64,000 bases of DNA from Flavipsychrobacter stenotrophus (GTDB lineage Bacteria; Bacteroidota; Bacteroidia; Chitinophagales; Chitinophagaceae). The notes below the pieces were generated by a model that was given only the letters and a program-made list of their open reading frames with translations, did no database searches and had not been told where the DNA came from. Location of the stretch: positions 1,054,001-1,118,000 of the forward strand of contig NZ_PPSL01000002.1 in assembly GCF_002954265.1 (NCBI RefSeq), given 5' to 3'. Below are positions 1 through 64,000 of the stretch, piece by piece (positions within the stretch are counted from its first letter, which is position 1; every line of letters begins with the position of its first letter). The position numbers were made by a program, and so were the translations under genes.

Positions 1-681
1 CATACTACCCAATTGCTCCTGGGCAAGATTACTCGATTTTCTGAGCGATTTACTGATCCTGCCAATGATCAGTCCGGCTACTGGCAAAAATAAAAGAAGA
101 ATTAAAGTAAGTTGATAGTTGATGTAGATCATTGTGCCGAGGTAGGCAATGATGGTCAGCGGCTCTCGTATAAACACCTCCAAGACACTCATTACCGACA
201 ATTCCACTTCATTAATGTCGTTGGTCATCTTAGAGATCAGGTCACCCTTACGTTCTTCGGTAAAGAAGCCTATTGGCAATGACAGTGTTTTTGCAAAAAG
301 ATCGTTGCGCAGCCTGCGCAAAACCGCATTACGCAATGGGTTGAGAATATAAAGACCTATGTAAAGGAACAGGTTTTTAAGGATAGTGAACACCACTACT
401 ATTACACATACATATGCCAGGGCAGTGAGCTTGTCCTGAGACGCGATAAGATTCTTAAAATAGGCTATGGCAGGCTCAATAAACCCTTTGGGTGCAATGC
501 CGGGTGCTTTTGCTGGCGTGGCATTGATGCTTGCATCGCCAAACAGCAACTGTATCACAGGAATCAGCATGTTGAAGGAAAGCAACCCAAATAAAATACT
601 CAGCAGGTTGGCGCCAAAGTAAAGTGCTATCTTACCTTTATAATCGGCAAGGTAAGTGAGCAGCCTTGATATTTTTTTCAT
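1..681 (-). CDS. ABC exporter, MsbA-type, N-terminal membrane part (partial)
   Basis: The reading frame starts at the ATG at 681-679 with MKKISRLLTYLADYKGKIAL and runs off the left window edge after 227 codons, so only the N-terminal half is present. The sequence has the shape of a type IV ABC exporter membrane domain: two hydrophobic helices around residues 15-40 and 75-105, then the coupling region with FTEERKGDLISKMTNDINEVE, which is typical of MsbA/LmrA-like half transporters. The ATPase domain would lie outside the window. Members export lipids (lipid A precursors), drugs or peptides through the inner membrane, and the substrate cannot be told here. A near-consensus -7 box with a 3-nt spacer (TATCTTTTG) lies on the minus strand about 45 nt upstream. 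The family is certain; the exact role is not. Confidence 0.85.
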   Translation of the reverse strand, partial: MKKISRLLTYLADYKGKIALYFGANLLSILFGLLSFNMLIPVIQLLFGDASINATPAKAPGIAPKGFIEPAIAYFKNLIASQDKLTALAYVCVIVVVFTILKNLFLYIGLYILNPLRNAVLRRLRNDLFAKTLSLPIGFFTEERKGDLISKMTNDINEVELSVMSVLEVFIREPLTIIAYLGTMIYINYQLTLILLLFLPVAGLIIGRISKSLRKSSNLAQEQLGSM

Positions 682-851
682 TCTGTGTTTTTGTGATCTG
701 CTGCCCCGGAAAATTAAAATATGGGCAAAAGATATATTTCGAAAATTAAAGGTAGAAATATTTTCATTCCCGCCTCCCTAATGCTTTCTTAAATGACATT
801 ATGACTACCAAAGGGTTAGCATTTTAGGGCTCCGATTTTACTTTCTTTTTG

Positions 852-859
852 TAAATTTG
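852..859 (+). promoter_or_regulatory. -7 promoter box for the toxin-antitoxin pair
   Basis: TAAATTTG matches the Bacteroidota primary-sigma -7 consensus TAnnTTTG. It lies 20 nt before the antitoxin ATG at 879. No clear -33 TTTG is visible at the usual spacing, so the site rests on the -7 match and its position. Confidence 0.5.
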
Positions 860-878
860 AATTATAAATATTGTGGGT

Positions 879-1121
879 ATGACGTTAGTAGCTTTAAACG
901 AACTGAAAAAAGAAGTAAAGAATCTTATCGATGACGCGGATGAAGAAATGGTAAAAGCCATCCGTGCGATGCTTGAAAATGAGCAGGAAGATGACTGGTG
1001 GGATACTTTACCTGACGCCGTGAAAGCAGGCATTGATGAAGGTATAAAAGACATGGAAGAAGGGAGGGTTACACCACATGAAGAAGTGTGGAAAAAATAT
1101 AGCAAGTGGACAACAAAATAG
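879..1121 (+). CDS. antitoxin of a ParE/RelE-type toxin-antitoxin pair
   Basis: This is a small acidic protein of 80 residues, rich in Glu and Asp, with an amphipathic N-terminal helix (ALNELKKEVKNLIDDADEEMVKAI) and a more disordered charged C-terminus. That is the usual build of RelB/ParD-like 'addiction module component' antitoxins, which bind their operator with the N-terminal part and cap the toxin with the C-terminal tail. An in-frame GTG at 873 is an alternative start, but the ATG at 879 fits the -7 box better. The downstream gene overlaps the last 16 nt and encodes the toxin, which strongly supports the call. The operon is probably repressed by its own antitoxin-toxin complex. Confidence 0.75.
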   Translation: MTLVALNELKKEVKNLIDDADEEMVKAIRAMLENEQEDDWWDTLPDAVKAGIDEGIKDMEEGRVTPHEEVWKKYSKWTTK

Positions 1122-1408
1122 TTTGGTCAGAAAAATCTCAGAAAACATTTAATGACATTATTGAGTACCTATTAAAGGAATGGACAGAAAAAGAAATATT
1201 AAATTTCATTGACCTTGTTCATTCCAAGCTGGATCTGTTATATTCTTTTCCGTATTCCGGCACTACAGTACCAAATAGGAAAAACACCTTTCGAACAGTT
1301 ATTCATAAGAGGGTAATACTTATTTATGACTACAAGCCACTCAAAAAAAAGGTAACATTACTTTTCTTCTGGAACACCCGGCAAGATCCGAAAGGCTTAA
1401 AGTTTTAA
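1106..1408 (+). CDS. ParE/RelE-family toxin
   Basis: This 100-residue protein starts at a GTG inside the 3' end of the antitoxin gene (16-nt overlap), so the two are translationally coupled. It begins with a KIVWSEKSQKTFNDIIEYL segment, the usual first strand and helix of the ParE/RelE fold. It continues with a helix of WTEKEILNFIDLVHSKLDLL type and the beta strands FRTVIHKRVILIYDYKP and KKVTLLFFWNTRQDP. The NTRQDP ending is typical of ParE-like toxins, which poison DNA gyrase; RelE members cut mRNA on the ribosome instead. The final strand and C-terminal basic residues are intact, so the toxin looks functional. I cannot decide between gyrase and ribosome targets from sequence alone. Confidence 0.8.
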   Translation: MDNKIVWSEKSQKTFNDIIEYLLKEWTEKEILNFIDLVHSKLDLLYSFPYSGTTVPNRKNTFRTVIHKRVILIYDYKPLKKKVTLLFFWNTRQDPKGLKF

Positions 1409-1501
1409 ACAGAACATACAGGCTTGGTAGATTGCGAAATTTCGTCATAATACCCCACCCAAATTGTCGTTTATACACTCTCGTAAATGCACATGTAGTA
1501 T

Positions 1502-1509
1502 TAAATTTG
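1502..1509 (+). promoter_or_regulatory. -7 promoter box for the alpha/beta hydrolase
   Basis: TAAATTTG is an exact TAnnTTTG match ending 18 nt before the ATG at 1528. The reading frame is open further upstream to 1432, but this box would lie inside that extension. It therefore argues for the start at 1528. Confidence 0.55.
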
Positions 1510-1527
1510 TGTATTAAATCCACCCTC

Positions 1528-2331
1528 ATGTCAGCAACAACTGCAACCGGAAACTATGCCCATGTAAACGGCATAAAAATGTATTACGAGATTCATGGCT
1601 CGGGCAGCCCGCTGGTACTCATACATGGCGGCGGATCAACTCTTTATACAACATTTGGCAGAATAATGCCCATGCTGGCGCAAACGCACCAGATAATAGG
1701 TGTAGAACTACAGGCGCACGGCCATACGCAGGATAGAGATACGCACAGCAGTTTCGAACAGGATGCTGATGATGTGGCAGAACTACTTAAGCAACTGAAT
1801 GTAACAGGTGCTAATGTGATCGGGTTCAGCAATGGCGGCACTACCGCTATGGCACTGGCCATAAGGCATCCTGACCGGGTACGTAAGCTGGTACTGGCAT
1901 CAGCTTTATACAAAAGGTCTGGAATGCCGCCATGGTTCTGGGATTTCATGATGAACAGTGGTGGTCTTGACAGTATGCCGCAAGTGTACAAAGATGAATA
2001 CCTGAAGATAAACCCCGATGACCATAAAGGTTTGAACGCTATGCACGACAGGGACGCCTACCGTATGCAGACATTTGTAGACTGGAGTGTTGATTCTATA
2101 AGATCTATACAGCAGCCCTCATTGGTGGTAGCAGGTGACCAGGATATAATAACAGTTGAACATACAATAGAAATGTATCGCCTGCTGCCGCACGGACGGT
2201 TAGCCATTCTTCCCGCGAACCATGGCAGCTATTTAGGCGAGATCATGACTCCGGACACAGGTAGCAAGATGCCGGCTTTGTTTGTGGCCATGGTTGAGGA
2301 GTTTTTGGCAGCGCCTATGCCGGAGGGTTAA
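1528..2331 (+). CDS. alpha/beta-fold hydrolase
   Basis: The protein has 267 residues from the chosen ATG. It shows the full alpha/beta hydrolase signature: oxyanion-hole HGGG around residues 33-36, nucleophile elbow GFSNGG with Ser101, a candidate acid Asp204/206 in VAGDQD, and the catalytic His232 in PANHGSYLG. There is no signal peptide from this start, so it is probably cytoplasmic. Relatives include esterases, haloalkane-dehalogenase-like and C-C bond hydrolases. The substrate cannot be predicted. The longer frame from 1432 adds 32 residues that look non-coding and contain the promoter box. It is followed convergently, 9 nt away, by an unrelated minus-strand gene. Confidence 0.85.
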   Translation: MSATTATGNYAHVNGIKMYYEIHGSGSPLVLIHGGGSTLYTTFGRIMPMLAQTHQIIGVELQAHGHTQDRDTHSSFEQDADDVAELLKQLNVTGANVIGFSNGGTTAMALAIRHPDRVRKLVLASALYKRSGMPPWFWDFMMNSGGLDSMPQVYKDEYLKINPDDHKGLNAMHDRDAYRMQTFVDWSVDSIRSIQQPSLVVAGDQDIITVEHTIEMYRLLPHGRLAILPANHGSYLGEIMTPDTGSKMPALFVAMVEEFLAAPMPEG

Positions 2332-2340
2332 CGGGCACAT

Positions 2341-2910
2341 CTATCTGCCAGCAAGTTCCACACTATCAATAATATACAAACTCAGTAAACCTTTTCGGTA
2401 ATATATGCTCAGTGAGGCCGAGGAATCATACCTGTCTTTTTGCTTTTCATTGAAGCTGGCTTCACGTGGTTCATTCCTGAAAAGATACCCGGCATAATAC
2501 ACCTTATAGTCGCCTCCATGCCGATAGGTTCCTCTACGATATCGTTTTTGCATAACCTGTACATGTTGTTTTTGAGCCGCTTTTGCAAACCATTTATTGA
2601 TTGCGAGAGCCAGACACGGCAACGTTGCGGCAAAGCATAATATAGCCAATACTACTATTGTCAGATGACTGGTTTTTTCGTTTCCTGAAAGAATTTTGAA
2701 TACGCCAGTGCGGGGCATAACGAATACTGCGATCACGGTTGAAACAATAGCCATTATGTAAAGGATGATAATGCTCACCTGCGTACACGCAGCAAGTGTG
2801 AGGAGAAATTCGAAACAGGCAATGCCCTGTAACAACAGAAGTGTCCCGATTACTTTTGCTACAATAGGACTCTTAACCTTTTCCTGACACCTATCTTCAC
2901 CCATTTTCAT
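2341..2910 (-). CDS. hypothetical membrane protein
   Basis: I do not recognise a family. The 189-residue protein has three hydrophobic segments at roughly residues 17-42, 47-66 and 82-105, followed by a basic, tyrosine-rich soluble tail (KRYRRGTYRHGGDYKVYYAG region). It starts 14 nt inside the end of the LtrA-family gene at 2897-4093, so the two are probably cotranscribed and coupled. A second ATG two codons later (MGEDRC) is an equally good start. The role is unknown; its membrane location is the only safe statement. Confidence 0.6.
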   Translation of the reverse strand: MKMGEDRCQEKVKSPIVAKVIGTLLLLQGIACFEFLLTLAACTQVSIIILYIMAIVSTVIAVFVMPRTGVFKILSGNEKTSHLTIVVLAILCFAATLPCLALAINKWFAKAAQKQHVQVMQKRYRRGTYRHGGDYKVYYAGYLFRNEPREASFNEKQKDRYDSSASLSIYYRKGLLSLYIIDSVELAGR

Positions 2911-4093
2911 CGGCTTTATTTTTCTCCACTCTTACCCAAGTATTGGTAATAATGACGATAACAAATAACAGAGCAACAAAAATGCCCAAAAGGTAAGCTA
3001 TCAAAGGCAACCACGGTAACAGCAGCGTTATGCCCAATATAATGGCGCCCGTTATAAAGAGTAACACTCTTAAAAGTTTCCTGGCGCCATGGTACTCAGC
3101 AGGATATTCTAAAAAACAACTGAGTGCTGAGGTACTCAGCAAGAAGAACGATATGCCTGTAGCATACATACCGCGTGGCACGTTCAGCGCACTGGCCGGC
3201 TGATGCATTACTCCGGGGAAATAAGCCCCCGCTATGCCCAGGCTGGCAATCAACGGTATATAGATGACAGACATCGTCATCCCTGCTGCATACCCCGGCT
3301 TGCTTTCCCTGTCTGCTATTAGTGCAAAGAATATCCACCAGAGGGCAAAGGTTATCAAGATCCCCAGCCCGAAGCACAACCACACCTGTGGTGAAATCTC
3401 ATCTAACGGTCCAATGCAATTGATGACACCCAATATTGCCTCACCAAACACTATGATCACCATTAACCCCAGCCGCTCTACCATGCTCGATGATAAAGAG
3501 AAGTCATTGGCTCTTTCCGGGTATCTACGAAATGCCAAAAATGGAGGTAGATAATTAAGAAGAAGCGCTAACCAAAGTATAACACGCTTCTCTGTGGCCG
3601 GCGCAAACAAGGAGCAAATGATCAAAGCAAGAGATATCAGGTAGCAAACGGTGTAAGGCACATTCAGCTTGCGGTGCTCTTTATCATAGATACCAACACT
3701 CCACCACAGGTAGGTAATGAACAGCTGTAGAAAGGCAAGGCTTATGGTAGATCTGAATATCAGTTTGTCTGGCTGGCTGCCAAGCGTTACTGCCAGTGCA
3801 GCTACGGCCACCATTTGCCACAGTGTCATAAACCTTGTTCGCACGCCGGGTGTGCCATGCAGATCATAATACTGGCTGCCATTATACCAACCCCAGAAGA
3901 TGATAGCGAACATGTAGAGGTAGTCAATAAACCCCACAACAGAGGTGTGCTGCACCAACAACTGAGTAGTGCGCGAGATCACAATCACATACACCAGGTC
4001 ATAAAACAACTCCAGCCAGCTAATCTTTCGCTCAGCTGCACGGGTGGTAAATTTTTTAGGCGCTCCCCACCATATGCTGTTGTGTATGGCCAT
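2897..4093 (-). CDS. low temperature requirement protein A (LtrA) family membrane protein
   Basis: The 398-residue protein opens with RKISWLELFYDLVYVIVISRTTQLL, the hallmark LELFYDLVFV motif of the LtrA family (PF06772). It then shows about ten hydrophobic helices across its whole length, as in other LtrA proteins. The name comes from a Listeria mutant unable to grow in the cold, but the biochemical function of the family is not established. Its length is typical. It precedes and overlaps the small membrane protein at 2341-2910. No clear promoter box is visible directly upstream on this strand. Confidence 0.85.
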   Translation of the reverse strand: MAIHNSIWWGAPKKFTTRAAERKISWLELFYDLVYVIVISRTTQLLVQHTSVVGFIDYLYMFAIIFWGWYNGSQYYDLHGTPGVRTRFMTLWQMVAVAALAVTLGSQPDKLIFRSTISLAFLQLFITYLWWSVGIYDKEHRKLNVPYTVCYLISLALIICSLFAPATEKRVILWLALLLNYLPPFLAFRRYPERANDFSLSSSMVERLGLMVIIVFGEAILGVINCIGPLDEISPQVWLCFGLGILITFALWWIFFALIADRESKPGYAAGMTMSVIYIPLIASLGIAGAYFPGVMHQPASALNVPRGMYATGISFFLLSTSALSCFLEYPAEYHGARKLLRVLLFITGAIILGITLLLPWLPLIAYLLGIFVALLFVIVIITNTWVRVEKNKADENG

Positions 4094-4185
4094 TTAGCTC
4101 AGATAATTATGACGTCAATTTAGTGATAAATACGGGAATCTCAGTTAATTCCGATTATATATAAGGGCCTTAGGTTGTGCGGACA

Positions 4186-4214
4186 TTTTTGGAATACTAT
4201 TATTATATATCTTT
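4186..4214 (+). promoter_or_regulatory. candidate -33/-7 promoter upstream of cysS
   Basis: TATCTTTG at 4207-4214 matches TAnnTTTG, and a TTTTTGG at 4186-4192 lies at about the right distance for the -33 TTTG element. This is the best complete Bacteroidota-type promoter in the 345-nt gap 4094-4438. Transcription from it would give a leader of about 220 nt before cysS. Confidence 0.5.
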
Positions 4215-4351
4215 GTGCTCAGATGAACAGCAAGAATATTCATATTTTCTTTCCAACTCCTATAGCACGATGTATAGCGGGAGTGGGTTTACTATGCCTT
4301 TAGGGCTATATCATTTCCTCCTCCCCTCAATCTTTTAATAAGAAACATAGC

Positions 4352-4359
4352 TATTTTTG
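4352..4359 (+). promoter_or_regulatory. second -7 box upstream of cysS
   Basis: TATTTTTG matches TAnnTTTG about 80 nt before the cysS ATG. No convincing -33 element accompanies it. The rest of the 4094-4438 gap is AT-rich, and I see no open reading frame or strong hairpin in it. Confidence 0.4.
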
Positions 4360-4438
4360 CACTGCTTTTGCCAAAGGCGGCATTGCTTATTGTTTACCAT
4401 TTGTGGCCTGTTGCAGGCTACTGACTATATCATAAATA

Positions 4439-5935
4439 ATGACACACGATCTACATTTTTACAATTCATATACCAGACAAAAAGAGAAGTTTGAATCTAT
4501 AACCCCCGGCCATGTAGGCTTGTATGTGTGCGGACCAACAGTATCTGGTGAGTCTCACCTGGGCCACGCTCGTCCCTACATCACTTTTGATGTGGTACAG
4601 CGCTACCTGCGCCACCTGGGCTATAAAGTACGCTACGTGCGTAACATCACCGATGCCGGCCACTTTGAAGAGGAAGGTCGCGACGCGATAGACAAGGTGA
4701 ATGAGAAAGCCAAGCTGGAAAAGATGGAGCCAATGGAAATGGTGCACAAATACACCAACCTGTTCCACCACGGCATGCGTTTGTTCAATAACGACGATCC
4801 TGCAATTGAGCCAACAGCCACCGGCCATATTATAGAGCAGATAAGCATGATAGAAACCATCATAGAGCGCGGTTATGCCTATGAGGTGAATGGTTCTGTT
4901 TACTTTGATGTGAATAAATATGCTGAAGGCTATCCTTACGGAAAGCTTTCGGGCCGCATACTGGAAGACCAGCTGGAAACTACACGTGAACTGGACGGAC
5001 AGGACGAGAAGCGCAATAAAGCGGATTTCGCACTGTGGAAGAAAGCCCCGCCGGAACACCTTATGCGCTGGAAAAGCCCGTGGGGTGAAGGTTTCCCGGG
5101 TTGGCATATTGAGTGCTCGGCAATGAGCAGTAAGTATCTGGGCGAAGTGTTTGATATACACGGTGGCGGTATGGACCTGCAGTTTCCTCACCATGAGAGC
5201 GAGATAGCACAAAGCACTATTGCTCATGGTCACGCACCCGTGCGTTATTGGATGCATAATAACATGATCACCATCAACGGTAAGAAGATGGGGAAGAGTT
5301 ATAATAACTTCATCACCCTGTCTCAATTGTTCAGTGGTGATCATCCCGTGTTGGAGCAGGCCTACCACCCAATGGTGGTGCGTTTCTATATACTGCAAAC
5401 CCATTACCGCAGTACGCTCGACTTCAGTAATGAAGCACTACAAGCTTCTGAAAAAGCAGCACGCAGACTGTGGGAAGCACATGAGTTGGTGCAGAAGATG
5501 GTACACCCGGGTAATGATACCGCCGGTGATCCTAAACTTGACGAACAGGTAAATACCTGGATGAGAGAGTGCACAGAATTCATGAACGACGACTTTAATA
5601 CCGCCAAGGTCATAGCTAACTTATTTGAGTTAACTCCGGTTATTAACGGCATTAAAGGTGGTCAGGTGAAAGCTGGCGCCCTGTCGGCGGCAACATTTGC
5701 ATTACTTAAAGTAACATTCAAGGTATTTCTGGAGGATATACTGGGTATGCAGGCGCTGCAGGTAGCTCAGAACAACAAAATGGACCAGGTATTATCACTG
5801 TTGATAGAGATTCGTGCAGATGCTAAAAAGCGTAAAGACTTCGCTACCAGCGATCAGATACGCAACAAGCTGGCCGAAAACGGTGTGTTGTTGAAAGATG
5901 AGAAAGACGGCACAGTAAGTTATAGTATTGAGTAA
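4439..5935 (+). CDS. cysS: cysteinyl-tRNA synthetase
   Basis: CysS charges tRNA-Cys with cysteine in the cytoplasm. The 498-residue protein carries the class I signatures: a zinc-ligand Cys31 in the YVCGPTV motif, the HIGH box as HLGH (40-43), the ECSAMS and HHESEIAQS zinc/cysteine-binding segments, and the KMSKS loop as KMGKS (283-287). The C-terminal helical region ends with the anticodon-binding part containing [17 protein letters not shown], typical of CysS. Length and domain order are normal. It is monocistronic, with its own promoters upstream and a strong intrinsic terminator 11 nt after the stop. Highly confident. Confidence 0.97.
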
Positions 5936-5946
5936 TTTTTTTTACG

Positions 5947-5976
5947 GGGCCGGCCATATTGGCCGGCCCATTTTTA
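5947..5976 (+). terminator. intrinsic terminator of cysS
   Basis: A perfect 9-bp GC stem (GGGCCGGCC / GGCCGGCCC) with an ATATT loop at 5956-5960 is followed by a run of T. It lies just after the cysS stop codon. Confidence 0.9.
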
Positions 5977-6151
5977 TAAAGGCTAAACGCTAAAAAGTAA
6001 TGTTACTATAGCGGTAAAATCGTTTATACAATTGATTATTAGCTAGTTACGTTACCCCTCTTCCGATGTTAACTATAAATTAAGCTCAACCTCGAAAGGC
6101 ATTTTTTCTGCAATTGAGTAGAAATTTGTTTAGTTTAGCGCCTGATAAGTT

Positions 6152-7291
6152 ATGAGTAACACAGTACAACAAAAGGAAAGATTTCATTTTTTAGACGGAC
6201 TACGTGGTATTGCGGCCAGCATGATAGTTATACATCATGCCTTCACCTCTAATATTGGAAAATTTCTTGATGCGCATCACCTTGGTGTTCTTTCGTTTTT
6301 GTATAGAAATTTTACGCAGTCGGGGGTGGAGTTGTTTTTTGTATTGAGTGGTGTAGTCTTACTCAGGCCCTACCTCAGGCAAGAGCGTAAATTCGAAGTT
6401 GGCAAATATTTTTACAGGAGAGCAAGGCGTATTTATCCTCCTTTTTGGGGCGCATTGGCTTTTGGTACATTGGTCGTTTACTTAAATACAACCTATCCTA
6501 CATGGTACTCACGTATACTCATTCCGTTTTCGTTCACTAATACAGTGCGACAGATTGCTATATTTTCACCTAGAGGGGGTTATTACAATCTCGCATGGTG
6601 GAGCCTGCAAATTGAACTCCTTTTTTATATTTTTGTTCCTGCCGTCATTTATTTTTCATCTAAGCCAGAAAGATGGAATGCAAAAAAATTGTTTTTTCTA
6701 ATCCCATTTTCTATTGCTGCAGTCGTAGGATTGCAGATGTTTTTTACTAACTATTTGCCCGGCCAATACACTATCTATCATGTAAGCGCAAACATATATA
6801 AGTTTATTGACTACCCTGTTTGCTTTATGATGGGTACCTACCTGGCATGCAAAAATGAGAATAACAATACTGCTCGCATTCTGATGTTACTTGGATTGGC
6901 AACATTGATTGTTTCTTACTTTTATGTTCCCTTGGTCTCAAGTGCATACGGACTAATTTATGGTGGCTTTATAATGATGGCCTTCAACACGGTAAGTATA
7001 AAAAAAGTGCTGAGTAATCCTATTATGATATGGCTTGGAGAGCGTTCTTATTCACTGTTTCTAATACATTTTTCAGTATTCTACTTTACTAACTTCATAG
7101 TATCGCACATAACTCCGGATAGAAACAGTACATACGCATTACTCACACGTCTGATAGGTATACCGCTGGCACTGTTCTTTGCTATGCTGCTGTTCCATTT
7201 CGTTGAGCGCAGGCAAGCTCGTGGCCTACTTACTGAGAAGGCTTTCTGGCCTTGGCAGGCAAAAAAAGTAATGGTGGATCAGGGGTTCTGA
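6152..7291 (+). CDS. acyltransferase 3 family membrane protein (OafA/YrhL-like)
   Basis: The 379-residue protein begins with FHFLDGLRGIAASMIVIHHA, which contains the conserved N-terminal motif and His28/His29 of membrane acyltransferases of the AT3 family (PF01757). FVLSGVVLLRPYL follows, matching the FFxLSGF motif, and about ten hydrophobic helices cover the rest. Members transfer acetyl or other acyl groups across the inner membrane to surface sugars, O-antigen, peptidoglycan or exopolysaccharide. The substrate here is unknown, because no glycan-synthesis neighbours are present. A near-consensus -7 element (GAAATTTG) lies about 25 nt upstream of the ATG. The protein lacks an SGNH domain, so it is the short form. 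Confidence 0.88.
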   Translation: MSNTVQQKERFHFLDGLRGIAASMIVIHHAFTSNIGKFLDAHHLGVLSFLYRNFTQSGVELFFVLSGVVLLRPYLRQERKFEVGKYFYRRARRIYPPFWGALAFGTLVVYLNTTYPTWYSRILIPFSFTNTVRQIAIFSPRGGYYNLAWWSLQIELLFYIFVPAVIYFSSKPERWNAKKLFFLIPFSIAAVVGLQMFFTNYLPGQYTIYHVSANIYKFIDYPVCFMMGTYLACKNENNNTARILMLLGLATLIVSYFYVPLVSSAYGLIYGGFIMMAFNTVSIKKVLSNPIMIWLGERSYSLFLIHFSVFYFTNFIVSHITPDRNSTYALLTRLIGIPLALFFAMLLFHFVERRQARGLLTEKAFWPWQAKKVMVDQGF

Positions 7292-7353
7292 TTTCTTTAG
7301 TAGAAGTTCTTTTGGTTGCTCGAGAAGTGGTTCAATCAACCTGTCTATGATCA

Positions 7354-7938
7354 TCATGCGTGGCCGAGTATTATAATTGTAGCCATAATAGCCGGCAAAG
7401 CGGATGCGACCGCACTAAGAAATGACATTATAGCAAAAAAGAGCGCTATCATAGATACGCCCAATACTATGCCGGCAATGGCCATTCCTTTCTTCTTTCG
7501 CCGCACAAGGCCAATGCTGCCAAATATAACAGCAAACAGATCTGAGTAGAGCCAGATAACTACAGCCGTTACTAAAAAGGGAGAGAATAAAGTGCACATG
7601 GCTAGTATAAACGCCGCTACAGAAAGTAAGCCAAGATAAAGAGATAACCTACCAAATATACCACTGCGCTTCGCATGAGCAGGGTGCACCTCCTTTTGTT
7701 CATCGTTATTGTCACTCCGGTTTGCAGACATTATCTTATCGATACGTTTTGTTAGTAATGAACGATGTGTAGGCAGAACAGAATCTGTAGCGATATGCTG
7801 TGCGACCATGGTTCTTGCACTCATACTGTCGGCAACAATGTGAATAGGGAATGCTGCTTGTGCAGGCATTGTAACAATCAGTATAATGAATGAAGCGATA
7901 AAAAGTAATGACCGATAACTTAAAGCTCTGTTTGACAT
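7354..7938 (-). CDS. hypothetical exported membrane protein, DUF4190-like C-terminus
   Basis: The 194-residue protein starts with a signal-peptide-like segment (residues 8-29, ending PAQAA). A polar stretch of about 80 residues comes next, then two to three hydrophobic helices from about residue 95 on. The segment KKKGMAIAGIVLGVSMIALFF, with its Gly-Ile-Val-Leu-Gly pattern, resembles the small DUF4190-type domains of Bacteroidota, where an Arg/Lys patch precedes a glycine-rich helix. This resemblance is tentative. It is followed on the same strand, after about 45 nt of upstream spacing, by the lipoprotein gene at 7985-8662. No function can be given. Confidence 0.6.
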   Translation of the reverse strand: MSNRALSYRSLLFIASFIILIVTMPAQAAFPIHIVADSMSARTMVAQHIATDSVLPTHRSLLTKRIDKIMSANRSDNNDEQKEVHPAHAKRSGIFGRLSLYLGLLSVAAFILAMCTLFSPFLVTAVVIWLYSDLFAVIFGSIGLVRRKKKGMAIAGIVLGVSMIALFFAIMSFLSAVASALPAIMATIIILGHA

Positions 7939-7984
7939 AACAATGATTTATTGAAGTGATGGAAGAACGCTGCGTAATTGGTTA

Positions 7985-8662
7985 TCAGAATACAAGTTTG
8001 TAGCGGAGCACTTCCCAGTTTTTTTTAAGTGTGGCCTGCGGGTGGTCTATGTTCATTTTGATGACACCGGCATCGGCACTGATGTAGATGAAGTCGTTTT
8101 TGGCGTAAGGATAGCCGGCGATTGTGTTTCCTGCGTACAGATTGATCTCGGCTACATTGTAATAGGTGGTGCCATTGACCACATAGGACGAATAGACATT
8201 GGTGATGGTGCTATGGGCTACATCGTTACCGCCCAGGAGGGTTTCATAAAAACCTTTTTTAAAGGGGTAGCAGAATAGCTTACCTGAATAGCCATGGTCT
8301 CCAACTTTAGGGTCGTCAATGAAGAGCGATACGGTATTGACACCGAGGGCCACTCTCCAGTTAAATGTATCTACAGCATTGGCCTCACTGTTGTAGTCGG
8401 CAATACATAAACTCACATCATCTATGTCTGTACCATCTGTAATGTTGCTGACGTTGATCTTGTTTTTGTAGCCCACAATCACAAAGCTGTCTACCCTGCC
8501 AGTGAGATCATCGCTGTAGACCCAGTAGCTTTTTTCGTGGAAGCCGAAGTGTGTAACCACATCGGCATTGCTGAGCATGTTTTTAGCTTGTTTGATCTTG
8601 CCGCAGGCGGTCATTGATAAAGCAGCGACACCTGCTATTACGAGGGTATGTATGGATTTCAT
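7985..8662 (-). CDS. hypothetical lipoprotein
   Basis: The 225-residue protein begins with a classic lipoprotein signal (MKSIHTLVIAGVAALSMTAC, lipobox LSMTAC, Cys20), so it should be lipidated and membrane-anchored. The rest is beta-rich with no catalytic motif I recognise. The -7 region on the minus strand reads TTCCTTTG, one base off consensus, a few tens of bases upstream. It sits downstream of, and on the same strand as, the LytTR response regulator gene. A 176-nt gap between them makes a shared transcript possible but unproven. Confidence 0.7.
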   Translation of the reverse strand: MKSIHTLVIAGVAALSMTACGKIKQAKNMLSNADVVTHFGFHEKSYWVYSDDLTGRVDSFVIVGYKNKINVSNITDGTDIDDVSLCIADYNSEANAVDTFNWRVALGVNTVSLFIDDPKVGDHGYSGKLFCYPFKKGFYETLLGGNDVAHSTITNVYSSYVVNGTTYYNVAEINLYAGNTIAGYPYAKNDFIYISADAGVIKMNIDHPQATLKKNWEVLRYKLVF

Positions 8663-8838
8663 CTGTAAGCATTTTTATTAGTACAGGACAAAGGAATACA
8701 TAAACCCGGAGCGGGAAAGGGGGCAGTTTACAAAGTGCGGCTTTGGGTTTATGAAGTGCGTAAAAGGGCGCGAGGACGGGACGGACCACAGTACTTTGGC
8801 AATTGCAGAAAGAGGTGTTTATAATTGATGCACTTCTA

Positions 8839-9582
8839 TTAACGGAATATATTATTGAGCAGGAGGGCAAACTCTTGTTTGCAGGCACGGGCTATCTCTA
8901 TGTGCGCACCATCAGCCATTTCCACATCTCCACCATCTTTGAGGGGGGAGTATTTTTTGATGTATTCAATATTGATGAGGTGCGACTTATGTGTGCGGAA
9001 GAAGCGCTCGTCGTGCAGGGCGGTCTGCATTTCTTTAAGGCTGCGCGATATAAGCCTTGTTTTACCATCGTTGGTAATGACCTTGCTATAGCTGCCTTCC
9101 GCTTCGATACGAATGATGTCAGTGATCTTCACAAACTCGGTACCTGTGGAAAATGGTATTCCTATTTTGCCTGAGAGCGTTTCACGAAGGCGCTTTATTT
9201 TATCATCAGTTGAGCCTTCGGTGTGCGTCTTTTCGCGCACCTTGTTCACTGCCTTAATAAGTTCGGGAATGCTTACCGGCTTCAGCAGGTAGTCTATGGC
9301 ATTGAGCTTAAAGGCCTTTACCGCATATTCATTATAAGCCGTAACAAATATTACCTCGAAACTGCGGTCTCCCATATGCTCCAGGAGCTCTATACCAGTC
9401 ATATGTGGCATCTCAATATCCAGAAAAACAAGATCGGGTTTGTGTGCTTCAATCTGGCTGATGCCATCTGCGGCGGTATATGCTTTACCTACTACCTCTA
9501 CTCCATGACAATACTCCTTAAGCGATAACTCTATAGAAGTTACCGCACTCTTTTCATCATCTATAATAACAACTTTTATCAT
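8839..9582 (-). CDS. LytTR-family response regulator
   Basis: The 247-residue protein has an N-terminal receiver domain (about 1-120) with the acidic pair Asp8/Asp9, phosphoacceptor Asp55 in LVFLDIEMP, Thr81 in FVTAY and Lys101 in YLLKPV. A LytTR DNA-binding domain (about 138-245) follows, containing GSYSKVIT, LKEMQTAL and RTHKSHLINIEYI. It is the partner of the histidine kinase at 9587-11182, whose stop codon lies 4 nt upstream, so the two form an operon with the kinase first. Such AlgR/LytR-like regulators bind short direct repeats upstream of target genes. The targets are not evident here, though the downstream lipoprotein gene is a candidate. Confidence 0.93.
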   Translation of the reverse strand: MIKVVIIDDEKSAVTSIELSLKEYCHGVEVVGKAYTAADGISQIEAHKPDLVFLDIEMPHMTGIELLEHMGDRSFEVIFVTAYNEYAVKAFKLNAIDYLLKPVSIPELIKAVNKVREKTHTEGSTDDKIKRLRETLSGKIGIPFSTGTEFVKITDIIRIEAEGSYSKVITNDGKTRLISRSLKEMQTALHDERFFRTHKSHLINIEYIKKYSPLKDGGDVEMADGAHIEIARACKQEFALLLNNIFR

Positions 9583-9586
9583 TGTA

Positions 9587-11182
9587 TCAGATCATTTCAT
9601 TTACTGGTATTGAAACAGCTACACTTGTCCCGCAAGGCGTTCCGTCGTCGTTAGAAAGGTCGGTGTAAGTTACCCCGATATCTGAATTATTCAGTGAGTT
9701 CAGTATATCTATTCTCTTTTGCGTGATCCTGGTACCGAGTGACTTTCCCTTCTCTCTATGCTTTCTAAATTCCGCTGCTGCAGCCCGGCCTATTCCATTA
9801 TCTGCTATGATGCAAACAAGTAATTCCTGCTCTTTACGAACCTCTATAGTTAATGCCCGATCGGCACTTTTATGGAGTAGTCCGTGCCAGATGGCATTTT
9901 CTACATAGGGCTGTAAGATAAGCGGGGGTATGCGACTATCCATTGTCTCCTCGTCTTCAGGTAATTTCCAGATACAGGTAAAACTATCGTCAAACCTTTG
10001 CTGCTCCAGTTCAACATACAATTTCAGCACTTCTATTTCTTCTTCCACTGTAACATATTCATGTTGTGAGTTTTCAAGCACCTTGCGCATCAGCCCGGCA
10101 AACTTAGACAGGTATATATTTGCGGACAGCTTATCATTCTGAAGAATAAAGCTCTGAATAGAGTTGAGTGAGTTGAATATAAAATGCGGGTTCATTTGCT
10201 TGCGCAAGGCCATCTGCATATACCTGTCCAGATCCTCTTTCAGTGCTTCCTGCAGTTGGTGTGTATATGCGAGATTCTCTTCCAGGTTGTGCTTCTGTTC
10301 TTCTATTTTATTGTTCTGTACAAGCAGTTGTTCATTTACTTTCTTCTTAGTCCTATATTGCCGGAAGAGGGTTATTGCTAAAACGATTGCCAGCACCAGC
10401 GAGATGCCGATAAGCAAAAGATATTGCTGTTGCTTACGAATAAAAACATTACTCTTTTGTATCTCGTCGCCCTTCTTTTCCCCGTCTATTGTCAGGGTTT
10501 CTATTTCTCCTTGTTGCTTTGCCAGTTCGTACCTGGCTTGCAGTTCGCTTATCTGCTTTTCTGTCTGTACCTGCAGTAAAGAATCCTTTATGGCAGTGTA
10601 TTGCTTGAAATAGAATAAGGCGTTCTTCACATCTTTCTTCTGATCGTATGCGTCGGAAAGGCCCTTTAGTGCTGTTTGTTGAACAGAAGGATTGTGTGTC
10701 TCTTTTGCTTCCGCAAGTCCTTTTTCGTAATAGCGTACTGCCTCGCCGGGGTTATTTGCCTTCAGGTAATAGTCGCCTTTATCTAAGTATGGATTTGTAG
10801 CTGTTTCATTTTTTGCGGAAGCTCTTGCGATAACAACAGGAGGCGCATCGCTATGCGATTGCTGCTTTTCTCTCGAAGTGGCGACGGAATTGTTTCTTTT
10901 TGCTATGACCGCTTTCCTGGCAACAGAGACTGTATGGTATACCAGACCTACACCGCCGGAATCGTTACGGGCCATACTATCTGCCTTTTTATATCGCCCT
11001 TTTACGTCCTTTGAAAACTCGTTGATCTGCTGTATGTATTTATGGGTTGCTCTGGAACTATCTAATTTGCCGTACATACTCTTCAGCCGCGACCCAAGTT
11101 TGCCACCTCTCGGTTTGACGGTGTCTTGTGCACTTACCGAGCAACATAAAACAATAAAAAAGATGGTTATACAGATACGCAT
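9587..11182 (-). CDS. LytS/YehU-type sensor histidine kinase with TPR-like sensor region
   Basis: From the ATG at 11182 the protein has 531 residues: a signal peptide (MRICITIFFIVLCCSVSAQ), a periplasmic region with a TPR-like repeat (about 130-215), a coiled coil, and one transmembrane helix at about 253-273. A second coiled coil follows, then a His_kinase domain (PF06580) with the phospho-acceptor His333 in MNPHFIFNSLNSI, and a GHKL ATPase end (PLILQPYVENAIWHGL N-box, DNGIG). This is the usual Bacteroidota architecture of TPR-LytS kinases. The frame is open to 11287, but a -7 box at 11209-11216 falls inside that extension and favours the shorter start. It pairs with the LytTR regulator 4 nt downstream. 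Confidence 0.92.
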   Translation of the reverse strand: MRICITIFFIVLCCSVSAQDTVKPRGGKLGSRLKSMYGKLDSSRATHKYIQQINEFSKDVKGRYKKADSMARNDSGGVGLVYHTVSVARKAVIAKRNNSVATSREKQQSHSDAPPVVIARASAKNETATNPYLDKGDYYLKANNPGEAVRYYEKGLAEAKETHNPSVQQTALKGLSDAYDQKKDVKNALFYFKQYTAIKDSLLQVQTEKQISELQARYELAKQQGEIETLTIDGEKKGDEIQKSNVFIRKQQQYLLLIGISLVLAIVLAITLFRQYRTKKKVNEQLLVQNNKIEEQKHNLEENLAYTHQLQEALKEDLDRYMQMALRKQMNPHFIFNSLNSIQSFILQNDKLSANIYLSKFAGLMRKVLENSQHEYVTVEEEIEVLKLYVELEQQRFDDSFTCIWKLPEDEETMDSRIPPLILQPYVENAIWHGLLHKSADRALTIEVRKEQELLVCIIADNGIGRAAAAEFRKHREKGKSLGTRITQKRIDILNSLNNSDIGVTYTDLSNDDGTPCGTSVAVSIPVNEMI

Positions 11183-11208
11183 TTGAGCAACTATGTTCTG
11201 AAGTAATT

Positions 11209-11216
11209 CAAAAGTA
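11209..11216 (-). promoter_or_regulatory. -7 promoter box for the kinase/regulator operon
   Basis: On the minus strand the bases read TACTTTTG, an exact TAnnTTTG match, about 27 nt before the kinase ATG at 11182. No clear -33 element is seen. Confidence 0.5.
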
Positions 11217-11330
11217 TGGATTATTAATTTAGCGGGTAGTGGGTGTAGTGTTAGTTTGCCTGAACCAATAGTTTGGCGAAAGCTCACCAGGCCGGGTAGG
11301 GGATCAAAGAAGAGAGGATACCTCTAAAGC

Positions 11331-11367
11331 AAAAGAGGCAAACAGTTTACACTGATTGCCTCTTTTT
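11331..11367 (-). terminator. hairpin terminator after tRNA-Leu
   Basis: An 11-bp arm AAAAGAGGCAA at 11331-11341 pairs with TTGCCTCTTTT at 11356-11366. An inner CAGT/ACTG extension around a TTAC loop lengthens the stem. Flanking A/T runs on both sides let it work in either direction, but it lies only 4 nt beyond the 3' end of the tRNA gene. Confidence 0.8.
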
Positions 11368-11370
11368 GAG

Positions 11371-11452
11371 TGCGGGCGGAGGGACTCGAACCCCCAAGCC
11401 GCAAAGCACTAGATCCTAAGTCTAGCGCGTCTACCAATTTCGCCACGCCCGC
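11371..11452 (-). tRNA. tRNA-Leu (anticodon TAG)
   Basis: On the minus strand the gene starts GCGGGCGTGG and ends with the complementary CGCCCGC plus discriminator A, giving a 7-bp acceptor stem. The D-arm region contains AAATTGGTAGACGC, a leucine-type D-loop. The anticodon stem CTAGA/TCTAG closes the loop CTTAGGA with anticodon TAG. A variable arm and the T-arm GGGGGTTCGAGTCCC follow. The 82-nt length fits a class II tRNA with a short variable arm. The 3' CCA is not encoded, since ACTC follows. It reads CUA and other CUN codons. Confidence 0.95.
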
Positions 11453-11597
11453 ATTTGGGACGGCAAAGGTATTGAATGTTTTTATAAAACCAAATTATTC
11501 GTTGGTTTTTGTTTTTGACATTGGAATGTGTATTTAAACAGACGTTCAATATTCCACATCAGGCCTGTAACCGACGGAGTGATCGTGTTTTCATTTG

Positions 11598-12749
11598 CTA
11601 TCTACTGATAACCACTTTATGCATTTTGCGGGTGTTGTTGCCTTCAAGCAAGAGGTAATACACGCCACACGGAAGGTGGCTTATATTAACCGTAGTTTCT
11701 TTGGTAACCAGTTTTTGCGTGAGTACTGCCTGGCCTAGTGCATTGCTTATTGTTACACTACTGTAGTCAAATGTGGCCGATGAAATATTCATCTGGTCGA
11801 TTGCCGGATCGGGGTAAATGGTGGTTTGTTCGTCTTTATTGGTTGCTGCAATATCAAGCGTGCAGGGGTCTGAGCAACCTTCAACCAGAACTGTCATTTC
11901 GTATTCAGATGAGCCAATAAGAATGCCGGCCCTACTTTTGTCAATTTTATATACCACAACTGATCTCTGGAACTGGTTGGGCATAAAAGACATGTTACCG
12001 GTTGCCGGACTGAACAAGAAAGAACCAGGAACAATGGCTAAAGGCGCGGTGGCAGTATAAGGAGAAACGTATGGTGCAAAAATTCCTGTATTGCCATTCA
12101 TTGGCGCAACTAAGGACACTGTAATACTGTCACCATCGGGATCTATTATTCCTGGATTATAGGCACCGGGAAAACCCATGCAAAAATAGGTTGAAATGGC
12201 ATTAGTAATGACCGGACTTGACCCGGGAAACCGTCCACTTACAGTTGCCATCAGTTGCATGGTAGAGCCGGAAGATAAAAGGTTTGTTACCTGTAAAGAC
12301 CTTCCGGAAGAGACGGGGGGCGCGAAGGAGGAGGCATTTGTGCCGTCGTAAAGAAAAAGCCATGTTTTTGCTGCTGACAGCAAAGTAAAATTTGCACTGT
12401 AAACATACTTCCTAAAGCCTGGTATCAAAGAGGTGAGGCTGGTACATTGATCGACCAGAGGTTGTGGACAGGGAGGCATTAGCGGCACACCTGACAGAGC
12501 CGTGTCTATGGTAAGCGGAACAAGGCGCTTGACCGTATCGGTTGAGGCCCATACATTGGGTGACATTCCCTGCATGTAACTAAGTAGTAAGCTATCACCT
12601 GTACAGTCGGTATAAATAACAAGTGTGACCTTATATGTACTGTCACTCAAGTGCGTATAGCCAATTCTCCCGCCAATAACATGTGTTGCGTAAGACGAAA
12701 AAAGTGAGGTAAAGAGTAAGCAAAATGTCAAAAGGAGAATTCGTTTCAT
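11598..12749 (-). CDS. T9SS-sorted surface protein (paralogue 1 of a tandem pair)
   Basis: The 383-residue protein has a signal peptide ending near SYA, then ATHVIGGRIGYTHLSDSTYKVTLVIYTDC. This is the conserved N-terminal module found at the start of large gliding/PKD-type surface proteins of Bacteroidota. The middle part is beta-rich with paired cysteines and contains a TATAPLAIVPGSFLFSPATGNMSFMP motif typical of cadherin-like repeats. The last 75 residues form a T9SS type A sorting domain (IYPDPAIDQMNIS ... GVYYLLLEGNN ... KVVISR). It should cross the outer membrane by type IX secretion and be anchored or released. The gene at 12881-14032 is a same-length paralogue, 131 nt upstream. Substrate or binding role is unknown. 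Confidence 0.82.
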   Translation of the reverse strand: MKRILLLTFCLLFTSLFSSYATHVIGGRIGYTHLSDSTYKVTLVIYTDCTGDSLLLSYMQGMSPNVWASTDTVKRLVPLTIDTALSGVPLMPPCPQPLVDQCTSLTSLIPGFRKYVYSANFTLLSAAKTWLFLYDGTNASSFAPPVSSGRSLQVTNLLSSGSTMQLMATVSGRFPGSSPVITNAISTYFCMGFPGAYNPGIIDPDGDSITVSLVAPMNGNTGIFAPYVSPYTATAPLAIVPGSFLFSPATGNMSFMPNQFQRSVVVYKIDKSRAGILIGSSEYEMTVLVEGCSDPCTLDIAATNKDEQTTIYPDPAIDQMNISSATFDYSSVTISNALGQAVLTQKLVTKETTVNISHLPCGVYYLLLEGNNTRKMHKVVISR

Positions 12750-12880
12750 AACGTAGGTTTTTAAAAAAGAATCAATATTTTATTTCACACAAAGTTGGTG
12801 CATTTATGTTTATTGTAAACGTGTTCACAATTAATTAAACATTTGTTGTTTAGTGCAGTGCCGGCTCGCACTGTTGGTTA

Positions 12881-14032
12881 CTACCTGCTGATCACTATTT
12901 TTTGTACTCTTCTTGTTGTCTTTCCTTCGAGTATTAAAAAGTAGATACCTGCCGGGAATCCAGAGGTGTTGAGTTGGGTTACATTATAGGTAATCGGCTG
13001 CTCCCAGATAAACTGGCCAAGCATGTTCCTGACAGATACTTTACTGTACTGCATGGTAGGGAGCGATATAAATACCTTGTCATTGGCCGGTACAGGGTAT
13101 ATAGTTGCAGCGCTATCTATGTTATAAGGGTCGGAGCAGACTTCTGCCAACACTATCATCTCGTGCTGCGATGTGCCCACAAGCACACCACCTCTTCTCT
13201 CTTCTATGTTATACACTACTATTGAGCGCTGCTGCTTGTTAGGAGTGAAAGACATACCACCGGTAGCATTACTAAAAGTAAAAGAACCTGCCGCTGTAGC
13301 TAAGGGTGATGTAGCTGTATAAGGTGGCTTATATGCTAATGGACTGGTATAATCACTGAGGAAATAAGCGGAATCATTACCAATTGTAACCGGGGCAACA
13401 AGATCAAATGTAAGGTTGTCGTTCTCCGGATCGGTAGCATTAGGGTGGTAGCTACTGCTGCTGTTAATGCAGAAATATGAAGGCATGAAACTGCCCAGAG
13501 CAGGGCTTGAATTATGATACAGACTGTTCAGATCAGCTTCCAACGCTATCAGGTAGCCATTATCGCTAAGGTTTGTAGTGCCTGTTCTGCCTAATAACTG
13601 ATTGGTGCTGCCGGTGCAGATAAACCGCCATGTGGCAGATCGGTGCGGCAAGGTATATGTTCCGCTGAATGTGTATTTACGAACTCCGGGAATGATAGAG
13701 GTAAGGCTGCGGCACTGTGTGGGCGCGTCTATTCCGCAGGGGTTGGGCATATCTACCGGCGTATCTGCTATACCACGGGTGAGTACAAAGGTATCAACAA
13801 GCGTATGCGCGTCATAAGCGCATATAAAAATTCTATTGTCGGGTAATGTTGTGTATAAGTCGGGGACGCCGGTAACACAATCTATGTAGAGCGTTACAGA
13901 CACATTGTATGTGCTATCACTTACATGGTTATAAAAGATCTCGCTTGAGTAAACGTGTGATGCGCGTGAACTGGTGACGGAAAACAGGCATAGAAAACAG
14001 ATGACACAAAGTAGCCGGGAAGAAAATTTCAT
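12881..14032 (-). CDS. T9SS-sorted surface protein (paralogue 2 of a tandem pair)
   Basis: This protein also has 383 residues and the same layout as its downstream neighbour: a signal peptide, an N-terminal module (ASHVYSSEIFYNHVSDSTYNVSVTLYIDC), a middle beta region with the matching TATSPLATAAGSFTFSNATGGMSFTP segment, and a C-terminal T9SS type A domain starting at IYPVPANDKVFIS and ending KIVISR. The two are clearly an old duplication, since they match in layout but differ at many positions. It is probably exported across the outer membrane. The 131-nt spacer is AT-rich. A ligand cannot be predicted. Confidence 0.82.
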   Translation of the reverse strand: MKFSSRLLCVICFLCLFSVTSSRASHVYSSEIFYNHVSDSTYNVSVTLYIDCVTGVPDLYTTLPDNRIFICAYDAHTLVDTFVLTRGIADTPVDMPNPCGIDAPTQCRSLTSIIPGVRKYTFSGTYTLPHRSATWRFICTGSTNQLLGRTGTTNLSDNGYLIALEADLNSLYHNSSPALGSFMPSYFCINSSSSYHPNATDPENDNLTFDLVAPVTIGNDSAYFLSDYTSPLAYKPPYTATSPLATAAGSFTFSNATGGMSFTPNKQQRSIVVYNIEERRGGVLVGTSQHEMIVLAEVCSDPYNIDSAATIYPVPANDKVFISLPTMQYSKVSVRNMLGQFIWEQPITYNVTQLNTSGFPAGIYFLILEGKTTRRVQKIVISR

Positions 14033-14164
14033 AACAGTAGATTATAGAGCAAACGATAGTTGCTAAGGTATTCACTATTTGTTTCTTGTGCAAACTGGGC
14101 ATTGTATGTTCTGAAAGCCTCATTCGCCGACCTTCTCCAAAAGGAGAAGCGTGTGTGATGCAGT

Positions 14165-14202
14165 AAAACAAAAGCTCCATACAGTTGGGGTTGTATGGAG
14201 CT
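14165..14202 (-). terminator. intrinsic terminator of purH
   Basis: An 11-bp stem (AGCTCCATACA at 14173-14183 with TGTATGGAGCT at 14192-14202) is followed on the minus strand by a T-rich TTTGTTTT tract. It lies 24 nt after the purH stop codon. A second small hairpin (CTTCTCC/GGAGAAG, 14132-14149) lies further on. The remaining intergenic sequence to 14033 shows nothing else. Confidence 0.85.
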
Positions 14203-14226
14203 GTGAATAATTATAGTTGGTAACGC

Positions 14227-15741
14227 TTAGTGTTTGAAATGCCTGGTGCCGGTCATTACCATTACCATGCCGTTTTCCTGGCAGTAGGCAACGCTGTCTT
14301 TGTCGCGTACTGAACCTCCGGGCTGTATCACCGCATTGATACCGGCAGCGTGTGCCATCTTCACGCAATCGTCGAATGGGAAGAAAGCATCGGATGCCAT
14401 AACTGCACCGGTAAGACTGAAGCCAAATTGGTTGGCTTTGTCGAGTGCCTGGCGCAGGGCATCTATGCGGCTGGTTTGTCCGCAACCCTTACCTATTAGT
14501 TGTTTGTCTTTTACTATGGCTATGGCGTTTGACTTAAGGTGCTTGCAAACAATGTTGGCAAACAACAGATCCTGCTTCTCCGCTTCTGTTGACGGACGTG
14601 CACCGGCTTCTGTCCACTCAGCATAGTTCTGTGTATCACCATCCTGAACTAATACACCATTTAGTATACGCTTGTATTCGCGCGCAGGGAAGAAGGTTTT
14701 CTTCTGCTGGAGGAGGTTGCGGTTCTTCTTTGTCTTCAGCAATTCTAAAGCATCGGCATCGAATGATGGAGCGATCAAAATCTCAAAGAATAGTTCATTG
14801 ATCTTTTGTGCTGCGCTCATGGTAATAGGCTGGTTGGTGATGAGCACACCGCCAAAGGCGCTTTCCCTGTCGCCGGCCAAAGCTGCTTCCCATGCATGTT
14901 CTACAGTATCGCGTTCAGCAATGCCGCAAACGTTGGTATGCTTGATGATGGCAAAAGCAGGCTTCTGAAATTCTGCTATTATCTGTGTGGCAGCATCTAC
15001 ATCTACCAGGTTGTTGTAAGAAAGTTCTTTACCGTTCAGTTTGGTAAACAACTCATCGAGGTCGCCATAGAATGCAGCCTTTTGATGAGGGTTTTCTCCG
15101 TAACGCAATGATTGCTTGTTGCCATAAGACAACTGGAACGGACTATTATCTGCCTCGCGATTGAAGTAATCTGCAATAGCTACATCATAATGCGCACACT
15201 CCGCAAAGGCAGCCGCAGCATAACGCTTTCTGTCAGCAAGAGAGGTAACGCCAACCTGCTCGTTCAACAGGCTTACCAGACCTTCATATTGTGTGCGCGA
15301 AGATATTATACAAACATCGGCATGGTTCTTACCTGCAGCGCGTATCAGTGACACACCACCTATATCTACCTTTTCAGTTATTGCCTTATCGTCGGTTGTA
15401 GACTTTACTGTTTCTTCGAAAGGATAAAGATCAACAATAACAAGATCAAGCAATGGGATCTCGTACTCTGCTATGTGGTTGCGGTCGCCCTCAAAATCGC
15501 GGCGGGCCAGGATACCACCAAACACCTTTGGGTGCAGGGTCTTTACGCGTCCACCAAGAATTGATGGATAGCCCGTAACACTTTCTACCGAAGTGCATGG
15601 CAGGCCCAGCTGCTCAATAAAAGTTTGCGTGCCGCTTGTAGAGTACATTGTTACTCCCAGTTCATGCAGCTTTCTTACTACTGGTTCCAGTCCGTCTTTA
15701 TAAAAAACAGATATCAGCGCAGATTGTATGGTACGGTTCAT
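14227..15741 (-). CDS. purH: bifunctional AICAR transformylase / IMP cyclohydrolase
   Basis: PurH carries out the last two steps of de novo purine synthesis in the cytoplasm: formylation of AICAR with 10-formyl-THF and ring closure to IMP. From the ATG at 15741 it has 504 residues, normal for the family. The N-terminal cyclohydrolase part shows YSTSGTQTFIEQLG, GYPSILGGRVKTLHPK and GGILARR. The C-terminal transformylase part shows KHTNVCG (family KHxNPCG), AFGGVL, SDAFFPFDDC and GGSVRD, and ends in TGTRHFKH. The frame is open to 15870, but the extension is not conserved-looking and the MNRTIQSALISVFYKDG start is typical. An imperfect -7 box (TATCTTCG) lies about 25 nt upstream. Single-gene unit with its own terminator. 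Confidence 0.96.
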   Translation of the reverse strand: MNRTIQSALISVFYKDGLEPVVRKLHELGVTMYSTSGTQTFIEQLGLPCTSVESVTGYPSILGGRVKTLHPKVFGGILARRDFEGDRNHIAEYEIPLLDLVIVDLYPFEETVKSTTDDKAITEKVDIGGVSLIRAAGKNHADVCIISSRTQYEGLVSLLNEQVGVTSLADRKRYAAAAFAECAHYDVAIADYFNREADNSPFQLSYGNKQSLRYGENPHQKAAFYGDLDELFTKLNGKELSYNNLVDVDAATQIIAEFQKPAFAIIKHTNVCGIAERDTVEHAWEAALAGDRESAFGGVLITNQPITMSAAQKINELFFEILIAPSFDADALELLKTKKNRNLLQQKKTFFPAREYKRILNGVLVQDGDTQNYAEWTEAGARPSTEAEKQDLLFANIVCKHLKSNAIAIVKDKQLIGKGCGQTSRIDALRQALDKANQFGFSLTGAVMASDAFFPFDDCVKMAHAAGINAVIQPGGSVRDKDSVAYCQENGMVMVMTGTRHFKH

Positions 15742-15812
15742 TATACAGTTGAAATTTTGCGCGAAGATACTAAGGATTCGGGTAAGGGCTAATATCCCGA
15801 TTTTCAGGCCTA

Positions 15813-16295
15813 TTAGGGATAGCTGATGGATGGATATTTTGTTGTGATCTTGTCTATTGCATAATAACATGGCTGGCCTTTGTAATGATAGACCAATAAG
15901 GCAACCCCTTTATATTTTACGGGCGGCTTTGCGGTCTTTATGGTCTTGTTGCCACTGCTATAGGGGTCTTCTACTGAGGAGTGAAAAGACCGATCTACTG
16001 CTACGTTTATGGTGTATACTATACTCTTCTTTCCTGCTTTACAAACTGTATTGAAGGCTGTTTTGTCATCAATCTTTACCAATAACCTGGTGGGGTCATT
16101 ACCTATCCAGATGGTATCTAATGAAAAGGCTGTTTTATCGATTCCGGAACATTCTATTGTGAAAGTATACCGGGTGCCGGCATGACCCGCTACTCCACCG
16201 CTCCAATCGGTGCTCGATGAATTGATGAGTTTTACGTTTTGTGCGTAGGTGACCATTGGCATGATAAGAAGAATAAGAAGCGCTGCTCTGCGCAT
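15813..16295 (-). CDS. hypothetical exported protein
   Basis: The 160-residue protein begins with a clean signal peptide (MRRAALLILLIMPMVTYAQ). The mature part is beta-rich and basic, with two cysteines (in IECSGID and TVCKAGKK). I recognise no domain. It lies 71 nt upstream of purH on the same strand and could be cotranscribed, though purH has its own near-consensus -7 box. It is probably periplasmic or surface-exposed. The function is unknown. Confidence 0.6.
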   Translation of the reverse strand: MRRAALLILLIMPMVTYAQNVKLINSSSTDWSGGVAGHAGTRYTFTIECSGIDKTAFSLDTIWIGNDPTRLLVKIDDKTAFNTVCKAGKKSIVYTINVAVDRSFHSSVEDPYSSGNKTIKTAKPPVKYKGVALLVYHYKGQPCYYAIDKITTKYPSISYP

Positions 16296-16431
16296 ACCAC
16301 TGATTTTTAACTAAGGTAAGCAAATGTGGTGCTTTCTTATTGTATTAACGGAGCTTAAACCATCGCATCAACAAAGTATATTCGGCATGATATTTGCAAT
16401 TAACTATATTCATTCCTAAAAATTTCCGACA

Positions 16432-16911
16432 ATGAAAACCTGTCTTCATTTTCTATTTACAGCACTGCTGATCATTAGTTTAGGTTCTTGTAAAAAAGAC
16501 AAAACGACTTCTTATACTATAACCGGAGATTATCTGATAGCAGGGCGTGCCATGTCGTTTACCATAGCAGGAGCAAAGACCAATTACTACATTGTGAGTG
16601 GTGGTGAACTGAGGAAAGACTCAACTCAGTTGAACCAGGCCCCACCTACCGACATTGGCCAGTTCAGATTTACGGTTTTAATGCCCGCTGCAAATTATGC
16701 GGCCGTTGCAGACCTGCAGACTTCCATACCTGCAGAATTATTGAGCAGGAATAATCAGCACATTGGCACGCAATTGCCTGATGCAGGTTATATGGATGTA
16801 CGCACTGTATCTGGTGGCGTAGCATATCATTGGTATATTGAAAATGACCAGACAGCCAGTAGCGCGGCGGTGCAATCTTTTGCATCGAGGTTAACAAGTA
16901 ATTTCCAATAA
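16432..16911 (+). CDS. hypothetical lipoprotein
   Basis: The 159-residue protein has a lipoprotein signal (MKTCLHFLFTALLIISLGSC, lipobox SLGSC, then KKDK), a pattern very common among Bacteroidota surface or periplasmic lipoproteins. The remainder is short and beta-rich with no recognised motif. A TATTTG-containing -7-like element lies about 40 nt upstream. It is followed after 64 nt by the broken outer-membrane protein gene. No function can be given. Confidence 0.6.
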   Translation: MKTCLHFLFTALLIISLGSCKKDKTTSYTITGDYLIAGRAMSFTIAGAKTNYYIVSGGELRKDSTQLNQAPPTDIGQFRFTVLMPAANYAAVADLQTSIPAELLSRNNQHIGTQLPDAGYMDVRTVSGGVAYHWYIENDQTASSAAVQSFASRLTSNFQ

Positions 16912-16975
16912 CAACCATCGGTAACGTGCACATTTACAAACAATTGGCATTATATTTGGCTGCAAAACCAATACT

Positions 16976-17696
16976 ATGATCCGTTGTTCACTACTATCAC
17001 TATTGATGCTGACAGGCGTATGTGCCACAGCCAAAGATGTAACACTCACCAACTATACCCTTCCATCATACTACCAGGGCGCAGCAACAGATGTAGATCA
17101 TGTGTGTTTTGTGACCAACTTCGGCGGGGAATATGACATGACGCAAAAGACGGCCGGCAGCGTGTCTATGAATGGTAAAGGCTTTGGTTGGTTTATTGAT
17201 ATGGGAGCAGCCGTGCCTATAAGAATAGGTAACCGCAGTAAGGATAATACCTTCCTGTTAATTTCGCTCGGGTACCACCAATTTGATATCAAGGAGCGCT
17301 ACAAAGATGTAGCCGGAGCCGATAAAGACGAGCGCTACATCATACAACACATTGGTATCCCGATATCGTTCAACAGCCTTTATAACAGCAATAACAATAT
17401 AGGCTTTTACTGGCGGGCAGGGGTTAACATCAGCTACCTTTTCGATGCAAAAAAAGGAAAGCAGCCGCACATCTATAAAGAGCGATTTCAGCACTATTAA
17501 CATCGCACCTTTTGCAGGTATTGGCATAGCCTTTGATTCAGATATAAGACGTGGGATGTTTGCCGGGCAGAAGGTGAAAAATTTCATTGGCCCGTTCATC
17601 AGCTATGGCATTAATAACATGTCGGGGATGAGTGGCACGTCAATGCACCCACTGGTGATAGGTATACAGTTGACAGCAGTAAAACTGGGAGCTTAG
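16976..17696 (+). pseudogene. outer-membrane beta-barrel-like protein, broken by a +1 frameshift
   Basis: The first frame (16976-17500) begins MIRCSLLSLLMLTGVCATAK, a signal peptide, and reads as an alternating beta-strand protein (FLLISLGYHQFDIKERY, IGFYWRAGVNISYLFDAKK) until it ends abruptly in a non-beta tail. The second frame (from about 17445 to 17696) continues the same style: DFSTINIAPFAGIGIAFDSD ... NFIGPFISYGINNM ... PLVIGIQLTAVKLG. The switch falls at a run of seven A at 17449-17455. Removing one A joins FDAKK directly to ESSRTSIKSDFSTINIAPF and gives one protein of about 239 residues. The gene is therefore an 8-10-strand outer-membrane protein of PorT-like or OmpW-like style that is either truly frameshifted, slippage-prone, or affected by a homopolymer sequencing error. 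The specific role is unknown. Confidence 0.7.
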
Positions 17697-17739
17697 GGTA
17701 ATTCGGAAAAAAGTAAAATTTGCTAACTTGTATCCTGTT

Positions 17740-18258
17740 ATGAAGAAAGAAATACAGTATAGAGATGCCATCGCAGCAGATGCTATAAAGCTGTCTATTT
17801 TGTATAAACAGGTGTACATCCAAACCTACGGTGTAGATGGTGTATCTGATGAGTTTGCCAACTTTATAGTCAAAAAATTTGCAGTAGAAAAGCTAACGCA
17901 AACCATACTGGAACATCCTGGCCATATCATTGTAGCCACATACAATAATAACCTTGTAGGGGTAGCGGAAATAGAATATGCGAAGCAATGCCCGGTGGGC
18001 AATATTGTGGCACCGGAGCTCAATAAACTATACATACTGGAATGGTTTTGCGGCATGGGTATAGGCCATGCATTGATGCAGCTGGCCGAAAAAGCAGTAG
18101 TAGCTAAGGGCGAACAGCAAATGTGGCTATGGGTACTGGAATCTAATACACGCGCCATAGCTTTTTATGAAAAAGAAGGCTACAGATGTATAGGCGACGC
18201 ATCGTTCCAGATGGAAGTAAATAAGTATGAGAATAAGGTGATGCTGAAGGAATTGTAA
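17740..18258 (+). CDS. GNAT-family N-acetyltransferase
   Basis: The 172-residue protein has GNAT architecture: an N-terminal IQYRDAIAADAIKLSILYKQVY segment, a central strand with VGVAEIEYA, then LNKLYILEWFCGMGIGHALMQLAEKAV. The last of these is the acetyl-CoA-binding motif A in the form GMGIG-A. The ending is NTRAIAFYEKEGYRCIGD, the motif B strand that closes most GNAT proteins. It transfers an acetyl group from acetyl-CoA to an amine, probably an amino acid, small amine or protein N-terminus. A TTG at 17728 opens the same frame four codons earlier, but the ATG at 17740 is preferred. A near-consensus -7 element lies about 25 nt upstream. Confidence 0.88.
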   Translation: MKKEIQYRDAIAADAIKLSILYKQVYIQTYGVDGVSDEFANFIVKKFAVEKLTQTILEHPGHIIVATYNNNLVGVAEIEYAKQCPVGNIVAPELNKLYILEWFCGMGIGHALMQLAEKAVVAKGEQQMWLWVLESNTRAIAFYEKEGYRCIGDASFQMEVNKYENKVMLKEL

Positions 18259-18269
18259 GGTAACACCCG

Positions 18270-18992
18270 CTATCTAAACTGCTTAAAATAATAGGTCATT
18301 CCAGCCTCTTCCAATACCATTTCGCCTTTCTGGCATTTTACTACTTTGAGGAAGCGCTGAGTTTTGCCGTTGCATTCTAAAGACTGATCGGCACCGAGGG
18401 CTTTGATGACCCAACCCGGGTTATCGTCCATATCGTTACCGCAGTATAGCGTACCCACATCTGTTCCGCTGGATGGGCCGGTGATATATGCAGCTTTTAT
18501 CTGCACACTAAAATCGGGGAAGTTACCATCTTTGTCCGCCAGCTTTTTATAAACGGTCCAGTGGCCTATCATCTGGTCTATATTGGTAACGGGCAGTATC
18601 TTCTCTTCTTTTTCTAATGTCACCTGCCCCAGATCGGCAGACGTATCGGGCTCGTAGTAATATATACCTTTGGGATTGGTAAGGATAATACTCTTAGGTC
18701 TGCGTAAAGCAATATCATAAGACACTGTGCCAAAGTCGAGATGGCCATCATCATCAACGGTGTATTTACCCCGATAAACAAAACCATTTCTTTCGCGGTA
18801 GGTAAATGTATCTCTTATCTGAAAAGTCATGAACAAGGTATCTGTAAAAGCAAACTGTACAGAATCGAGCGTCGTCCGTTTTACTTCCACCCACTTGCCC
18901 GGCAAAAAATGCTTGGGTGGCGGCTTCTTTTTATCCTTTGCCTGCACCAGTGCGGGCAACAACAATATCAATAAAATAAGTACCTTTCTCAT
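18270..18992 (-). CDS. hypothetical exported protein, possible two-domain lipocalin-like
   Basis: The 240-residue protein starts with a signal peptide (MRKVLILLILLLPALVQA) and a Lys/Pro-rich linker. It then shows two beta-rich parts, each opening with a short motif before a strand ladder: FLPGKWVEVKR at about residue 29 and MIGHWTVYKK at about residue 141. The G-x-W pattern recalls lipocalin-like domains common in Bacteroidota. This is an inference from pattern only. A -7 box (TACTTTTG on the minus strand) lies 15 nt before the ATG. It converges with the GNAT gene 11 nt away. Confidence 0.6.
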   Translation of the reverse strand: MRKVLILLILLLPALVQAKDKKKPPPKHFLPGKWVEVKRTTLDSVQFAFTDTLFMTFQIRDTFTYRERNGFVYRGKYTVDDDGHLDFGTVSYDIALRRPKSIILTNPKGIYYYEPDTSADLGQVTLEKEEKILPVTNIDQMIGHWTVYKKLADKDGNFPDFSVQIKAAYITGPSSGTDVGTLYCGNDMDDNPGWVIKALGADQSLECNGKTQRFLKVVKCQKGEMVLEEAGMTYYFKQFR

Positions 18993-19006
18993 GAATTTTA
19001 AAATTA

Positions 19007-19014
19007 CAAAAGTA
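19007..19014 (-). promoter_or_regulatory. -7 promoter box for the lipocalin-like gene
   Basis: TACTTTTG on the minus strand is an exact TAnnTTTG match, 15 nt before the ATG at 18992. The resulting leader would be only about 8-10 nt long. Confidence 0.5.
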
Positions 19015-19107
19015 ATAGGGAATCAGGTGGTGGCTAATGTCGAAATTTCTGTGAAATTTGTACCGGCTCTTCACAATGCTACCCTCCTACCATAAATTAT
19101 TAACCCA

Positions 19108-19890
19108 ATGGCCTCGCAATACCTGAATATAACGCTAATCCAATCGGATATAGTATGGGAAGACAAAGAAGCTAACCTGGCACATTATGACAAAGTGATC
19201 GCCGGCATAAAGGAATCTAAGCATGTGGTAGTGCTGCCAGAGATGTTCAGCACAGGCTTTAGTATGGCACCCGAACGCCTGGCAGAGCCTATGGACGGAC
19301 CAACAGTGCGCTGGATGGCAGACATAGCAGTGAAATACCGTTGCATACTTACCGGCAGCATTATGGTAGAAGATGATGGGAAATACCGTAATCGCATGTT
19401 ATGGGTGCAACCAGATGGAAGAATTGGTTTTTATGATAAGCGACATCTGTTTGCCTACGGATCGGAGGATAAACATTATACAGCCGGAGATACACGCCAG
19501 ATAGTTTCGGTAAACGGCTGGCGGATAAATCTACAGGTGTGTTATGATCTACGGTTTCCTGTATGGGCTAGAAACAAGGGCGCCGAGTATGATGTGCTGT
19601 TGTACGTAGCCAACTGGCCACAACAGCGGAGTTTGGCGTGGAAAACACTACTGCAGGCGCGAGCAATAGAGAACATGAGTTATGTAGTGGGTGTGAACAG
19701 AGTAGGCAGTGATCCCAAGGGAAATAACTACAGCGGAGATAGCAGCGTGTTTGGACCACTTGGCGAAACAATCTGGCAGCAAACCGGTGAAGCTGCAACC
19801 TATACCGTAACGCTGGATAAAGTCGTTCTGGAAAGCGCACGTACCAGCTTTCCGTTTTTGAATGATGCGGACCAGTTTATCTTACCATAG
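19108..19890 (+). CDS. omega-amidase, nitrilase superfamily (YafV-like)
   Basis: The 260-residue protein has the nitrilase catalytic triad in place: Glu45 in VVLPEMFSTGF, Lys111 in FYDKRHLFAYG and Cys145 in LQVCYDLRFPVWARN. The motifs MFSTGFSM, DKRHLF and CYDLRFPVW match the YafV/omega-amidase branch. That branch hydrolyses alpha-ketoglutaramate and alpha-ketosuccinamate to the keto acid and ammonia, repairing the side product of transamination with glutamine or asparagine. Length and ending (SFPFLNDADQFIL) are typical. It is cytoplasmic, single-gene, and followed by a bidirectional terminator. Confidence 0.9.
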   Translation: MASQYLNITLIQSDIVWEDKEANLAHYDKVIAGIKESKHVVVLPEMFSTGFSMAPERLAEPMDGPTVRWMADIAVKYRCILTGSIMVEDDGKYRNRMLWVQPDGRIGFYDKRHLFAYGSEDKHYTAGDTRQIVSVNGWRINLQVCYDLRFPVWARNKGAEYDVLLYVANWPQQRSLAWKTLLQARAIENMSYVVGVNRVGSDPKGNNYSGDSSVFGPLGETIWQQTGEAATYTVTLDKVVLESARTSFPFLNDADQFILP

Positions 19891-19980
19891 CTGGTACTAC
19901 TTTCGTATCAATGTAAATATTTGCATAATTAGACATCTGATACGTCTGGCGTCACGACCTGTAATTCGTCCCCTAAACAC

Positions 19981-20011
19981 AAAAGCCTCCTGAAAATTTC
20001 AGGAGGCTTTT
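19981..20011. terminator. bidirectional terminator
   Basis: A long perfect hairpin, AAAAGCCTCCTGAA pairing with TTCAGGAGGCTTTT, is flanked by A on one side and T on the other. It can end both the omega-amidase transcript (plus) and the SusC/SusD operon transcript (minus, stop at 20031). Confidence 0.9.
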
Positions 20012-20030
20012 AAAATAATATAAGTGCTGA

Positions 20031-20669
20031 CTACTGCTTCTGGAATACACGCACCGACGGCGCGAAAGTAGAAGAAGGATTCAATACATACTGGTAAGCA
20101 GTATCGCCAACCAGCATATGGATCTTAGCATTAGTACCATAGGTATCACCGAAACCTGTGGTCTGCATCGGCAGAACTATTGTTGTATCATCTGTCTGAA
20201 CAAACACGCCAGAAGTACCACCTGAAAGTGCACCACTTACGTTATCTGTAAGGTACAAGCCGTTTGCCAACTTAGTAACCACAACAGGTGCATTATTGGA
20301 AACACGCTTGTAGTTACCAGAAATGTCAATCAGTGGGCTTATGTCGGTAACCGCAACGTACACACCCTGTGTAGCGATCATACCATACTTGTTGGCAGAT
20401 TTTACATAAACGATGTTCAGGCCGGGTACTGTGTTATCGAGTGTACTCTGGTCGATAACTACAGGGTAAGACTCTTTGTAGAAAGAATCATATGCAGTAG
20501 CAGATATTGAAGGCAATGAACCACCAACATTGATACTGTAATAGCTTTGGCCGGTAAGGGTAATGGTAGGAGTGGAGTAAGTTACAAGCGTAGAAACTGA
20601 ATTATCATTCTTCTTGCAAGCACCTAACATCAAAACTGCCAAAAAAGGTATAACTAATAATTTTTTCAT
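20031..20669 (-). CDS. SusE/F-position surface lipoprotein (DUF5012-like)
   Basis: The 212-residue protein has a lipoprotein signal (MKKLLVIPFLAVLMLGAC, Cys18). It is followed by an immunoglobulin-like N-terminal part (TPTITLTGQSYYSINVGGSLP ... YPVVIDQSTLDNTVPGLNIVYVKSANKYG), as in BT_2262/DUF5012-type lipoproteins, and a second beta domain containing ISGNYKRVSN. It is the third gene of the SusC-SusD operon, 22 nt after SusD, the position normally held by SusE/F-like glycan-binding lipoproteins. It probably sits on the outer face of the outer membrane. The ligand is unknown. Confidence 0.72.
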   Translation of the reverse strand: MKKLLVIPFLAVLMLGACKKNDNSVSTLVTYSTPTITLTGQSYYSINVGGSLPSISATAYDSFYKESYPVVIDQSTLDNTVPGLNIVYVKSANKYGMIATQGVYVAVTDISPLIDISGNYKRVSNNAPVVVTKLANGLYLTDNVSGALSGGTSGVFVQTDDTTIVLPMQTTGFGDTYGTNAKIHMLVGDTAYQYVLNPSSTFAPSVRVFQKQ

Positions 20670-20691
20670 ATCAATTCGTTTTGTTCAAAGT

Positions 20692-22227
20692 TTAGAATAA
20701 ATCCCACCACATCTTGGTAGTTACAGTCTGTACACCCGGGAAAGCAGAATTTCTTGTGCTTTCAGATGTTGGATAAAGCAGACGAACCGGATCCTGAGCG
20801 CCGATCTGGCTATTTGAAGAACGTACAAAGAAATCAGGGTAACCTGTACGACGTAATTCATTCCAAGCTTCAAAACCCTGGTTACCACACATTGCAAACC
20901 ACTTCTGAGTGATGATGTAACGCAGCTTATCTGCCTGTGTACCACCTGCAGGATAAAGTGTCCAGTAACCACCGCCTGTACCAGTACCGGCAGCATCGAT
21001 GTAACGATTGTAAGAGCTATCTGCAGTGTAGCCGTTTATAGCCAACATCGCATCGTTGTATTGGTTGAAGCTGGCATTGATACCTGCGTAGAACCAGGCA
21101 GCATCAGAGCTACCCGTTACTGCCCAACCGCGCGCTTCAACTTCAGCCTGAAGGAAATAGCTTTCAGAACTTGTAAGCAAATTAACCGGAGCTTTTGAAG
21201 AGTTTGCAGCCTGTGCATTACCACCGGTGTATTCACTAGGAATAGAATAGGTGCCGCCAGCAACATTCAAATTGTAAGCGCCCTGTGGAATACCTACTAC
21301 AGAACCATTAGACAGGTAAGTGTAGAAGATGTAAGCTCTGTCATCCAAATTGCTGTTAAAACTATCAACGGCAGTAGAAGAAGCTACGATATTCTGTGTG
21401 CTTGCCAACTGAGTTGAAGTCATTTCGGCGTACAAAGGATTTTTATTTGTAGAAGAGTAGCCGAAAATGATCTTGGCATCGTCGCCTATACCCAGGAACT
21501 GAACACCAGGTGTAGCATACAAAGCAGCAATTCCTGCCTGTGCAACCAATGGCGCCCTTTCGCTTAAGCGCAATAACATACGCAACTTAAGGGTATAACC
21601 AAATTTCTGCCATTTCGTAATGTCACCACCGTAGATCAAGTCGTCTGAACCTGGACCCGCAGCATCTGTCTGTGCAAACAATGCTTCAGCAGAATCGATG
21701 TAAGCCATGATACCCGAGTATACTACTGCTTGTGAATCATACTTTGGGTTAAGGAAACCACCATCTGAAGGCAGACCCTTTAACGCCTGTTTAAATGGAA
21801 CATCTCCCCATCCATCAGTAAGCAACTGGAATGTATATGCCTGCAACATCAGAGAAAGCCCCTTGTAGTGCTTTTTCTTCTGTGAATCGGCCAATTTGTA
21901 CATCTGGTAGAAATTCGTGTTTGCCGCATAGAGGTTCTCCCATCCGTTAACAAACTGATCCTGACCCGGAGCGTACTGCTCAATAGCGCGGTACTGGCTT
22001 GAGTTAGGGCTCTGTGTCCAGAAACCTGCCCACATAGAACCGGTGATCTGCAGGTCTACACCCAATGATGACGTTATATATAACTGACCCGCAGGTAGTA
22101 AAGTTTGAACTGTTGCAGTTTGAGCAATGTTCGGATTGGTATTCACATCCAGGAATTTCCTGCATGATGATACGCTTAATACCAAACCTGCTGCTACAGT
22201 TATAATGATCTTTTTATTAATAGACAT
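20692..22227 (-). CDS. SusD/RagB-family nutrient-binding lipoprotein
   Basis: The 511-residue protein starts with a lipoprotein signal (VLSVSSC, Cys22) and RKFLDVNTNPN, the conserved SusD-like opening. It contains helical TPR-like regions such as GWENLYAANTNFYQMYKLAD, and the end TSESTRNSAFPGVQTVTTKMWWDLF is typical of the SusD-like_2 branch. SusD lids the SusC barrel on the cell surface and captures the ligand. It follows SusC by 24 nt in one operon. No glycoside hydrolase, peptidase or sigma/anti-sigma gene is adjacent, so the nutrient (glycan or peptide) cannot be inferred. Confidence 0.94.
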   Translation of the reverse strand: MSINKKIIITVAAGLVLSVSSCRKFLDVNTNPNIAQTATVQTLLPAGQLYITSSLGVDLQITGSMWAGFWTQSPNSSQYRAIEQYAPGQDQFVNGWENLYAANTNFYQMYKLADSQKKKHYKGLSLMLQAYTFQLLTDGWGDVPFKQALKGLPSDGGFLNPKYDSQAVVYSGIMAYIDSAEALFAQTDAAGPGSDDLIYGGDITKWQKFGYTLKLRMLLRLSERAPLVAQAGIAALYATPGVQFLGIGDDAKIIFGYSSTNKNPLYAEMTSTQLASTQNIVASSTAVDSFNSNLDDRAYIFYTYLSNGSVVGIPQGAYNLNVAGGTYSIPSEYTGGNAQAANSSKAPVNLLTSSESYFLQAEVEARGWAVTGSSDAAWFYAGINASFNQYNDAMLAINGYTADSSYNRYIDAAGTGTGGGYWTLYPAGGTQADKLRYIITQKWFAMCGNQGFEAWNELRRTGYPDFFVRSSNSQIGAQDPVRLLYPTSESTRNSAFPGVQTVTTKMWWDLF

Positions 22228-22251
22228 AATGTGTATTTTAACAGTTAAGGT

Positions 22252-25200
22252 TTAGAAAGTTGCTTTAATGTAGATACCGTAGTTCCTCAAAGAAGGACGA
22301 GCACTGTAGTTAAAGCCCTGTCCATTGCTTGTAGCACCAGCTGAAGTTTCTTCAGGATCGTTGTACTGGTTGCTCTTAGCAGTCCATAACAACAGGTTAG
22401 TACCAAACAAACCAGCTTCAAGACCACCAAACGGAGTGCGTTTTGCGTAGTATTTAGTAGGTATTCTGTAGGTTATAGCAGCTTCCTGTAATCTTACAAA
22501 ACTAGCGTTAACCAGGTTCTGCATAGGCACGTTATTTTCTACGTTAGTATAGTAATCGTATGGAGAGAACTTAGTAGTGTTCTTAAGGTAGTTGTTAGTA
22601 GTACCCACCTGATAAACTGAATTGTTCCAAACATAAGGGTTACGGCCATTAACAGTAGTTTCCTGAGACACACCTGTGAAGTCCATGATAGATTTTGTAC
22701 GATTGTATACCAAACCACCCTGCTTAGTAACGAATACTACGTGCAACTTAAGGCCTTTCCAGCTAAGGTCAGTTCCCCATGAGGCAACCCATTTAGGCTG
22801 GTATGAACCCTTGTAAACCGGCTTTGTAGTTGCAACAGGTAAACCCTTATCGTTTACAACTGCATGACCATTCCAATACTGGATATCATTACCATAGAAC
22901 GTTCCCAGCGGATGACCCACTGCGGCAACTATAGCCAAACCGCTATAACCACCCAGTGTTACATTCTCAAGACCCTTGTTCAGGCTTTCTACGTTATTCT
23001 TGTTACGAGTGTAAGTACCGAACAGTTCCCACTTCAAACCCCACTTGGTCTGGATAGGTGTACCACGAAGTGTAGCTTCAATACCCTTGTTGCTGATATC
23101 ACCTACGTTAGTATAGTAAGACAAGAAGCCTGTTGAAGCAGCCAAAGGCGCCTGAGTGATCAGATCAAGTGTAAGACTATTGTAGTAAGTAAAGCTACCG
23201 CTTATGCGATCGTTAAGGAATGAAAGGTCAACACCTATTTCATACTCACGAGTGCGCTCAGGCTTCAGATCAGAAGTACCGAAAGTAGACTGAACCTGGT
23301 AAGCAGGCTGGCTATTGAATGGAGGAATAACAGAACCAAACGCTGAAGAGATAGCACTCTGCGTGTAACCTGCCGGATTGTTAGAGTAAGGTATACCACC
23401 AGCACCAACACCTGCAGCACCGAAGCGGAACTTACCGTAGTTCATTACATTTTTCTTGAACTTAGTACCATTCAACCTTTCAGTGAATACCCATGACAAG
23501 TTAGCACCAGGGTAGAAATAAGAGTTGTTGCTGAATACCAAAGTTGAAGACCATGTATTACGTGCAGTAACTTCAAGGAACAATTCTCTCTGGAAGTTGA
23601 ACTTAACATCAGCATAAAGGCTATGCTCTCTTCTTCTGTTAATGAAATTGCTTGTAGTTACCGGGCCATTGTTGTTAGTAAAGTTGTAGAAGTTAGGGAT
23701 AACCAATCCGTTTGTACCCGGATCGATAACACCTGAAAGACCTTCAGACTGTACCATTGAAATATTATCGCCTGCCAATGCATTCACACCGAAATCCTTA
23801 TCGAAATCGTGAGTGAAGTTAACCATCAGGTCATTGTTCAATGTAAAGTAAGTGTTGTTAGACTGAGAGTAACCACCGCTTGACAAGTAGCTGTTAGAGA
23901 TCGGATCGTACAGACCAGACTCATCAGCAGGCTTAGCGTTCAGGTTTGGAACTTTGTAGAAAGATCTGTCGTTAGAACCATCTATACCTAAGCGATTAGA
24001 TACATTGAATTCTCCCTTTTTGAAACCTACCACGAAATCACCAATGATCCTGTCAGTTTTGTTACGGTTATCGTAGTTCTGCGCAACCCAATATGGATTT
24101 TTTGCATAAGCACCATAATAACCATAACGCTCGATACCTGCAGTATCAATATATTGCTGAGAATAGTACTTGTTGCTCAGGTCTTTCAATTCTGAAATCG
24201 GAATGTCGCGTGCGCTCTGGTACAAATTGTCCAAAACTGAACCTGCAGCCTGTCCACCACTTTCTGCTCTTGAATAAGAGTTGAGGTAGTTAACGTTGAT
24301 AGTAGAATAGAAATTGTTGCTCAACTGAGTGCTTGCATTGAAACGAACACTGTATTTGTTGTAGAAAGTGTTTGGAGTAACACCATTACTGTTCAAAGCA
24401 TTCAGAGAAAGGTAATAAGTAGTCTTATCGCTCCCGCCTGACAAAGAAACAAAGTTGTTCAACGCCTGACCACGGTTAAAGAAATCCTTAATGTTATTTG
24501 GCTGATCAGAATAAGGCTTAACCAACTGCTTGCCATCTATGATCTGACCCCAAGGACGAAGCTTGTTGTCGAACTGAGCACCCCAGCTAAAATTCTCACG
24601 ACGGTCGTCATAGATACCACCATATAGGTTACCCTGACCAAACTGATGTTGCTGTTCCGCATACTTCAGGATATCAGACTGCGTGTAAGTAGCCTTGTAA
24701 GTGATGTCAACTTTTGAGTTGCCGCTTTCACCTGCATGTCTCTTACCTTTTTTGGTAGTGATCATCAATGCACCGTTAGAACCCGCGCTACCATAAAGAG
24801 CGGCAGCAGCAGCACCCGGCAAAACAGAAATTGATTCTATTTCGTCCGGATCAAGATCGTTGGCACTATTACCAAAATCCGTCTGTGTCAATACATTGCT
24901 TGTAGTACGGTCGTAGTTATTAGTGATCACACCATCTATTACGATCAATGCGTTGTTATTCTTAAGGATAGATTTTTCACCACGAAGGATAACACGGGTA
25001 GAACCACCAGGACCACCGGTAGAGCTGGTGATATTAGCACCGGCTACTTTACCCTGAAGGCTGGACAATGCGCTGGTATTATTACCCGCAGTCAAATCGT
25101 CGGCACCTACGGTAGTAGAGTTGTAACCTACTTCTCTTTTTTCCCTCTTAATACCCAATGCTGTTACAACCGCACCTTCCAGTGTAGTTGATGTGCGCGT

Positions 25201-25485
25201 AAGGCGGATGATGAATTCAGACTGACCGGTATCGGACACAGTTATTGCAACATAACCCAACGCCTGAACGATAAGCTTATTCTTCTTACCATCCGGAATA
25301 TCCAGGTTAAAATTACCATCAACATCAGTAACGGTTCCCACTGCGGTACCCTTTACCAATATACCGGCGCCCGGATAACCCTGGCCGGTCTCGTCCAATA
25401 CTTTACCTGTTACGTTATGCGTTTGAGCGAAAGCGCTCATGCAAACCGAGATCAGTAGTACAAATAGTAACAAAGGTCTTTTCAT
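22252..25485 (-). CDS. SusC/RagA-family TonB-linked outer-membrane transporter
   Basis: The 1077-residue protein has a signal peptide ending AFA. A carboxypeptidase-regulatory-like domain follows (about 22-105: HNVTGKVLDETGQGYPGAGILVKG ... GTVTDVDGNF), then a plug domain with the SusC signature LSSLQGKVAGANI and RGEKSILKNNNALIVIDGV at about 140-180, then a 22-strand barrel ending in an aromatic residue (LRNYGIYIKATF). TonB energises uptake of a large nutrient passed on by SusD. It is the first gene of the operon SusC-SusD-lipoprotein. A near-consensus -7 sequence (TTACTTTG) lies about 80 nt upstream on the minus strand, in the AT-rich 25486-25763 gap. The substrate is unknown. Confidence 0.95.
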   Translation of the reverse strand: MKRPLLLFVLLISVCMSAFAQTHNVTGKVLDETGQGYPGAGILVKGTAVGTVTDVDGNFNLDIPDGKKNKLIVQALGYVAITVSDTGQSEFIIRLTRTSTTLEGAVVTALGIKREKREVGYNSTTVGADDLTAGNNTSALSSLQGKVAGANITSSTGGPGGSTRVILRGEKSILKNNNALIVIDGVITNNYDRTTSNVLTQTDFGNSANDLDPDEIESISVLPGAAAAALYGSAGSNGALMITTKKGKRHAGESGNSKVDITYKATYTQSDILKYAEQQHQFGQGNLYGGIYDDRRENFSWGAQFDNKLRPWGQIIDGKQLVKPYSDQPNNIKDFFNRGQALNNFVSLSGGSDKTTYYLSLNALNSNGVTPNTFYNKYSVRFNASTQLSNNFYSTINVNYLNSYSRAESGGQAAGSVLDNLYQSARDIPISELKDLSNKYYSQQYIDTAGIERYGYYGAYAKNPYWVAQNYDNRNKTDRIIGDFVVGFKKGEFNVSNRLGIDGSNDRSFYKVPNLNAKPADESGLYDPISNSYLSSGGYSQSNNTYFTLNNDLMVNFTHDFDKDFGVNALAGDNISMVQSEGLSGVIDPGTNGLVIPNFYNFTNNNGPVTTSNFINRRREHSLYADVKFNFQRELFLEVTARNTWSSTLVFSNNSYFYPGANLSWVFTERLNGTKFKKNVMNYGKFRFGAAGVGAGGIPYSNNPAGYTQSAISSAFGSVIPPFNSQPAYQVQSTFGTSDLKPERTREYEIGVDLSFLNDRISGSFTYYNSLTLDLITQAPLAASTGFLSYYTNVGDISNKGIEATLRGTPIQTKWGLKWELFGTYTRNKNNVESLNKGLENVTLGGYSGLAIVAAVGHPLGTFYGNDIQYWNGHAVVNDKGLPVATTKPVYKGSYQPKWVASWGTDLSWKGLKLHVVFVTKQGGLVYNRTKSIMDFTGVSQETTVNGRNPYVWNNSVYQVGTTNNYLKNTTKFSPYDYYTNVENNVPMQNLVNASFVRLQEAAITYRIPTKYYAKRTPFGGLEAGLFGTNLLLWTAKSNQYNDPEETSAGATSNGQGFNYSARPSLRNYGIYIKATF

Positions 25486-25763
25486 ACTGTTTGTTTTTCT
25501 TTAAAAAATGGCCCTTTATGTGTGTGTTAATCAACGTCTAACCACCCCATTTTGCCATTTAGGGCAAAGTAAGGTTACGATTAGGGGGTGAATTTATTAC
25601 AAGATTACGAATTAACAAAGCATTCTTTGTAATTTTCTTAACAATACCGTGTATTTATTTTATCATATTTGACACCGTATTGTTTTTCAACGCAAAAACT
25701 TTTCAACATTTTACCAACAATTCTTTAGTTAGTGGCTATAGCAGCAAGCTTTTTTGCTTGCAA

Positions 25764-26936
25764 CTATGGCATTTTTTTCAGGGCATCCGCCATAGGGGCC
25801 GCTTGCTTTTGCATGCAAAAATATTCTTGCACGTAATTGCTGATGCGATCTTTGTAACCTGCACGACCTATTGCTTTCATAGCCTCGCGAAGTGCCGCGG
25901 AAATGTCAGGAACAGACGCGGTAGCCGCCAGCGAACCAACACCTGCGGCTTCGAACATATTCATATAGAAATTTTTTACTCCCAGCACATACAAACCCTT
26001 GCTCAAATACTCTCCCGTCTTATTTGGCGCCAGCATTTGCGAGGCTATCATACCGGGTATTTCCTTCATCAGGCAGGCACCAATATCCGCTACACCCTGC
26101 AGGGCCAGCATTTCCTCCCTTGTAACATATGGAAGAAGGAATATGCTTTCTTTGTTTTTACTGCCGGCCACGTAGTCTTTTATGCTTTTGCAGTAAGCAT
26201 TATCCTTAAAGCCTGTAACTATCAATATGCTTGTCGTGTCATTTAGCTGGTCGTAGGCTTCTACCAGTTCTTTCACGCAAAGCCGGTCGTTTACCGCACC
26301 GGTATACAACACCATTTTTTTGTCGAAAACCCAGTCGGGAAGAATCGCTTTTAGTACTTCCCGATCATCCGCTTTCTTTACATGGTTGGTTATGTAAGCT
26401 GTGTTCAATATTGTTTCGGGCATAAAATTGAGACCGCATCTGCCAGCCAGCCATGCCGACCGCTGAAAAGAAGGTGTAGCTACAAAACTTGCCTCCGTAA
26501 GTGAATGCAGCGTTTTATAGGCAGAAATAGCAGTAAGCGGAGACCGCTTTAGATCTGCAATAGTAAAATTGGCGGTCTCCATAGCGTAATACATAAGCGG
26601 AATACCGCCTTTGATCTGCACCCCGGTATTAAAAGAAAACGGGCAGAATGCTATGATGGCCTTAAATCCGCCTTCAGCCAGCTTTTGCTGTGCATGTTTC
26701 TTGAATTTGCTACGTAAAGCCATTCGCTGCTTCAGTGGTACATTGTGATGTTTCCCCAGGGTCTCCACTGAAATATTTTCACCCAATTCTACCGGTGCTG
26801 GCACAAAAGAATCGAACGTAACGATAGTAATATCATAATTCAGATCTCTTAAAGACTGTGCTGTAGCATACACCGGGGGCAAAAAATCGGGGTGTACCAG
26901 AGTCAGTAAGAGCAATCGCTCTTTGTTGTGCTGCAT
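25764..26936 (-). CDS. glycosyltransferase, probably GT4-like
   Basis: From the ATG at 26936 the protein has 390 residues and a GT-B-like layout. The N-terminal half opens with ERLLLLTLVHPDFLPPVYATAQSLRDLNYDITIVTFDS. The C-terminal half opens with DKKMVLYTGAVNDRLCVKELVEAYDQL and contains LPYVTREEMLALQGVADIGACLM and a late KTGEYLSKGLYVLG, where GT4 enzymes hold their nucleotide-binding segments. It probably adds a sugar to a lipid- or polysaccharide-linked acceptor at the inner membrane. The frame stays open to 27053, but a -7 box at 26963-26970 lies inside that part. It is divergent from the dihydroorotase-like gene. Confidence 0.78.
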   Translation of the reverse strand: MQHNKERLLLLTLVHPDFLPPVYATAQSLRDLNYDITIVTFDSFVPAPVELGENISVETLGKHHNVPLKQRMALRSKFKKHAQQKLAEGGFKAIIAFCPFSFNTGVQIKGGIPLMYYAMETANFTIADLKRSPLTAISAYKTLHSLTEASFVATPSFQRSAWLAGRCGLNFMPETILNTAYITNHVKKADDREVLKAILPDWVFDKKMVLYTGAVNDRLCVKELVEAYDQLNDTTSILIVTGFKDNAYCKSIKDYVAGSKNKESIFLLPYVTREEMLALQGVADIGACLMKEIPGMIASQMLAPNKTGEYLSKGLYVLGVKNFYMNMFEAAGVGSLAATASVPDISAALREAMKAIGRAGYKDRISNYVQEYFCMQKQAAPMADALKKMP

Positions 26937-26962
26937 TATATGGTTGTATTGGCCTTCGCCGA

Positions 26963-26970
26963 CAAAAATA
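26963..26970 (-). promoter_or_regulatory. -7 promoter box for the glycosyltransferase
   Basis: TATTTTTG on the minus strand is an exact TAnnTTTG match, 27 nt before the ATG at 26936. It supports the shorter start. Confidence 0.5.
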
Positions 26971-27171
26971 ACCTCATTTTTAGATTTATTCGTACAGATT
27001 AATATTATCACTGTTATCCCTGCTGTGTATTGTGAGCATAACGCAGAATACACTGCTGCTACAAGTCGGATTATTTCAAGTGCTGCCGCCGCAGAGACTC
27101 AATTTCCCGGTAAAAACATGGGGTGATTTTCACGTCTGCCGGGTACATAGGATTAGTGTTGAAAGTTTGTG

Positions 27172-27179
27172 TAATTTTG
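27172..27179 (+). promoter_or_regulatory. -7 promoter box for the dihydroorotase-like/DUF4199 operon
   Basis: TAATTTTG matches TAnnTTTG and lies 33 nt before the ATG at 27212. The divergent glycosyltransferase box is about 200 nt away. Confidence 0.5.
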
Positions 27180-27211
27180 AGCCAGCAAATAAATAGCCGC
27201 AACCACTCAAG

Positions 27212-28519
27212 ATGCAAGTGAAAATAAACAAAGCAAGAGTAATAGATACGCGGTCTGCGTTTCATGATCAGCTTGTTGATCTTTCTATAGAAAACGGTAT
27301 CATCACCGAAATAAAAGCCATTAAAAAACCTGCAGCAAGATCTTTCCCTTCCATTACCGTAGATGGTGTTGAAAGCTGGAAGGGTACAGCAGGTGCAGAA
27401 ATAATGATCTCTAACGGCTGGGTAGATGTATTTGCAGACTACCGCGAGCCGGGCCTGGAACATAAGGAAACTATTGAAAGTGGTTTGAATGCAGCAGCAG
27501 CCGGTGGTTTTGCGCATGTGCTGGTAGCGCCTAACACGCAACCTGCCATCAGTTCGAAATCTGTTATTCAGTTTATACTACAAAAAGCTTCGGGCCACGC
27601 TGTGACTTTGCACCCAATGGGTGCAGCTACACAAAACGCTGAAGGTAAGGAGCTTGCTGAAATGATGGATATGAGTGCCAATGGCGCCGTAGCATTTACA
27701 GATGGCTGGAAGCCTATACAAAATGCCAACCTGATGCTGAAAGCACTGGAATATGTGAAGGCGCTAGAGGGAACTATTGTGCAGATGCCTATAGATGCTG
27801 CTCTGGCGAGTGGCGGGTTGATGCACGAGGGCATTAATTCTACCGCTTTGGGTATGCCGGGTATTCCGCTGCTGGCCGAAACACTGGCCATATACAGAGA
27901 TATAGAACTGGTAAGATATACAGGATCTAAACTGCACATTACTGGCGTATCGTCGGCAGAAAGTGTAGCCATGATCCGCAAGGCAAAGGCCGATGGTATA
28001 GCGGTGACCTGCTCGGTAACGCCATATCACCTGGCGCTTACAGATGATATGCTGACTTCTTATGACAGCGCTTATAAAGTATCGCCGCCATTACGTACTG
28101 AAGCCGACAGGCTGGCGCTTGTAGCAGCAATGGCTGATGGCACAATAGATTGCATTGCTTCTCATCACCGTCCGCACGAATGGGATGCCAAAACAAAAGA
28201 ATTTGAATATGCCGCAGATGGTATGGCGGTGCAGGAAAGCAGTTTCAACATTATCTGGGATACGCTGAAAGAATACATAAGCACAGAACGCCTTGTAGAC
28301 GCACTGGCGGTGCAACCCCGCAATATATTTGGCATAGAGCATAACCCAATAGAAAAGGGTGGCAATGCATCACTTACTTTGTTCAGCACCACAGATAGTT
28401 ATACAACTACCACAGCAAACAAGAAATCTGTGGCTATGAATAGTCCGTTTTTGGACAAGCAATTATCCGGCAGAATATTAGGTATCTTTAACAATAATAA
28501 ACTCCACTTAAACAAATAG
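27212..28519 (+). CDS. dihydroorotase-like protein, active-site ligands replaced
   Basis: The 435-residue protein has the overall dihydroorotase (PyrC/AllB-type amidohydrolase) fold and length, with GWVDVFADYREPGLEHKETI near residue 70, NTQPAISS, KLHITGVSSAES, TCSVTPYHLAL and a C-terminal ARNIFG-like PRNIFGIEHNPI. Active enzymes carry D-x-H-x-H-x-R-E-P-G; here residues 72-81 have Phe74 and Asp76 where the two metal-binding His should be. The usual TDHAPH near the C-terminus is SHHRPH, so the catalytic Asp is also missing. It is therefore probably not an active dihydroorotase. It may be a structural partner of aspartate transcarbamoylase, as inactive PyrC' is in Pseudomonas, or have a new role. 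It is followed 3 nt later by a DUF4199 gene. Confidence 0.8.
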   Translation: MQVKINKARVIDTRSAFHDQLVDLSIENGIITEIKAIKKPAARSFPSITVDGVESWKGTAGAEIMISNGWVDVFADYREPGLEHKETIESGLNAAAAGGFAHVLVAPNTQPAISSKSVIQFILQKASGHAVTLHPMGAATQNAEGKELAEMMDMSANGAVAFTDGWKPIQNANLMLKALEYVKALEGTIVQMPIDAALASGGLMHEGINSTALGMPGIPLLAETLAIYRDIELVRYTGSKLHITGVSSAESVAMIRKAKADGIAVTCSVTPYHLALTDDMLTSYDSAYKVSPPLRTEADRLALVAAMADGTIDCIASHHRPHEWDAKTKEFEYAADGMAVQESSFNIIWDTLKEYISTERLVDALAVQPRNIFGIEHNPIEKGGNASLTLFSTTDSYTTTTANKKSVAMNSPFLDKQLSGRILGIFNNNKLHLNK

Positions 28520-28522
28520 AAC

Positions 28523-29035
28523 ATGGAACAAAAGAATACACACGTTAAATGGGGCCTGATATCAGGCGTATTGATGGTCGGTATAACCATTGCGTTACAA
28601 CTTGGCGGCCTTGACCAAAAGAGCTTTCTTGGGTGGCTGGCCTATTTGCCTTTTGTAGTGGGCATTATACTTAATGCCATGGCATTTTCAAAAGCTAATG
28701 ATGGGTTTGTTACATTCAAGAATGTGTTTGGCAGCGGATTTAAGGCTTCTATGATCGTTACCCTACTGATGATCGTATGGTCGGTTATTTATATTTACGC
28801 CTTCCCCGAAATGAAGGAAAAGGCTATAGAAATGGCTCGCGCGGAAATGGCTAAAAAACCGAACATGACCGATGAGGCTATGGATATGGGCATCAATATA
28901 TTCCGCAAGGGGTATACTACTATCATCATATCAGGTGCGTTGTTCGGCACTTTGGTCATGGGTGTTATCTTCTCGCTCATAGGTGCAGGTGTTGCGCCAA
29001 AGAAGGGCGAACGTCCGATTACCGACAATTTCTAG
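28523..29035 (+). CDS. DUF4199 membrane protein
   Basis: The 170-residue protein starts 3 nt after the dihydroorotase-like gene. It has four hydrophobic helices (about 10-28, 36-55, 72-92 and 130-155) with the middle charged stretch KEKAIEMARAEMAKKPNMTDEAMD, matching the DUF4199 family of small Bacteroidota membrane proteins. In my knowledge DUF4199 genes commonly sit beside dihydroorotase-like and glycosyltransferase genes in this phylum, as here. The biochemical function is unknown. Confidence 0.8.
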   Translation: MEQKNTHVKWGLISGVLMVGITIALQLGGLDQKSFLGWLAYLPFVVGIILNAMAFSKANDGFVTFKNVFGSGFKASMIVTLLMIVWSVIYIYAFPEMKEKAIEMARAEMAKKPNMTDEAMDMGINIFRKGYTTIIISGALFGTLVMGVIFSLIGAGVAPKKGERPITDNF

Positions 29036-29127
29036 ACAACATTGTAACCAGATATTTGAAAGTGAAATGGCGAAAGCTGTTTCACTTTTTTGTTTTTGTG
29101 CCCGTGTTGCGAGGCCCATGTTGGGTG

Positions 29128-29147
29128 GAGACGCAATTATGCGTCTC
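29128..29147. repeat. intergenic palindrome
   Basis: GAGACGCA and TGCGTCTC form a perfect 8-bp inverted repeat around ATTA, in a 218-nt gap that otherwise shows no gene. No T-run follows, so it is a poor terminator. It looks like a dispersed palindromic element; I see only one copy in this window. Confidence 0.5.
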
Positions 29148-29253
29148 TACAAGAGTGAAGGGTGTTCGACCATTGTGAAGGAAATGCCAAAGGTTTTTCA
29201 ATCAAAACCATAATGGTCGTCTGTTCGTTTATATAAAGGCAAACGATCTCTTT

Positions 29254-29751
29254 ATGAAAAATGCAGGCGTATTATTAAGCTTTCTTATACTGGTCTTCGG
29301 AGTAGGTCCAAGCTATTCACAGCAAACCAAAAATCCATATTACTCGCATGCCGACAATGGTAAACTGAGGGTGGCAGATGCGGAGTGGAAAAAGATACTA
29401 CCAGGCAATGTATATCATATATTGAGAGAGGCAGGCACAGAGGCACCCAATACAGGTCCTTTTGTGCATAATCCTAAAAAGGGAACCTATCATTGTGCGG
29501 CATGCGGGCATGCGTTATTCAGCTCGGCTACCAAATTTGATAGCGGTACCGGCTGGCCAAGTTTTTATCAGGTATTGAATAAAAATAGTGTGATCGAGAA
29601 TAGAGACGAGAGCCTCGGTGTTGTGAGAACTGAAGTGGTGTGTGAAAGGTGCGGCGGGCATTTGGGCCATGTATTTGATGATGGCCCTAAGCCTACCGGC
29701 CTAAGGTATTGTATGAATGGCTTTGCGTTATCTTTCGAGGCAGCCAAGTAA
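29254..29751 (+). CDS. msrB: exported peptide-methionine (R)-S-oxide reductase
   Basis: MsrB reduces the R form of methionine sulfoxide in damaged proteins. The 165-residue protein starts with a signal peptide (MKNAGVLLSFLILVFGVGPSYS), so it acts outside the cytoplasm. The zinc ligands Cys81/Cys84 (CAAC) and Cys130/Cys133 (CERC) are present, as are SGTGWPSF, GGHLGHVFDDGP and the catalytic Cys153 in LRYCMNGFALSF. The usual motif is RYCINS; here RYCMNG. No MsrA, thioredoxin or electron-donor gene is adjacent, so its reductant is not visible here. It is a monocistronic unit on the plus strand. Confidence 0.95.
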   Translation: MKNAGVLLSFLILVFGVGPSYSQQTKNPYYSHADNGKLRVADAEWKKILPGNVYHILREAGTEAPNTGPFVHNPKKGTYHCAACGHALFSSATKFDSGTGWPSFYQVLNKNSVIENRDESLGVVRTEVVCERCGGHLGHVFDDGPKPTGLRYCMNGFALSFEAAK

Positions 29752-29905
29752 ATTTAGTTTTTCATAGGTGTAGCCGGCGGTTTCTACCGCTGGCTTTATT
29801 TGTGTATGTTATTTTTTGTCTGAATCAGAATGGCCAGAATTTTAGAATAAGGAGAATGGGCTTTTACGTAAACGGTTTAATATATAGACTTAGTATTTTA
29901 TTTCA

Positions 29906-30445
29906 TTAAATCTCATACAAGATCAAACAGACTTTATCTTTAATTAGTTTGTTTTCCTCTTTCCTGCTATTACTACAGTCTTCTACTATTTGTTTTATTT
30001 CTCTTCTTTTTAATTTTCGCTTGCTCTTGATATGAATGATACTCAAGCTGTGTGACTGGCCAAGAGTCATTTTAAAAATCGTTTTGGTGTTTGGTTTTAA
30101 GCGTACCCTGTTTGGTCTCACTGGAGTAAAAGACGAGTGAAATGATATTTTATAACGTCCTGCCGGAAATATAGCGGAGTCAATGCCGTCGAAATTTAAG
30201 AGCACTTTGCGCATTGACTTCTTTTTCTTTATTATGCTTGACACCGATAAAGAATCGCCTTTAACATCTAAAGTAATCGTTACAAGTTTTGATTGCGCGT
30301 CTAAATACTCTTTGACAATCTCCTTTGTGTAAGATGACGGCACTGGTGTCAGCCGTCTCCTATATTCATATTTGTTCCAATCCTGACCCAATGCTCTACA
30401 CGGTAAAGAAATCAGAAGAATCAGAAGAACGTAACGGATCATCAT
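29906..30445 (-). CDS. hypothetical exported protein
   Basis: The 179-residue protein begins at the first of two adjacent ATGs with a signal peptide (MMIRYVLLILLISLPCRALGQ). The mature part has several beta strands (KLVTITLDVKGDSLSVSSII, YKISFHSSFTPVRPNRVRLKPNTKTIFKMTLG) and a very basic C-terminus rich in Lys and Arg. I recognise no family. The frame is open to 30562, but the extension runs into the GC-rich intergenic element. It is probably periplasmic. The 154 nt between msrB and this gene show nothing. Confidence 0.55.
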   Translation of the reverse strand: MMIRYVLLILLISLPCRALGQDWNKYEYRRRLTPVPSSYTKEIVKEYLDAQSKLVTITLDVKGDSLSVSSIIKKKKSMRKVLLNFDGIDSAIFPAGRYKISFHSSFTPVRPNRVRLKPNTKTIFKMTLGQSHSLSIIHIKSKRKLKRREIKQIVEDCSNSRKEENKLIKDKVCLILYEI

Positions 30446-30694
30446 TGCTTTGAGTTGTCTCAATAAATATACGAAAGGTTTGGTTGGTATATGACCGTGT
30501 TGGTTGTTCTGAATTGCACATCTAAAGCAGAACAGCCCCGATGGCTGTTGGTCAGGAGACACAACAGCGGCAGAGGTGGTGTTTGCTTATCGCATCTCAA
30601 GAGAACCGGCCCGAAGAGCCGATCGGGAGACCTGCAACCGCCAAGGGCGTAGTCAGAGACTAACGCCCAGCAGTCTTTTTTGCATATAATAGCA
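30446..30694. other. GC-rich structured intergenic block
   Basis: About 30520-30672 is clearly richer in G and C than its flanks and holds several short inverted repeats. These are AACAGCC/GGCTGTT around 30531-30547, a CGGC/GCCG pair near 30607-30621, and GGGCGT/ACGCCC at 30645-30668. A frame of 81 codons crosses it on the minus strand, but its composition (Cys, Pro, Leu and Arg clusters, no domain) does not look like a protein. It could be a structured RNA or a dispersed repeat. I cannot identify it. Confidence 0.4.
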
Positions 30695-30727
30695 AATAAA
30701 AACACCCGCAGTTTTTGGCTGCGGGTG
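30695..30727 (-). terminator. intrinsic terminator of the DUF3857 operon
   Basis: A 9-bp stem (CACCCGCAG at 30703-30711 with CTGCGGGTG at 30719-30727) is followed on the minus strand by TTTTTATTT. It lies 24 nt after the stop codon at 30751. Confidence 0.9.
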
Positions 30728-30750
30728 GGGAAATATTGGGTTGTTGTTAG

Positions 30751-33129
30751 TTATGCTTTGTTGGTTCTTTTTGTTGGGGTTGGTTTGGTGGCTTTTGCAG
30801 GTGGCAGGCTTACCGGCCTGTTTTGCTGCTCTTCGCCTTCTCTGTGCAATATCTGGCCACCATTCTGTGGTGGTGTTGTTGGTTTTGCAGCAGGCTTTGG
30901 CGGTTCCGGCTTGGTTACTACGGTTGCAGGCTTTGCGGCCGCAGGCTTGGTTGTTGTTACAGTTGTTGTTTTTGTTACCGTCTTAGTTACAGTAGGTTTG
31001 GTTGTAGTCTTGGTGGTTGTGTTGGCTACTGTTACTGTAGTGGTTGCTGTTGCAGGTTTCTTTGCCTTCATCGGCTTCCTTTTTACAGGCAGTTTTTCCA
31101 ATACTATAATCCCCCTATTGAAGTCGGCACCTGCGTTCATTATCTTCCTGAACTCACCATAGTCTCTTACAGAGTAGTGGGTTTTAGGATAAGACTCATC
31201 TATGCTTATTACCATTTTATTGCCTTTCAGGGTCCAGTTAGAGCGGAAGTAGGCAATGGTGTTGCCATTGTCTCTATCGGTCTGCTCTACGTTAAGGGTC
31301 ATGTTTTCTACGTCTACTACCTTGTATCCTTCAGGAATGTTTACATTGATGGTGTAGGAATTGGAAAACGCATATTCAAGGTCAACAGGTAGTACTCTGT
31401 CTTTTTCGTCATACAGGTGTGGCTGGCTGCCTATGGCATTACCGGCATTAATGATATACCTGTTACCGGCCTTTTCTATCATATCCGGCACTCTTACTAT
31501 TGCGTTTATGATCAGCGGCTTGTTCTCATAAACAGTACTGAAAGATTCATTGGATGTTGAATACCTGATAAGGTCTTCCTGGCGTTCTGCTATTTTAACC
31601 TCATCTTTTATCAGCTCCTTTATTTTTTCCTTCGGTGTTTTAGCCAGCTCCAGGCGCAGATCAGCGGCATTGTAACCGGTATAAACGCAAGTGACATCGG
31701 CACTGGTATTCATATCAGGGTTAATGCTGATCTCCGTAGTCATTTTAAAAGTAGTAGCATGCGTTTCGCGCGGTGCTATAGTTCTTTGTATCGCATCTGC
31801 AGCGGCCACATCACCACCAACTACATATCCCTGTTCGGGGTTGGTCTTTGTGAATATACCTTTATTGTTGATCATGGTATAAGGCAATTCAGGATACCTG
31901 TAGTATTGCTCGGTTGGTGCCAGGTAAGCATCAAAATCGGGGAAGTAAAAAATATAATCATCAAGCGGCGCCCAGTTAATGAACTGCTTATCCATCAGGT
32001 GTTCTCTACGATCAGATACCTTACCCAGTTCATGATTGATACCGGATACCCTGAAGCACATTGCGAATAACCTTACAATACCCGCATCTGTGGCTGATTT
32101 CTTAGCAAGAACGGTATCGAGGTTATCGCCTTCTCTTGGAGACAGCTCCCAATATTGCATGATATTGGTCTTGATGCCGTCTTCGATCATCTTTATCTTC
32201 TTCTCATCACTTTCAGTTCCTCTGATCCCTACTGTATTAGTAAGGAACCTGTTTACCGCCAGTCTTTCAGATTCTTTAAGACCCACCTGGTCCATGCGGA
32301 TGTTCTTCCTGTTAGGGAGCATCCTGTCTACCATGTTCTTGTCATAAAAGCGGGTGTAGAGGTTCTGCGCCAGCTTATCGTAAGTATACTGTTCTCCACG
32401 CTGGTAACCACCACGGCTTACATAATGGTCTATACCATATTCCAGACGCATGGTGTACAGATCATAAAAACTGTACGGCTGCCTTTCCAATGCCGGTATA
32501 TCTGCCTGGTAGATCTTTATCTGTTTGTGATTGCCTACCATTTCTTCATGACCCGATGGGAAACCGTGGTATCCCTTGGTGTTGAAGGTCATTTCTTTAG
32601 GATAGTTCAGTTCGAAGAACGTATTCAACACAGGAATTGTGTACTGGAAGTAGATGCTCCCGAAATTAGACGACAGCGCCTTATACTTTACCACCAGCTC
32701 TATCTCCGCATTTTTCTCCATACCATCGAAGGCAAAGAATATGCCACCCGAACCTGCATAAAGCATGTTGTACCGCACATCGCGGGTAGTACCATCGGGC
32801 AAGATCACACGTGCTTTGATAGAATCTATGCGAGACTGATTGCGCTCGTAAGGAACGGTAATGGTATTGAACTGTTCAATACCCTTTCTGTCCAGCACTT
32901 TTACTATACGGTGAATGGTACTGTACATGGTAGTACCCTTACCTTCAAATATATAGTCTCTCTTTTCGCTTTCCAGTATTACTACCGCGTGTTCTTTAAA
33001 GTACTCTACCGGTATAGGGTGCATCTTAGGTTTTGGGTCCCAGTCTGCAAACTTAGGTGGCTGCTCCTGCGCTGTAGCTGCAAAAGAAGCTACCATCAGG
33101 GAAAATATAAATATGGACAGTTTTTTCAT
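30751..33129 (-). CDS. DUF3857 protein with degenerate transglutaminase core and Thr/Lys/Pro-rich tail
   Basis: The 792-residue protein has a signal peptide (MKKLSIFIFSLMVASFAATAQ). A DUF3857 domain follows (about 40-230, with ITVPYERNQSRIDSIKARVILPDGT), then a region aligned with the transglutaminase core of its upstream neighbour. In that region GDCKDMSSLL is replaced by TDAGIVRLFAMC, so the catalytic Cys position holds Ala, and the segment with the catalytic His reads FINWAPLDDY without it. It is probably a non-catalytic homologue. A beta C-terminal domain and a tail of about 105 residues, dominated by Thr, Lys, Pro and Ala (KTTTKPTVTKT-like repeats), complete it. It is the second gene of a two-gene operon, 8 nt after the intact paralogue. 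Probably periplasmic or surface-exposed. Confidence 0.82.
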   Translation of the reverse strand: MKKLSIFIFSLMVASFAATAQEQPPKFADWDPKPKMHPIPVEYFKEHAVVILESEKRDYIFEGKGTTMYSTIHRIVKVLDRKGIEQFNTITVPYERNQSRIDSIKARVILPDGTTRDVRYNMLYAGSGGIFFAFDGMEKNAEIELVVKYKALSSNFGSIYFQYTIPVLNTFFELNYPKEMTFNTKGYHGFPSGHEEMVGNHKQIKIYQADIPALERQPYSFYDLYTMRLEYGIDHYVSRGGYQRGEQYTYDKLAQNLYTRFYDKNMVDRMLPNRKNIRMDQVGLKESERLAVNRFLTNTVGIRGTESDEKKIKMIEDGIKTNIMQYWELSPREGDNLDTVLAKKSATDAGIVRLFAMCFRVSGINHELGKVSDRREHLMDKQFINWAPLDDYIFYFPDFDAYLAPTEQYYRYPELPYTMINNKGIFTKTNPEQGYVVGGDVAAADAIQRTIAPRETHATTFKMTTEISINPDMNTSADVTCVYTGYNAADLRLELAKTPKEKIKELIKDEVKIAERQEDLIRYSTSNESFSTVYENKPLIINAIVRVPDMIEKAGNRYIINAGNAIGSQPHLYDEKDRVLPVDLEYAFSNSYTINVNIPEGYKVVDVENMTLNVEQTDRDNGNTIAYFRSNWTLKGNKMVISIDESYPKTHYSVRDYGEFRKIMNAGADFNRGIIVLEKLPVKRKPMKAKKPATATTTVTVANTTTKTTTKPTVTKTVTKTTTVTTTKPAAAKPATVVTKPEPPKPAAKPTTPPQNGGQILHREGEEQQNRPVSLPPAKATKPTPTKRTNKA

Positions 33130-33137
33130 TTTCGATC

Positions 33138-35132
33138 TTATTTTTTGGCAGTAAGCACTACAGACTCCTTGTATTGATTTTCGAGGGCTACAATAGCTTT
33201 GTTGTTCTCCACAAACATTTTTGGTGAGACCATCATTGTATTGAGCTTGTATTCCTTGGTAAGTATTACGTTCTTTCCGTCGTTCTTATAAGTGATGCTA
33301 TAACTCCATTTATCGTCCAGCTTGCCCGATGCATTTTTAGGCAGGTAGCTAACTTTGTAGTTTTTAGGGATCTCCAATATCACCACTTCCTTCTGGATCT
33401 CTTTATAGTCGTGGTACCAGGCGGCCTTACGATCGGCGGTATCAATGTAATCATCTTCGAAAGTGCGCAGGATGTTCATGTTTACAATCACATCTTTCTT
33501 CAGGTGGTGTATGTAGTTGCCAACTGTAAAATTGCCCGACATGGTAATGTCCTTATTGCCGGCTTCTTTTGTCTTCAGCTTATAATCCTCCAGCAGAAAT
33601 TTATCTGAACCTCTTGCTGCTATTGATCTTACGATCTTTTCTCTTTCTTCTTTGTCTTTGGTATAAGATAATAATGAGTACCCAAGATTCCATGCAGCAT
33701 AGCCTTCCATTTTCATTTTGAACTGGCCTGCAAGGTCGTTTTCATTGATCGCGGAAATGCGGATGAAAGAACTATCGGTAGTTACATTTTTATCGGCATC
33801 TACGGTCGGAATGGTGATGATCTTAAACTGATCTCTGTCTATAGCTATCATTGCTTCCTTACCCTGTATGTCATTACGATTGGCACCGAATGGCAGGTTG
33901 GCATGCGTGCCGTCCATGAACATCCACTCTCCATCCAGGTTCAGCGCGCAGATCATGTGGTTGCTTACATTCGGTATTGGTGTTTCTTCAAAAGTATATG
34001 GCTTTGCTCTTGTACCGATCCATGTAAAGTAGGTCTTCAAGCCCGCCATACGACCCATCTGTACCAACAGGCTACTCATGTCTTTACAGTCGCCATACAT
34101 TTTCTTACAAACAGTATCTGCTTCACGCGGGATCCAGCCACCAAGGCCTATTTCGAAAGCTATGTAGTGCATGTTTTTTTGTACCCACTCATAAAGGTGC
34201 TGCGCTTTCTGGCGATCAGTAATATCACCCATGGTGATCTTGTTCACCAGATTCTTCAGAGTTGTGTCCTGCTTTACGTTCATGTAACCAACGTATTTGA
34301 ACTGGCTGCGGTAAAGATCTGCCGGAGTCTCAAGAATAGTAGAATCTTTGGTGAGACCCGGAAGGCGGAAAGACGAGATATACGGTACTACATGTGGTAT
34401 GTAGTATAATACAGATGGTACATTCTCGAAAGATTTGTAACCCGGAATGTTATCGGCAGTGAACCTGTAGATGGTATTGCCGTTCTTCTCTTCTGTTGTC
34501 TGCTTAATGATACCGGTGTTCTCACCTTTCAATACAAATTTCATATTGACATAGTTAGGAACGACAACCTCAAACTCTGCATGGAGGATGGGATAGTTGT
34601 CTGCCATCAAAAACAATGGCAAGGCGGTGATATCCGGATGGTCCTGAGTTGCGGTAAGGCGGATAACCGACCCTTTGGTCAACCCTGTAAATGAAGTGAT
34701 GTAGTAGGATGCATCAGTGATCTCACCGCCGCCGGCACCCTGCCCGAAGGTAAAGTGCTTGGTCTGCTGACGGTAGTTACCACCCTTTTGAGGCACATAA
34801 GCAACGGCGTCAAGACCTGTCAGTTGATCGAAATAGTTTTCCGCTACGTGATCGTAATGGTCGTTGGTCGCAGAGAGGTCGCCGGTAAGCAAACGCTCAT
34901 TCTTTATTTTGCTGGTAGCTGTAAGTTCGCCGCCTTCATATTTTATCTCCAGCCTTTCGCTGTAGTTGGTAAATACCGCGTTCTCATTTTTGTACTTAGC
35001 CATTACCCGGGTCATTTTGGCCGTGTCGGGCATCTGTGCTTTAGCGGCAACAGAAACGAACAGTAATGCCACGGGTAGCAGAGCGAAACGCCTGGCGATC
35101 GATGGAATATTTTTTACACTTATGCGTGTCAT
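33138..35132 (-). CDS. DUF3857 / transglutaminase-like exported protein
   Basis: The 664-residue protein starts at the ATG at 35132 (a TTG two codons earlier is unlikely) and has a signal peptide ending AKA. The N-terminal DUF3857 domain spans about 45-250. The transglutaminase-like core keeps the Cys-His-Asp triad: Cys in MYGDCKDMSSLLVQMGRMAGL, His in SNHMICALNLDGEWMFMDGT and Asp in the same segment. The C-terminal beta domain contains the DUF2569-like IPKNYKVSYLPKNASGKLDDKWSYSITYKND stretch. Such proteins are common in Bacteroidota and are thought to act on peptides or as proteases/cross-linkers in the periplasm; no substrate is established. It heads the operon with the degenerate paralogue. 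Confidence 0.88.
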   Translation of the reverse strand: MTRISVKNIPSIARRFALLPVALLFVSVAAKAQMPDTAKMTRVMAKYKNENAVFTNYSERLEIKYEGGELTATSKIKNERLLTGDLSATNDHYDHVAENYFDQLTGLDAVAYVPQKGGNYRQQTKHFTFGQGAGGGEITDASYYITSFTGLTKGSVIRLTATQDHPDITALPLFLMADNYPILHAEFEVVVPNYVNMKFVLKGENTGIIKQTTEEKNGNTIYRFTADNIPGYKSFENVPSVLYYIPHVVPYISSFRLPGLTKDSTILETPADLYRSQFKYVGYMNVKQDTTLKNLVNKITMGDITDRQKAQHLYEWVQKNMHYIAFEIGLGGWIPREADTVCKKMYGDCKDMSSLLVQMGRMAGLKTYFTWIGTRAKPYTFEETPIPNVSNHMICALNLDGEWMFMDGTHANLPFGANRNDIQGKEAMIAIDRDQFKIITIPTVDADKNVTTDSSFIRISAINENDLAGQFKMKMEGYAAWNLGYSLLSYTKDKEEREKIVRSIAARGSDKFLLEDYKLKTKEAGNKDITMSGNFTVGNYIHHLKKDVIVNMNILRTFEDDYIDTADRKAAWYHDYKEIQKEVVILEIPKNYKVSYLPKNASGKLDDKWSYSITYKNDGKNVILTKEYKLNTMMVSPKMFVENNKAIVALENQYKESVVLTAKK

Positions 35133-35325
35133 AAACAATCTATTAAAGGGAATAACCGTATAGCCAAAGATCGAAAAAAATGATGGTCCTATAGCTTACA
35201 GCGGAGAAAAATACGACAAATATTTATAGATGCATAATTTTTGCTCTGTTTTGGGTTTTGGGGGTTCACGCAGAGAGCGCAAAGGTGTGCTGAATTTATG
35301 TGACAGGGAAGTCAGACTGCCCCCC

Positions 35326-36381
35326 TCACGCATACTTCTTCCGCCAGATAAAACCATCTAAAACATAATGTGTGGATTGGGGTAGAGACAGCAGGGGCAC
35401 GAGAAGTGCCAGAACAAAATCGCTGCTGATGTGGGGCAGAAATCGGAACAAACCGAAAACCGATTTGTGGTCCTGCCAGATAAAGCCATCCCACAGGCCT
35501 TCTTCAAGGTATGCGAGTAATATCAATGACCCCACAAAAACTGCCAGACCATACCCTTTTACCTTAATGCCCTGCGCAGCCGGTGTTTTTTTCTTTTCCG
35601 TTCTATTCATTTCGGACCAGATCAAGGCCATATAGGGAATGCCATGCGCAACTACATTGAGCAATGTAAAGGCCATATCACCATTAAAATATATGATGCC
35701 GAAATACCATGACAGGTACGTCCCGATGATGACACCATTCTTTGGTATGTTTATTTTTTCGTCTCTTAATAATAATATTCCCTCCTTAACAATATATGCA
35801 CACGCTATCATTAAATATATCACCCCGCTGAACTCCTTAATAAGAGATGAGTTGCCGATAATAAAATCGCCATCTATAAACCAATTAAAATTGCGGCCGG
35901 GGGTGCAATGCCAGTATATAAGCGGGTAAATGGTAGCGCTATAAATGGCCAGGCCATCTATAATTTTTTCCCAATCTGGCTGATCATCTCTGCGTGCATA
36001 CAACCGCATAAATCCATATTGCTGCCTGATGAAATGGAAAACCGCCAGATAAGCCAATACACTCCAAAACAACGACCCGCTCCATATATGCAGTGCAACA
36101 CCTGCTATATAACATACTATTGGTATGAAAATAAACAACCGGCTGTGCCGCCGAAGGCGGTCTTTATCGAGATAGGTATTGTATAGTGTGCTATATACAT
36201 GTGCTACGTCTACAAATAAAACCAGCATTACCCATACCATTACCGGCATATCGCCGCTGTTTTTAAAATGTGCAGGAAGTAATGCTACAACCAACAGTGC
36301 AAGAAAAGGAGGCAGCAAAATAAATGCCACATCATATAGTGGCTTGTTTATCCATGGCTGCGTATAGCTTGTCTTACTCAT
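35326..36381 (-). CDS. polytopic membrane protein, last gene of the SpeD-DUF4178 operon
   Basis: The 351-residue protein has about nine hydrophobic helices and several conserved-looking polar spots inside or between them: VDVAHVYSTLYNTYLDKDR, FHFIRQQYGFMRLYARRDD, NVVAHGIPYMALIW and LPQSTHYVLDGFIWRK. The repeated His residues next to membrane segments (VAHVY, FHFIRQ, VAHGIPY, THYVLDGFIW) suggest a metal- or heme-type site or a fatty-acyl/lipid enzyme, but this is inference only. It begins 4 nt inside the FAD oxidoreductase gene (ATGA overlap), so it is translated together with that operon. I do not recognise a named family. Confidence 0.7.
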   Translation of the reverse strand: MSKTSYTQPWINKPLYDVAFILLPPFLALLVVALLPAHFKNSGDMPVMVWVMLVLFVDVAHVYSTLYNTYLDKDRLRRHSRLFIFIPIVCYIAGVALHIWSGSLFWSVLAYLAVFHFIRQQYGFMRLYARRDDQPDWEKIIDGLAIYSATIYPLIYWHCTPGRNFNWFIDGDFIIGNSSLIKEFSGVIYLMIACAYIVKEGILLLRDEKINIPKNGVIIGTYLSWYFGIIYFNGDMAFTLLNVVAHGIPYMALIWSEMNRTEKKKTPAAQGIKVKGYGLAVFVGSLILLAYLEEGLWDGFIWQDHKSVFGLFRFLPHISSDFVLALLVPLLSLPQSTHYVLDGFIWRKKYA

Positions 36382-38021
36382 ACATTGGCTATTACTTGTT
36401 TGGCGGCTTTGATACCCTGGTAGAATGCCTCTTCAAATATGGAGATACCGCTGAGGTCGGAATGAGCAAAGAAGATCTTGTTACTAATTGGCTGTGCAGC
36501 TAAGGTGCGTGCCCTGCCCCAAATAAAGCCTGGTGAAGGTGCTATCATGCCATGGCCCCACACCCATATGTCTGCAGCCTCTATGCGATCTGTGACGCCG
36601 GGATGTGCATATTCCAATTCGTCTATAAATACTTTAAGCCACTGCTCGTAAGTTTTGTTACGGGCACTTTTTCTTGCCGAATCGGCCGATTCGTAGGAAA
36701 GAGGCAAATAGTGCGAAAGCACGATCTTATTTTTAATACCCAGGTTCTGGTGATTGGCATTTACATAACCAACTGACGCAGCACCATACACTACATTATC
36801 CCAGCATAACGGTGTGCCTTTACCATCGGGCATATTGTTAACTGTGATATTAGCCACTACCCAGGGTGCATATTTAAACTCGATCCTCGGGTTAAAATCA
36901 TCTAATATTCTTTCAACCTTCTTTAGCAACCGAAGATTGATAAATTGCGGTGTCGCCATTATTACCTTTTTGGCACTTATGGTATAGCTCTCTTTCTTCG
37001 CTACATCATAGACCATGACGTTAGTTCGTTCTCCTGCCTCGTCAACCTTACACGCCAGCTGTCCCTTATACATACCAGTGTCAGCTACCTGTTTGCGTAT
37101 CTGCTCCATCAAAAAGCCATTGCCTTCCGGCCAGGTCAATACGCCCGATGAGTTTGTATTTGATGCCCCACCCTTGCGTGATGCAAAGTAGTGCAGCCCC
37201 GCCCATGCTGAGGTGGTTTTCAGTATGCTTCCGTAATCATCTTTGCAGCCATACTCCAGGTACCACAGCAGGTATTTGGATGTGTAGCCTTCCCGTTGCA
37301 GATAATCGTGGAATGATAGTTGGTCCAATTGCCTGTATTGTGCATCGGCCGACGAAGTATCTACGGGTATGGCAAATGCATCTTTACCATCACTGCCAAC
37401 TGCCAACTTATAATCATTGACCGTTTTGAAAAATCTCCTTATCTGTTCTTTCTCTACCACGGGCACGCCCATCTCTGGCACCAGGCCCTCCTGCCAGTAA
37501 CCGTTTATCAGCAACCGCTCTTCAGGATCATGCAGTAAGTGATAGTCGTTATAAACAGGCAGGCCTTTATCGTCATACCCTGTGATGGTGCCTATCTCCT
37601 GTAAGAAATCCAGTATCTCTTTGTTACGCACATCCGGTATTGGCAGGTAATGTGCAGCCCATGGGTAGGCCGATGTAGCATTTTTACCGTGAGTGGAATT
37701 ACCTCCGAAATGGTCGTCCATCTCAATGAGCATAACATTGGTATGCCCTTGTTGCTGCAGCCATCGTTTTGCTGACAATCCGGATATGCCACCGCCTATG
37801 ATCAGTACATCTGTCTCTACCACCCTTACAGGCGCAGGTAGCGCCTCTATATTATGCAGTAAGTGGCCGGTCGAAAAATTAGCACCCACAATGGCGCCCT
37901 TTATATGTGCCAATGGCGGACGAGGGCGGCATGCTGCATACATTCCCGCAAGTAATACAGAAGAACCTGTTATTACCTGTTTAAAAAATGTGCGCCTGCT
38001 GTTGCCTTCGTTAGTGTGCAT
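36378..38021 (-). CDS. Tat-exported FAD-dependent oxidoreductase (amine-oxidase-like)
   Basis: From the ATG at 38021 the protein has 547 residues. It begins with a twin-arginine signal, NSRRTFFKQVITGSSVLLAG, followed by a Cys (about residue 31) that may be a weak lipobox, so the folded FAD enzyme is exported. The dinucleotide-binding motif VLIIGGGISGLSAKRWLQQQG lies near residues 72-92, with the acidic IEMDDHFGGNS end. A C-terminal FAD segment, IFFAHSDLSGISIFEEAFYQGIKAAKQVI, matches NAD(P)/FAD amine-oxidase-like proteins. Its place beside an aminopropyltransferase and a SpeD homologue suggests oxidation of a polyamine or polyamine-modified product. A TTG at 38042 extends the frame by seven residues. 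It overlaps the aminopropyltransferase end by 11 nt and the next gene by 4 nt. Confidence 0.85.
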   Translation of the reverse strand: MHTNEGNSRRTFFKQVITGSSVLLAGMYAACRPRPPLAHIKGAIVGANFSTGHLLHNIEALPAPVRVVETDVLIIGGGISGLSAKRWLQQQGHTNVMLIEMDDHFGGNSTHGKNATSAYPWAAHYLPIPDVRNKEILDFLQEIGTITGYDDKGLPVYNDYHLLHDPEERLLINGYWQEGLVPEMGVPVVEKEQIRRFFKTVNDYKLAVGSDGKDAFAIPVDTSSADAQYRQLDQLSFHDYLQREGYTSKYLLWYLEYGCKDDYGSILKTTSAWAGLHYFASRKGGASNTNSSGVLTWPEGNGFLMEQIRKQVADTGMYKGQLACKVDEAGERTNVMVYDVAKKESYTISAKKVIMATPQFINLRLLKKVERILDDFNPRIEFKYAPWVVANITVNNMPDGKGTPLCWDNVVYGAASVGYVNANHQNLGIKNKIVLSHYLPLSYESADSARKSARNKTYEQWLKVFIDELEYAHPGVTDRIEAADIWVWGHGMIAPSPGFIWGRARTLAAQPISNKIFFAHSDLSGISIFEEAFYQGIKAAKQVIANV

Positions 38022-38994
38022 ATGGCCCCCAGTCTTTTTCAAAGTAGTGCACCAATACCTGGTTATTCAGCTTGTTGATCTCTGTTTCTTCTTCCTGCAT
38101 ATCGGGTGGGAAGAACATCATATCATTAATGGTAGCGGTGTTGATGTAGCGCAATCCGGCAGGCAATTGTCCTTCATTTTTCCAGCTATAGTTCTTTGTA
38201 GCCAGTATATAACCCCACTCACCAAACGATGGCACATATACATGATAGGGTATAGTATGAAAGCCGACTGATGCAACAGTATGATCTATACACCAGAAAG
38301 AACGGCGGCCTATGTAGGGCGATGTAGATTGTACCACCACTACTCCGTTATCTGCCAGCAACCTGTATATCTCTTTGTAGAACGCATTGGTATATAGCTT
38401 ACCAACGGAATAGTTTGAAGGATCGGGGAAATCGATGATGATGACATTGTAACTGCCACTATCATTGCGCACGTAATTGTATGCGTCTGTATTAATGACA
38501 TTTACTCTTGGCGATAGCAGCGATCGCTTATTGAGTTGCAACAGCATTTCATTCTTCTTAAAGATATTGGTCATGCCGGGGTCCAGGTCTACCAACTTTA
38601 TTGATGTGAGCTGAGGGTACTTCAACAGCTCCCTTACTGCCAGTCCGTCGCCACCGCCGAGCACTAACACTCTGTGTGCGTTGGGCTGACCCTGCATGGC
38701 GGGGTGTATTAACGCTTCGTGATAGCGATATTCATCAGCACTGCTAAACTGCAGGTTGCCATTGAGGAACAATCTCAACTCCCTGCTGTTTTTAGTGAGC
38801 ACTATGCGCTGGTACTGCGTAGTCTTGCTGTAGATTACCTTATCCTGAAAGGTCATGCCTTCTGAATAACTCATGATCTTTTCGGCGTACACAAAACCGG
38901 CTATGAAGCCAAGCGTTGTGAGCATCATTATTACTACAAACCTTGTGCGGTAGTTCTTCGTTTCTTTGAATTTATATAGCAACAGAAAAGCCAC
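38011..38994 (-). CDS. C-terminal catalytic part of a broken membrane-anchored aminopropyltransferase
   Basis: This frame (327 residues from an internal GTG at 38994) is the soluble spermidine-synthase-like part. It shows the nucleotide-binding [23 protein letters not shown], the [25 protein letters not shown] segment in the position of the catalytic Asp loop, and a [17 protein letters not shown] end. Directly upstream in this frame, before the GTG, the codons continue to read [16 protein letters not shown], the normal last membrane helix of the family, so the true gene began further up. The start shown is only formal. Ordinary members of this family are about 500 residues with seven N-terminal helices; the N-terminal piece is the next entry. 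It transfers an aminopropyl group from decarboxylated AdoMet, or a related donor, to an amine. Confidence 0.8.
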
Positions 38995-39266
38995 CAGTAT
39001 GTTGAGGAAACCGAAAAATAATGATGTGCGGATGAGACCCAGGTAGGGTATTTAGACAACCACGAACCTATCCCCATGGCAAACAAATAGGTGCCTATGA
39101 TGGTGGAGAACTGTGTAATGGAATCGCCAAGGAGATAGCTGGCCAATGTGCCTGCTATCAACTCATATATTAACCCGCATGTAGCAATAACGAAGACCGA
39201 TAATAACAGAAGTAATTGCGCTCCTTTATGATTGCCATCGCGTTGCTGCGCTTGTGCTTTACTCAT
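38934..39266 (-). pseudogene. N-terminal membrane fragment of the same aminopropyltransferase
   Basis: The fragment (110 residues) begins with a normal start and reads [55 protein letters not shown]. This is the first two membrane helices of the membrane-anchored aminopropyltransferase family. Directly after GSWLSK (near 39051) it slips out of register into a meaningless tail. The matching downstream sequence, PYLGLIRTS, is in another frame from about 39048. About 110-120 residues (helices 3-6) that family members have in between are absent. The gene thus carries an internal deletion plus a frameshift near 39046-39054 and can make only a two-helix peptide and, at best, a separate catalytic piece. 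Confidence 0.8.
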
Positions 39267-39287
39267 TTGTATGTTTGAAGTAACTGG

Positions 39288-39479
39288 TTACTTGTGATAA
39301 TAAAGTCCGTGGCCACCGCTGTGCCTTGCACCCTGCTGCTGGTTTTCTTTCTCTTTATTTATGTTGTCATCGCCATAAATACGCTGTCCATTCATACCCG
39401 AATACGAATAAAATCCGCCTGCGGCCAGCATGCACATGAAGTAGTACTTTATCTTGTTCAATCCTTGTAGTATGCCCAT
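39288..39479 (-). CDS. small membrane protein of the SpeD-DUF4178 operon
   Basis: The 63-residue protein has one hydrophobic stretch (about residues 10-26, KIKYYFMCMLAAGGFYSY) and a polar tail rich in Gln, Gly and His ending in HSGGHGLYYHK. Its ATG overlaps the DUF4178 stop codon as TAATG, so it is translationally coupled, which supports a real gene in spite of its size. It precedes the aminopropyltransferase by 21 nt. No family recognised; the His-rich end might bind metal. Confidence 0.65.
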   Translation of the reverse strand: MGILQGLNKIKYYFMCMLAAGGFYSYSGMNGQRIYGDDNINKEKENQQQGARHSGGHGLYYHK

Positions 39480-40795
39480 TATTCAGTATCGTTATTAGTG
39501 TTATAATCAGCGCCTGTAAACCATCTGCTGCCCTCGAATGATAATTTCCTGATGAGCTGTATCAAAGGGTAAGTGATGATCAACATCAGCATGGTAAAGA
39601 AATTGGAGGTCAGAAAAACATTCTGAAACACAGCAATTGAAAATGATGGTGTTGCCCCATTGGTGATCTTTTCATTGAACGGGTAAATATTGAGATGGTA
39701 GGTTCCGGTAGGTACACCCGAGATAATGGCTTCCTGCCTGTTGTCTCCTTCCGACCAGTTCTCACCACCTTCGTAGCCATGATAAAACTCTATCGTTTTA
39801 TCTACTTCAAATACTTTGCCCGTTTTGTCGTTGATCAATTCTATCTGCAACTCCAGCCAGTCATTATCAATATTTAAACCATCAAGCCTTATGCCCACCG
39901 GCACAGGTCCTTCTATTTTGAATGGTGCTGTGATAATTGGCTTGCAGCTGGTCCATGCACCGGTATCTGCAGTGCAGGTATGAAACTCCTTGTATACTTC
40001 CTTCTCTGTGTGGGTACCGCTAAGAAATAAGTGAAACATGATAAAAGCCGCCAACAATATTCCGGTAAATATCATCAGTGGTTTAAACCGGGGATAAAAA
40101 GTAGCGGGGTTAAACGTGATCGTTCCTCCGCGCGGCGCCAGTTGCTCTTTCTTCAGGTTGGGCAATAACCTCAAAACATCATTAGGTGATCTGTAAATGG
40201 CCTTATACCATTCCGACCTTTCATCGTCATTCTCCCAGATCAATATCATGGGTTTATGTACAAACTCTACTGCAGTGAGTTGTTCATCATCAAGTATATT
40301 CCAGTCAAACTCACCGGTAGCATAAACTATATCGTATTTATAAGACAGATCCTTGCTATAGGTAAGCCTATCGTGCTTCATCTCGCTGCTGTAAACACGT
40401 TCCTTGTCTTTTATCCTTGTTATAAATAACCAATGCCCGTCATACTCAGACATGGTGATGTATTCATTATCGCCTGCTGAAAAAAACAGGTATTCATTCC
40501 AGTAAACAGCAGTATTGGCCTGCTTCTTGAACATGTGCCCCACCAGCTTATACGGCTTGTCATAGAAGGTGGTTTCCAACCCCATCGGCAGGGTATAGAT
40601 CTCCTTATTGTCCGGGCTGAATATTCTTCTTATAAATGGTTCACTATCGGGCCATATTTCGAAAAGTGTAGCACACTGCGGGCAGGCAAATACTTTACTC
40701 TTTGCAAGATCGTAGTAGGTTATAGCACTTGCACAGGTAGGACATGTTACCGTCTTCTGATGCCACGTGGTCGAAGTGATATTAGTGTCTGCCAT
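39479..40795 (-). CDS. zinc-ribbon DUF4178 membrane protein
   Basis: The 438-residue protein has an N-terminal zinc ribbon (Cys18-x2-Cys21 ... Cys38-x2-Cys41). A DUF4178 domain follows (about 65-215, with YKLVGHMFKKQANTAVYWNEYLFFS and DGHWLFITRIKD), then a transmembrane helix at about 240-262, an extracytoplasmic beta domain (about 270-390), and a second helix at about 400-420. Domains of this type occur next to SpeD-like and aminopropyltransferase-like genes in many bacteria. The function is unknown, but a membrane-tethered substrate- or partner-binding role is likely. It starts 1 nt after the SpeD-like gene and shares TAATG with the next gene. Confidence 0.85.
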   Translation of the reverse strand: MADTNITSTTWHQKTVTCPTCASAITYYDLAKSKVFACPQCATLFEIWPDSEPFIRRIFSPDNKEIYTLPMGLETTFYDKPYKLVGHMFKKQANTAVYWNEYLFFSAGDNEYITMSEYDGHWLFITRIKDKERVYSSEMKHDRLTYSKDLSYKYDIVYATGEFDWNILDDEQLTAVEFVHKPMILIWENDDERSEWYKAIYRSPNDVLRLLPNLKKEQLAPRGGTITFNPATFYPRFKPLMIFTGILLAAFIMFHLFLSGTHTEKEVYKEFHTCTADTGAWTSCKPIITAPFKIEGPVPVGIRLDGLNIDNDWLELQIELINDKTGKVFEVDKTIEFYHGYEGGENWSEGDNRQEAIISGVPTGTYHLNIYPFNEKITNGATPSFSIAVFQNVFLTSNFFTMLMLIITYPLIQLIRKLSFEGSRWFTGADYNTNNDTE

Positions 40796-40796
40796 A

Positions 40797-41150
40797 TTAC
40801 CGGGTTATTTCCTGTTTATCGGTTACCGTTGCCTCAAACATCAATATCACCTGGTCGAAAAAGTGTTTTACTCTGTCTGCATTATCGCGTTCAAAGCTGG
40901 ATAGGAATACGTCGAACGTTGCCAACTGATGCTCCGGCCAGGTATGTATAGACACATGCGATTCAGTAAGGCAAACAACCGCTGTGTATCCTGAACCGGG
41001 AAATGTGTGATACACTTCTCCTACTTTCTGTAAAGACAGCTCGGTAATGATCTTGTCGAATATAATCTTGCAAAGGGCAGCGTCAGTAAGCTTCTCCTCG
41101 CTGCAGTTGAATGTAGAGACGATATGCAACCCGGGTTTATAAATATTCAT
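40797..41150 (-). CDS. SpeD-like AdoMet decarboxylase homologue lacking the catalytic Cys
   Basis: This 117-residue protein is a prokaryotic-type S-adenosylmethionine decarboxylase. The self-cleavage site Glu63-Ser64 lies in LTESHVSIHTWPEH, where Ser would become the pyruvoyl group, and the His69 and HTWPE segment are present. The Cys that acts as proton donor (Cys83 in Thermotoga, Cys82 in human enzyme), usually in DVFTCG, is replaced: the segment reads FDVFLSS, with Ser84. It therefore probably self-processes but may decarboxylate a different substrate or with different chemistry. It is the first gene of the six-gene operon running to 35326. No exact -7 box is seen upstream; the 41151-41302 gap is AT-rich. 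Confidence 0.88.
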   Translation of the reverse strand: MNIYKPGLHIVSTFNCSEEKLTDAALCKIIFDKIITELSLQKVGEVYHTFPGSGYTAVVCLTESHVSIHTWPEHQLATFDVFLSSFERDNADRVKHFFDQVILMFEATVTDKQEITR

Positions 41151-41278
41151 TGTGGTTGGTAAAGAGTGGTTTTGTATTGTAAAATTAAATAAAATAGACG
41201 TAGGTAGGTATGGCGTAGTGAAAATGCTAATTTACCCTGCTCCAATACCCCGACTCAATTCATGTCAGGGGAATTAGC

Positions 41279-41286
41279 TATCTTTA
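41279..41286 (+). promoter_or_regulatory. near-consensus -7 box for the MazF-type pair
   Basis: TATCTTTA differs from TAnnTTTG only in the last base and lies 16 nt before the antitoxin ATG at 41303. Confidence 0.35.
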
Positions 41287-41302
41287 TAGTAATAATAAAA
41301 TT

Positions 41303-41521
41303 ATGACTCATAGCCTGCTATATAAGGTTACCGATACACAACTTACCATTACAATACCACCGGCATTTAAAAACAAGCAGGTGCGAGTGACCATTGATGA
41401 TAAGCTGGTGGAAAATGATAAAATTGCATTGATGAAACTTGCTGTTAAAGATCCTTTATTTCTTTCTGACATGAAAGAAGTTAATGATGATTTCGAAGGC
41501 GTAGAGCATGAGACACTATGA
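41303..41521 (+). CDS. antitoxin of a MazF-type pair
   Basis: The 72-residue protein has an N-terminal beta strand pattern (LYKVTDTQLTITIPPAFKNKQVRVTIDD), as in AbrB- or DUF2281-like antitoxins, and an acidic C-terminus that would wrap the toxin. The stop codon overlaps the ATG of the toxin gene by 4 nt (ATGA). The gene is intact although the toxin is interrupted. It sits between the SpeD operon, divergently, and the toxin. Confidence 0.7.
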   Translation: MTHSLLYKVTDTQLTITIPPAFKNKQVRVTIDDKLVENDKIALMKLAVKDPLFLSDMKEVNDDFEGVEHETL

Positions 41522-41868
41522 GTTTTAAGCGCTGGAATATCTATAGAGCCAATCTTGACCCTGTAGTAGGCTCTGAGCAGGGAAAATCAAGACCTGTAAT
41601 AGTTATCAGCGATGATCACATAAACGACCTGCTGAATGTGGTAAATGTATTGCCCCTTACAACACGTAAAGATGGCAGAAATATCTACCCCAATGAAGCA
41701 CTACTTGAAGTAGCGGATGGAGGGCTCCCAAATGACTCAGTAGTTTTGTGCTACCAAATATGAACACTTGATAAGCGAAGGCTTTCTTTACAACTCGGGG
41801 AAATAAAAAGCGAAGAAAAACAAAACGAGATACTAATTGCGCTACGTTTTCAATTAGGCATTCAGTAG
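41518..41868 (+). pseudogene. MazF/PemK-family toxin interrupted by an in-frame TGA
   Basis: The frame starts MSFKRWNIYRANLDPVVGSEQGKSRPVIVISDD, the typical MazF start with the G-x-E-Q-x-G-x-x-R-P-x-x-V motif. It reads on through NVVNVLPLTTRKD and ends SVVLCYQI at a TGA (41761-41763). Directly after, in the same frame, the codons continue TLDKRRLSLQLGEIKSEEKQNEI... and stop at 41866-41868, giving 116 codons overall, a normal MazF length. Family members have an Arg in Q-I-R-T-L-D at that spot; a CGA to TGA change explains it. MazF cleaves mRNA at specific short sequences. The truncated 81-residue product lacks the C-terminal helix and is probably inactive. Confidence 0.85.
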
Positions 41869-41931
41869 TTCCATGTCATAAAAGACTGCCGCTTGCTATT
41901 ATAATAGCGCGGCACATGTCCGGTTAACTGT

Positions 41932-41966
41932 AACAAAACAGGCACCCGATGGGTGCCTGTTTTGTT
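41932..41966. terminator. bidirectional terminator
   Basis: A 16-bp perfect stem (AACAAAACAGGCACCC at 41932-41947 with its complement at 41951-41966) around a GAT loop lies between the MazF-type pair and the convergent M3 peptidase gene. Confidence 0.92.
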
Positions 41967-41980
41967 ATATTATATGATCA

Positions 41981-44128
41981 TTATTTTTTCTTTTCCGGAA
42001 CCAATCCCCTGTTTTCTAACATGGGCTGTATGTTTGGTTCGCTGCCACGGAAGTTGCGGAACATGGTGGCAAGATCTTCTGTATTACCTCTTGAAAGAAT
42101 CATATCGCGGAAGCGCTGACCGTTCTCGTGGGTAAGGCCGCCATGTTCTTTGAACCACTGGAAGGCATCGTCATCCAGCATTTCTGTCCACAGGTAGGCG
42201 TAGTAGCCTGCCGAGTAGCCATTGCTCCATATATGCAGGAAGTAGCTACTGCGGTAGCGGGTAGGCACTTCAGGCAGGTCCAGGTGTGTCTTTTTCAAAG
42301 CTTCTGCTTCAAACTTATCTACATCCTGTAGCGGTAGGCCCGGCGCCAATGTGTGCCATTGCATGTCCAGATCGGCAGCTGCCAGTATTTCTGTAAGTGC
42401 ATACCCTTCGTTGAATGTAGCTGCTTTCTTTATCTTGTCTACCAATGCCTGTGGCATCAGCTCACCAGTCTTGTAGTGTTTGGCATAGTTCTTAAATACA
42501 GCAGGATCGGTAGCCCAATGCTCGTTGAACTGAGACGGGAACTCTACGAAATCTCGCGCGGTAGCCGTGCCCGACAGGCTTGGGTATTGCTGGCTGGCAA
42601 ATAAACCGTGCAGGCCATGACCAAACTCGTGGAACATGGTAGTTACATCGCTGAAACTGATAAGTGCAGGCTGACCATCGGCAGGCTTGGTGAAGTTGCA
42701 GACATTGAAAATAACCGGTTTTGTACCCAGCATCTTTGATTGGATAACCATATTGTCCATCCATGCACCGCCGTTCTTATTGTCGCGTTTGTAGTAGTCG
42801 CAATAGAATAGCGCCATTGATGCACCGTCTTTGTCAAACACTTCAAACACCTTTACGTCTTTCTGGTATACAGGCAGGTCTGTGCGTTCTTTAAAGGTAA
42901 TCCCATACAATTGTGTGGCTGCAAAGAATACACCGTTCTGCAAAACATTGTTCAGCTCAAAGTATGGTTTTACCTGGCTTTCGTCAATATCATACTTAGC
43001 TTTGCGCACCTGCTCTGAATAAAAATTCCAGTCGCTCGCTTCCAGCTTAAAGCCACCTTTTTGCTTGTCTATTAACTCCTGAATATCCTTTGCTTCGTTA
43101 CGCGCCTTGGCTGTAGCTGCAGGTATCAATTGCTCCAAAAAGTGTTGCACGGCTTCCGGCTTCTGGGCCATCTGATCCTGCAATTGTAAAGATGCAAAAT
43201 TGGGCAAACCCATCAGCTTTGCTTTCTCTGCACGTATCTGTGCTATGCGGGCAATTGTAGGCCGTGTATCATTGCTGTCATTGCGCTCAGCACGGTTCCA
43301 CGATGCATCAAATAATTTCTGGCGGGTAGCGCGTACCGACAATGACTGTAGCGCAGGCTGCTGGGTTGTATTCTGTAATGGCAGCATCCATTTGCCTTCA
43401 AGCTTTGCGGTTTTGGCATCAACTGCGGCTGCGGCTATTTCACCGTCAGACATACCTGCCAGCTCTGCTTTGTCGCTTACAACCAGGGCGCCGGCCTTTG
43501 CTGCCGCCATTAGTTGATTGTTGAATTTAGCACTGAGTGATGCTTCTTCACCATTCAGTTTTTTTAGCGTTTCTTTATCGGCATCATTGAGCTTAGCGCC
43601 TGCCATCTCAAATTTCTTGTAGTAGAAATCTATCAACCGCATAGATTCCGGATCGAGCTTTAGCTGAGCACGCTGATTATAAATCGCCTCTACTCGTTTG
43701 TATAGTTTAGAGTTCAGGTAAATAGCATCTGTAGTAGCCGCCATTTTAGGTGCTACTTCTTCCTGTAGTTTCTGCAGCTCAGGGTTGGTGTTGGCACCAG
43801 AAAGCAGGCCAAATACACAGCTAACCCTTCTTAGCAACTGACCACTTTTTTCCATTGCTACCAATGTATTTTCAAAAGTCGGCGCCTCGGTATTGTTAGC
43901 TATCTTTTCTATCTCTTCCAGTTCCTGCTTCATACCGGCTTCAAGAGCCGGCTTGAAGTCGCTGTTCTTGATCTTGCTGAAATCAGCCGCCTGAAATGGC
44001 AATGCACTGGGCGCAGAAAATGGATTGTCGGGAGACATAGTTGTGCTTTCTTTTGGTTTGTCATTGCTGCCGCAAGATGCCAGCACAAAAAGCGCACCGG
44101 CCACGGATAATGAGGACAATAATTTCAT
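41981..44128 (-). CDS. dcp: M3-family peptidyl-dipeptidase, lipoprotein
   Basis: The 715-residue protein has a lipoprotein signal (MKLLSSLSVAGALFVLASC) and the M3 zinc site: HEFGH at 500-504, with the third ligand Glu529 in RDFVEFPSQ. ALVDKIKKAATFNEGYALTEILAAADLDMQWH and a late RYRSSYFLHIWSNGYSAGYYAY are Dcp-type. It removes dipeptides from peptide C-termini. As a lipoprotein it would act in the periplasm or on the surface, unlike cytoplasmic E. coli Dcp. Ends close to a shared terminator. Confidence 0.92.
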   Translation of the reverse strand: MKLLSSLSVAGALFVLASCGSNDKPKESTTMSPDNPFSAPSALPFQAADFSKIKNSDFKPALEAGMKQELEEIEKIANNTEAPTFENTLVAMEKSGQLLRRVSCVFGLLSGANTNPELQKLQEEVAPKMAATTDAIYLNSKLYKRVEAIYNQRAQLKLDPESMRLIDFYYKKFEMAGAKLNDADKETLKKLNGEEASLSAKFNNQLMAAAKAGALVVSDKAELAGMSDGEIAAAAVDAKTAKLEGKWMLPLQNTTQQPALQSLSVRATRQKLFDASWNRAERNDSNDTRPTIARIAQIRAEKAKLMGLPNFASLQLQDQMAQKPEAVQHFLEQLIPAATAKARNEAKDIQELIDKQKGGFKLEASDWNFYSEQVRKAKYDIDESQVKPYFELNNVLQNGVFFAATQLYGITFKERTDLPVYQKDVKVFEVFDKDGASMALFYCDYYKRDNKNGGAWMDNMVIQSKMLGTKPVIFNVCNFTKPADGQPALISFSDVTTMFHEFGHGLHGLFASQQYPSLSGTATARDFVEFPSQFNEHWATDPAVFKNYAKHYKTGELMPQALVDKIKKAATFNEGYALTEILAAADLDMQWHTLAPGLPLQDVDKFEAEALKKTHLDLPEVPTRYRSSYFLHIWSNGYSAGYYAYLWTEMLDDDAFQWFKEHGGLTHENGQRFRDMILSRGNTEDLATMFRNFRGSEPNIQPMLENRGLVPEKKK

Positions 44129-44288
44129 ATTATTTATTTTATACGGGCAAGGTAAGTAAAAAATGAGTGCGGAGGGAGGGAGTGGTGGCCGAGTTGGGGG
44201 ATTTCACGTTAATGGGGGGATGGTGAGCGGGAAAGAAAGCGAGGAGAGCTGTATTAAATGAACTACTATTGCTGCCATCTATATAAGA

Positions 44289-44319
44289 ACATCCCGCCTG
44301 CATCAAGCAACCGGGATGT
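44289..44319 (-). terminator. terminator of the large T9SS protein gene
   Basis: ACATCCCG at 44289-44296 pairs with CGGGATGT at 44312-44319, followed on the minus strand by TCTT. The rest of the 44129-44346 gap shows no gene. Confidence 0.65.
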
Positions 44320-44346
44320 CTTTCCACTTTATTTTGTCTTGCTCTC

Positions 44347-47300
44347 TTATTTTCTTACAACTACTTTTCCTGACTCTATTTTGCCGTTTGTTATTACTTG
44401 GTAGATGTAGACACCAGTAACATAATTGCTCACATCGACGGTTGCCGTTGTACCATTATTTATGTGGGTTTCTCCAACTATGCGGCCGGTAATATCCATT
44501 ATTTTAATGGTGGCATCTGTCACTGTCGACAGTTCAAAGTATAATACAGAGTTTGTCGGATTAGGATACACTTTCAGCTTATCGCTTACCAGCTTACTGT
44601 CTGTTGTTGGTGTTTGCGCCGATCTTGCAGCTGTTTGACCGCAACAAGGCAGATCCAATGAATGCGCCTTTACTGATGCCATCATTGGACTACTTACATT
44701 GCCCAACGTAGCCGGTATTGTTCCTGCTGCACCTGCACTTGTTTTAGACCATGATGCCGGGTTGCCTAGATCAGACCTTGTGCTGCCTGTAAATACATAC
44801 TTGTTACCTGTTCCGGAACCATTGATCACTGGTCCCCCAAGATCAGAACTGCCCGGTGCAATGCTGACAAAAGCACCGGCACCTGTGGCTGGACCATAAC
44901 CTATTCCATGGTAAAATTCAGGTGCACGACTATAGGTGAAATTGCAGCCGGGACATCTTACCTGTATGGCATCTCCTGTATTATTCAGGCCTATTGTATT
45001 ACTCCATGCGCTTGCTGTGGCATAAACTGTAGTGCCTGTATCGCTGCAATAGCTGCAGATGCTTGTGTTAGGGCGCGATCCAAATCGATCTACATGCGGC
45101 GTGCCGTAAGGAGCGGAAACAGTGCCGCCAACCGGAATCCAGTAAACCAGGCCGTTAGCCGTTGTGTCTACCCTGAATGTGTCGCTCAGGTTATAGCAGT
45201 TAGCATCGTGATTATACATTACCAGCATACTGCCTACCGGTACTGTAGACCATATATTATCAAACGCCAGACGGTAATGCCCTGCCGCTGTACCCACACC
45301 TGTTGTGCAACCACTTGTATTAAAATTACCGGCATTATCGTCAATTATCCAACCTCTTATATCCACATCTTCACCATTCTCTGTTCCGCAGTTGGCTACT
45401 ATCATTTCTGCATATTCACAATCTCCGGATGCCCCGTTAGACATTTCTGTAACAGCGAGTACTCCTTTTTCTGGTGCCTCATACATTAACCTGTAAGAAA
45501 AACTGCCATAAACGCTATCTTCTGTATGATATACTGTATCGTACCTGCTATAGCAGGTTGTGTCATAGTGTGGCGTCATTACACTATCGTATAAAGTATC
45601 TACCCTGCAGGCTGTAAAAGTGTCTACAAGTGTATCAATGCTCCTGTTTAGTGCTATCTGCCTGAAATAAACCATTTCATCAGGAATTTGTTTGCCATCA
45701 ACACCTGGTTTCATTCTAAACTCTAAGTCGATCGGGTATGTCTTCCCTGCGGTCATCATTATATTGTTCAGGCTTACTGTATTGCTGCCGTCAAAAACAA
45801 CTGATCGCTCTACAGGGTCTATTGTTCCAAAGGTACCCGCTGAACCAGCCAGTTTCCAGTTATCGAACAGATCGCCCAGAAAAACTTTAATGCTTGCGTA
45901 GTTAGAAATAGTGCTTATTCCTGTGTTGTACAGCAAGTGACTATTTACAAATTTAATATTGAACGCGGCATCGGTAAGCCCGCCATTGCCGGCAACGATA
46001 ACGTGCCTGCGGGGAAGCGAGGTCAGCTTTATTATATTGGTGTTGATCGTAGCTATGTTGTTATTATTAACAACGTTAGCACGTTCTGTTCCTGTTGTTA
46101 CTTCACAAATAGTCATTCCATCAGGAGCGCAGGCAGATGACCCCGAAATATTGTGATAATCTACAATGCGCGACAAAAAACAAAAGTCCATGTAAGTATT
46201 AGCTGGGGTACATGATGGTGGATGATAATGATCTGGGTTAGGGGGTGTCCAGGGCAATTCCACTATCTTGCTGCTGCCTGTGGCAATAGTCGGAACACCA
46301 ACTGCCGCAGGTATAAGTTCTGCGCCAAGAGGCTCATGGTGCGTGGAAACATCACAAATAGCGCCTGCGGAGGTCTGTCCTGTTCCATTCCACGCATTAG
46401 GCCATGTTTCTGCTGAAAAACCGCCCATTGTCCAGTAGGCATGGACTTTTGCTGGAGTGGCTACCGCAGTTGGATCGTAGTCTATACAACCTACGTTGTG
46501 CACATTAACATACAGATAGTTCGTTGTAGAGCCGGATGTAGCATAGGCTGGCGACAGATGATGGAACATGTTTGCAGCCCCATCGCTGTGATAGCGATTA
46601 AAGATATCCGGGCTGTTCCATATATCATTCCCGTCTTCCGGATTAATGTCCTGTGTGTTGGCCTCATTGAAAAGATCAAAGTGAGAATCCCGCGATGTAA
46701 GATCGAAACCAGATGTTATCAAATCTGTTTTTACTTCTTTGGTGGCTACACAACCATTGACATCGGTTACAGTGAGTGTAAAATCAGATGTAATTGATGG
46801 CACACCGCCATGAGACGTATAATCTGATACAGATGTAATTGTGGGGTTTGATATTGCGTAATTATCAAGGTGTGCATTATTCGGGTAAAAAGGTATCGGG
46901 AACCCTATGGGAGGAATTATGTAAACCGGTGGCCTCGGTGTCCACAGGTAGTTATAAGCAGGCAGTCCTCCGCCCATCGCAGTACTATATTGCGGGTTGG
47001 CCGCAGTGGCACCCGGCGAGCCTGGTGCACATCGGTTGCTGATTGTTATATCCGTTATTTTGGGGAATGAAATGTTCTCATTTTCGAATTGTTTCCCTAG
47101 ATAGAAAGGATAGGGTATGCCTGCTGGCCCATAATTAATGTTGGAAACTGAAACCAGGGAGCCGCAAGAACTGGTGATCAATACCGGCATAGGTGATAAC
47201 GAGGTCATTATTGTCTCCGTCAGATAACCGAGCTGGCCATCTCCCGGGCTACCGGTAGTCGCCCCTTTTACCATAAATAAATTATTGGCAGTGCTTCTTT

Positions 47301-48483
47301 CAAGGTCGGTGTTGGAATAGTCGCTGGTATTAGCCAATGCGTGTAACGTAGACGTGACATTGCCGCGTGTTATCGGAAGGAAGAACGCCAGCCCGGAGTT
47401 GGTAAGGTCTAAACTGCCGCCGCTTGTTTTAGTAGAACGACTTACAACTACGGCATCGGCATCATCAACGAATCTGTCAAAACCGGCGATGTTGGTATTA
47501 TTCCCTCCTGCATCTGCATCATAGATAGCCACATTTGCCCTTCCTCCACCTGTTGAAAAAGGCAATGGCGTATTTGTTATATCCCAACAGGCAAGCTGAC
47601 CGTCTGTTACGTCTCCGCCAATAGCGGATTCGTCAAACATGGTAAAAACATAATATTTTACTTTCGCAGGGGTGGTACCAAGATTAAATATCTTGGCAGT
47701 ACGCATGCCCGGCACAACATGTTGCTTATCTCTAAACGATGGTACAGATGCAGATGGCAGGCTGCCATCTGCTCCAAATGTCCATTTTCTAAGTATCGTA
47801 TTGGCATTCAGGTCATCGGGTTCGGTCGTATATATACTATAAGGTGCGTTACATTGCTGTGCATCTGCCGCTATGGTATAGCTCGGCCCTAAACCGTAGC
47901 TCGTTATCATTCCATAGGGAGAAGTAGCATCGTACAGGATATTATTGCTAAAAGAAAGTGCGCCTGATGGCGATATATTTATGGTAACCACCCTTAGCAC
48001 GTACGTAAATGACATTCCACTAAATGCCCAAAATATGGCATAGTAGCTATGGTTATCTTCGGCAACCCTGCAGGGAACGGTACATATCTCGGAAAAAGCA
48101 CTCGATGCATCAATGATAGTGCCACCAATAGTGGTGGTGTAAGGGACACCAAAGTTAAATGCTATAATACCGTTGGGCCCGTAAATGCCGTTGTAATCTA
48201 CAGAGAACAATGGCTGACCTGTTTTGTTATAAACAGTATGAGCGAACAAACTATAAGTGCCGGAAGTTATGTATGGATTAATGACCGGACTAATCGCAGA
48301 AAAAGAGGACGCACTGGGCAAGCCACCTGTGTTAGCCATTGAATAACTGCCGCCCGTACAACCCGAATTGCCGAATATCGACCAATAGTCGGCCTGGGCT
48401 GCTGCATCATAGTGCATTAAGGTGGTGCCTGCAAGCATAGCAAGGCCCAATAGCCTGTTAAGGCCAGATCTGATTTTTTTCAT
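44347..48483 (-). CDS. large T9SS-sorted surface protein with lamin-tail-like domain
   Basis: The 1378-residue protein has a signal peptide ending DAAAQ. A long region of about 450 residues with repeated beta hairpins comes first. Then a Cys- and Pro-rich centre includes SNRCAPGSPGATAANPQYSTAMGGGLPAYNYLW, typical of Bacteroidota surface adhesins. A lamin-tail-like domain lies around 1040-1180 (EMIVANCGTENGEDVDIRGWIIDDNAGNFNTSG ... VPVGSMLVMYNHDANCYNL). The C-terminus is a T9SS type A sorting domain (LKVYPNPTNSVLYFEL ... GKVVVRK). A stretch of alternating Asp-Thr-x motifs (DTLVDTFTACRVDTLYDSVMTPHYDT) precedes the lamin-like part. It is probably a cell-surface adhesin or nucleic-acid/glycan-binding protein. 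Confidence 0.8.
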   Translation of the reverse strand: MKKIRSGLNRLLGLAMLAGTTLMHYDAAAQADYWSIFGNSGCTGGSYSMANTGGLPSASSFSAISPVINPYITSGTYSLFAHTVYNKTGQPLFSVDYNGIYGPNGIIAFNFGVPYTTTIGGTIIDASSAFSEICTVPCRVAEDNHSYYAIFWAFSGMSFTYVLRVVTINISPSGALSFSNNILYDATSPYGMITSYGLGPSYTIAADAQQCNAPYSIYTTEPDDLNANTILRKWTFGADGSLPSASVPSFRDKQHVVPGMRTAKIFNLGTTPAKVKYYVFTMFDESAIGGDVTDGQLACWDITNTPLPFSTGGGRANVAIYDADAGGNNTNIAGFDRFVDDADAVVVSRSTKTSGGSLDLTNSGLAFFLPITRGNVTSTLHALANTSDYSNTDLERSTANNLFMVKGATTGSPGDGQLGYLTETIMTSLSPMPVLITSSCGSLVSVSNINYGPAGIPYPFYLGKQFENENISFPKITDITISNRCAPGSPGATAANPQYSTAMGGGLPAYNYLWTPRPPVYIIPPIGFPIPFYPNNAHLDNYAISNPTITSVSDYTSHGGVPSITSDFTLTVTDVNGCVATKEVKTDLITSGFDLTSRDSHFDLFNEANTQDINPEDGNDIWNSPDIFNRYHSDGAANMFHHLSPAYATSGSTTNYLYVNVHNVGCIDYDPTAVATPAKVHAYWTMGGFSAETWPNAWNGTGQTSAGAICDVSTHHEPLGAELIPAAVGVPTIATGSSKIVELPWTPPNPDHYHPPSCTPANTYMDFCFLSRIVDYHNISGSSACAPDGMTICEVTTGTERANVVNNNNIATINTNIIKLTSLPRRHVIVAGNGGLTDAAFNIKFVNSHLLYNTGISTISNYASIKVFLGDLFDNWKLAGSAGTFGTIDPVERSVVFDGSNTVSLNNIMMTAGKTYPIDLEFRMKPGVDGKQIPDEMVYFRQIALNRSIDTLVDTFTACRVDTLYDSVMTPHYDTTCYSRYDTVYHTEDSVYGSFSYRLMYEAPEKGVLAVTEMSNGASGDCEYAEMIVANCGTENGEDVDIRGWIIDDNAGNFNTSGCTTGVGTAAGHYRLAFDNIWSTVPVGSMLVMYNHDANCYNLSDTFRVDTTANGLVYWIPVGGTVSAPYGTPHVDRFGSRPNTSICSYCSDTGTTVYATASAWSNTIGLNNTGDAIQVRCPGCNFTYSRAPEFYHGIGYGPATGAGAFVSIAPGSSDLGGPVINGSGTGNKYVFTGSTRSDLGNPASWSKTSAGAAGTIPATLGNVSSPMMASVKAHSLDLPCCGQTAARSAQTPTTDSKLVSDKLKVYPNPTNSVLYFELSTVTDATIKIMDITGRIVGETHINNGTTATVDVSNYVTGVYIYQVITNGKIESGKVVVRK

Positions 48484-48507
48484 GGTTTTTTATTTTAAGG
48501 GTAAAAA

Positions 48508-49836
48508 TTATTTAGTGATAACTACCGTTTTTGCTACAGCATTTGTTTTGTTTCTTGCAGTTAACAGATATACTCCCGGCTGCGCCAGCTCTAATTGTTG
48601 CAGTGTTCCCGGTTCAATAGCGAACTCTTTTACAATTCTGCCCAACAAATCTGTTATCGATATAGTAAACAGTTCATTTGTCGCTGATGAAATGGCACAG
48701 GTAAACGTTCCGTTAGAAGGATTAGGATAAATATTCAGGCTTGCCCGCCCTTGAGTTAAATCACTTACCCCAACCGGCCAGCCTATACGCCGCACCCGGC
48801 TATTCGCAAAATCAGCAAAGTAAATAACCCCCAGCGTATGGTCTATACAAATACCAACCGGCTGGGCCAACTCTGCAGCTGTAGCTGGGCCATTGTCTCC
48901 GCTAAAGCCTAATGTCCCCACTCCCGCTACTGTAGTAATTACTCCTGCTACAACTTTTCGTATGCGCTCTTCGTTTGCAACTGTTATAAACATGGCATTA
49001 GTGCCGTCTATTACAATACCCATAGGATTATTCAACGCAGCTGCCGTTGCCGGGCCACCATCCCCCAATGGCAATATTGCGCCGGTACCGGCAAACGTTG
49101 TAATAATGCCGGAGCCATCTATTTTACGGATCACATTTTCGTAGGTATCGGCAAAATAAATATTGCCGCCAGTATCTACGGCTATACCATATGGAAAGTT
49201 GATCATCGCACCGGTTGCCAGGCTATCATCTCCGCTATATCCCATTACACCTGTGCCGGCTATTGTCGTTATGACGCCCGCTGCACTTACCTTACGCACC
49301 CGGTGATTGCCATTATCTGTTATGTACAAATTGCCGCCAACATCCAAGGCAACGCAATGAGGAGTATATATGGAAGCGGCTGTAGCAGCAATGTTATCAC
49401 CGTTATATACCGTGGTACTATTGCCTGCTATAGTAGTGATAATGCCCGCCGCGTCTATTTTACGAACACGGTTGTTATATGCATCACAGAAAATTAAATT
49501 GCCATTCGCATCGAATATTATGCCACATGGTCTGTATATCTGTGCTGCTGCCGCGGGTATATCATCGCCATTATATCCCTGTACACCTGTACCGGCAATA
49601 GTGGAGATGTTGCCTGTTGCATCTATTTTGCGTATTCGATTATGGTAGCCATCAGTTACATACATGTTTCCATGACCATCCAGCGCAACGCCAAAAGGCC
49701 CATACAAAGATGCATGTAATGCAGGTCCGCCATCGCCAAGCGTAGTATCGCCGCTTCCGGCTACTGTGGTAATTATCTGTGCTTGCCCGGTATGGCATAG
49801 CAACAACAAAAGAAGAAAGTGAAAGGTTGTTTTCAT
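48508..49836 (-). CDS. six-repeat NHL beta-propeller protein with T9SS sorting domain
   Basis: From the ATG at 49836 the protein has 442 residues: a signal peptide (MKTTFHFLLLLLLCHTGQAQ), then six repeats of about 55 residues. Each repeat follows the pattern ITT-AGTG-GY-GD-GPAT-A--L--P-G-A-D--GN-Y--D---NRIRK-D, the NHL repeat form, and six would close one propeller. A T9SS type A domain ends it (NIYPNPSNGTFTCAI ... VAKTVVITK). Such proteins are exposed on or released from the surface and may bind peptides or sugars. A longer frame to 49860 is not favoured. It lies 24 nt upstream of the 1378-residue gene on the same strand. Confidence 0.88.
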   Translation of the reverse strand: MKTTFHFLLLLLLCHTGQAQIITTVAGSGDTTLGDGGPALHASLYGPFGVALDGHGNMYVTDGYHNRIRKIDATGNISTIAGTGVQGYNGDDIPAAAAQIYRPCGIIFDANGNLIFCDAYNNRVRKIDAAGIITTIAGNSTTVYNGDNIAATAASIYTPHCVALDVGGNLYITDNGNHRVRKVSAAGVITTIAGTGVMGYSGDDSLATGAMINFPYGIAVDTGGNIYFADTYENVIRKIDGSGIITTFAGTGAILPLGDGGPATAAALNNPMGIVIDGTNAMFITVANEERIRKVVAGVITTVAGVGTLGFSGDNGPATAAELAQPVGICIDHTLGVIYFADFANSRVRRIGWPVGVSDLTQGRASLNIYPNPSNGTFTCAISSATNELFTISITDLLGRIVKEFAIEPGTLQQLELAQPGVYLLTARNKTNAVAKTVVITK

Positions 49837-49993
49837 TATACGATGATAATAGAATAGCAAGATAGAAAAAAATTTATTGCATGTGTTAATTTTTTGTTAT
49901 ATTAGCTTTTATTTCATATCGTTATCATGCTAATGTGCGCCTATCTGCTACTTACTAAACCACAGATGCCGTTTTTCAATCCCTTAAAATAAC

Positions 49994-50023
49994 CAGGGCC
50001 CGATGCTTGTGCATCGGGCCCTG
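49994..50023. repeat. orphan GC-rich hairpin
   Basis: A perfect 13-bp stem (CAGGGCCCGATGC with GCATCGGGCCCTG) around TTGT lies between divergent genes, with no T-run after it. No transcript should end here, since both neighbours read away. It may be a dispersed palindromic element. The rest of the 469-nt gap 49837-50305 holds no supported gene. Confidence 0.5.
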
Positions 50024-50305
50024 AGGTGGGAATATCAAGAAGATTGTTTGGGTGGGAAATTGGGAACGTTGATCAAATAAAGTTCATTAAGTTAGATGGC
50101 TATTTTTCTTTTATGTGCGGCGCAAAATCTGCGAATAGAACCCTATCTAAAAACTTTTGCAACAAAACAGAAATGGAAAAGAGCTATTTATATTATCGGA
50201 CTTTATTTAATCATCGCTTATAGTACCAAATTATTAATTGATAATTACTAACATCTATCTTTAACAAGTCGTCTTTGTATAAGTCGGCAATTAAATACTG
50301 TATTT

Positions 50306-51187
50306 ATGAAAAAGCTATTTACTCTTATCGCAGTGCTGTTTTCTCTTTCGGTGCAAGCCCAGTACTATCTCGGTTTCGATGGCACCGACACATTTTTCAA
50401 CCGCTTCATAGTGGTTGATACTATTAATTACCACCACAACCAGTGGCAGGTAGGCAGCCCTCACAAAACCACATTTTCGGCAGCTTTTTCGGCGCCAAAT
50501 GTTTTTGTGACCGATACGCTTAATCCCTATGCCCCCAACGACACCTCTGTCTTCATTCTAAAAATGGCGAAAAGCATACCTGCATGGCCGGGTAGCACCC
50601 ATTATGGCCCGTTGTATAATATCAGTTTTGATTACCAATTAGACATTGACACTCAAAGCATAGCCCGACTGGAAATATCTGAAGACTCCGGGGGGCATTG
50701 GCATGATGTAAACGACAGCCTTACTAGCACCTATTCCTGGGCTACCAGCACGATAGATACTATTGCAACAACTTCAGGCTCATGGAGAAACTTCAATGTC
50801 TACCGCAATTTTGGTCCATTGGCTAGCGATACCGCCCTTTTCAGATTCACCTTTATCTCAGGCACCAGCACAGCCCCGCATGACGGTTGGATGATCGACA
50901 ATATGTTTATCTATTACTGGTTTGAAGGAGGGGTCGTTCAAGTACAAAATGCCAACCTCATTTCCCTTTACCCAAATCCCTCAAAGGGCAACATCTACAT
51001 ACACGCCAATCGATCTGCATCTAACGCATCTGTAGTAGTATATGACCTTAGTGGCCGGGAAGTACACAGACGATCTATCACTACATCAGACACATACATC
51101 AATCTGCTCCTTCCTTCGGGCATGTATATGCTCAAGTATGTGGCTGGTGATGAATACTGCACAAAGAAAATACTGATCGAGCATTAA
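50306..51187 (+). CDS. T9SS-sorted exported protein, MAM/jelly-roll-like
   Basis: The 293-residue protein has a signal peptide (MKKLFTLIAVLFSLSVQAQ). A beta-sandwich region follows, containing YLGFDGTDTFFNRFIVVDT, NISFDYQLDIDTQSIARLEISEDSGGHWHDV and FRFTFISGTSTAPHDGWMIDNMFIY, reminiscent of the MAM/laminin-G-like sandwich with a DGWMIDN motif. A T9SS type A sorting domain (ISLYPNPSKGNIYIH ... CTKKILIEH) closes it. It is single-gene. A TATCTTTA box lies about 50 nt upstream. The ligand is unknown. Confidence 0.8.
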   Translation: MKKLFTLIAVLFSLSVQAQYYLGFDGTDTFFNRFIVVDTINYHHNQWQVGSPHKTTFSAAFSAPNVFVTDTLNPYAPNDTSVFILKMAKSIPAWPGSTHYGPLYNISFDYQLDIDTQSIARLEISEDSGGHWHDVNDSLTSTYSWATSTIDTIATTSGSWRNFNVYRNFGPLASDTALFRFTFISGTSTAPHDGWMIDNMFIYYWFEGGVVQVQNANLISLYPNPSKGNIYIHANRSASNASVVVYDLSGREVHRRSITTSDTYINLLLPSGMYMLKYVAGDEYCTKKILIEH

Positions 51188-51199
51188 AACCACCTAAAG

Positions 51200-51239
51200 A
51201 ATAGATAAAGGCTACATCAAAGTGTAGCCTTTATCTATT
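51200..51239. terminator. bidirectional terminator overlapping the photolyase stop
   Basis: A 17-bp perfect stem (AATAGATAAAGGCTACA / TGTAGCCTTTATCTATT) around TCAAAG ends both the T9SS protein gene on the plus strand and the photolyase gene on the minus strand. The photolyase TAA (51240-51238) lies at its outer edge. Confidence 0.92.
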
Positions 51240-52548
51240 ATTCTCTTCCCAGCGCTCTTTTATATTCTTTCAAACATCTGTCTCTCGATGCTTTGATATC
51301 TATGATCGGTCTGTAATTAAAGCTCTCGAACTCCGGCACCCACTTACGCACATACTTCAGTTGCGGATCGAACTTTTCGGTCTGTAACTGCGGACTGAAT
51401 ATTCTGAAGTATGGTGCGGCATCACAGCCGCTACCTGCGGCCCATTGCCAGCCACCATTGTTGGCAGAGAGATCATAGTCCAGTAGTTTCTCAGCAAAGT
51501 ATGCCTCACCCCAGCGCCAGTCTATCAACAGATTTTTGGTCAGAAAGCTGGCCACTATCATTCGTACACGGTTGTGCATAAAGCCGGTTTCATTGAGCTC
51601 CCGCATGCCCGCATCAACTATCGCCACGCCTGTTTTGCCCTCGCACCACGCGGCAAATTCCTGCTCATTATTACGCCATTGTATGTTGTCATACTCTCTC
51701 TTAAATGAACCTCCCACTACATGCGGAAAATGCCACAGTATCATCATGTAAAACTCGCGCCATATCAGCTCATTCAGCAAAGTGCCATTCAGTTCTTTTG
51801 TTTCTCTTGCCAACTCTCTAATACTCACCGTACCAAATCGCAGGTGCAGGCTCATGCGGGTTGTACCATGTATGGCAGGGTAGTCGCGGGTTTTATCATA
51901 ATCCACAGCAATACCTTCATTGAGCTCGTTCTTTGGGAAAGCTACGCCTGTAGCCGTAAAGCCCATAGATGCAAGTGAAGGCATAGGTATGGGTGACGTT
52001 TTAAGATAGTTGTGAGCATACTTTTTTACCGGATAGGAGCTCAGGTAAAAGTCATTCAACTTCTCTTTCCATTTCTTGCTAAAAGGGGTATAGACCGTAT
52101 ATGGCTCGCCATTGTCTTTCACTACTTCACTACGCTCAAATATCACCTGGTCTTTGAACGTATGCAATTCAATTCTATCTGTTTTAAGAAAATCAGCTAT
52201 TGCTTTATCGCGCGTATGGGCATACGGCTCATAGTCATGACTTGTATAAACAGAGGTAATAGCATACTCTTCTGCAAGTTGCTTAAAACACGACATAGGT
52301 GTGCCGTGCATTACCTTTAGTGAAGATCCGCGAGCCGCCAGCTGAGCATGCATATCTGCAATAACATTGTAGATAAACTCTACCCGCTTGTCTTCTTTAT
52401 TTTTAAGGTCATCCAGAATATCCGTGTCGAATATAAAAATAGGCAACACCGGCACACCCGACTTTAGCGCATGGTACAATCCTGCATTATCATGCAACCT
52501 CAGGTCCCGGCGGAACCAGAATATAGCAACCGGGTCTTTCTGCCCCAT
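51238..52548 (-). CDS. phr: deoxyribodipyrimidine photolyase
   Basis: The 436-residue protein has the N-terminal Rossmann-type antenna domain (AIFWFRRDLRLHDNAGLYHAL). The FAD-binding C-terminal half has RFGTVSIREL, ELIWREFYMMILWHFP, FMHNRVRMIVASFLTKNLLIDWRWGEAYFAEKLLDYDLSANNGGWQWAAGSGCDAAPYFRIFSP, a class I CPD photolyase signature that includes the Trp residues of the electron chain. It repairs UV cyclobutane dimers using blue light. It is followed by the thioesterase upstream on the same strand; the two are separated by 14 nt, so they form an operon with the thioesterase first. Confidence 0.95.
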   Translation of the reverse strand: MGQKDPVAIFWFRRDLRLHDNAGLYHALKSGVPVLPIFIFDTDILDDLKNKEDKRVEFIYNVIADMHAQLAARGSSLKVMHGTPMSCFKQLAEEYAITSVYTSHDYEPYAHTRDKAIADFLKTDRIELHTFKDQVIFERSEVVKDNGEPYTVYTPFSKKWKEKLNDFYLSSYPVKKYAHNYLKTSPIPMPSLASMGFTATGVAFPKNELNEGIAVDYDKTRDYPAIHGTTRMSLHLRFGTVSIRELARETKELNGTLLNELIWREFYMMILWHFPHVVGGSFKREYDNIQWRNNEQEFAAWCEGKTGVAIVDAGMRELNETGFMHNRVRMIVASFLTKNLLIDWRWGEAYFAEKLLDYDLSANNGGWQWAAGSGCDAAPYFRIFSPQLQTEKFDPQLKYVRKWVPEFESFNYRPIIDIKASRDRCLKEYKRALGRE

Positions 52549-52562
52549 TTTTATCGATCTGA

Positions 52563-53078
52563 TTATTCGTGAGTAAATAACGCCTTCAGCTCCCCTGCAT
52601 CTTCAGGTTTCATCTTGCCTCCTAGTATCAACCTCAGCTGCCTGCGGCGCAGTGCACCGTCAAACATCTTTCTTTCGCTGTCTGTTTCCGGCACAAGTTC
52701 CGGCACCTTGCGTGGGCGGCTGTTAGGGTCTAGTGCCACAAAGGTCATGTAAGCCTCATTAGATAAGTATTTGTACTGTGCGGTAAGATCTTCACCCCAT
52801 ACACGCAGATATACTTCCATAGAAGTATTGAATGCTCTTGTGAGCTTGGCTTCAATGGTCAGCAGGTTACCCAGCTTTATTGGGTTGGCAAAAGATACAT
52901 TGTCTACCGACGCTGTTACTACAGGGCAATTGCAATGTTTCTGAGATGCTATAGCTGCTGCAATATCCATCCAGTGCATCAGGCGGCCACCCATCAGATT
53001 GCCAAGGGTATTGGTATCATTGGGCAGCACCAGTTCCGACATGATGATCAGTGTGTCCTGCGGTTTCTTTATTTGCAT
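52563..53078 (-). CDS. acyl-CoA thioesterase (YciA/BFIT-type hotdog)
   Basis: The 171-residue protein has a hotdog fold with LPNDTNTLGNLMGGRLMHWMDIAAAIASQKH, the conserved Asn-Asp-containing catalytic loop of YciA/BFIT thioesterases. ASVDNVSFANPIKLGNLLTIEAKLTRAFNTSMEVYLRVW is the typical central helix-strand end. It hydrolyses acyl-CoA in the cytoplasm, controlling free CoA and fatty acid. It is the first gene of the operon with phr, 14 nt apart. A near-consensus -7 (TTACTTTG on the minus strand) lies about 20 nt upstream. Confidence 0.9.
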   Translation of the reverse strand: MQIKKPQDTLIIMSELVLPNDTNTLGNLMGGRLMHWMDIAAAIASQKHCNCPVVTASVDNVSFANPIKLGNLLTIEAKLTRAFNTSMEVYLRVWGEDLTAQYKYLSNEAYMTFVALDPNSRPRKVPELVPETDSERKMFDGALRRRQLRLILGGKMKPEDAGELKALFTHE

Positions 53079-53165
53079 ATGGTCTTATTTCGTGAGCAAA
53101 GTAATTGATTTTTTAACTCTTGCCCGATTGAGAAATCTTATTCGTGTCTATGGATATGACTATAC

Positions 53166-54593
53166 TTACTTAAACAGTTCACTATAGGTCATTATGGCAT
53201 AAGCATGCGTGGTATCAGGCTTGTAATAATCATAGTTCCAGTCGTTAGGATGCACCAAATCAAAGCTGGCGGCAACAACTTTAGGGTCTTTCAACTGTGT
53301 TAACAGCGTAGCATAATTTGTATCTATAAACGTGAATGTCATCTGAGGCTCATCCTTTTGCATGGCGCTCATCAGCATACACTCGTTAGCCACGGCCCAA
53401 TCCAGTATGTATTTTTCCTTTAGTGCCGCCTCATTAGCTATGGCCAGCTTGGTTATGCCTTTCTTTTTCATTTGCACCATTACCTCTTTGGTGAAGGCGG
53501 TGCGCCAGGTAAACTTATCTCTTGCGGCAGCTATATAGCCTATACGAACGATAAATATTACAGACAATAACAGTATTGCTTTCCTTACTTCTACACGTGG
53601 CATGAAATAAAATACAAATAGGGCCGACATAATAATAGCCATACTCTGCCATTCACTTTCTATGTGAAACTTCAGAATATCGCCCTGTGGGTAGGTGATC
53701 CCCATGACACACACATAACCTGTAAACGCCGCTGCGCACCAAAAGGCAAGTGGTTTTTTATTGGCTTTCCACGCAGTTATAAGCCCCGCCGGAAAAATAA
53801 AGAAGACCAACCAGTAGTTCCCCAGGCAGCGCATTACAAACTTTCTTACCCCACCGGAATTGAACGCAAGAAAGATATCCTTTAGTGATAGGTGCGTAAG
53901 ATTATGGAGATGTTCATCATCGTACGACTTACTTTGCACCACCAGGAATTTACAGGCCACTATAAGTACAATACAAGAACTAAGTAACACACTCATGCCC
54001 CGACTGAATGGCCAACCTTCCTGCCTGATCCATAGAAAACCCCATAAGAACGCAAATGGGATCAACACAATAAAGTGAGTGTAAATGGCAAGAAACGCAA
54101 GTAGCAAAAACACCGGCAATAGCACAACAGGCTTCACTTTCAGTTCCCCCATCCGGAGTGTTACAGCTATACAGATAAACATCCACGCTACAGCCTGGTG
54201 TATCTCATTATTGGTCCAGAACCACGTGTCACTTACAAGCAGGTAATAGTAGAGCGCCATGATAACAACCAGTGCATATTGTCGGCACCTATGCACAACA
54301 AATCCTGCAGCCAGGAAAAAGAAACCGAAACTGAATGTGTATGCCTTTAATACCATCTTTATTGGCAGGTGCAGCTTCACTGCCAGCAATGGAACCATTT
54401 GTGTAATAAACGAACCATACCTATGCTCCTGTATCGCCAGTCCTTGTTTCTTTATGATGTTAAAGACAATAAAAGACGAGTCTGCAAAGAACAAGCGCTC
54501 CTTATAGAACACAATACCACCTACCAACCACGCTGCTAATGCAGCAAGTGCTACAAGGGAAAGGTGCTTTAGTGTTCTTTCTGAATTGTTCAT
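53166..54593 (-). CDS. GT-C-like polytopic membrane protein
   Basis: The 475-residue protein has about ten hydrophobic helices and a soluble C-terminal domain of about 110 residues (TWRTAFTKEVMVQMKKKGITKLAIANEAALKE ... MTFTFIDTNY). An early loop after the first helix carries acidic residues (FADSSFIVFNIIKKQG) in the place where GT-C glycosyltransferases keep their catalytic Asp. A GT-C-like enzyme using a lipid-linked sugar is therefore possible but unproven. It is cotranscribed with the T9SS protein at 54604-55752, which lies 10 nt upstream. The 87-nt gap to the thioesterase is AT-rich. Confidence 0.62.
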   Translation of the reverse strand: MNNSERTLKHLSLVALAALAAWLVGGIVFYKERLFFADSSFIVFNIIKKQGLAIQEHRYGSFITQMVPLLAVKLHLPIKMVLKAYTFSFGFFFLAAGFVVHRCRQYALVVIMALYYYLLVSDTWFWTNNEIHQAVAWMFICIAVTLRMGELKVKPVVLLPVFLLLAFLAIYTHFIVLIPFAFLWGFLWIRQEGWPFSRGMSVLLSSCIVLIVACKFLVVQSKSYDDEHLHNLTHLSLKDIFLAFNSGGVRKFVMRCLGNYWLVFFIFPAGLITAWKANKKPLAFWCAAAFTGYVCVMGITYPQGDILKFHIESEWQSMAIIMSALFVFYFMPRVEVRKAILLLSVIFIVRIGYIAAARDKFTWRTAFTKEVMVQMKKKGITKLAIANEAALKEKYILDWAVANECMLMSAMQKDEPQMTFTFIDTNYATLLTQLKDPKVVAASFDLVHPNDWNYDYYKPDTTHAYAIMTYSELFK

Positions 54594-54603
54594 TTACTTG
54601 GGA

Positions 54604-55752
54604 TTAACGGCAAATCTGCACTGGTATTGTTCGGCTATCTCCACTACCATAAACATGAAGGTAGTAACAACCATTTACAATGTTGACAGGCAACGCTATC
54701 TCGCCTACCTTCGCAGCAACATTCATTGTGCCGGATACAAATTGCCTGCCCAAAACATCAGTTAAACGATACCCGTAAATGCCGGTAGGCAACAGCAGTT
54801 TTAGTTGGTTACCGGTAACCGGATTAGGGTACACAAGTGAGGCTGATGTTTGCAAATCACCAACACCATCTACAAAAGGATAAAGCCGCTGCACATGCCG
54901 CCTTGCACGTATTGGCTGTGTATAGTTGCCATCTCTGAATTGTATACTCACCAGCGGTGTCACTTCACCCTGCCGCTGATAGTGCTGTTCAAACACAGTA
55001 TCTGTTTTGCCCTGGTATACGCTAAATAGTGTCAGTAATGCGCCTGGCATGAGGCCGCCATTCAAATAGAAACTGTCGCGTGTTATGGTCCTGGTTTGAA
55101 TCTGTAATACCTCAAAATAGGGTGTGGGAAATCCACCAATATCATTCATTCTTACCTGTCCCCAACCCACAACATTGTTGGTTACCGATACATAAGATCT
55201 CACAATGCCGGGTGCATGGTTCATCACCGGGATAGTCACAGACAACTCAAAACTGAGATCTTTTGTAAATGCAGAGGACCATGTAGCACCATAGGAGGTA
55301 TTAAAAGGAATGATCACATTCGGAGATGAATAAACTATGTTTTGTGCGGGAATAAAGAGGCTGTCAGTTGCACTAATTGTCAACGTACTTAGACTAAATG
55401 AAGTATCCAAAACAGTCACTCCATAATCTAAAACACCTGCGGCTATTATCGATGATTGTACATTCCCGATATAAGGATATCGCCATAATGCATACTCATT
55501 ACTATCTGCATAATCATAGCCTGTAGTGGATACCCTGTAATCATAAAGCGATACCGCGGAATCAGACAAAATAGTCATATCCCATGTTCCACCAACTGCG
55601 GGTGTAAGAGATGGAAATGTGGAAGTCACGACTGTTGTTTTGATCGTATCTGTACCCACAACACTACCAGGATATTGGTTTTCCTTGATAACGATCTGTG
55701 CCGATGCATTTATGCTCAGCAACAAGATCAGGTATACAAGTAATTTCCTCAT
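54604..55752 (-). CDS. T9SS-sorted exported protein
   Basis: From the ATG at 55752 the protein has 382 residues: a signal peptide (MRKLLVYLILLLSINASAQ), a beta-rich centre, and a T9SS type A sorting domain (LVYPNPVTGNQLKLLLPTG ... IPVQICR). The frame is open to 55785, but a -7 box lies inside that extension. It precedes the GT-C-like gene by 10 nt, suggesting a shared transcript. No function recognised. Confidence 0.78.
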   Translation of the reverse strand: MRKLLVYLILLLSINASAQIVIKENQYPGSVVGTDTIKTTVVTSTFPSLTPAVGGTWDMTILSDSAVSLYDYRVSTTGYDYADSNEYALWRYPYIGNVQSSIIAAGVLDYGVTVLDTSFSLSTLTISATDSLFIPAQNIVYSSPNVIIPFNTSYGATWSSAFTKDLSFELSVTIPVMNHAPGIVRSYVSVTNNVVGWGQVRMNDIGGFPTPYFEVLQIQTRTITRDSFYLNGGLMPGALLTLFSVYQGKTDTVFEQHYQRQGEVTPLVSIQFRDGNYTQPIRARRHVQRLYPFVDGVGDLQTSASLVYPNPVTGNQLKLLLPTGIYGYRLTDVLGRQFVSGTMNVAAKVGEIALPVNIVNGCYYLHVYGSGDSRTIPVQICR

Positions 55753-55757
55753 AAGCA

Positions 55758-55765
55758 CAAACGTA
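55758..55765 (-). promoter_or_regulatory. -7 promoter box for the T9SS/GT-C-like operon
   Basis: TACGTTTG on the minus strand matches TAnnTTTG only 6 nt before the ATG at 55752, so the leader would be very short or absent. It argues against the longer start at 55785. Confidence 0.45.
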
Positions 55766-55829
55766 TTGTTAGTACAGCTACCCATATAGCTATATCAATA
55801 TCTTCCCACCTTTTTCTACAAAACAGTAA

Positions 55830-58673
55830 TTACTTACTCAAGTGCATACTGCGCTCTTTGTATAACTGCCTGAACCATGGGTCACGCAGGTTTTTTATAA
55901 ATCTTATTGCTTCTCCCGTGCTCTTCATTTCCGGGCCCAGCTCCTTGTTCACATTAGGGAACTTATTAAAGCTGAATACCGGCTCTTTTACTGCAAAACC
56001 CTCAAGATTATGCTCAAATGTAAAGTCTTTCAATTTAGCTTCTCCCATCATTACCTTGGTGGCCACATTAAGGTAAGGTATGTTATATGCCTTAGCTATA
56101 AATGGAGTCGTACGGCTGGCACGCGGATTAGCCTCTATCACAAACACTTTACCATCTTTTATGGCATACTGTATATTGATCAGTCCTTTTATATTCAGCT
56201 TCAGTGCTATTTTCTTAGCAATGTCTGCCATCTCATCTACGATCAATGGGCCGAGGTTAAACACCGGCAACAATGCATGGCTATCTCCACTATGAATACC
56301 TGCCGGTTCTATGTGCTCCATCATTCCCATAATGTGCACGTCTTCACCATCGCATATGGCATCTACTTCCGCTTCCTGGCAACGATCAAGGAAATGGTCG
56401 ATCAATATCTTATTGCCGGGCAAGTGCTTCAACAGGCTTACTACACCGCGCTCCAGTTCTTCATCATTAATAACTATACGCATTCTCTGTCCACCCAGTA
56501 CATAACTCGGGCGAACCAACACAGGGTAACCTACTTCTTTGGCCACTTCAATAGCCTCATCGGTAGTGTAAGCCGTACCATAATTTGGATAAGGAATACC
56601 CAACTCTTTCAGCATATCGCTGAATCGGCCACGATCTTCTGCAATGTCCATGTCGTCAAAAGAGGTGCCTATTATTTTCACACCCTTTTCACTCAGTCGG
56701 CGGGCCAGCTTCAATGCTGTTTGTCCACCCAGCTGTACTATCACACCATCTGGTTGTTCATGCTCTATTATCTCCCACAAGTGCTCCCAATACACAGGCT
56801 CAAAGTATAGCTTATCTGCAATATCGAAATCAGTTGATACTGTTTCAGGGTTGCAATTCACCATTATGGCTTCAAATCCACAATCCTTTATTGCCAACAG
56901 TCCGTGTGTACAGCAATAGTCAAATTCTATACCCTGACCTATTCGATTAGGACCAGAACCCAGAACGATGATCTTCTTCTTATCAGTAAGGTTGCTTTCG
57001 TTACTTTTTACAGTGCCGGCAATTGGGTTGTGTTCAAATGTGCTGTAGAAGTACGGGGTTTTTGCTTCAAACTCCGCGCTGCAGGTATCTACCATTTTGT
57101 ATACCCTTCTTATACCCATTGTCTTCCTGTACTCGTATACCTCTTCACCCGTGCTGTCTTTCAGTAGCTCAGCTATCTGGTCATCGCTGAAGCCCAGCTT
57201 CTTGGCTTCAAACAGTAATTCGTAGGTCAGCTTTTCAATGTGCTTTACAGCTTTAATTTTTACTTCAAAATTTACCAGATCCTGGATCTGGTAGAGGAAC
57301 CAACGATCTATCTGTGTAAGCTCTCTAATCGTCTTTATAGATACGCCGGCTGCAATTGCTTCTTTGATTCTGAAAATGCGATCCCACGTAGGGCGCTTTA
57401 ATGTATCTATTATTTCTTCCGGCCTCAGGCGCTGCTGACTTATATAAGACAGACCGGTAGCATTATTCTCAAGGCTCTGGCAGGCCTTCTGCAATGCCTC
57501 GGGGAATGTACGGCCAATGGCCATTACTTCTCCAACCGATTTCATCTGCAGGCCTAGGGTATCATCAGCTCCCTTGAATTTATCAAAATTCCAACGGGGC
57601 ATTTTTACGATCACGTAGTCGAGTGCAGGTTCAAAGTAAGCCGATGTGGTTTGGGTGATCTGGTTCTTCAGTTCATCCAGGTTGTAACCTATAGACAGCT
57701 TAGCCGCTATCTTGGCAATAGGGTAGCCTGTAGCCTTTGATGCAAGCGCTGATGAACGACTTACCCTCGGATTAATTTCAATGGCAATTATTTCTTCAGT
57801 CTCAGGATTCAATGCGAACTGAACATTACACCCACCGGCAAAATTACCCAGGTCGCGCATCATCATAATGGCGGTATTGCGCATCAGCTGGTAAGCGGTG
57901 TCGCTTAGCGTCATTGCGGGTGCTACGGTAATACTATCGCCAGTGTGAATACCCATAGGGTCAAAGTTCTCAACAGTACAAATGATCACTACGTTATCAT
58001 TCATATCCCTTAGTAACTCCAGCTCGAATTCTTTCCAGCCCATCATAGCCCTTTCCACCAATACCTCATGCATCGGCGATGCGGTCAATCCCCTGTCCAG
58101 CGCACCATCCAGCTCTTCTTTATGATATACGATACCTCCACCTGAGCCGCCAAGCGTAAATGATGGCCTGATAACTATTGGTAAACCTATCTGTTGTGCA
58201 AATTCTTTACCTTCCAGCAGTGAATTGGCAGTTCTTGCTTCTGCCACAGGTACACCCAGCTGTATCATCCATTTTCTGAATAATTCCCGGTCTTCTGCTT
58301 TATCTATCGCTTTAATATCTACACCTATCAACCGCACATTATGCTTCTCCCATATACCCAGTTCTTCACCTTCCTTAGCCAGGTTAAGCGCTGTTTGTCC
58401 ACCCATAGTTGGTAATACGGCATCTATCTGGTTCTCTTCCAGTATCTGCTCCAGGCTTTCTACAGTAAGAGGTAGTAAATAAACCTTGTCCGCCATTATA
58501 GGGTCGGTCATGATAGTAGCCGGATTGGAATTGATAAGGATAACTTTTATCCCTTCTTCCCGAAGACTGCGGGCGGCCTGAGAACCTGAATAGTCAAATT
58601 CACAAGCTTGTCCTATAATAATAGGACCAGAACCGATAATTAATACACTTTTAATGGAGAGGTCGCGAGGCAT
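55830..58673 (-). CDS. carB: carbamoyl-phosphate synthase large subunit without the allosteric domain
   Basis: CarB makes carbamoyl phosphate from bicarbonate, ammonia and two ATP for arginine and pyrimidine synthesis. The 947-residue protein has both ATP-grasp halves: the first with [25 protein letters not shown] and ATIMTDP, the second with [23 protein letters not shown] and [11 protein letters not shown] central oligomerisation part lies between. The protein ends at [37 protein letters not shown], just after the second ATP-grasp. The MGS-like allosteric domain that takes E. coli CarB to about 1070 residues is absent. The start MPRDLSIKS fits the family. CarA is not in the window. A structured leader precedes the gene. 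Confidence 0.96.
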
Positions 58674-58677
58674 ATAA

Positions 58678-58783
58678 AAAATTCAAAATTTCGGAAAACT
58701 GATAAAAACACAAATCCTATCATCGCCATCCAAAATCGACATTGACCTCAGCTTAAGGTGAGGTATACGAAATTTTGAATTTT
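58678..58783 (-). promoter_or_regulatory. nested inverted repeats in the carB leader
   Basis: A 16-bp perfect outer stem pairs AAAATTCAAAATTTCG (58678-58693) with its complement at 58768-58783. It encloses a hairpin with ACCTCA/TGAGGT at 58745-58764. The outer stem ends only 4 nt before the carB ATG, so folding would affect translation start or transcription into the gene. Confidence 0.5.
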
Positions 58784-58832
58784 GAATCTATAATTGGTGC
58801 GCATACAAAAACAGGGCTATCCGCCCCGGCGG

Positions 58833-58840
58833 CAAAAGTA
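58833..58840 (-). promoter_or_regulatory. -7 promoter box for carB
   Basis: TACTTTTG on the minus strand matches TAnnTTTG about 160 nt before the carB ATG, leaving room for the structured leader. The whole 58674-59208 gap is otherwise gene-free and holds the mreB promoter on the other strand. Confidence 0.5.
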
Positions 58841-59127
58841 ATCGATTTTTGCGGAAAACAGGGCATTCGACCGCTCAAAAAATGCAATTAGAGCAGTTGG
58901 CATACAAAATACCGACATGAGGCGAATACGAACAGACTTTTTACAACAAATTGCATATTGGTAAAATGCAACATGTTTTATGCTCCGGCTGTTTTATAGC
59001 CATGCAAAAGCGCCCATTCGAATGGCAATTTGTTTTTATTAGAAAATTAAATCTGTGTCATTAAAAAAAATAATTGCATTTTTATGCAGATACCTAATAA
59101 ATTCCCTTTCAGGTGGTATTATTTGCA

Positions 59128-59135
59128 TAATTTTG
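59128..59135 (+). promoter_or_regulatory. -7 promoter box for mreB
   Basis: TAATTTTG matches TAnnTTTG about 73 nt before the mreB ATG. No convincing -33 is seen. Confidence 0.5.
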
Positions 59136-59142
59136 CTGCGAT

Positions 59143-59158
59143 CGGCTAAATTTAGCCG
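59143..59158. promoter_or_regulatory. 16-bp palindrome between the mreB promoter and start
   Basis: CGGCTAAATTTAGCCG is a perfect palindrome just downstream of the -7 box. A dimeric regulator could bind here, or it could form an RNA hairpin at the transcript start. Its inner CTAAATTTAG also resembles a -7 core. Confidence 0.45.
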
Positions 59159-59208
59159 CAGGAAACATACTTTTTCGCACTTTTGCGATTATTATAAAAA
59201 TACACATA

Positions 59209-60240
59209 ATGAGCTTTTTGGGCTTCTTTAAATTTCTTACTCAGGAAATTGCGATAGATCTTGGCACAGCCAATACACTAATAATACATAACGATCAGGT
59301 AGTAGTAGACGAACCATCTATAGTAGCCATAGACCGCACAACAAATAAAATTGTTGCCGTAGGTAAGAAGGCAATGATGATGCATGAAAAGACGCACGAA
59401 AATCTTAAAACCATTCGCCCGTTAAAAGACGGTGTAATTGCAGACTTTAATGCGGCTGAAGGTATGCTGCGTGAAATGATCAAAATGGTATACCCTAAGA
59501 AACCAATGTTCCCACCAAGTTGGAGAATGGTTATCTGCATACCATCAAGCATTACTGAAGTGGAGAAACGCGCTGTACGTGACTCTGCAGAACAGGCAGG
59601 CGCTAAGGAAGTGTATATGATACATGAGCCAATGGCAGCGGCACTGGGTATAGGGATAGATGTAGAAGAGCCTACCGGCAACATGATCATTGATATTGGT
59701 GGTGGTACTACAGGTATCTCTGTTATAGCATTGGCAGGTATTGTTTGCGATCAGTCTATACGTATTGCGGGAGATGAGTTTACAGGAGATATTATGGAGG
59801 CTATGCGCCGCTATCATAGTTTAATGATTGGAGAGCGCACAGCAGAACAGATAAAGATACATGTAGGCTCTGCATTGAAAGAACTGGACAACCCGCCCGA
59901 TGATATTGCGGTGAACGGACGTGACTTGGTTACCGGTATTCCTAAGCAAATAATGGTTTCTTACCAGGAAGTAGCTGAAGCTTTGGACAAGTCAATATTC
60001 AAGGTTGAAGAAGCGATATTAAAAGCATTGGAAAGTACGCCTCCTGAGCTTGCTGCAGACATATATCGTCGCGGTCTGTATCTTACAGGTGGCGGTGCAT
60101 TGCTGCGCGGACTAGACAAGCGTATCTCGCATAAAATAAAGTTGCCGGTACATGTAGCAGAAGATCCGCTGCGTGCTGTAGTTCGCGGAACGGGCATGGC
60201 ACTGAAAAATATTGCGAGAATGCCTTTCCTGATGAAATAA
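59209..60240 (+). CDS. mreB: rod-shape actin homologue MreB
   Basis: MreB polymerises under the inner membrane and guides the elongation peptidoglycan machinery. The 343-residue protein shows the actin-fold phosphate motif IAIDLGTANTLIIHNDQVVVDEPS, the GGGTTGISVIAL phosphate-2 loop and a late ADIYRRGLYLTGGGALLRGLDKRI. The hydrophobic N-terminus FLGFFKFLTQ serves for membrane contact. It heads the mreBCD operon. Length is normal. Confidence 0.97.
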   Translation: MSFLGFFKFLTQEIAIDLGTANTLIIHNDQVVVDEPSIVAIDRTTNKIVAVGKKAMMMHEKTHENLKTIRPLKDGVIADFNAAEGMLREMIKMVYPKKPMFPPSWRMVICIPSSITEVEKRAVRDSAEQAGAKEVYMIHEPMAAALGIGIDVEEPTGNMIIDIGGGTTGISVIALAGIVCDQSIRIAGDEFTGDIMEAMRRYHSLMIGERTAEQIKIHVGSALKELDNPPDDIAVNGRDLVTGIPKQIMVSYQEVAEALDKSIFKVEEAILKALESTPPELAADIYRRGLYLTGGGALLRGLDKRISHKIKLPVHVAEDPLRAVVRGTGMALKNIARMPFLMK

Positions 60241-60243
60241 ACG

Positions 60244-60270
60244 AACAGCTCCTTTACGGAGCTGTTTTAT
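60244..60270 (+). terminator. hairpin between mreB and mreC
   Basis: AACAGCTCC pairs with GGAGCTGTT around TTTAC, followed by TTAT. It follows the mreB stop by 3 nt. It may end or reduce read-through from mreB into mreC, lowering mreCD expression. Confidence 0.7.
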
Positions 60271-60372
60271 AATAGTTCAGGTTCTGGCATCTGCTGTTAT
60301 AGCAGTTTGTTAAGCTAACCTGTACGACGACACCGCTTTTTAGTTTTTAGTTTTAACTTTTTTAGTTTTTAA

Positions 60373-61230
60373 GTGCGCAATTTCATACTCATCATACGGC
60401 GTTTCTTCAACCTGATACTCTTTGCAGGGTTGGAGATATTGTGCCTGGTGTTGATCTCGCATGCCCACAATCTGCAGGGCGATGAGATAGTGAGTTCTGC
60501 TAACACGGCTGTTGGTATTCTCTATGAGAAGAAGAGTGATATGGACAAGTACTTTGGCCTTGGCAGAATGAATGATAGCCTGCTGAACGAGAACATGAGG
60601 CTGCGCAAAATAGTAGACCAATACCGCACGGTAGATACCCTTAAGGATATGCCGGTGCGCAGAGAACTAGCCACATCAGACACCACAACCCATGTAGTGA
60701 AGTATGCTGACTATGTATATCGCACGGCCAGGGTAATAAATAACTCGGTAGACGGAGTAAACAACTACATTACCATTAACCGCGGAACCAAAGACGGCAT
60801 TGTGAAAGGCATGAGCGTTATTTCCGGTACAGGTCTTGTAGGGCGTGTAGAATACGTCACTGCGCATTTCGCCAGCATATTATCTATACTCAGCAACAAG
60901 CAGCAGGTAAGTGCCAAGCTGAAGGATGGTACATTTAAGTCAACAGTATGGGACAATGAAAGGCCTGAGGTTTTCCTGATGAAGGATATGCCACCTGAAG
61001 CAAAGATCAAAAAGGGCGATTCTGTGTTCACAACATCTTTTGGCAACACATTCCCACCTGATGTATTGATAGGAACGGTAAATGTAATAGAGATCAACAA
61101 AAAGAACGGCAAGCAGCAATTATACCTGAAGCCGGCTACCAATTTCAGAAGCCTGCAGTATGTGTATGTACTGGAGAACCTTATGGATGCAGAGCGAAAA
61201 CAACTGGAAGAAGTACCGGTAAAAAAGTAA
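60373..61230 (+). CDS. mreC: rod-shape protein MreC
   Basis: MreC is a periplasmic scaffold tied to the inner membrane, linking MreB/MreD to PBP2. The 285-residue protein starts at a GTG (60373); in-frame TAA codons directly upstream exclude an earlier start. It has one N-terminal helix (FFNLILFAGLEILCLVLISHAH), a coiled coil (KSDMDKYFGLGRMNDSLLNENMRLRKIVDQY) and the two beta domains with NRGTKDGIVKGMSVISGTGLVGRVEYV and KKGDSVFTTSFGNTFPPDVLIGTV. It lies 132 nt after mreB and 9 nt before mreD. Confidence 0.94.
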   Translation: MRNFILIIRRFFNLILFAGLEILCLVLISHAHNLQGDEIVSSANTAVGILYEKKSDMDKYFGLGRMNDSLLNENMRLRKIVDQYRTVDTLKDMPVRRELATSDTTTHVVKYADYVYRTARVINNSVDGVNNYITINRGTKDGIVKGMSVISGTGLVGRVEYVTAHFASILSILSNKQQVSAKLKDGTFKSTVWDNERPEVFLMKDMPPEAKIKKGDSVFTTSFGNTFPPDVLIGTVNVIEINKKNGKQQLYLKPATNFRSLQYVYVLENLMDAERKQLEEVPVKK

Positions 61231-61239
61231 CAGAACAAA

Positions 61240-61782
61240 ATGAACGTTTACATAAAAAACATCTTACGCTTTTGCATTATTGTAATACTACAGGTATTCA
61301 TACTGCAGCGTATTACCCTGCATTGGTTTACAGAACCGGCAGGTGCTTTATTTATTCCGTTCATCTACCCCCTCTTCATTTTATTGCTGCCCTTTGAAAC
61401 CCCGGTATGGCTGCTATTGATTCTTGGCTTCATTCTGGGCGTTACTGTGGATTCATTTATGACCACTGCGGGCATGCATGCTTGCGCCACGGTGCTTATA
61501 GCTTACCTGCGTACCAATGTACTGAACGCCTTGATGCCACGTAATCTTTCTGAATACATTAATCAGCAACCATCAATTAAAAATATGGGTTGGATGCCAT
61601 TCCTGGTATACAGCGGATTCCTGATCATCCTTCATCACCTGGTATTCTTCACCATTGAATCCTGGTCGTTCGTGAGCTTTGGCTCCCTCATGCTGAAGGT
61701 AGGTGCATCATTTGTCACCTCTATGTTGTTCATCATTGTATACATCCTGCTCTTCACCCGCCAGAATGTTTCAAGGGCCTAG
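61240..61782 (+). CDS. mreD: rod-shape protein MreD
   Basis: The 180-residue protein has about five to six hydrophobic helices covering its whole length, as in MreD of Bacteroidota (RITLHWFTEPAGALFIPFIYPLFILLLPFETPVWLLLILGFILGVTVDSFMTTAGMHACATVLIAYLR). It completes the MreB-MreC-MreD set. Its TAG stop shares a CTAG with the stop codon of the convergent phage-like gene. No mrdA or rodA follows within the window, as they usually would. Confidence 0.92.
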   Translation: MNVYIKNILRFCIIVILQVFILQRITLHWFTEPAGALFIPFIYPLFILLLPFETPVWLLLILGFILGVTVDSFMTTAGMHACATVLIAYLRTNVLNALMPRNLSEYINQQPSIKNMGWMPFLVYSGFLIILHHLVFFTIESWSFVSFGSLMLKVGASFVTSMLFIIVYILLFTRQNVSRA

Positions 61783-62600
61783 TCAAGAGGAATGATTGCG
61801 TTGAACACAACAGTATAAGCAGGAACTGTAGCTTCAGGCCTAATGAAATTTACATAAATCTGACCAACATTATTTATCACGCTAGACATATGTTTTACCC
61901 AGGCAACACCTAGGTCGTCTTTAAACATTGCTGAGGCATAATAATGGGTGAGAAAATAGTTTGTCGTGTTGGGTGCATATTCGGCTGGCAAAGTCCCTAG
62001 CAATGAATTCGCCGGCGACGCAGCAAAATTCTGTGCATTATTAGCAGTAAGCTGTGCCTGTATGGTCAATGTGTTAGTTAACCAGTTTTTCTTATAGTAA
62101 ATAGTGCCCGACACGCCGCCAAGCGAAGCCAGCGTACCCACCGGCAGCGTATTCCATGTTGTTTCTCTTCCGTTCAATCCAAACTGTGTATGATAGGGTA
62201 CCGCAACACTGTAAGGAAATTGGGATGAAGACGTAACAGCCGGGCCCGAACTAAGCATGGCCGTAACATTACTTACTGCAGGAAAAGAACTGCCATCATT
62301 ATAAGTTAAAGATGTAGTGTTGTTGGCTATAATGACTAGCGGTACATTGGTGCCGGTGGGCGTAACGGTGCTGCCGGTAAATTTGATCATCGTGCCGTTG
62401 TAGAAAAACCAACCATCGGTAATAGTTACAGCACTACCGGCCGTAGTCATAGCCATACCACTAATGATGGTTGGCGTTGAAGAACCTGCACCCAGTGTGC
62501 CCAGTATATTGATACACTCCGTATATGCCTTTTGCATATGGTCCAGCTCATCCTGTGTAAGCGGGAATCCACCCGAATGCGTGAAGTTTATTGATCGCAT
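61779..62600 (-). CDS. phage tail-like protein, probably fibre or tip component
   Basis: The 273-residue protein starts MRSINFTHSGGFPLTQDELDHMQKAYTECINILGTLG. It continues with a Thr-, Ser- and Gly-rich beta stretch (SGMAMTTAGSAVTITDGWFFYNGTMIKFTGSTVTPTG) typical of phage tail-fibre or head-fibre-like repeats, and a collar-like end. No signal peptide. It is the most downstream gene of a minus-strand cassette (with 62642-63145 and 63166-63993) that continues to the right. Assignment to a tail structure rests on context and composition. Confidence 0.6.
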   Translation of the reverse strand: MRSINFTHSGGFPLTQDELDHMQKAYTECINILGTLGAGSSTPTIISGMAMTTAGSAVTITDGWFFYNGTMIKFTGSTVTPTGTNVPLVIIANNTTSLTYNDGSSFPAVSNVTAMLSSGPAVTSSSQFPYSVAVPYHTQFGLNGRETTWNTLPVGTLASLGGVSGTIYYKKNWLTNTLTIQAQLTANNAQNFAASPANSLLGTLPAEYAPNTTNYFLTHYYASAMFKDDLGVAWVKHMSSVINNVGQIYVNFIRPEATVPAYTVVFNAIIPLD

Positions 62601-62641
62601 AAATTTCTTTTATTGGTTGTTGGAATTATTATGAAGTGCGT

Positions 62642-63145
62642 TTAATATGTTACTACATTATACCTGTTACGCGATGGCAATCTATACTTGTCTATCAGCG
62701 CATTCATACGATCAGTATCCCATACTACAGCTACAGGCACCTTTACAATAAAGTGGTAACCGCTATAGTTTACTTCCGTTCTGGTATACAACCAGGATGG
62801 GTTGGCATATGCAACAGTTACCGGCTCTCCGATTTTGCCTAAATAAAGCGGATGCAGCTCTGAAGGAAGGAATACATACTGTGGGTCGAATATAACGTCA
62901 TCTACCACCTGTATACCCCTGTTTACCGGGTCAAACACGTCGTTGAGCACCGCCTGTAAAAAGACTACCTGCCCATTGTGCGTTAATGTGTAGATATTCG
63001 CATTGCGGTTTTGTGTGAATTTGTAATACAACTCACGCACCGGCGTTACCAGGCACCTGAGCCAATGCATCATTATGGGCTTTCTCAACCGTACAGGCAA
63101 CAATAGCCTGATCAGTTCCGGGAAGTCAACTTCAAAGTAGGACAT
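62642..63145 (-). CDS. hypothetical phage-like structural protein
   Basis: The 167-residue protein starts MSYFEVDFPELIRLLLPVRLRKPIMMHWLRCLVTPVRELYYKF. It contains VFDPVNRGIQVVDDVIFDPQYVFLPSELHPLYLGKIGEP. This looks like a small tail or baseplate assembly component of Bacteroidota prophages, but I do not recognise a named family. It lies 41 nt upstream of the fibre-like gene and 20 nt after the baseplate-J-like gene, in one operon. Confidence 0.6.
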   Translation of the reverse strand: MSYFEVDFPELIRLLLPVRLRKPIMMHWLRCLVTPVRELYYKFTQNRNANIYTLTHNGQVVFLQAVLNDVFDPVNRGIQVVDDVIFDPQYVFLPSELHPLYLGKIGEPVTVAYANPSWLYTRTEVNYSGYHFIVKVPVAVVWDTDRMNALIDKYRLPSRNRYNVVTY

Positions 63146-63165
63146 AGTTATAGTGCTTAATATTA

Positions 63166-63993
63166 TCAGATAGGGCTGTGAGAAATATAGGTTGCATTGG
63201 CCAACAGATAAGATTCGTCAGCTACCATGTAGCCGGCATCAGGTGCATACTCCACGGTTACCGGTGTGTAGGGCAACGCGGCATAGGTAGCAGCTGCATA
63301 TACTACAACACCTATCACCACTCCCTCAATTCCCTGCAATGCGGCAATAAGGTTATTTATAACAAACAATCCGTTAAATGGCAGTGCCTTAAGAAATTGC
63401 TTCACTGCATCTTTCACCGGATATGTGCTAGATCCATCTATGCGCGCTCCCGTAGCATCCAGCACAAGCGGATCATAGTAAATGGTCAGCTGTAGCCTCA
63501 GCACATCCGGGTTACCACTGGTTATCTGCATACGCACTCCGGCATCTTTTATGAGTTGGATGTATGCTGTAAAAGCGGTTAGTTGAGTCACGCTCAAAGG
63601 TGCCAGCGACCCGCCACTAAGCGTAGCTACCTTTAGTCTCACCAGGCTGGGCAATTCAACCGCCGCAGCGTAGCTGATAATGGCAACAGTAGGGTCAATA
63701 GTTGGTGTTACATAACTATCGCTTTCATAAGGCAGCAATACACCGTATTGAAATTGTCTTGCTTTAGTTACATACCATTGTAGTGTATGTGCGCGCTGGG
63801 TGGCAATGATCTGATCCACCTCGGCTTTGTGTGCATCAAAGTAGTTCTCCAGCACCCACTGACAAACAGCTACTACATAGGTCCACAGTAGCCATATAGC
63901 AGTATTGCTTGTACTGGTCAGCCCACTTAGTGTTGGATCCATCAGCTTAGCGGTAATTATCGATTGTTGTATTTGCGCTATGGTGCGAGCCAT
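63166..63993 (-). CDS. baseplate J-like phage protein
   Basis: The 275-residue protein starts MARTIAQIQQSIITAKLMDPTLSGLTSTSNTAIWLLWTYVVAVCQWVLENYFDAHKAEVDQIIATQRAHTLQWYVTKARQFQYG. This is the helical opening of baseplate J-like proteins (contractile or siphovirus-type tail), in which the 'AEVDxxI' and 'T-W' positions are kept. The C-terminal half, with DAVKQFLKALPFNGLFVINNLIAALQGIEGVVIGVVV, fits the J-like family ending. It would form part of the tail baseplate. It starts 7 nt before the right window edge and likely follows other tail genes upstream. Confidence 0.6.
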   Translation of the reverse strand: MARTIAQIQQSIITAKLMDPTLSGLTSTSNTAIWLLWTYVVAVCQWVLENYFDAHKAEVDQIIATQRAHTLQWYVTKARQFQYGVLLPYESDSYVTPTIDPTVAIISYAAAVELPSLVRLKVATLSGGSLAPLSVTQLTAFTAYIQLIKDAGVRMQITSGNPDVLRLQLTIYYDPLVLDATGARIDGSSTYPVKDAVKQFLKALPFNGLFVINNLIAALQGIEGVVIGVVVYAAATYAALPYTPVTVEYAPDAGYMVADESYLLANATYISHSPI

Positions 63994-64000
63994 AATTTAG

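What the first reader, a model, noticed from the sequence alone, without database searches (positions are those of the whole stretch)
35326..41150. Six-gene SpeD-like / DUF4178 / aminopropyltransferase / Tat-FAD oxidoreductase / membrane protein operon
Seen: six minus-strand frames packed with gaps of 1-21 nt or overlaps (TAATG, 11 nt, ATGA) encode a SpeD-like enzyme, a zinc-ribbon DUF4178 membrane protein, a small membrane protein, a membrane-anchored aminopropyltransferase, a Tat-exported FAD oxidoreductase and a nine-helix protein rich in membrane-edge His. Known: SpeD and aminopropyltransferases make polyamines in the cytoplasm, and DUF4178 proteins are uncharacterised neighbours of such genes. 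Inference: the set makes and then oxidises a polyamine-like modification at or across the inner membrane, perhaps on a lipid or envelope protein. The Tat export of the oxidase and the membrane anchor of the transferase set it apart from ordinary spermidine synthesis. No DUF350 gene, a common companion, is present here.
Basis: partly seen in the sequence, partly recalled or inferred. Interest (0 to 1): 0.75.

Follow-up and report, generated by a model that had tools for sequence, protein, structure and literature searches.

The report
Membrane aminopropyl operon with His-Lys peptide
A conserved bacterial gene set seems to attach a polyamine-like group to something in the cell envelope, and each set also encodes a tiny membrane peptide that nearly always ends in histidine-lysine, which is a good candidate for what gets modified.

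Summary
The operon is real, with one correction: its aminopropyltransferase (APT) gene is broken here. About 289 nt are missing out of frame, a true deletion or an assembly error; relatives are intact.

The cluster is conserved in Bacteroidota, and the APT-FAD pair recurs in Novosphingobium, Burkholderia and Gemmatirosa. The SpeD/APT/DUF350/DUF4178 core is published, and such APT fusions are reported not to make spermidine.

Not found in print by my limited searches:
(1) The "small membrane protein" is a single-pass peptide. Its sequence drifts, yet it ends in His-Lys in 44 of 45 loci of this APT clade (Gemmatirosa: HGK). In one genome it is fused to the DUF4178 protein.
(2) The FAD enzyme is a Tat lipoprotein and an APT-linked add-on; loci without it keep the peptide.
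(3) Charge patterns place the APT catalytic domain, peptide tail and FAD enzyme on the periplasmic face.

Best reading: the APT aminopropylates the peptide's C-terminal lysine, hypusine-like, and the FAD enzyme oxidises or removes the group. The chemistry is inferred. TM9's fold and role stay unknown.

The parts
40797..41150 (-). SpeD-like (class 1b AdoMet decarboxylase family), 117 aa; keeps ESH..IHTWPE, but Ser84 stands where T. maritima has the catalytic Cys83
   Evidence: PF02675 2e-22; TIGR03330 69.6 bits, under its cut-off of 75.65; alignments; role of Cys83 from PMC10407285 passage
39479..40795 (-). Zinc-ribbon membrane protein at the DUF4178 position, 438 aa, two TM segments (about 240-258, 394-412) with a 135-aa loop between them
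   Evidence: zinc-ribbon matches only for this copy; orthologues match PF13785 above cut-off; hydropathy
39288..39479 (-). 63-aa single-pass peptide ending ...GLYYHK: candidate substrate tail
   Evidence: C-terminal HK in 44 of 45 loci; sequence; in this copy the hydrophobic stretch is weak, 0.85
38934..39266 (-). Aminopropyltransferase, N-terminal piece (TM1-TM2), then out of frame
   Evidence: NF002956 93.5 bits, profile 7-77; tblastn residues 1-73
38995..39047 (-). Junction of the missing stretch: 53 nt here against 342 nt in relatives
38011..38994 (-). Aminopropyltransferase, C-terminal piece (last TM segments and catalytic domain with GGGDG)
   Evidence: PF01564 4.8e-36; NF002956 420 bits, profile 192-519; alignment
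36378..38042 (-). FAD oxidoreductase, Tat-type signal and lipobox-type Cys (ATG start probably at 38021)
   Evidence: PF13450, PF01266 and PF00890 over cut-off, PF01593 just over; twin Arg and Cys conserved
35326..36381 (-). TM9: polytopic protein with invariant H61, H116, H158, H246, H338; family without a Pfam or PDB match
   Evidence: alignment A3; no families of note, no PDB sequence match; model and fold searches

Best explanation
This is the Bacteroidota form of a membrane aminopropyl-transfer system that modifies a protein tail at the periplasmic face. Proposed mechanism: (1) SpeD makes decarboxylated AdoMet (family inference). (2) The 7TM aminopropyltransferase, with its catalytic domain predicted outside, transfers the aminopropyl group to the small membrane peptide encoded beside it, most likely to the side chain of its C-terminal Lys, which resembles putrescine; this would give aminopropyl-lysine, a hypusine-like residue. 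(3) The peptide works with the DUF4178 protein and, where present, DUF350. (4) The Tat-exported FAD lipoprotein, present in most loci of the clade, oxidises or removes the group. (5) TM9 is a further Bacteroidota accessory, perhaps a redox or transport partner of the FAD enzyme. Shown: linkage, the conserved His-Lys end, the peptide/DUF4178 fusion, the Tat and Cys signals. Inferred: sidedness, substrate and chemistry. In the window's genome the transferase is broken, so the pathway is probably off there unless the deletion is an assembly error.
For: C-terminal HK in 44 of 45 loci of the APT clade while the rest of the peptide diverges. Control: of 1,892 small TM-bearing ORFs in 65 loci, 45 end HK, and only 3 of those are not the operon peptide. 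Tail fused to the DUF4178 protein in L160, still ending SHK. L041 has two DUF4178-peptide-DUF350 cassettes and one APT. Peptide kept in L117 and L118, which have no FAD or TM9. APT loops: K+R 2.30/2.73/3.30/3.05 against 0.18/0.77/0.80 over 44 APTs; a paper also calls the APT membrane part 7TM (passage). Peptide N-flank more positive than C-flank in 25 of 29 chosen peptides. FAD: 42 RR and 3 RK in 45 homologues, Cys in 43. GGGDG kept. Membrane-APT fusions of bacteria reported uninvolved in spermidine/spermine synthesis (passage). Precedent for a 7TM plus spermidine-synthase-like enzyme acting on a protein end: fungal NHMT (passages).
Against: No modification was observed. SpeD has Ser for the catalytic Cys in this clade and misses the AdoMetDC equivalog cut-off. 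No route is known for decarboxylated AdoMet to the periplasm. Single-sequence hydropathy gives 5-7 TM segments, not always 7; TM2 is weak and TM5/TM6 are 2 residues apart. HK is limited to this APT clade: none of 13 loci with distant APTs has it in the operon, though 3 have a peptide ending in Lys. The NHMT paper calls its 7TM sequence unique to filamentous fungi, and NHMT lacks the acid that these APTs keep, so the precedent may be only an analogy. No structure of APT or FAD could be made. The window's own peptide has a weak TM score and its APT is broken.
Confidence: 0.4

Rival explanations
1. The APT aminopropylates a membrane lipid or another envelope molecule. The HK peptide, DUF4178 and DUF350 are scaffold or regulatory subunits, and the HK end is used for docking or metal binding.
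For: Partners in related clusters are membrane-remodelling proteins: SPFH, TelA-like, PspA in print (passage). Conserved C-terminal ends can be docking signals (general knowledge).
Against: It gives no reason for an end that is nearly invariant while the rest of the peptide diverges. No lipid enzyme recurs in the listed operon genes.
Confidence: 0.27
2. Plain polyamine synthesis by a membrane-anchored spermidine synthase, with a periplasmic polyamine oxidase.
For: SpeD and APT catalytic motifs are kept. Full-length relatives pass the NCBIfam polyamine aminopropyltransferase cut-off (650 and 667 bits against 472). The genome has no nspC.
Against: A paper says such fusions were experimentally uninvolved in spermidine and spermine synthesis (passage). 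The genome has a deoxyhypusine/homospermidine-synthase-like gene as another triamine route (under the equivalog cut-offs). It does not explain the peptide.
Confidence: 0.13
3. The tail is the substrate of the FAD enzyme alone (for example lysine oxidation), and the aminopropyl branch acts on something else.
For: The FAD protein is a lipoprotein by signal and the tail is predicted periplasmic, so they share a compartment whatever the side of the APT domain.
Against: The HK tail is kept in L117 and L118, which lack FAD and TM9, so FAD is not what preserves it.
Confidence: 0.08

Closest known systems
SpeD / membrane-fused spermidine synthase-like / DUF350 clusters (Li et al. 2019, Biochem J 476:2579; not held, known through citing papers and recall)
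   Same: AdoMetDC gene next to a TM-spermidine synthase-like fusion; DUF350 in most relatives; cited as uninvolved in spermidine or spermine synthesis (passage in PMC12803844)
   Different: Here also the HK peptide, a Tat FAD lipoprotein and TM9; DUF350 absent from the window's genome. Whether Li et al. mention these genes could not be checked
PspA-CesT/Tir operon group with 7TM-spermine synthase, DUF350 and DUF4178 (PMC11237479, passages)
   Same: 7TM-APT, DUF350, DUF4178; the authors suggest aminopropylation of other substrates
   Different: No PspA or CesT/Tir gene seen in these loci; no FAD or peptide in the passages read. A polyamine oxidase is named there for a different, ATP-grasp operon variant
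Fungal NHMT, 7TM N-terminal-histidine methyltransferase (PMC10349129, passages)
   Same: Works-like analogy: 7TM plus spermidine-synthase-like domain that modifies a protein end in the secretory pathway
   Different: Methylates, uses AdoMet, lacks the acid of GxG(D/E)G; these APTs keep GGGDG. Homology of the two 7TM parts was not tested here
Deoxyhypusine synthesis (recalled)
   Same: What it may work like: a polyamine-derived group placed on a lysine, then an oxidative step
   Different: Aminobutyl taken from spermidine, internal lysine, cytosolic, unrelated enzymes. Not claimed as a member
Tat-exported or periplasmic flavin amine oxidases, e.g. Pseudomonas SpdH (PDB 7d9f)
   Same: Profile search aligns the N-terminal region and Rossmann motif (1.5e-5)
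   Different: The match covers residues 14-119 only; substrate class is not established

Membership tests
SpeD / membrane-APT fusion / DUF350 cluster (Li 2019 type) | AdoMetDC-family gene beside a TM-spermidine synthase-like fusion | tested here: met
   the fusion is intact in relatives and broken in the window
SpeD / membrane-APT fusion / DUF350 cluster (Li 2019 type) | DUF350 companion | tested here: not met
   absent in the window and its whole genome; present in many relatives. A frequent companion, not a strict requirement
SpeD / membrane-APT fusion / DUF350 cluster (Li 2019 type) | No role in spermidine synthesis | not testable with these tools
   taken from a citing paper
NCBIfam NF002956 polyamine aminopropyltransferase | Score over 472 bits | tested here: not met
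   window pieces 93.5 and 420 bits; intact relatives L025 667 and L050 650 bits pass
Canonical AdoMet decarboxylase (TIGR03330) | Score over 75.65 bits | tested here: not met
   69.6 bits; L050 SpeD passes with 98.9
Canonical AdoMet decarboxylase (TIGR03330) | Catalytic Ser63, His68, Cys83 (T. maritima numbers) | tested here: not met
   Ser and His kept, Cys replaced by Ser in 10 of 10 aligned close copies; Cys kept in L117, L160, L050, L056
DUF4178 (PF13785) | Match over the Pfam cut-off | tested here: not met
   no match for the window copy; L030, L045, L041 and L160 positional orthologues pass
Tat lipoprotein | Twin-Arg motif, hydrophobic stretch, lipobox Cys | tested here: met
   window SRRTFF...AAC; 42 RR and 3 RK, Cys in 43 of 45 homologues; export itself not tested
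Flavin amine oxidase superfamily (PF01593) | Match over the Pfam cut-off | tested here: met
   19.9 bits against 19.8, marginal; activity not testable
NHMT-type terminal-His methyltransferase | No acid in GxG(D/E)G | tested here: not met
   GGGDG in all 7 rows of A4 and all 12 of A6
Brp/Blh dioxygenase (for TM9) | Profile similarity | tested here: inconclusive
   hhalign probability 0.2, 0.3 and 11.6%; controls 0.3-1.1%
PSP operons | PspA and CesT/Tir genes in the operon | not tested
   not searched by profile; no such gene named in the annotated loci seen

The most novel reading that the evidence does not exclude
A hypusine-like post-translational modification at the bacterial envelope: a 7TM aminopropyltransferase with an exoplasmic catalytic domain uses decarboxylated AdoMet to make aminopropyl-lysine at the free C-terminus of a dedicated membrane peptide (or of the DUF4178 protein in the fused form), and a Tat-exported flavin lipoprotein edits it. 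This would be the missing substrate of the published polyamine-independent AdoMetDC systems.
Probability: 0.3. Interest if true: 0.9.

Novelty: new variant of a known kind. Interest (0 to 1): 0.7.

Why it matters
The core gene set is widespread (recalled from the 2019 abstract), and its enzyme is thought to aminopropylate something other than putrescine (recalled abstract; PMC11237479 speaks of aminopropylation of other substrates). What that is was left open as far as I could see. A co-encoded peptide with a nearly invariant C-terminal His-Lys gives a concrete, small candidate ready for mass spectrometry, and the exported flavin enzyme and charge pattern say in which compartment to look. If right, it adds a lysine modification made outside the cytoplasm; if wrong, one experiment removes the leading candidate.

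Tried and rejected

Defence system: PADLOC gave one match, through the spermidine-synthase part of the APT. Viral: no relative of the FAD protein in viral contigs. RNA: only a tRNA in the window. Promoter-like sites were no more than in shuffles (12 against 16.7); terminator-like sites were more (14 against 5.2), scattered inside genes; neither was used.

FAD and APT structures: the FAD job was interrupted and the predictor was then closed, so the 7TM claim rests on hydropathy and on a published description. Whole-genome scans in other phyla were not possible; cross-phylum evidence comes from plasmid records.

Rows dropped before counts: L044 (contig starts inside FAD, no APT) is left out of the HK count. 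L022 and L023 (22-27% FAD homologues, no APT in about 1.5 kb) are left out of the strong FAD count. L003 has FAD and TM9 but no APT in the 1.1 kb to its contig end, so APT adjacency in L001-L021 is 20 of 21, one of them the window itself. The tree and the charge count used the 44 APTs that passed a motif and length filter, which leaves out most distant fusions. One search used 29 chosen peptides, not all. The first HK listing selected on the ending; searches did not, and one search gives the background.
Full report
OBSERVATION. SpeD-like, zinc-ribbon membrane protein, 63-aa membrane protein, aminopropyltransferase (APT), FAD oxidoreductase and a polytopic membrane protein follow each other with gaps of 1-21 nt or short overlaps. 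Family searches back SpeD (PF02675), APT (PF01564) and the FAD protein (PF13450, PF01266, PF00890, and PF01593 just over its cut-off). Corrections: the APT gene is in two pieces in different frames, and the window's zinc-ribbon protein does not itself match DUF4178, although positional orthologues do.

BROKEN TRANSFERASE. In 21 related loci the APT is one ORF of 497-538 aa. Between two aligned marker points relatives have 342 nt and the window 53 nt, so about 289 nt are missing, out of frame. The loss corresponds to residues about 74-168 of the L025 protein: TM3, TM4 and most of TM5. It may be a real deletion or an assembly error. In this genome the only SpeD match is the one here. Besides this APT there are two weak spermidine-synthase-family matches just over the Pfam cut-off (28.5 and 25.9 bits against 22.9), which I did not examine.

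LINKAGE IN BACTEROIDOTA. A genome-contig scan with the FAD protein gave 22 loci, all titled or classed as Bacteroidota. APT lies beside FAD in 21; the other, L044, is cut by its contig end. The usual order is SpeD - zinc-ribbon/DUF4178 - small peptide - (DUF350) - APT - FAD - (TM9). SpeD was matched in 20 of 22 and TM9 in 14 of 22; L028 has a 4.3-kb insertion before APT. In a 392-genome sample of the phylum (same handles in three searches) the APT is in 28, the FAD family strongly in 14 and TM9 strongly in 11. All 14 FAD genomes are among the 28 (hypergeometric 2e-18, which ignores relatedness) and all 11 TM9 genomes among the 14. Two more FAD matches are weak (22-27%) and unlinked within about 1.5 kb. 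Among 59 relatives only 8 have FAD.

BEYOND BACTEROIDOTA. On plasmid records the FAD family occurs in 7 records (3 Novosphingobium, 3 Burkholderia, 1 Gemmatirosa), all of them among the 13 records with an APT; the thresholds differed. In the four whose surroundings I read, APT is beside FAD, with SPFH, two DUF4178 domains (one 505-aa ORF in Burkholderia) and SpeD nearby. SpeD follows FAD in Novosphingobium. TM9 has no match on plasmids. L117 and L118 have SpeD, DUF4178, peptide, DUF350 and APT without FAD or TM9. So SpeD-DUF4178-peptide-APT, usually with DUF350, is the core, FAD a common addition, and TM9 a Bacteroidota addition.

THE SMALL PEPTIDE. The window's 63-aa protein, its homologues in 19 Bacteroidota loci found by tblastn, and the annotated Novosphingobium gene with its counterpart in a second species were aligned: 22 of 22 end His-Lys while the rest diverges. 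I then listed, without regard to the ending, ORFs in the gap between the DUF4178 stop and DUF350/APT. The TM-bearing peptide ending HK recurs there, and frames were read by eye where no start fitted. Over the window and 44 loci of this APT clade (L024-L043, L045, L050-L053, L117, L118, L151-L167), 44 of 45 end HK; Gemmatirosa (L052) ends HGK. One of the 44 is L160, where a third TM segment and the tail are fused to the end of the DUF4178 protein and still end SHK. In Burkholderia (L051) the peptide lies in the divergent DUF4178/SpeD unit. L041 has two DUF4178-peptide-DUF350 cassettes and one APT, both peptides ending YHK. Background: of 1,892 small TM-bearing ORFs in 65 loci, 45 end HK. Of these, 42 are the operon peptide (41 loci) and 3 are not (L116, a TM9 fragment; L119; L123, overlapping a longer ORF) (positions). 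Among 13 loci with more distant APTs none has an HK peptide in the operon. L057, L058 and L120 have a peptide ending in Lys there (SGK, RVK, GGK); in the other ten I found none.

COMPARTMENT. Averaged over 44 APTs there are seven hydropathy peaks before the catalytic domain. K+R per loop is 2.30, 2.73, 3.30, 3.05 for loops 0, 2, 4, 6 and 0.18, 0.77, 0.80 for loops 1, 3, 5. By the positive-inside rule the catalytic domain is then outside. Single sequences gave 5 to 7 segments; one paper describes the part as 7TM (passage). Among 29 chosen peptides the N-flank is more positive than the C-flank in 25, equal in 3 and less in 1, so the tail is probably outside; the window's own peptide has a weak hydrophobic stretch. 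The FAD protein has a twin-Arg signal and a lipobox-type Cys: of 45 distinct homologues, 42 RR and 3 RK, with Cys in 44 by script and in 43 by my reading, since in L012 the Cys is misplaced and L051 has none. All three would share the periplasmic face. These are sequence inferences.

CHEMISTRY. The APT keeps GGGDG, DxxDP and YHE as in E. coli SpeE. A paper on the fungal 7TM enzyme NHMT says spermidine synthases need the acid of GxG(D/E)G to bind decarboxylated AdoMet, which NHMT lacks (passages). NHMT methylates the N-terminal His of secreted proteins and resides in the ER. Another paper states that the only homologues outside fungi of a fungal membrane protein-APT-like fusion are bacterial proteins shown to be uninvolved in spermidine or spermine synthesis (passage, citing Li 2019, which is not held). 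That NHMT belongs with those fungal fusions is my inference, and the NHMT paper calls its 7TM sequence unique to filamentous fungi. A lysine side chain offers the same four-carbon amine as putrescine, so a C-terminal Lys could fit such an active site; this is reasoning, not data. The genome has a deoxyhypusine-synthase-family gene (2e-40), best matched by a homospermidine model below its cut-off, and no nspC match.

AGAINST. In the window's SpeD and nine aligned close copies Ser stands at the place of T. maritima Cys83 (read), which a paper lists as essential for self-processing and involved in catalysis (passage). The L117, L160, Novosphingobium and Alteromonas copies keep Cys. No route for decarboxylated AdoMet to the periplasm is known to me. 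HK is limited to this APT clade. On the quick APT tree HK needs one change and FAD two, but only 4 of 44 rows lack FAD and long branches were flagged, so this is weak.

KNOWN AND NEW. The SpeD/TM-APT/DUF350/DUF4178 association is published (PMC11237479 passages; Li 2019 by recall and citation). I saw no mention of the HK peptide, the Tat FAD lipoprotein or TM9 in the passages read or the listings of ten searches of an open-access library. Subscription papers are mostly absent from it, and Li 2019 itself could not be read. I therefore file it as a new variant of a known kind.

Noticed in passing
window 41303-41521 and 41518-41763, + strand: Small two-gene unit upstream, divergent from the operon: a 72-aa protein without a Pfam match and an 81-aa PemK/MazF-like protein that matches only positions 1-78 of the 109-position model, so its C-terminal end looks short.
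   Followed up: no
window 30751-33129 and 33138-35138, - strand: Two neighbouring DUF3857 proteins downstream of the operon, the second also with a transglutaminase-like core.
   Followed up: no
L031-L033, L035, L036, L043 (Larkinella), after FAD: A 155-201 aa gene takes the place of TM9 after FAD; the L031 copy matches SnoaL-like (1.8e-6, just over cut-off).
   Followed up: no
L041 4725-12720: Two DUF4178-HK peptide-DUF350 cassettes in a row with a single APT, FAD and TM9.
   Followed up: partly
L116 (G410 C12 362000-377000): Only a C-terminal fragment of TM9 with stops is left and no other operon gene was matched: a decayed locus.
   Followed up: no
L071-L081: A wider, unnamed family of His-rich membrane proteins (355-441 aa) related to TM9 (hhalign 99.6%), sharing D58, H61, H116, R119, Q120, H246, H338 and D342, in genomes without this operon's TM9.
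   Followed up: partly
L022, L023: Weak FAD homologues (22-27%), also with a twin-Arg signal and Cys, with no APT within about 1.5 kb: perhaps a sister family in another setting.
   Followed up: no
L056 5944-12602 (Alteromonas plasmid): A distant relative cluster, APT-SpeD-hypothetical-TelA-like-DUF4178-hypothetical-DUF350, without FAD and without a small TM ORF ending in Lys that I could find.
   Followed up: partly
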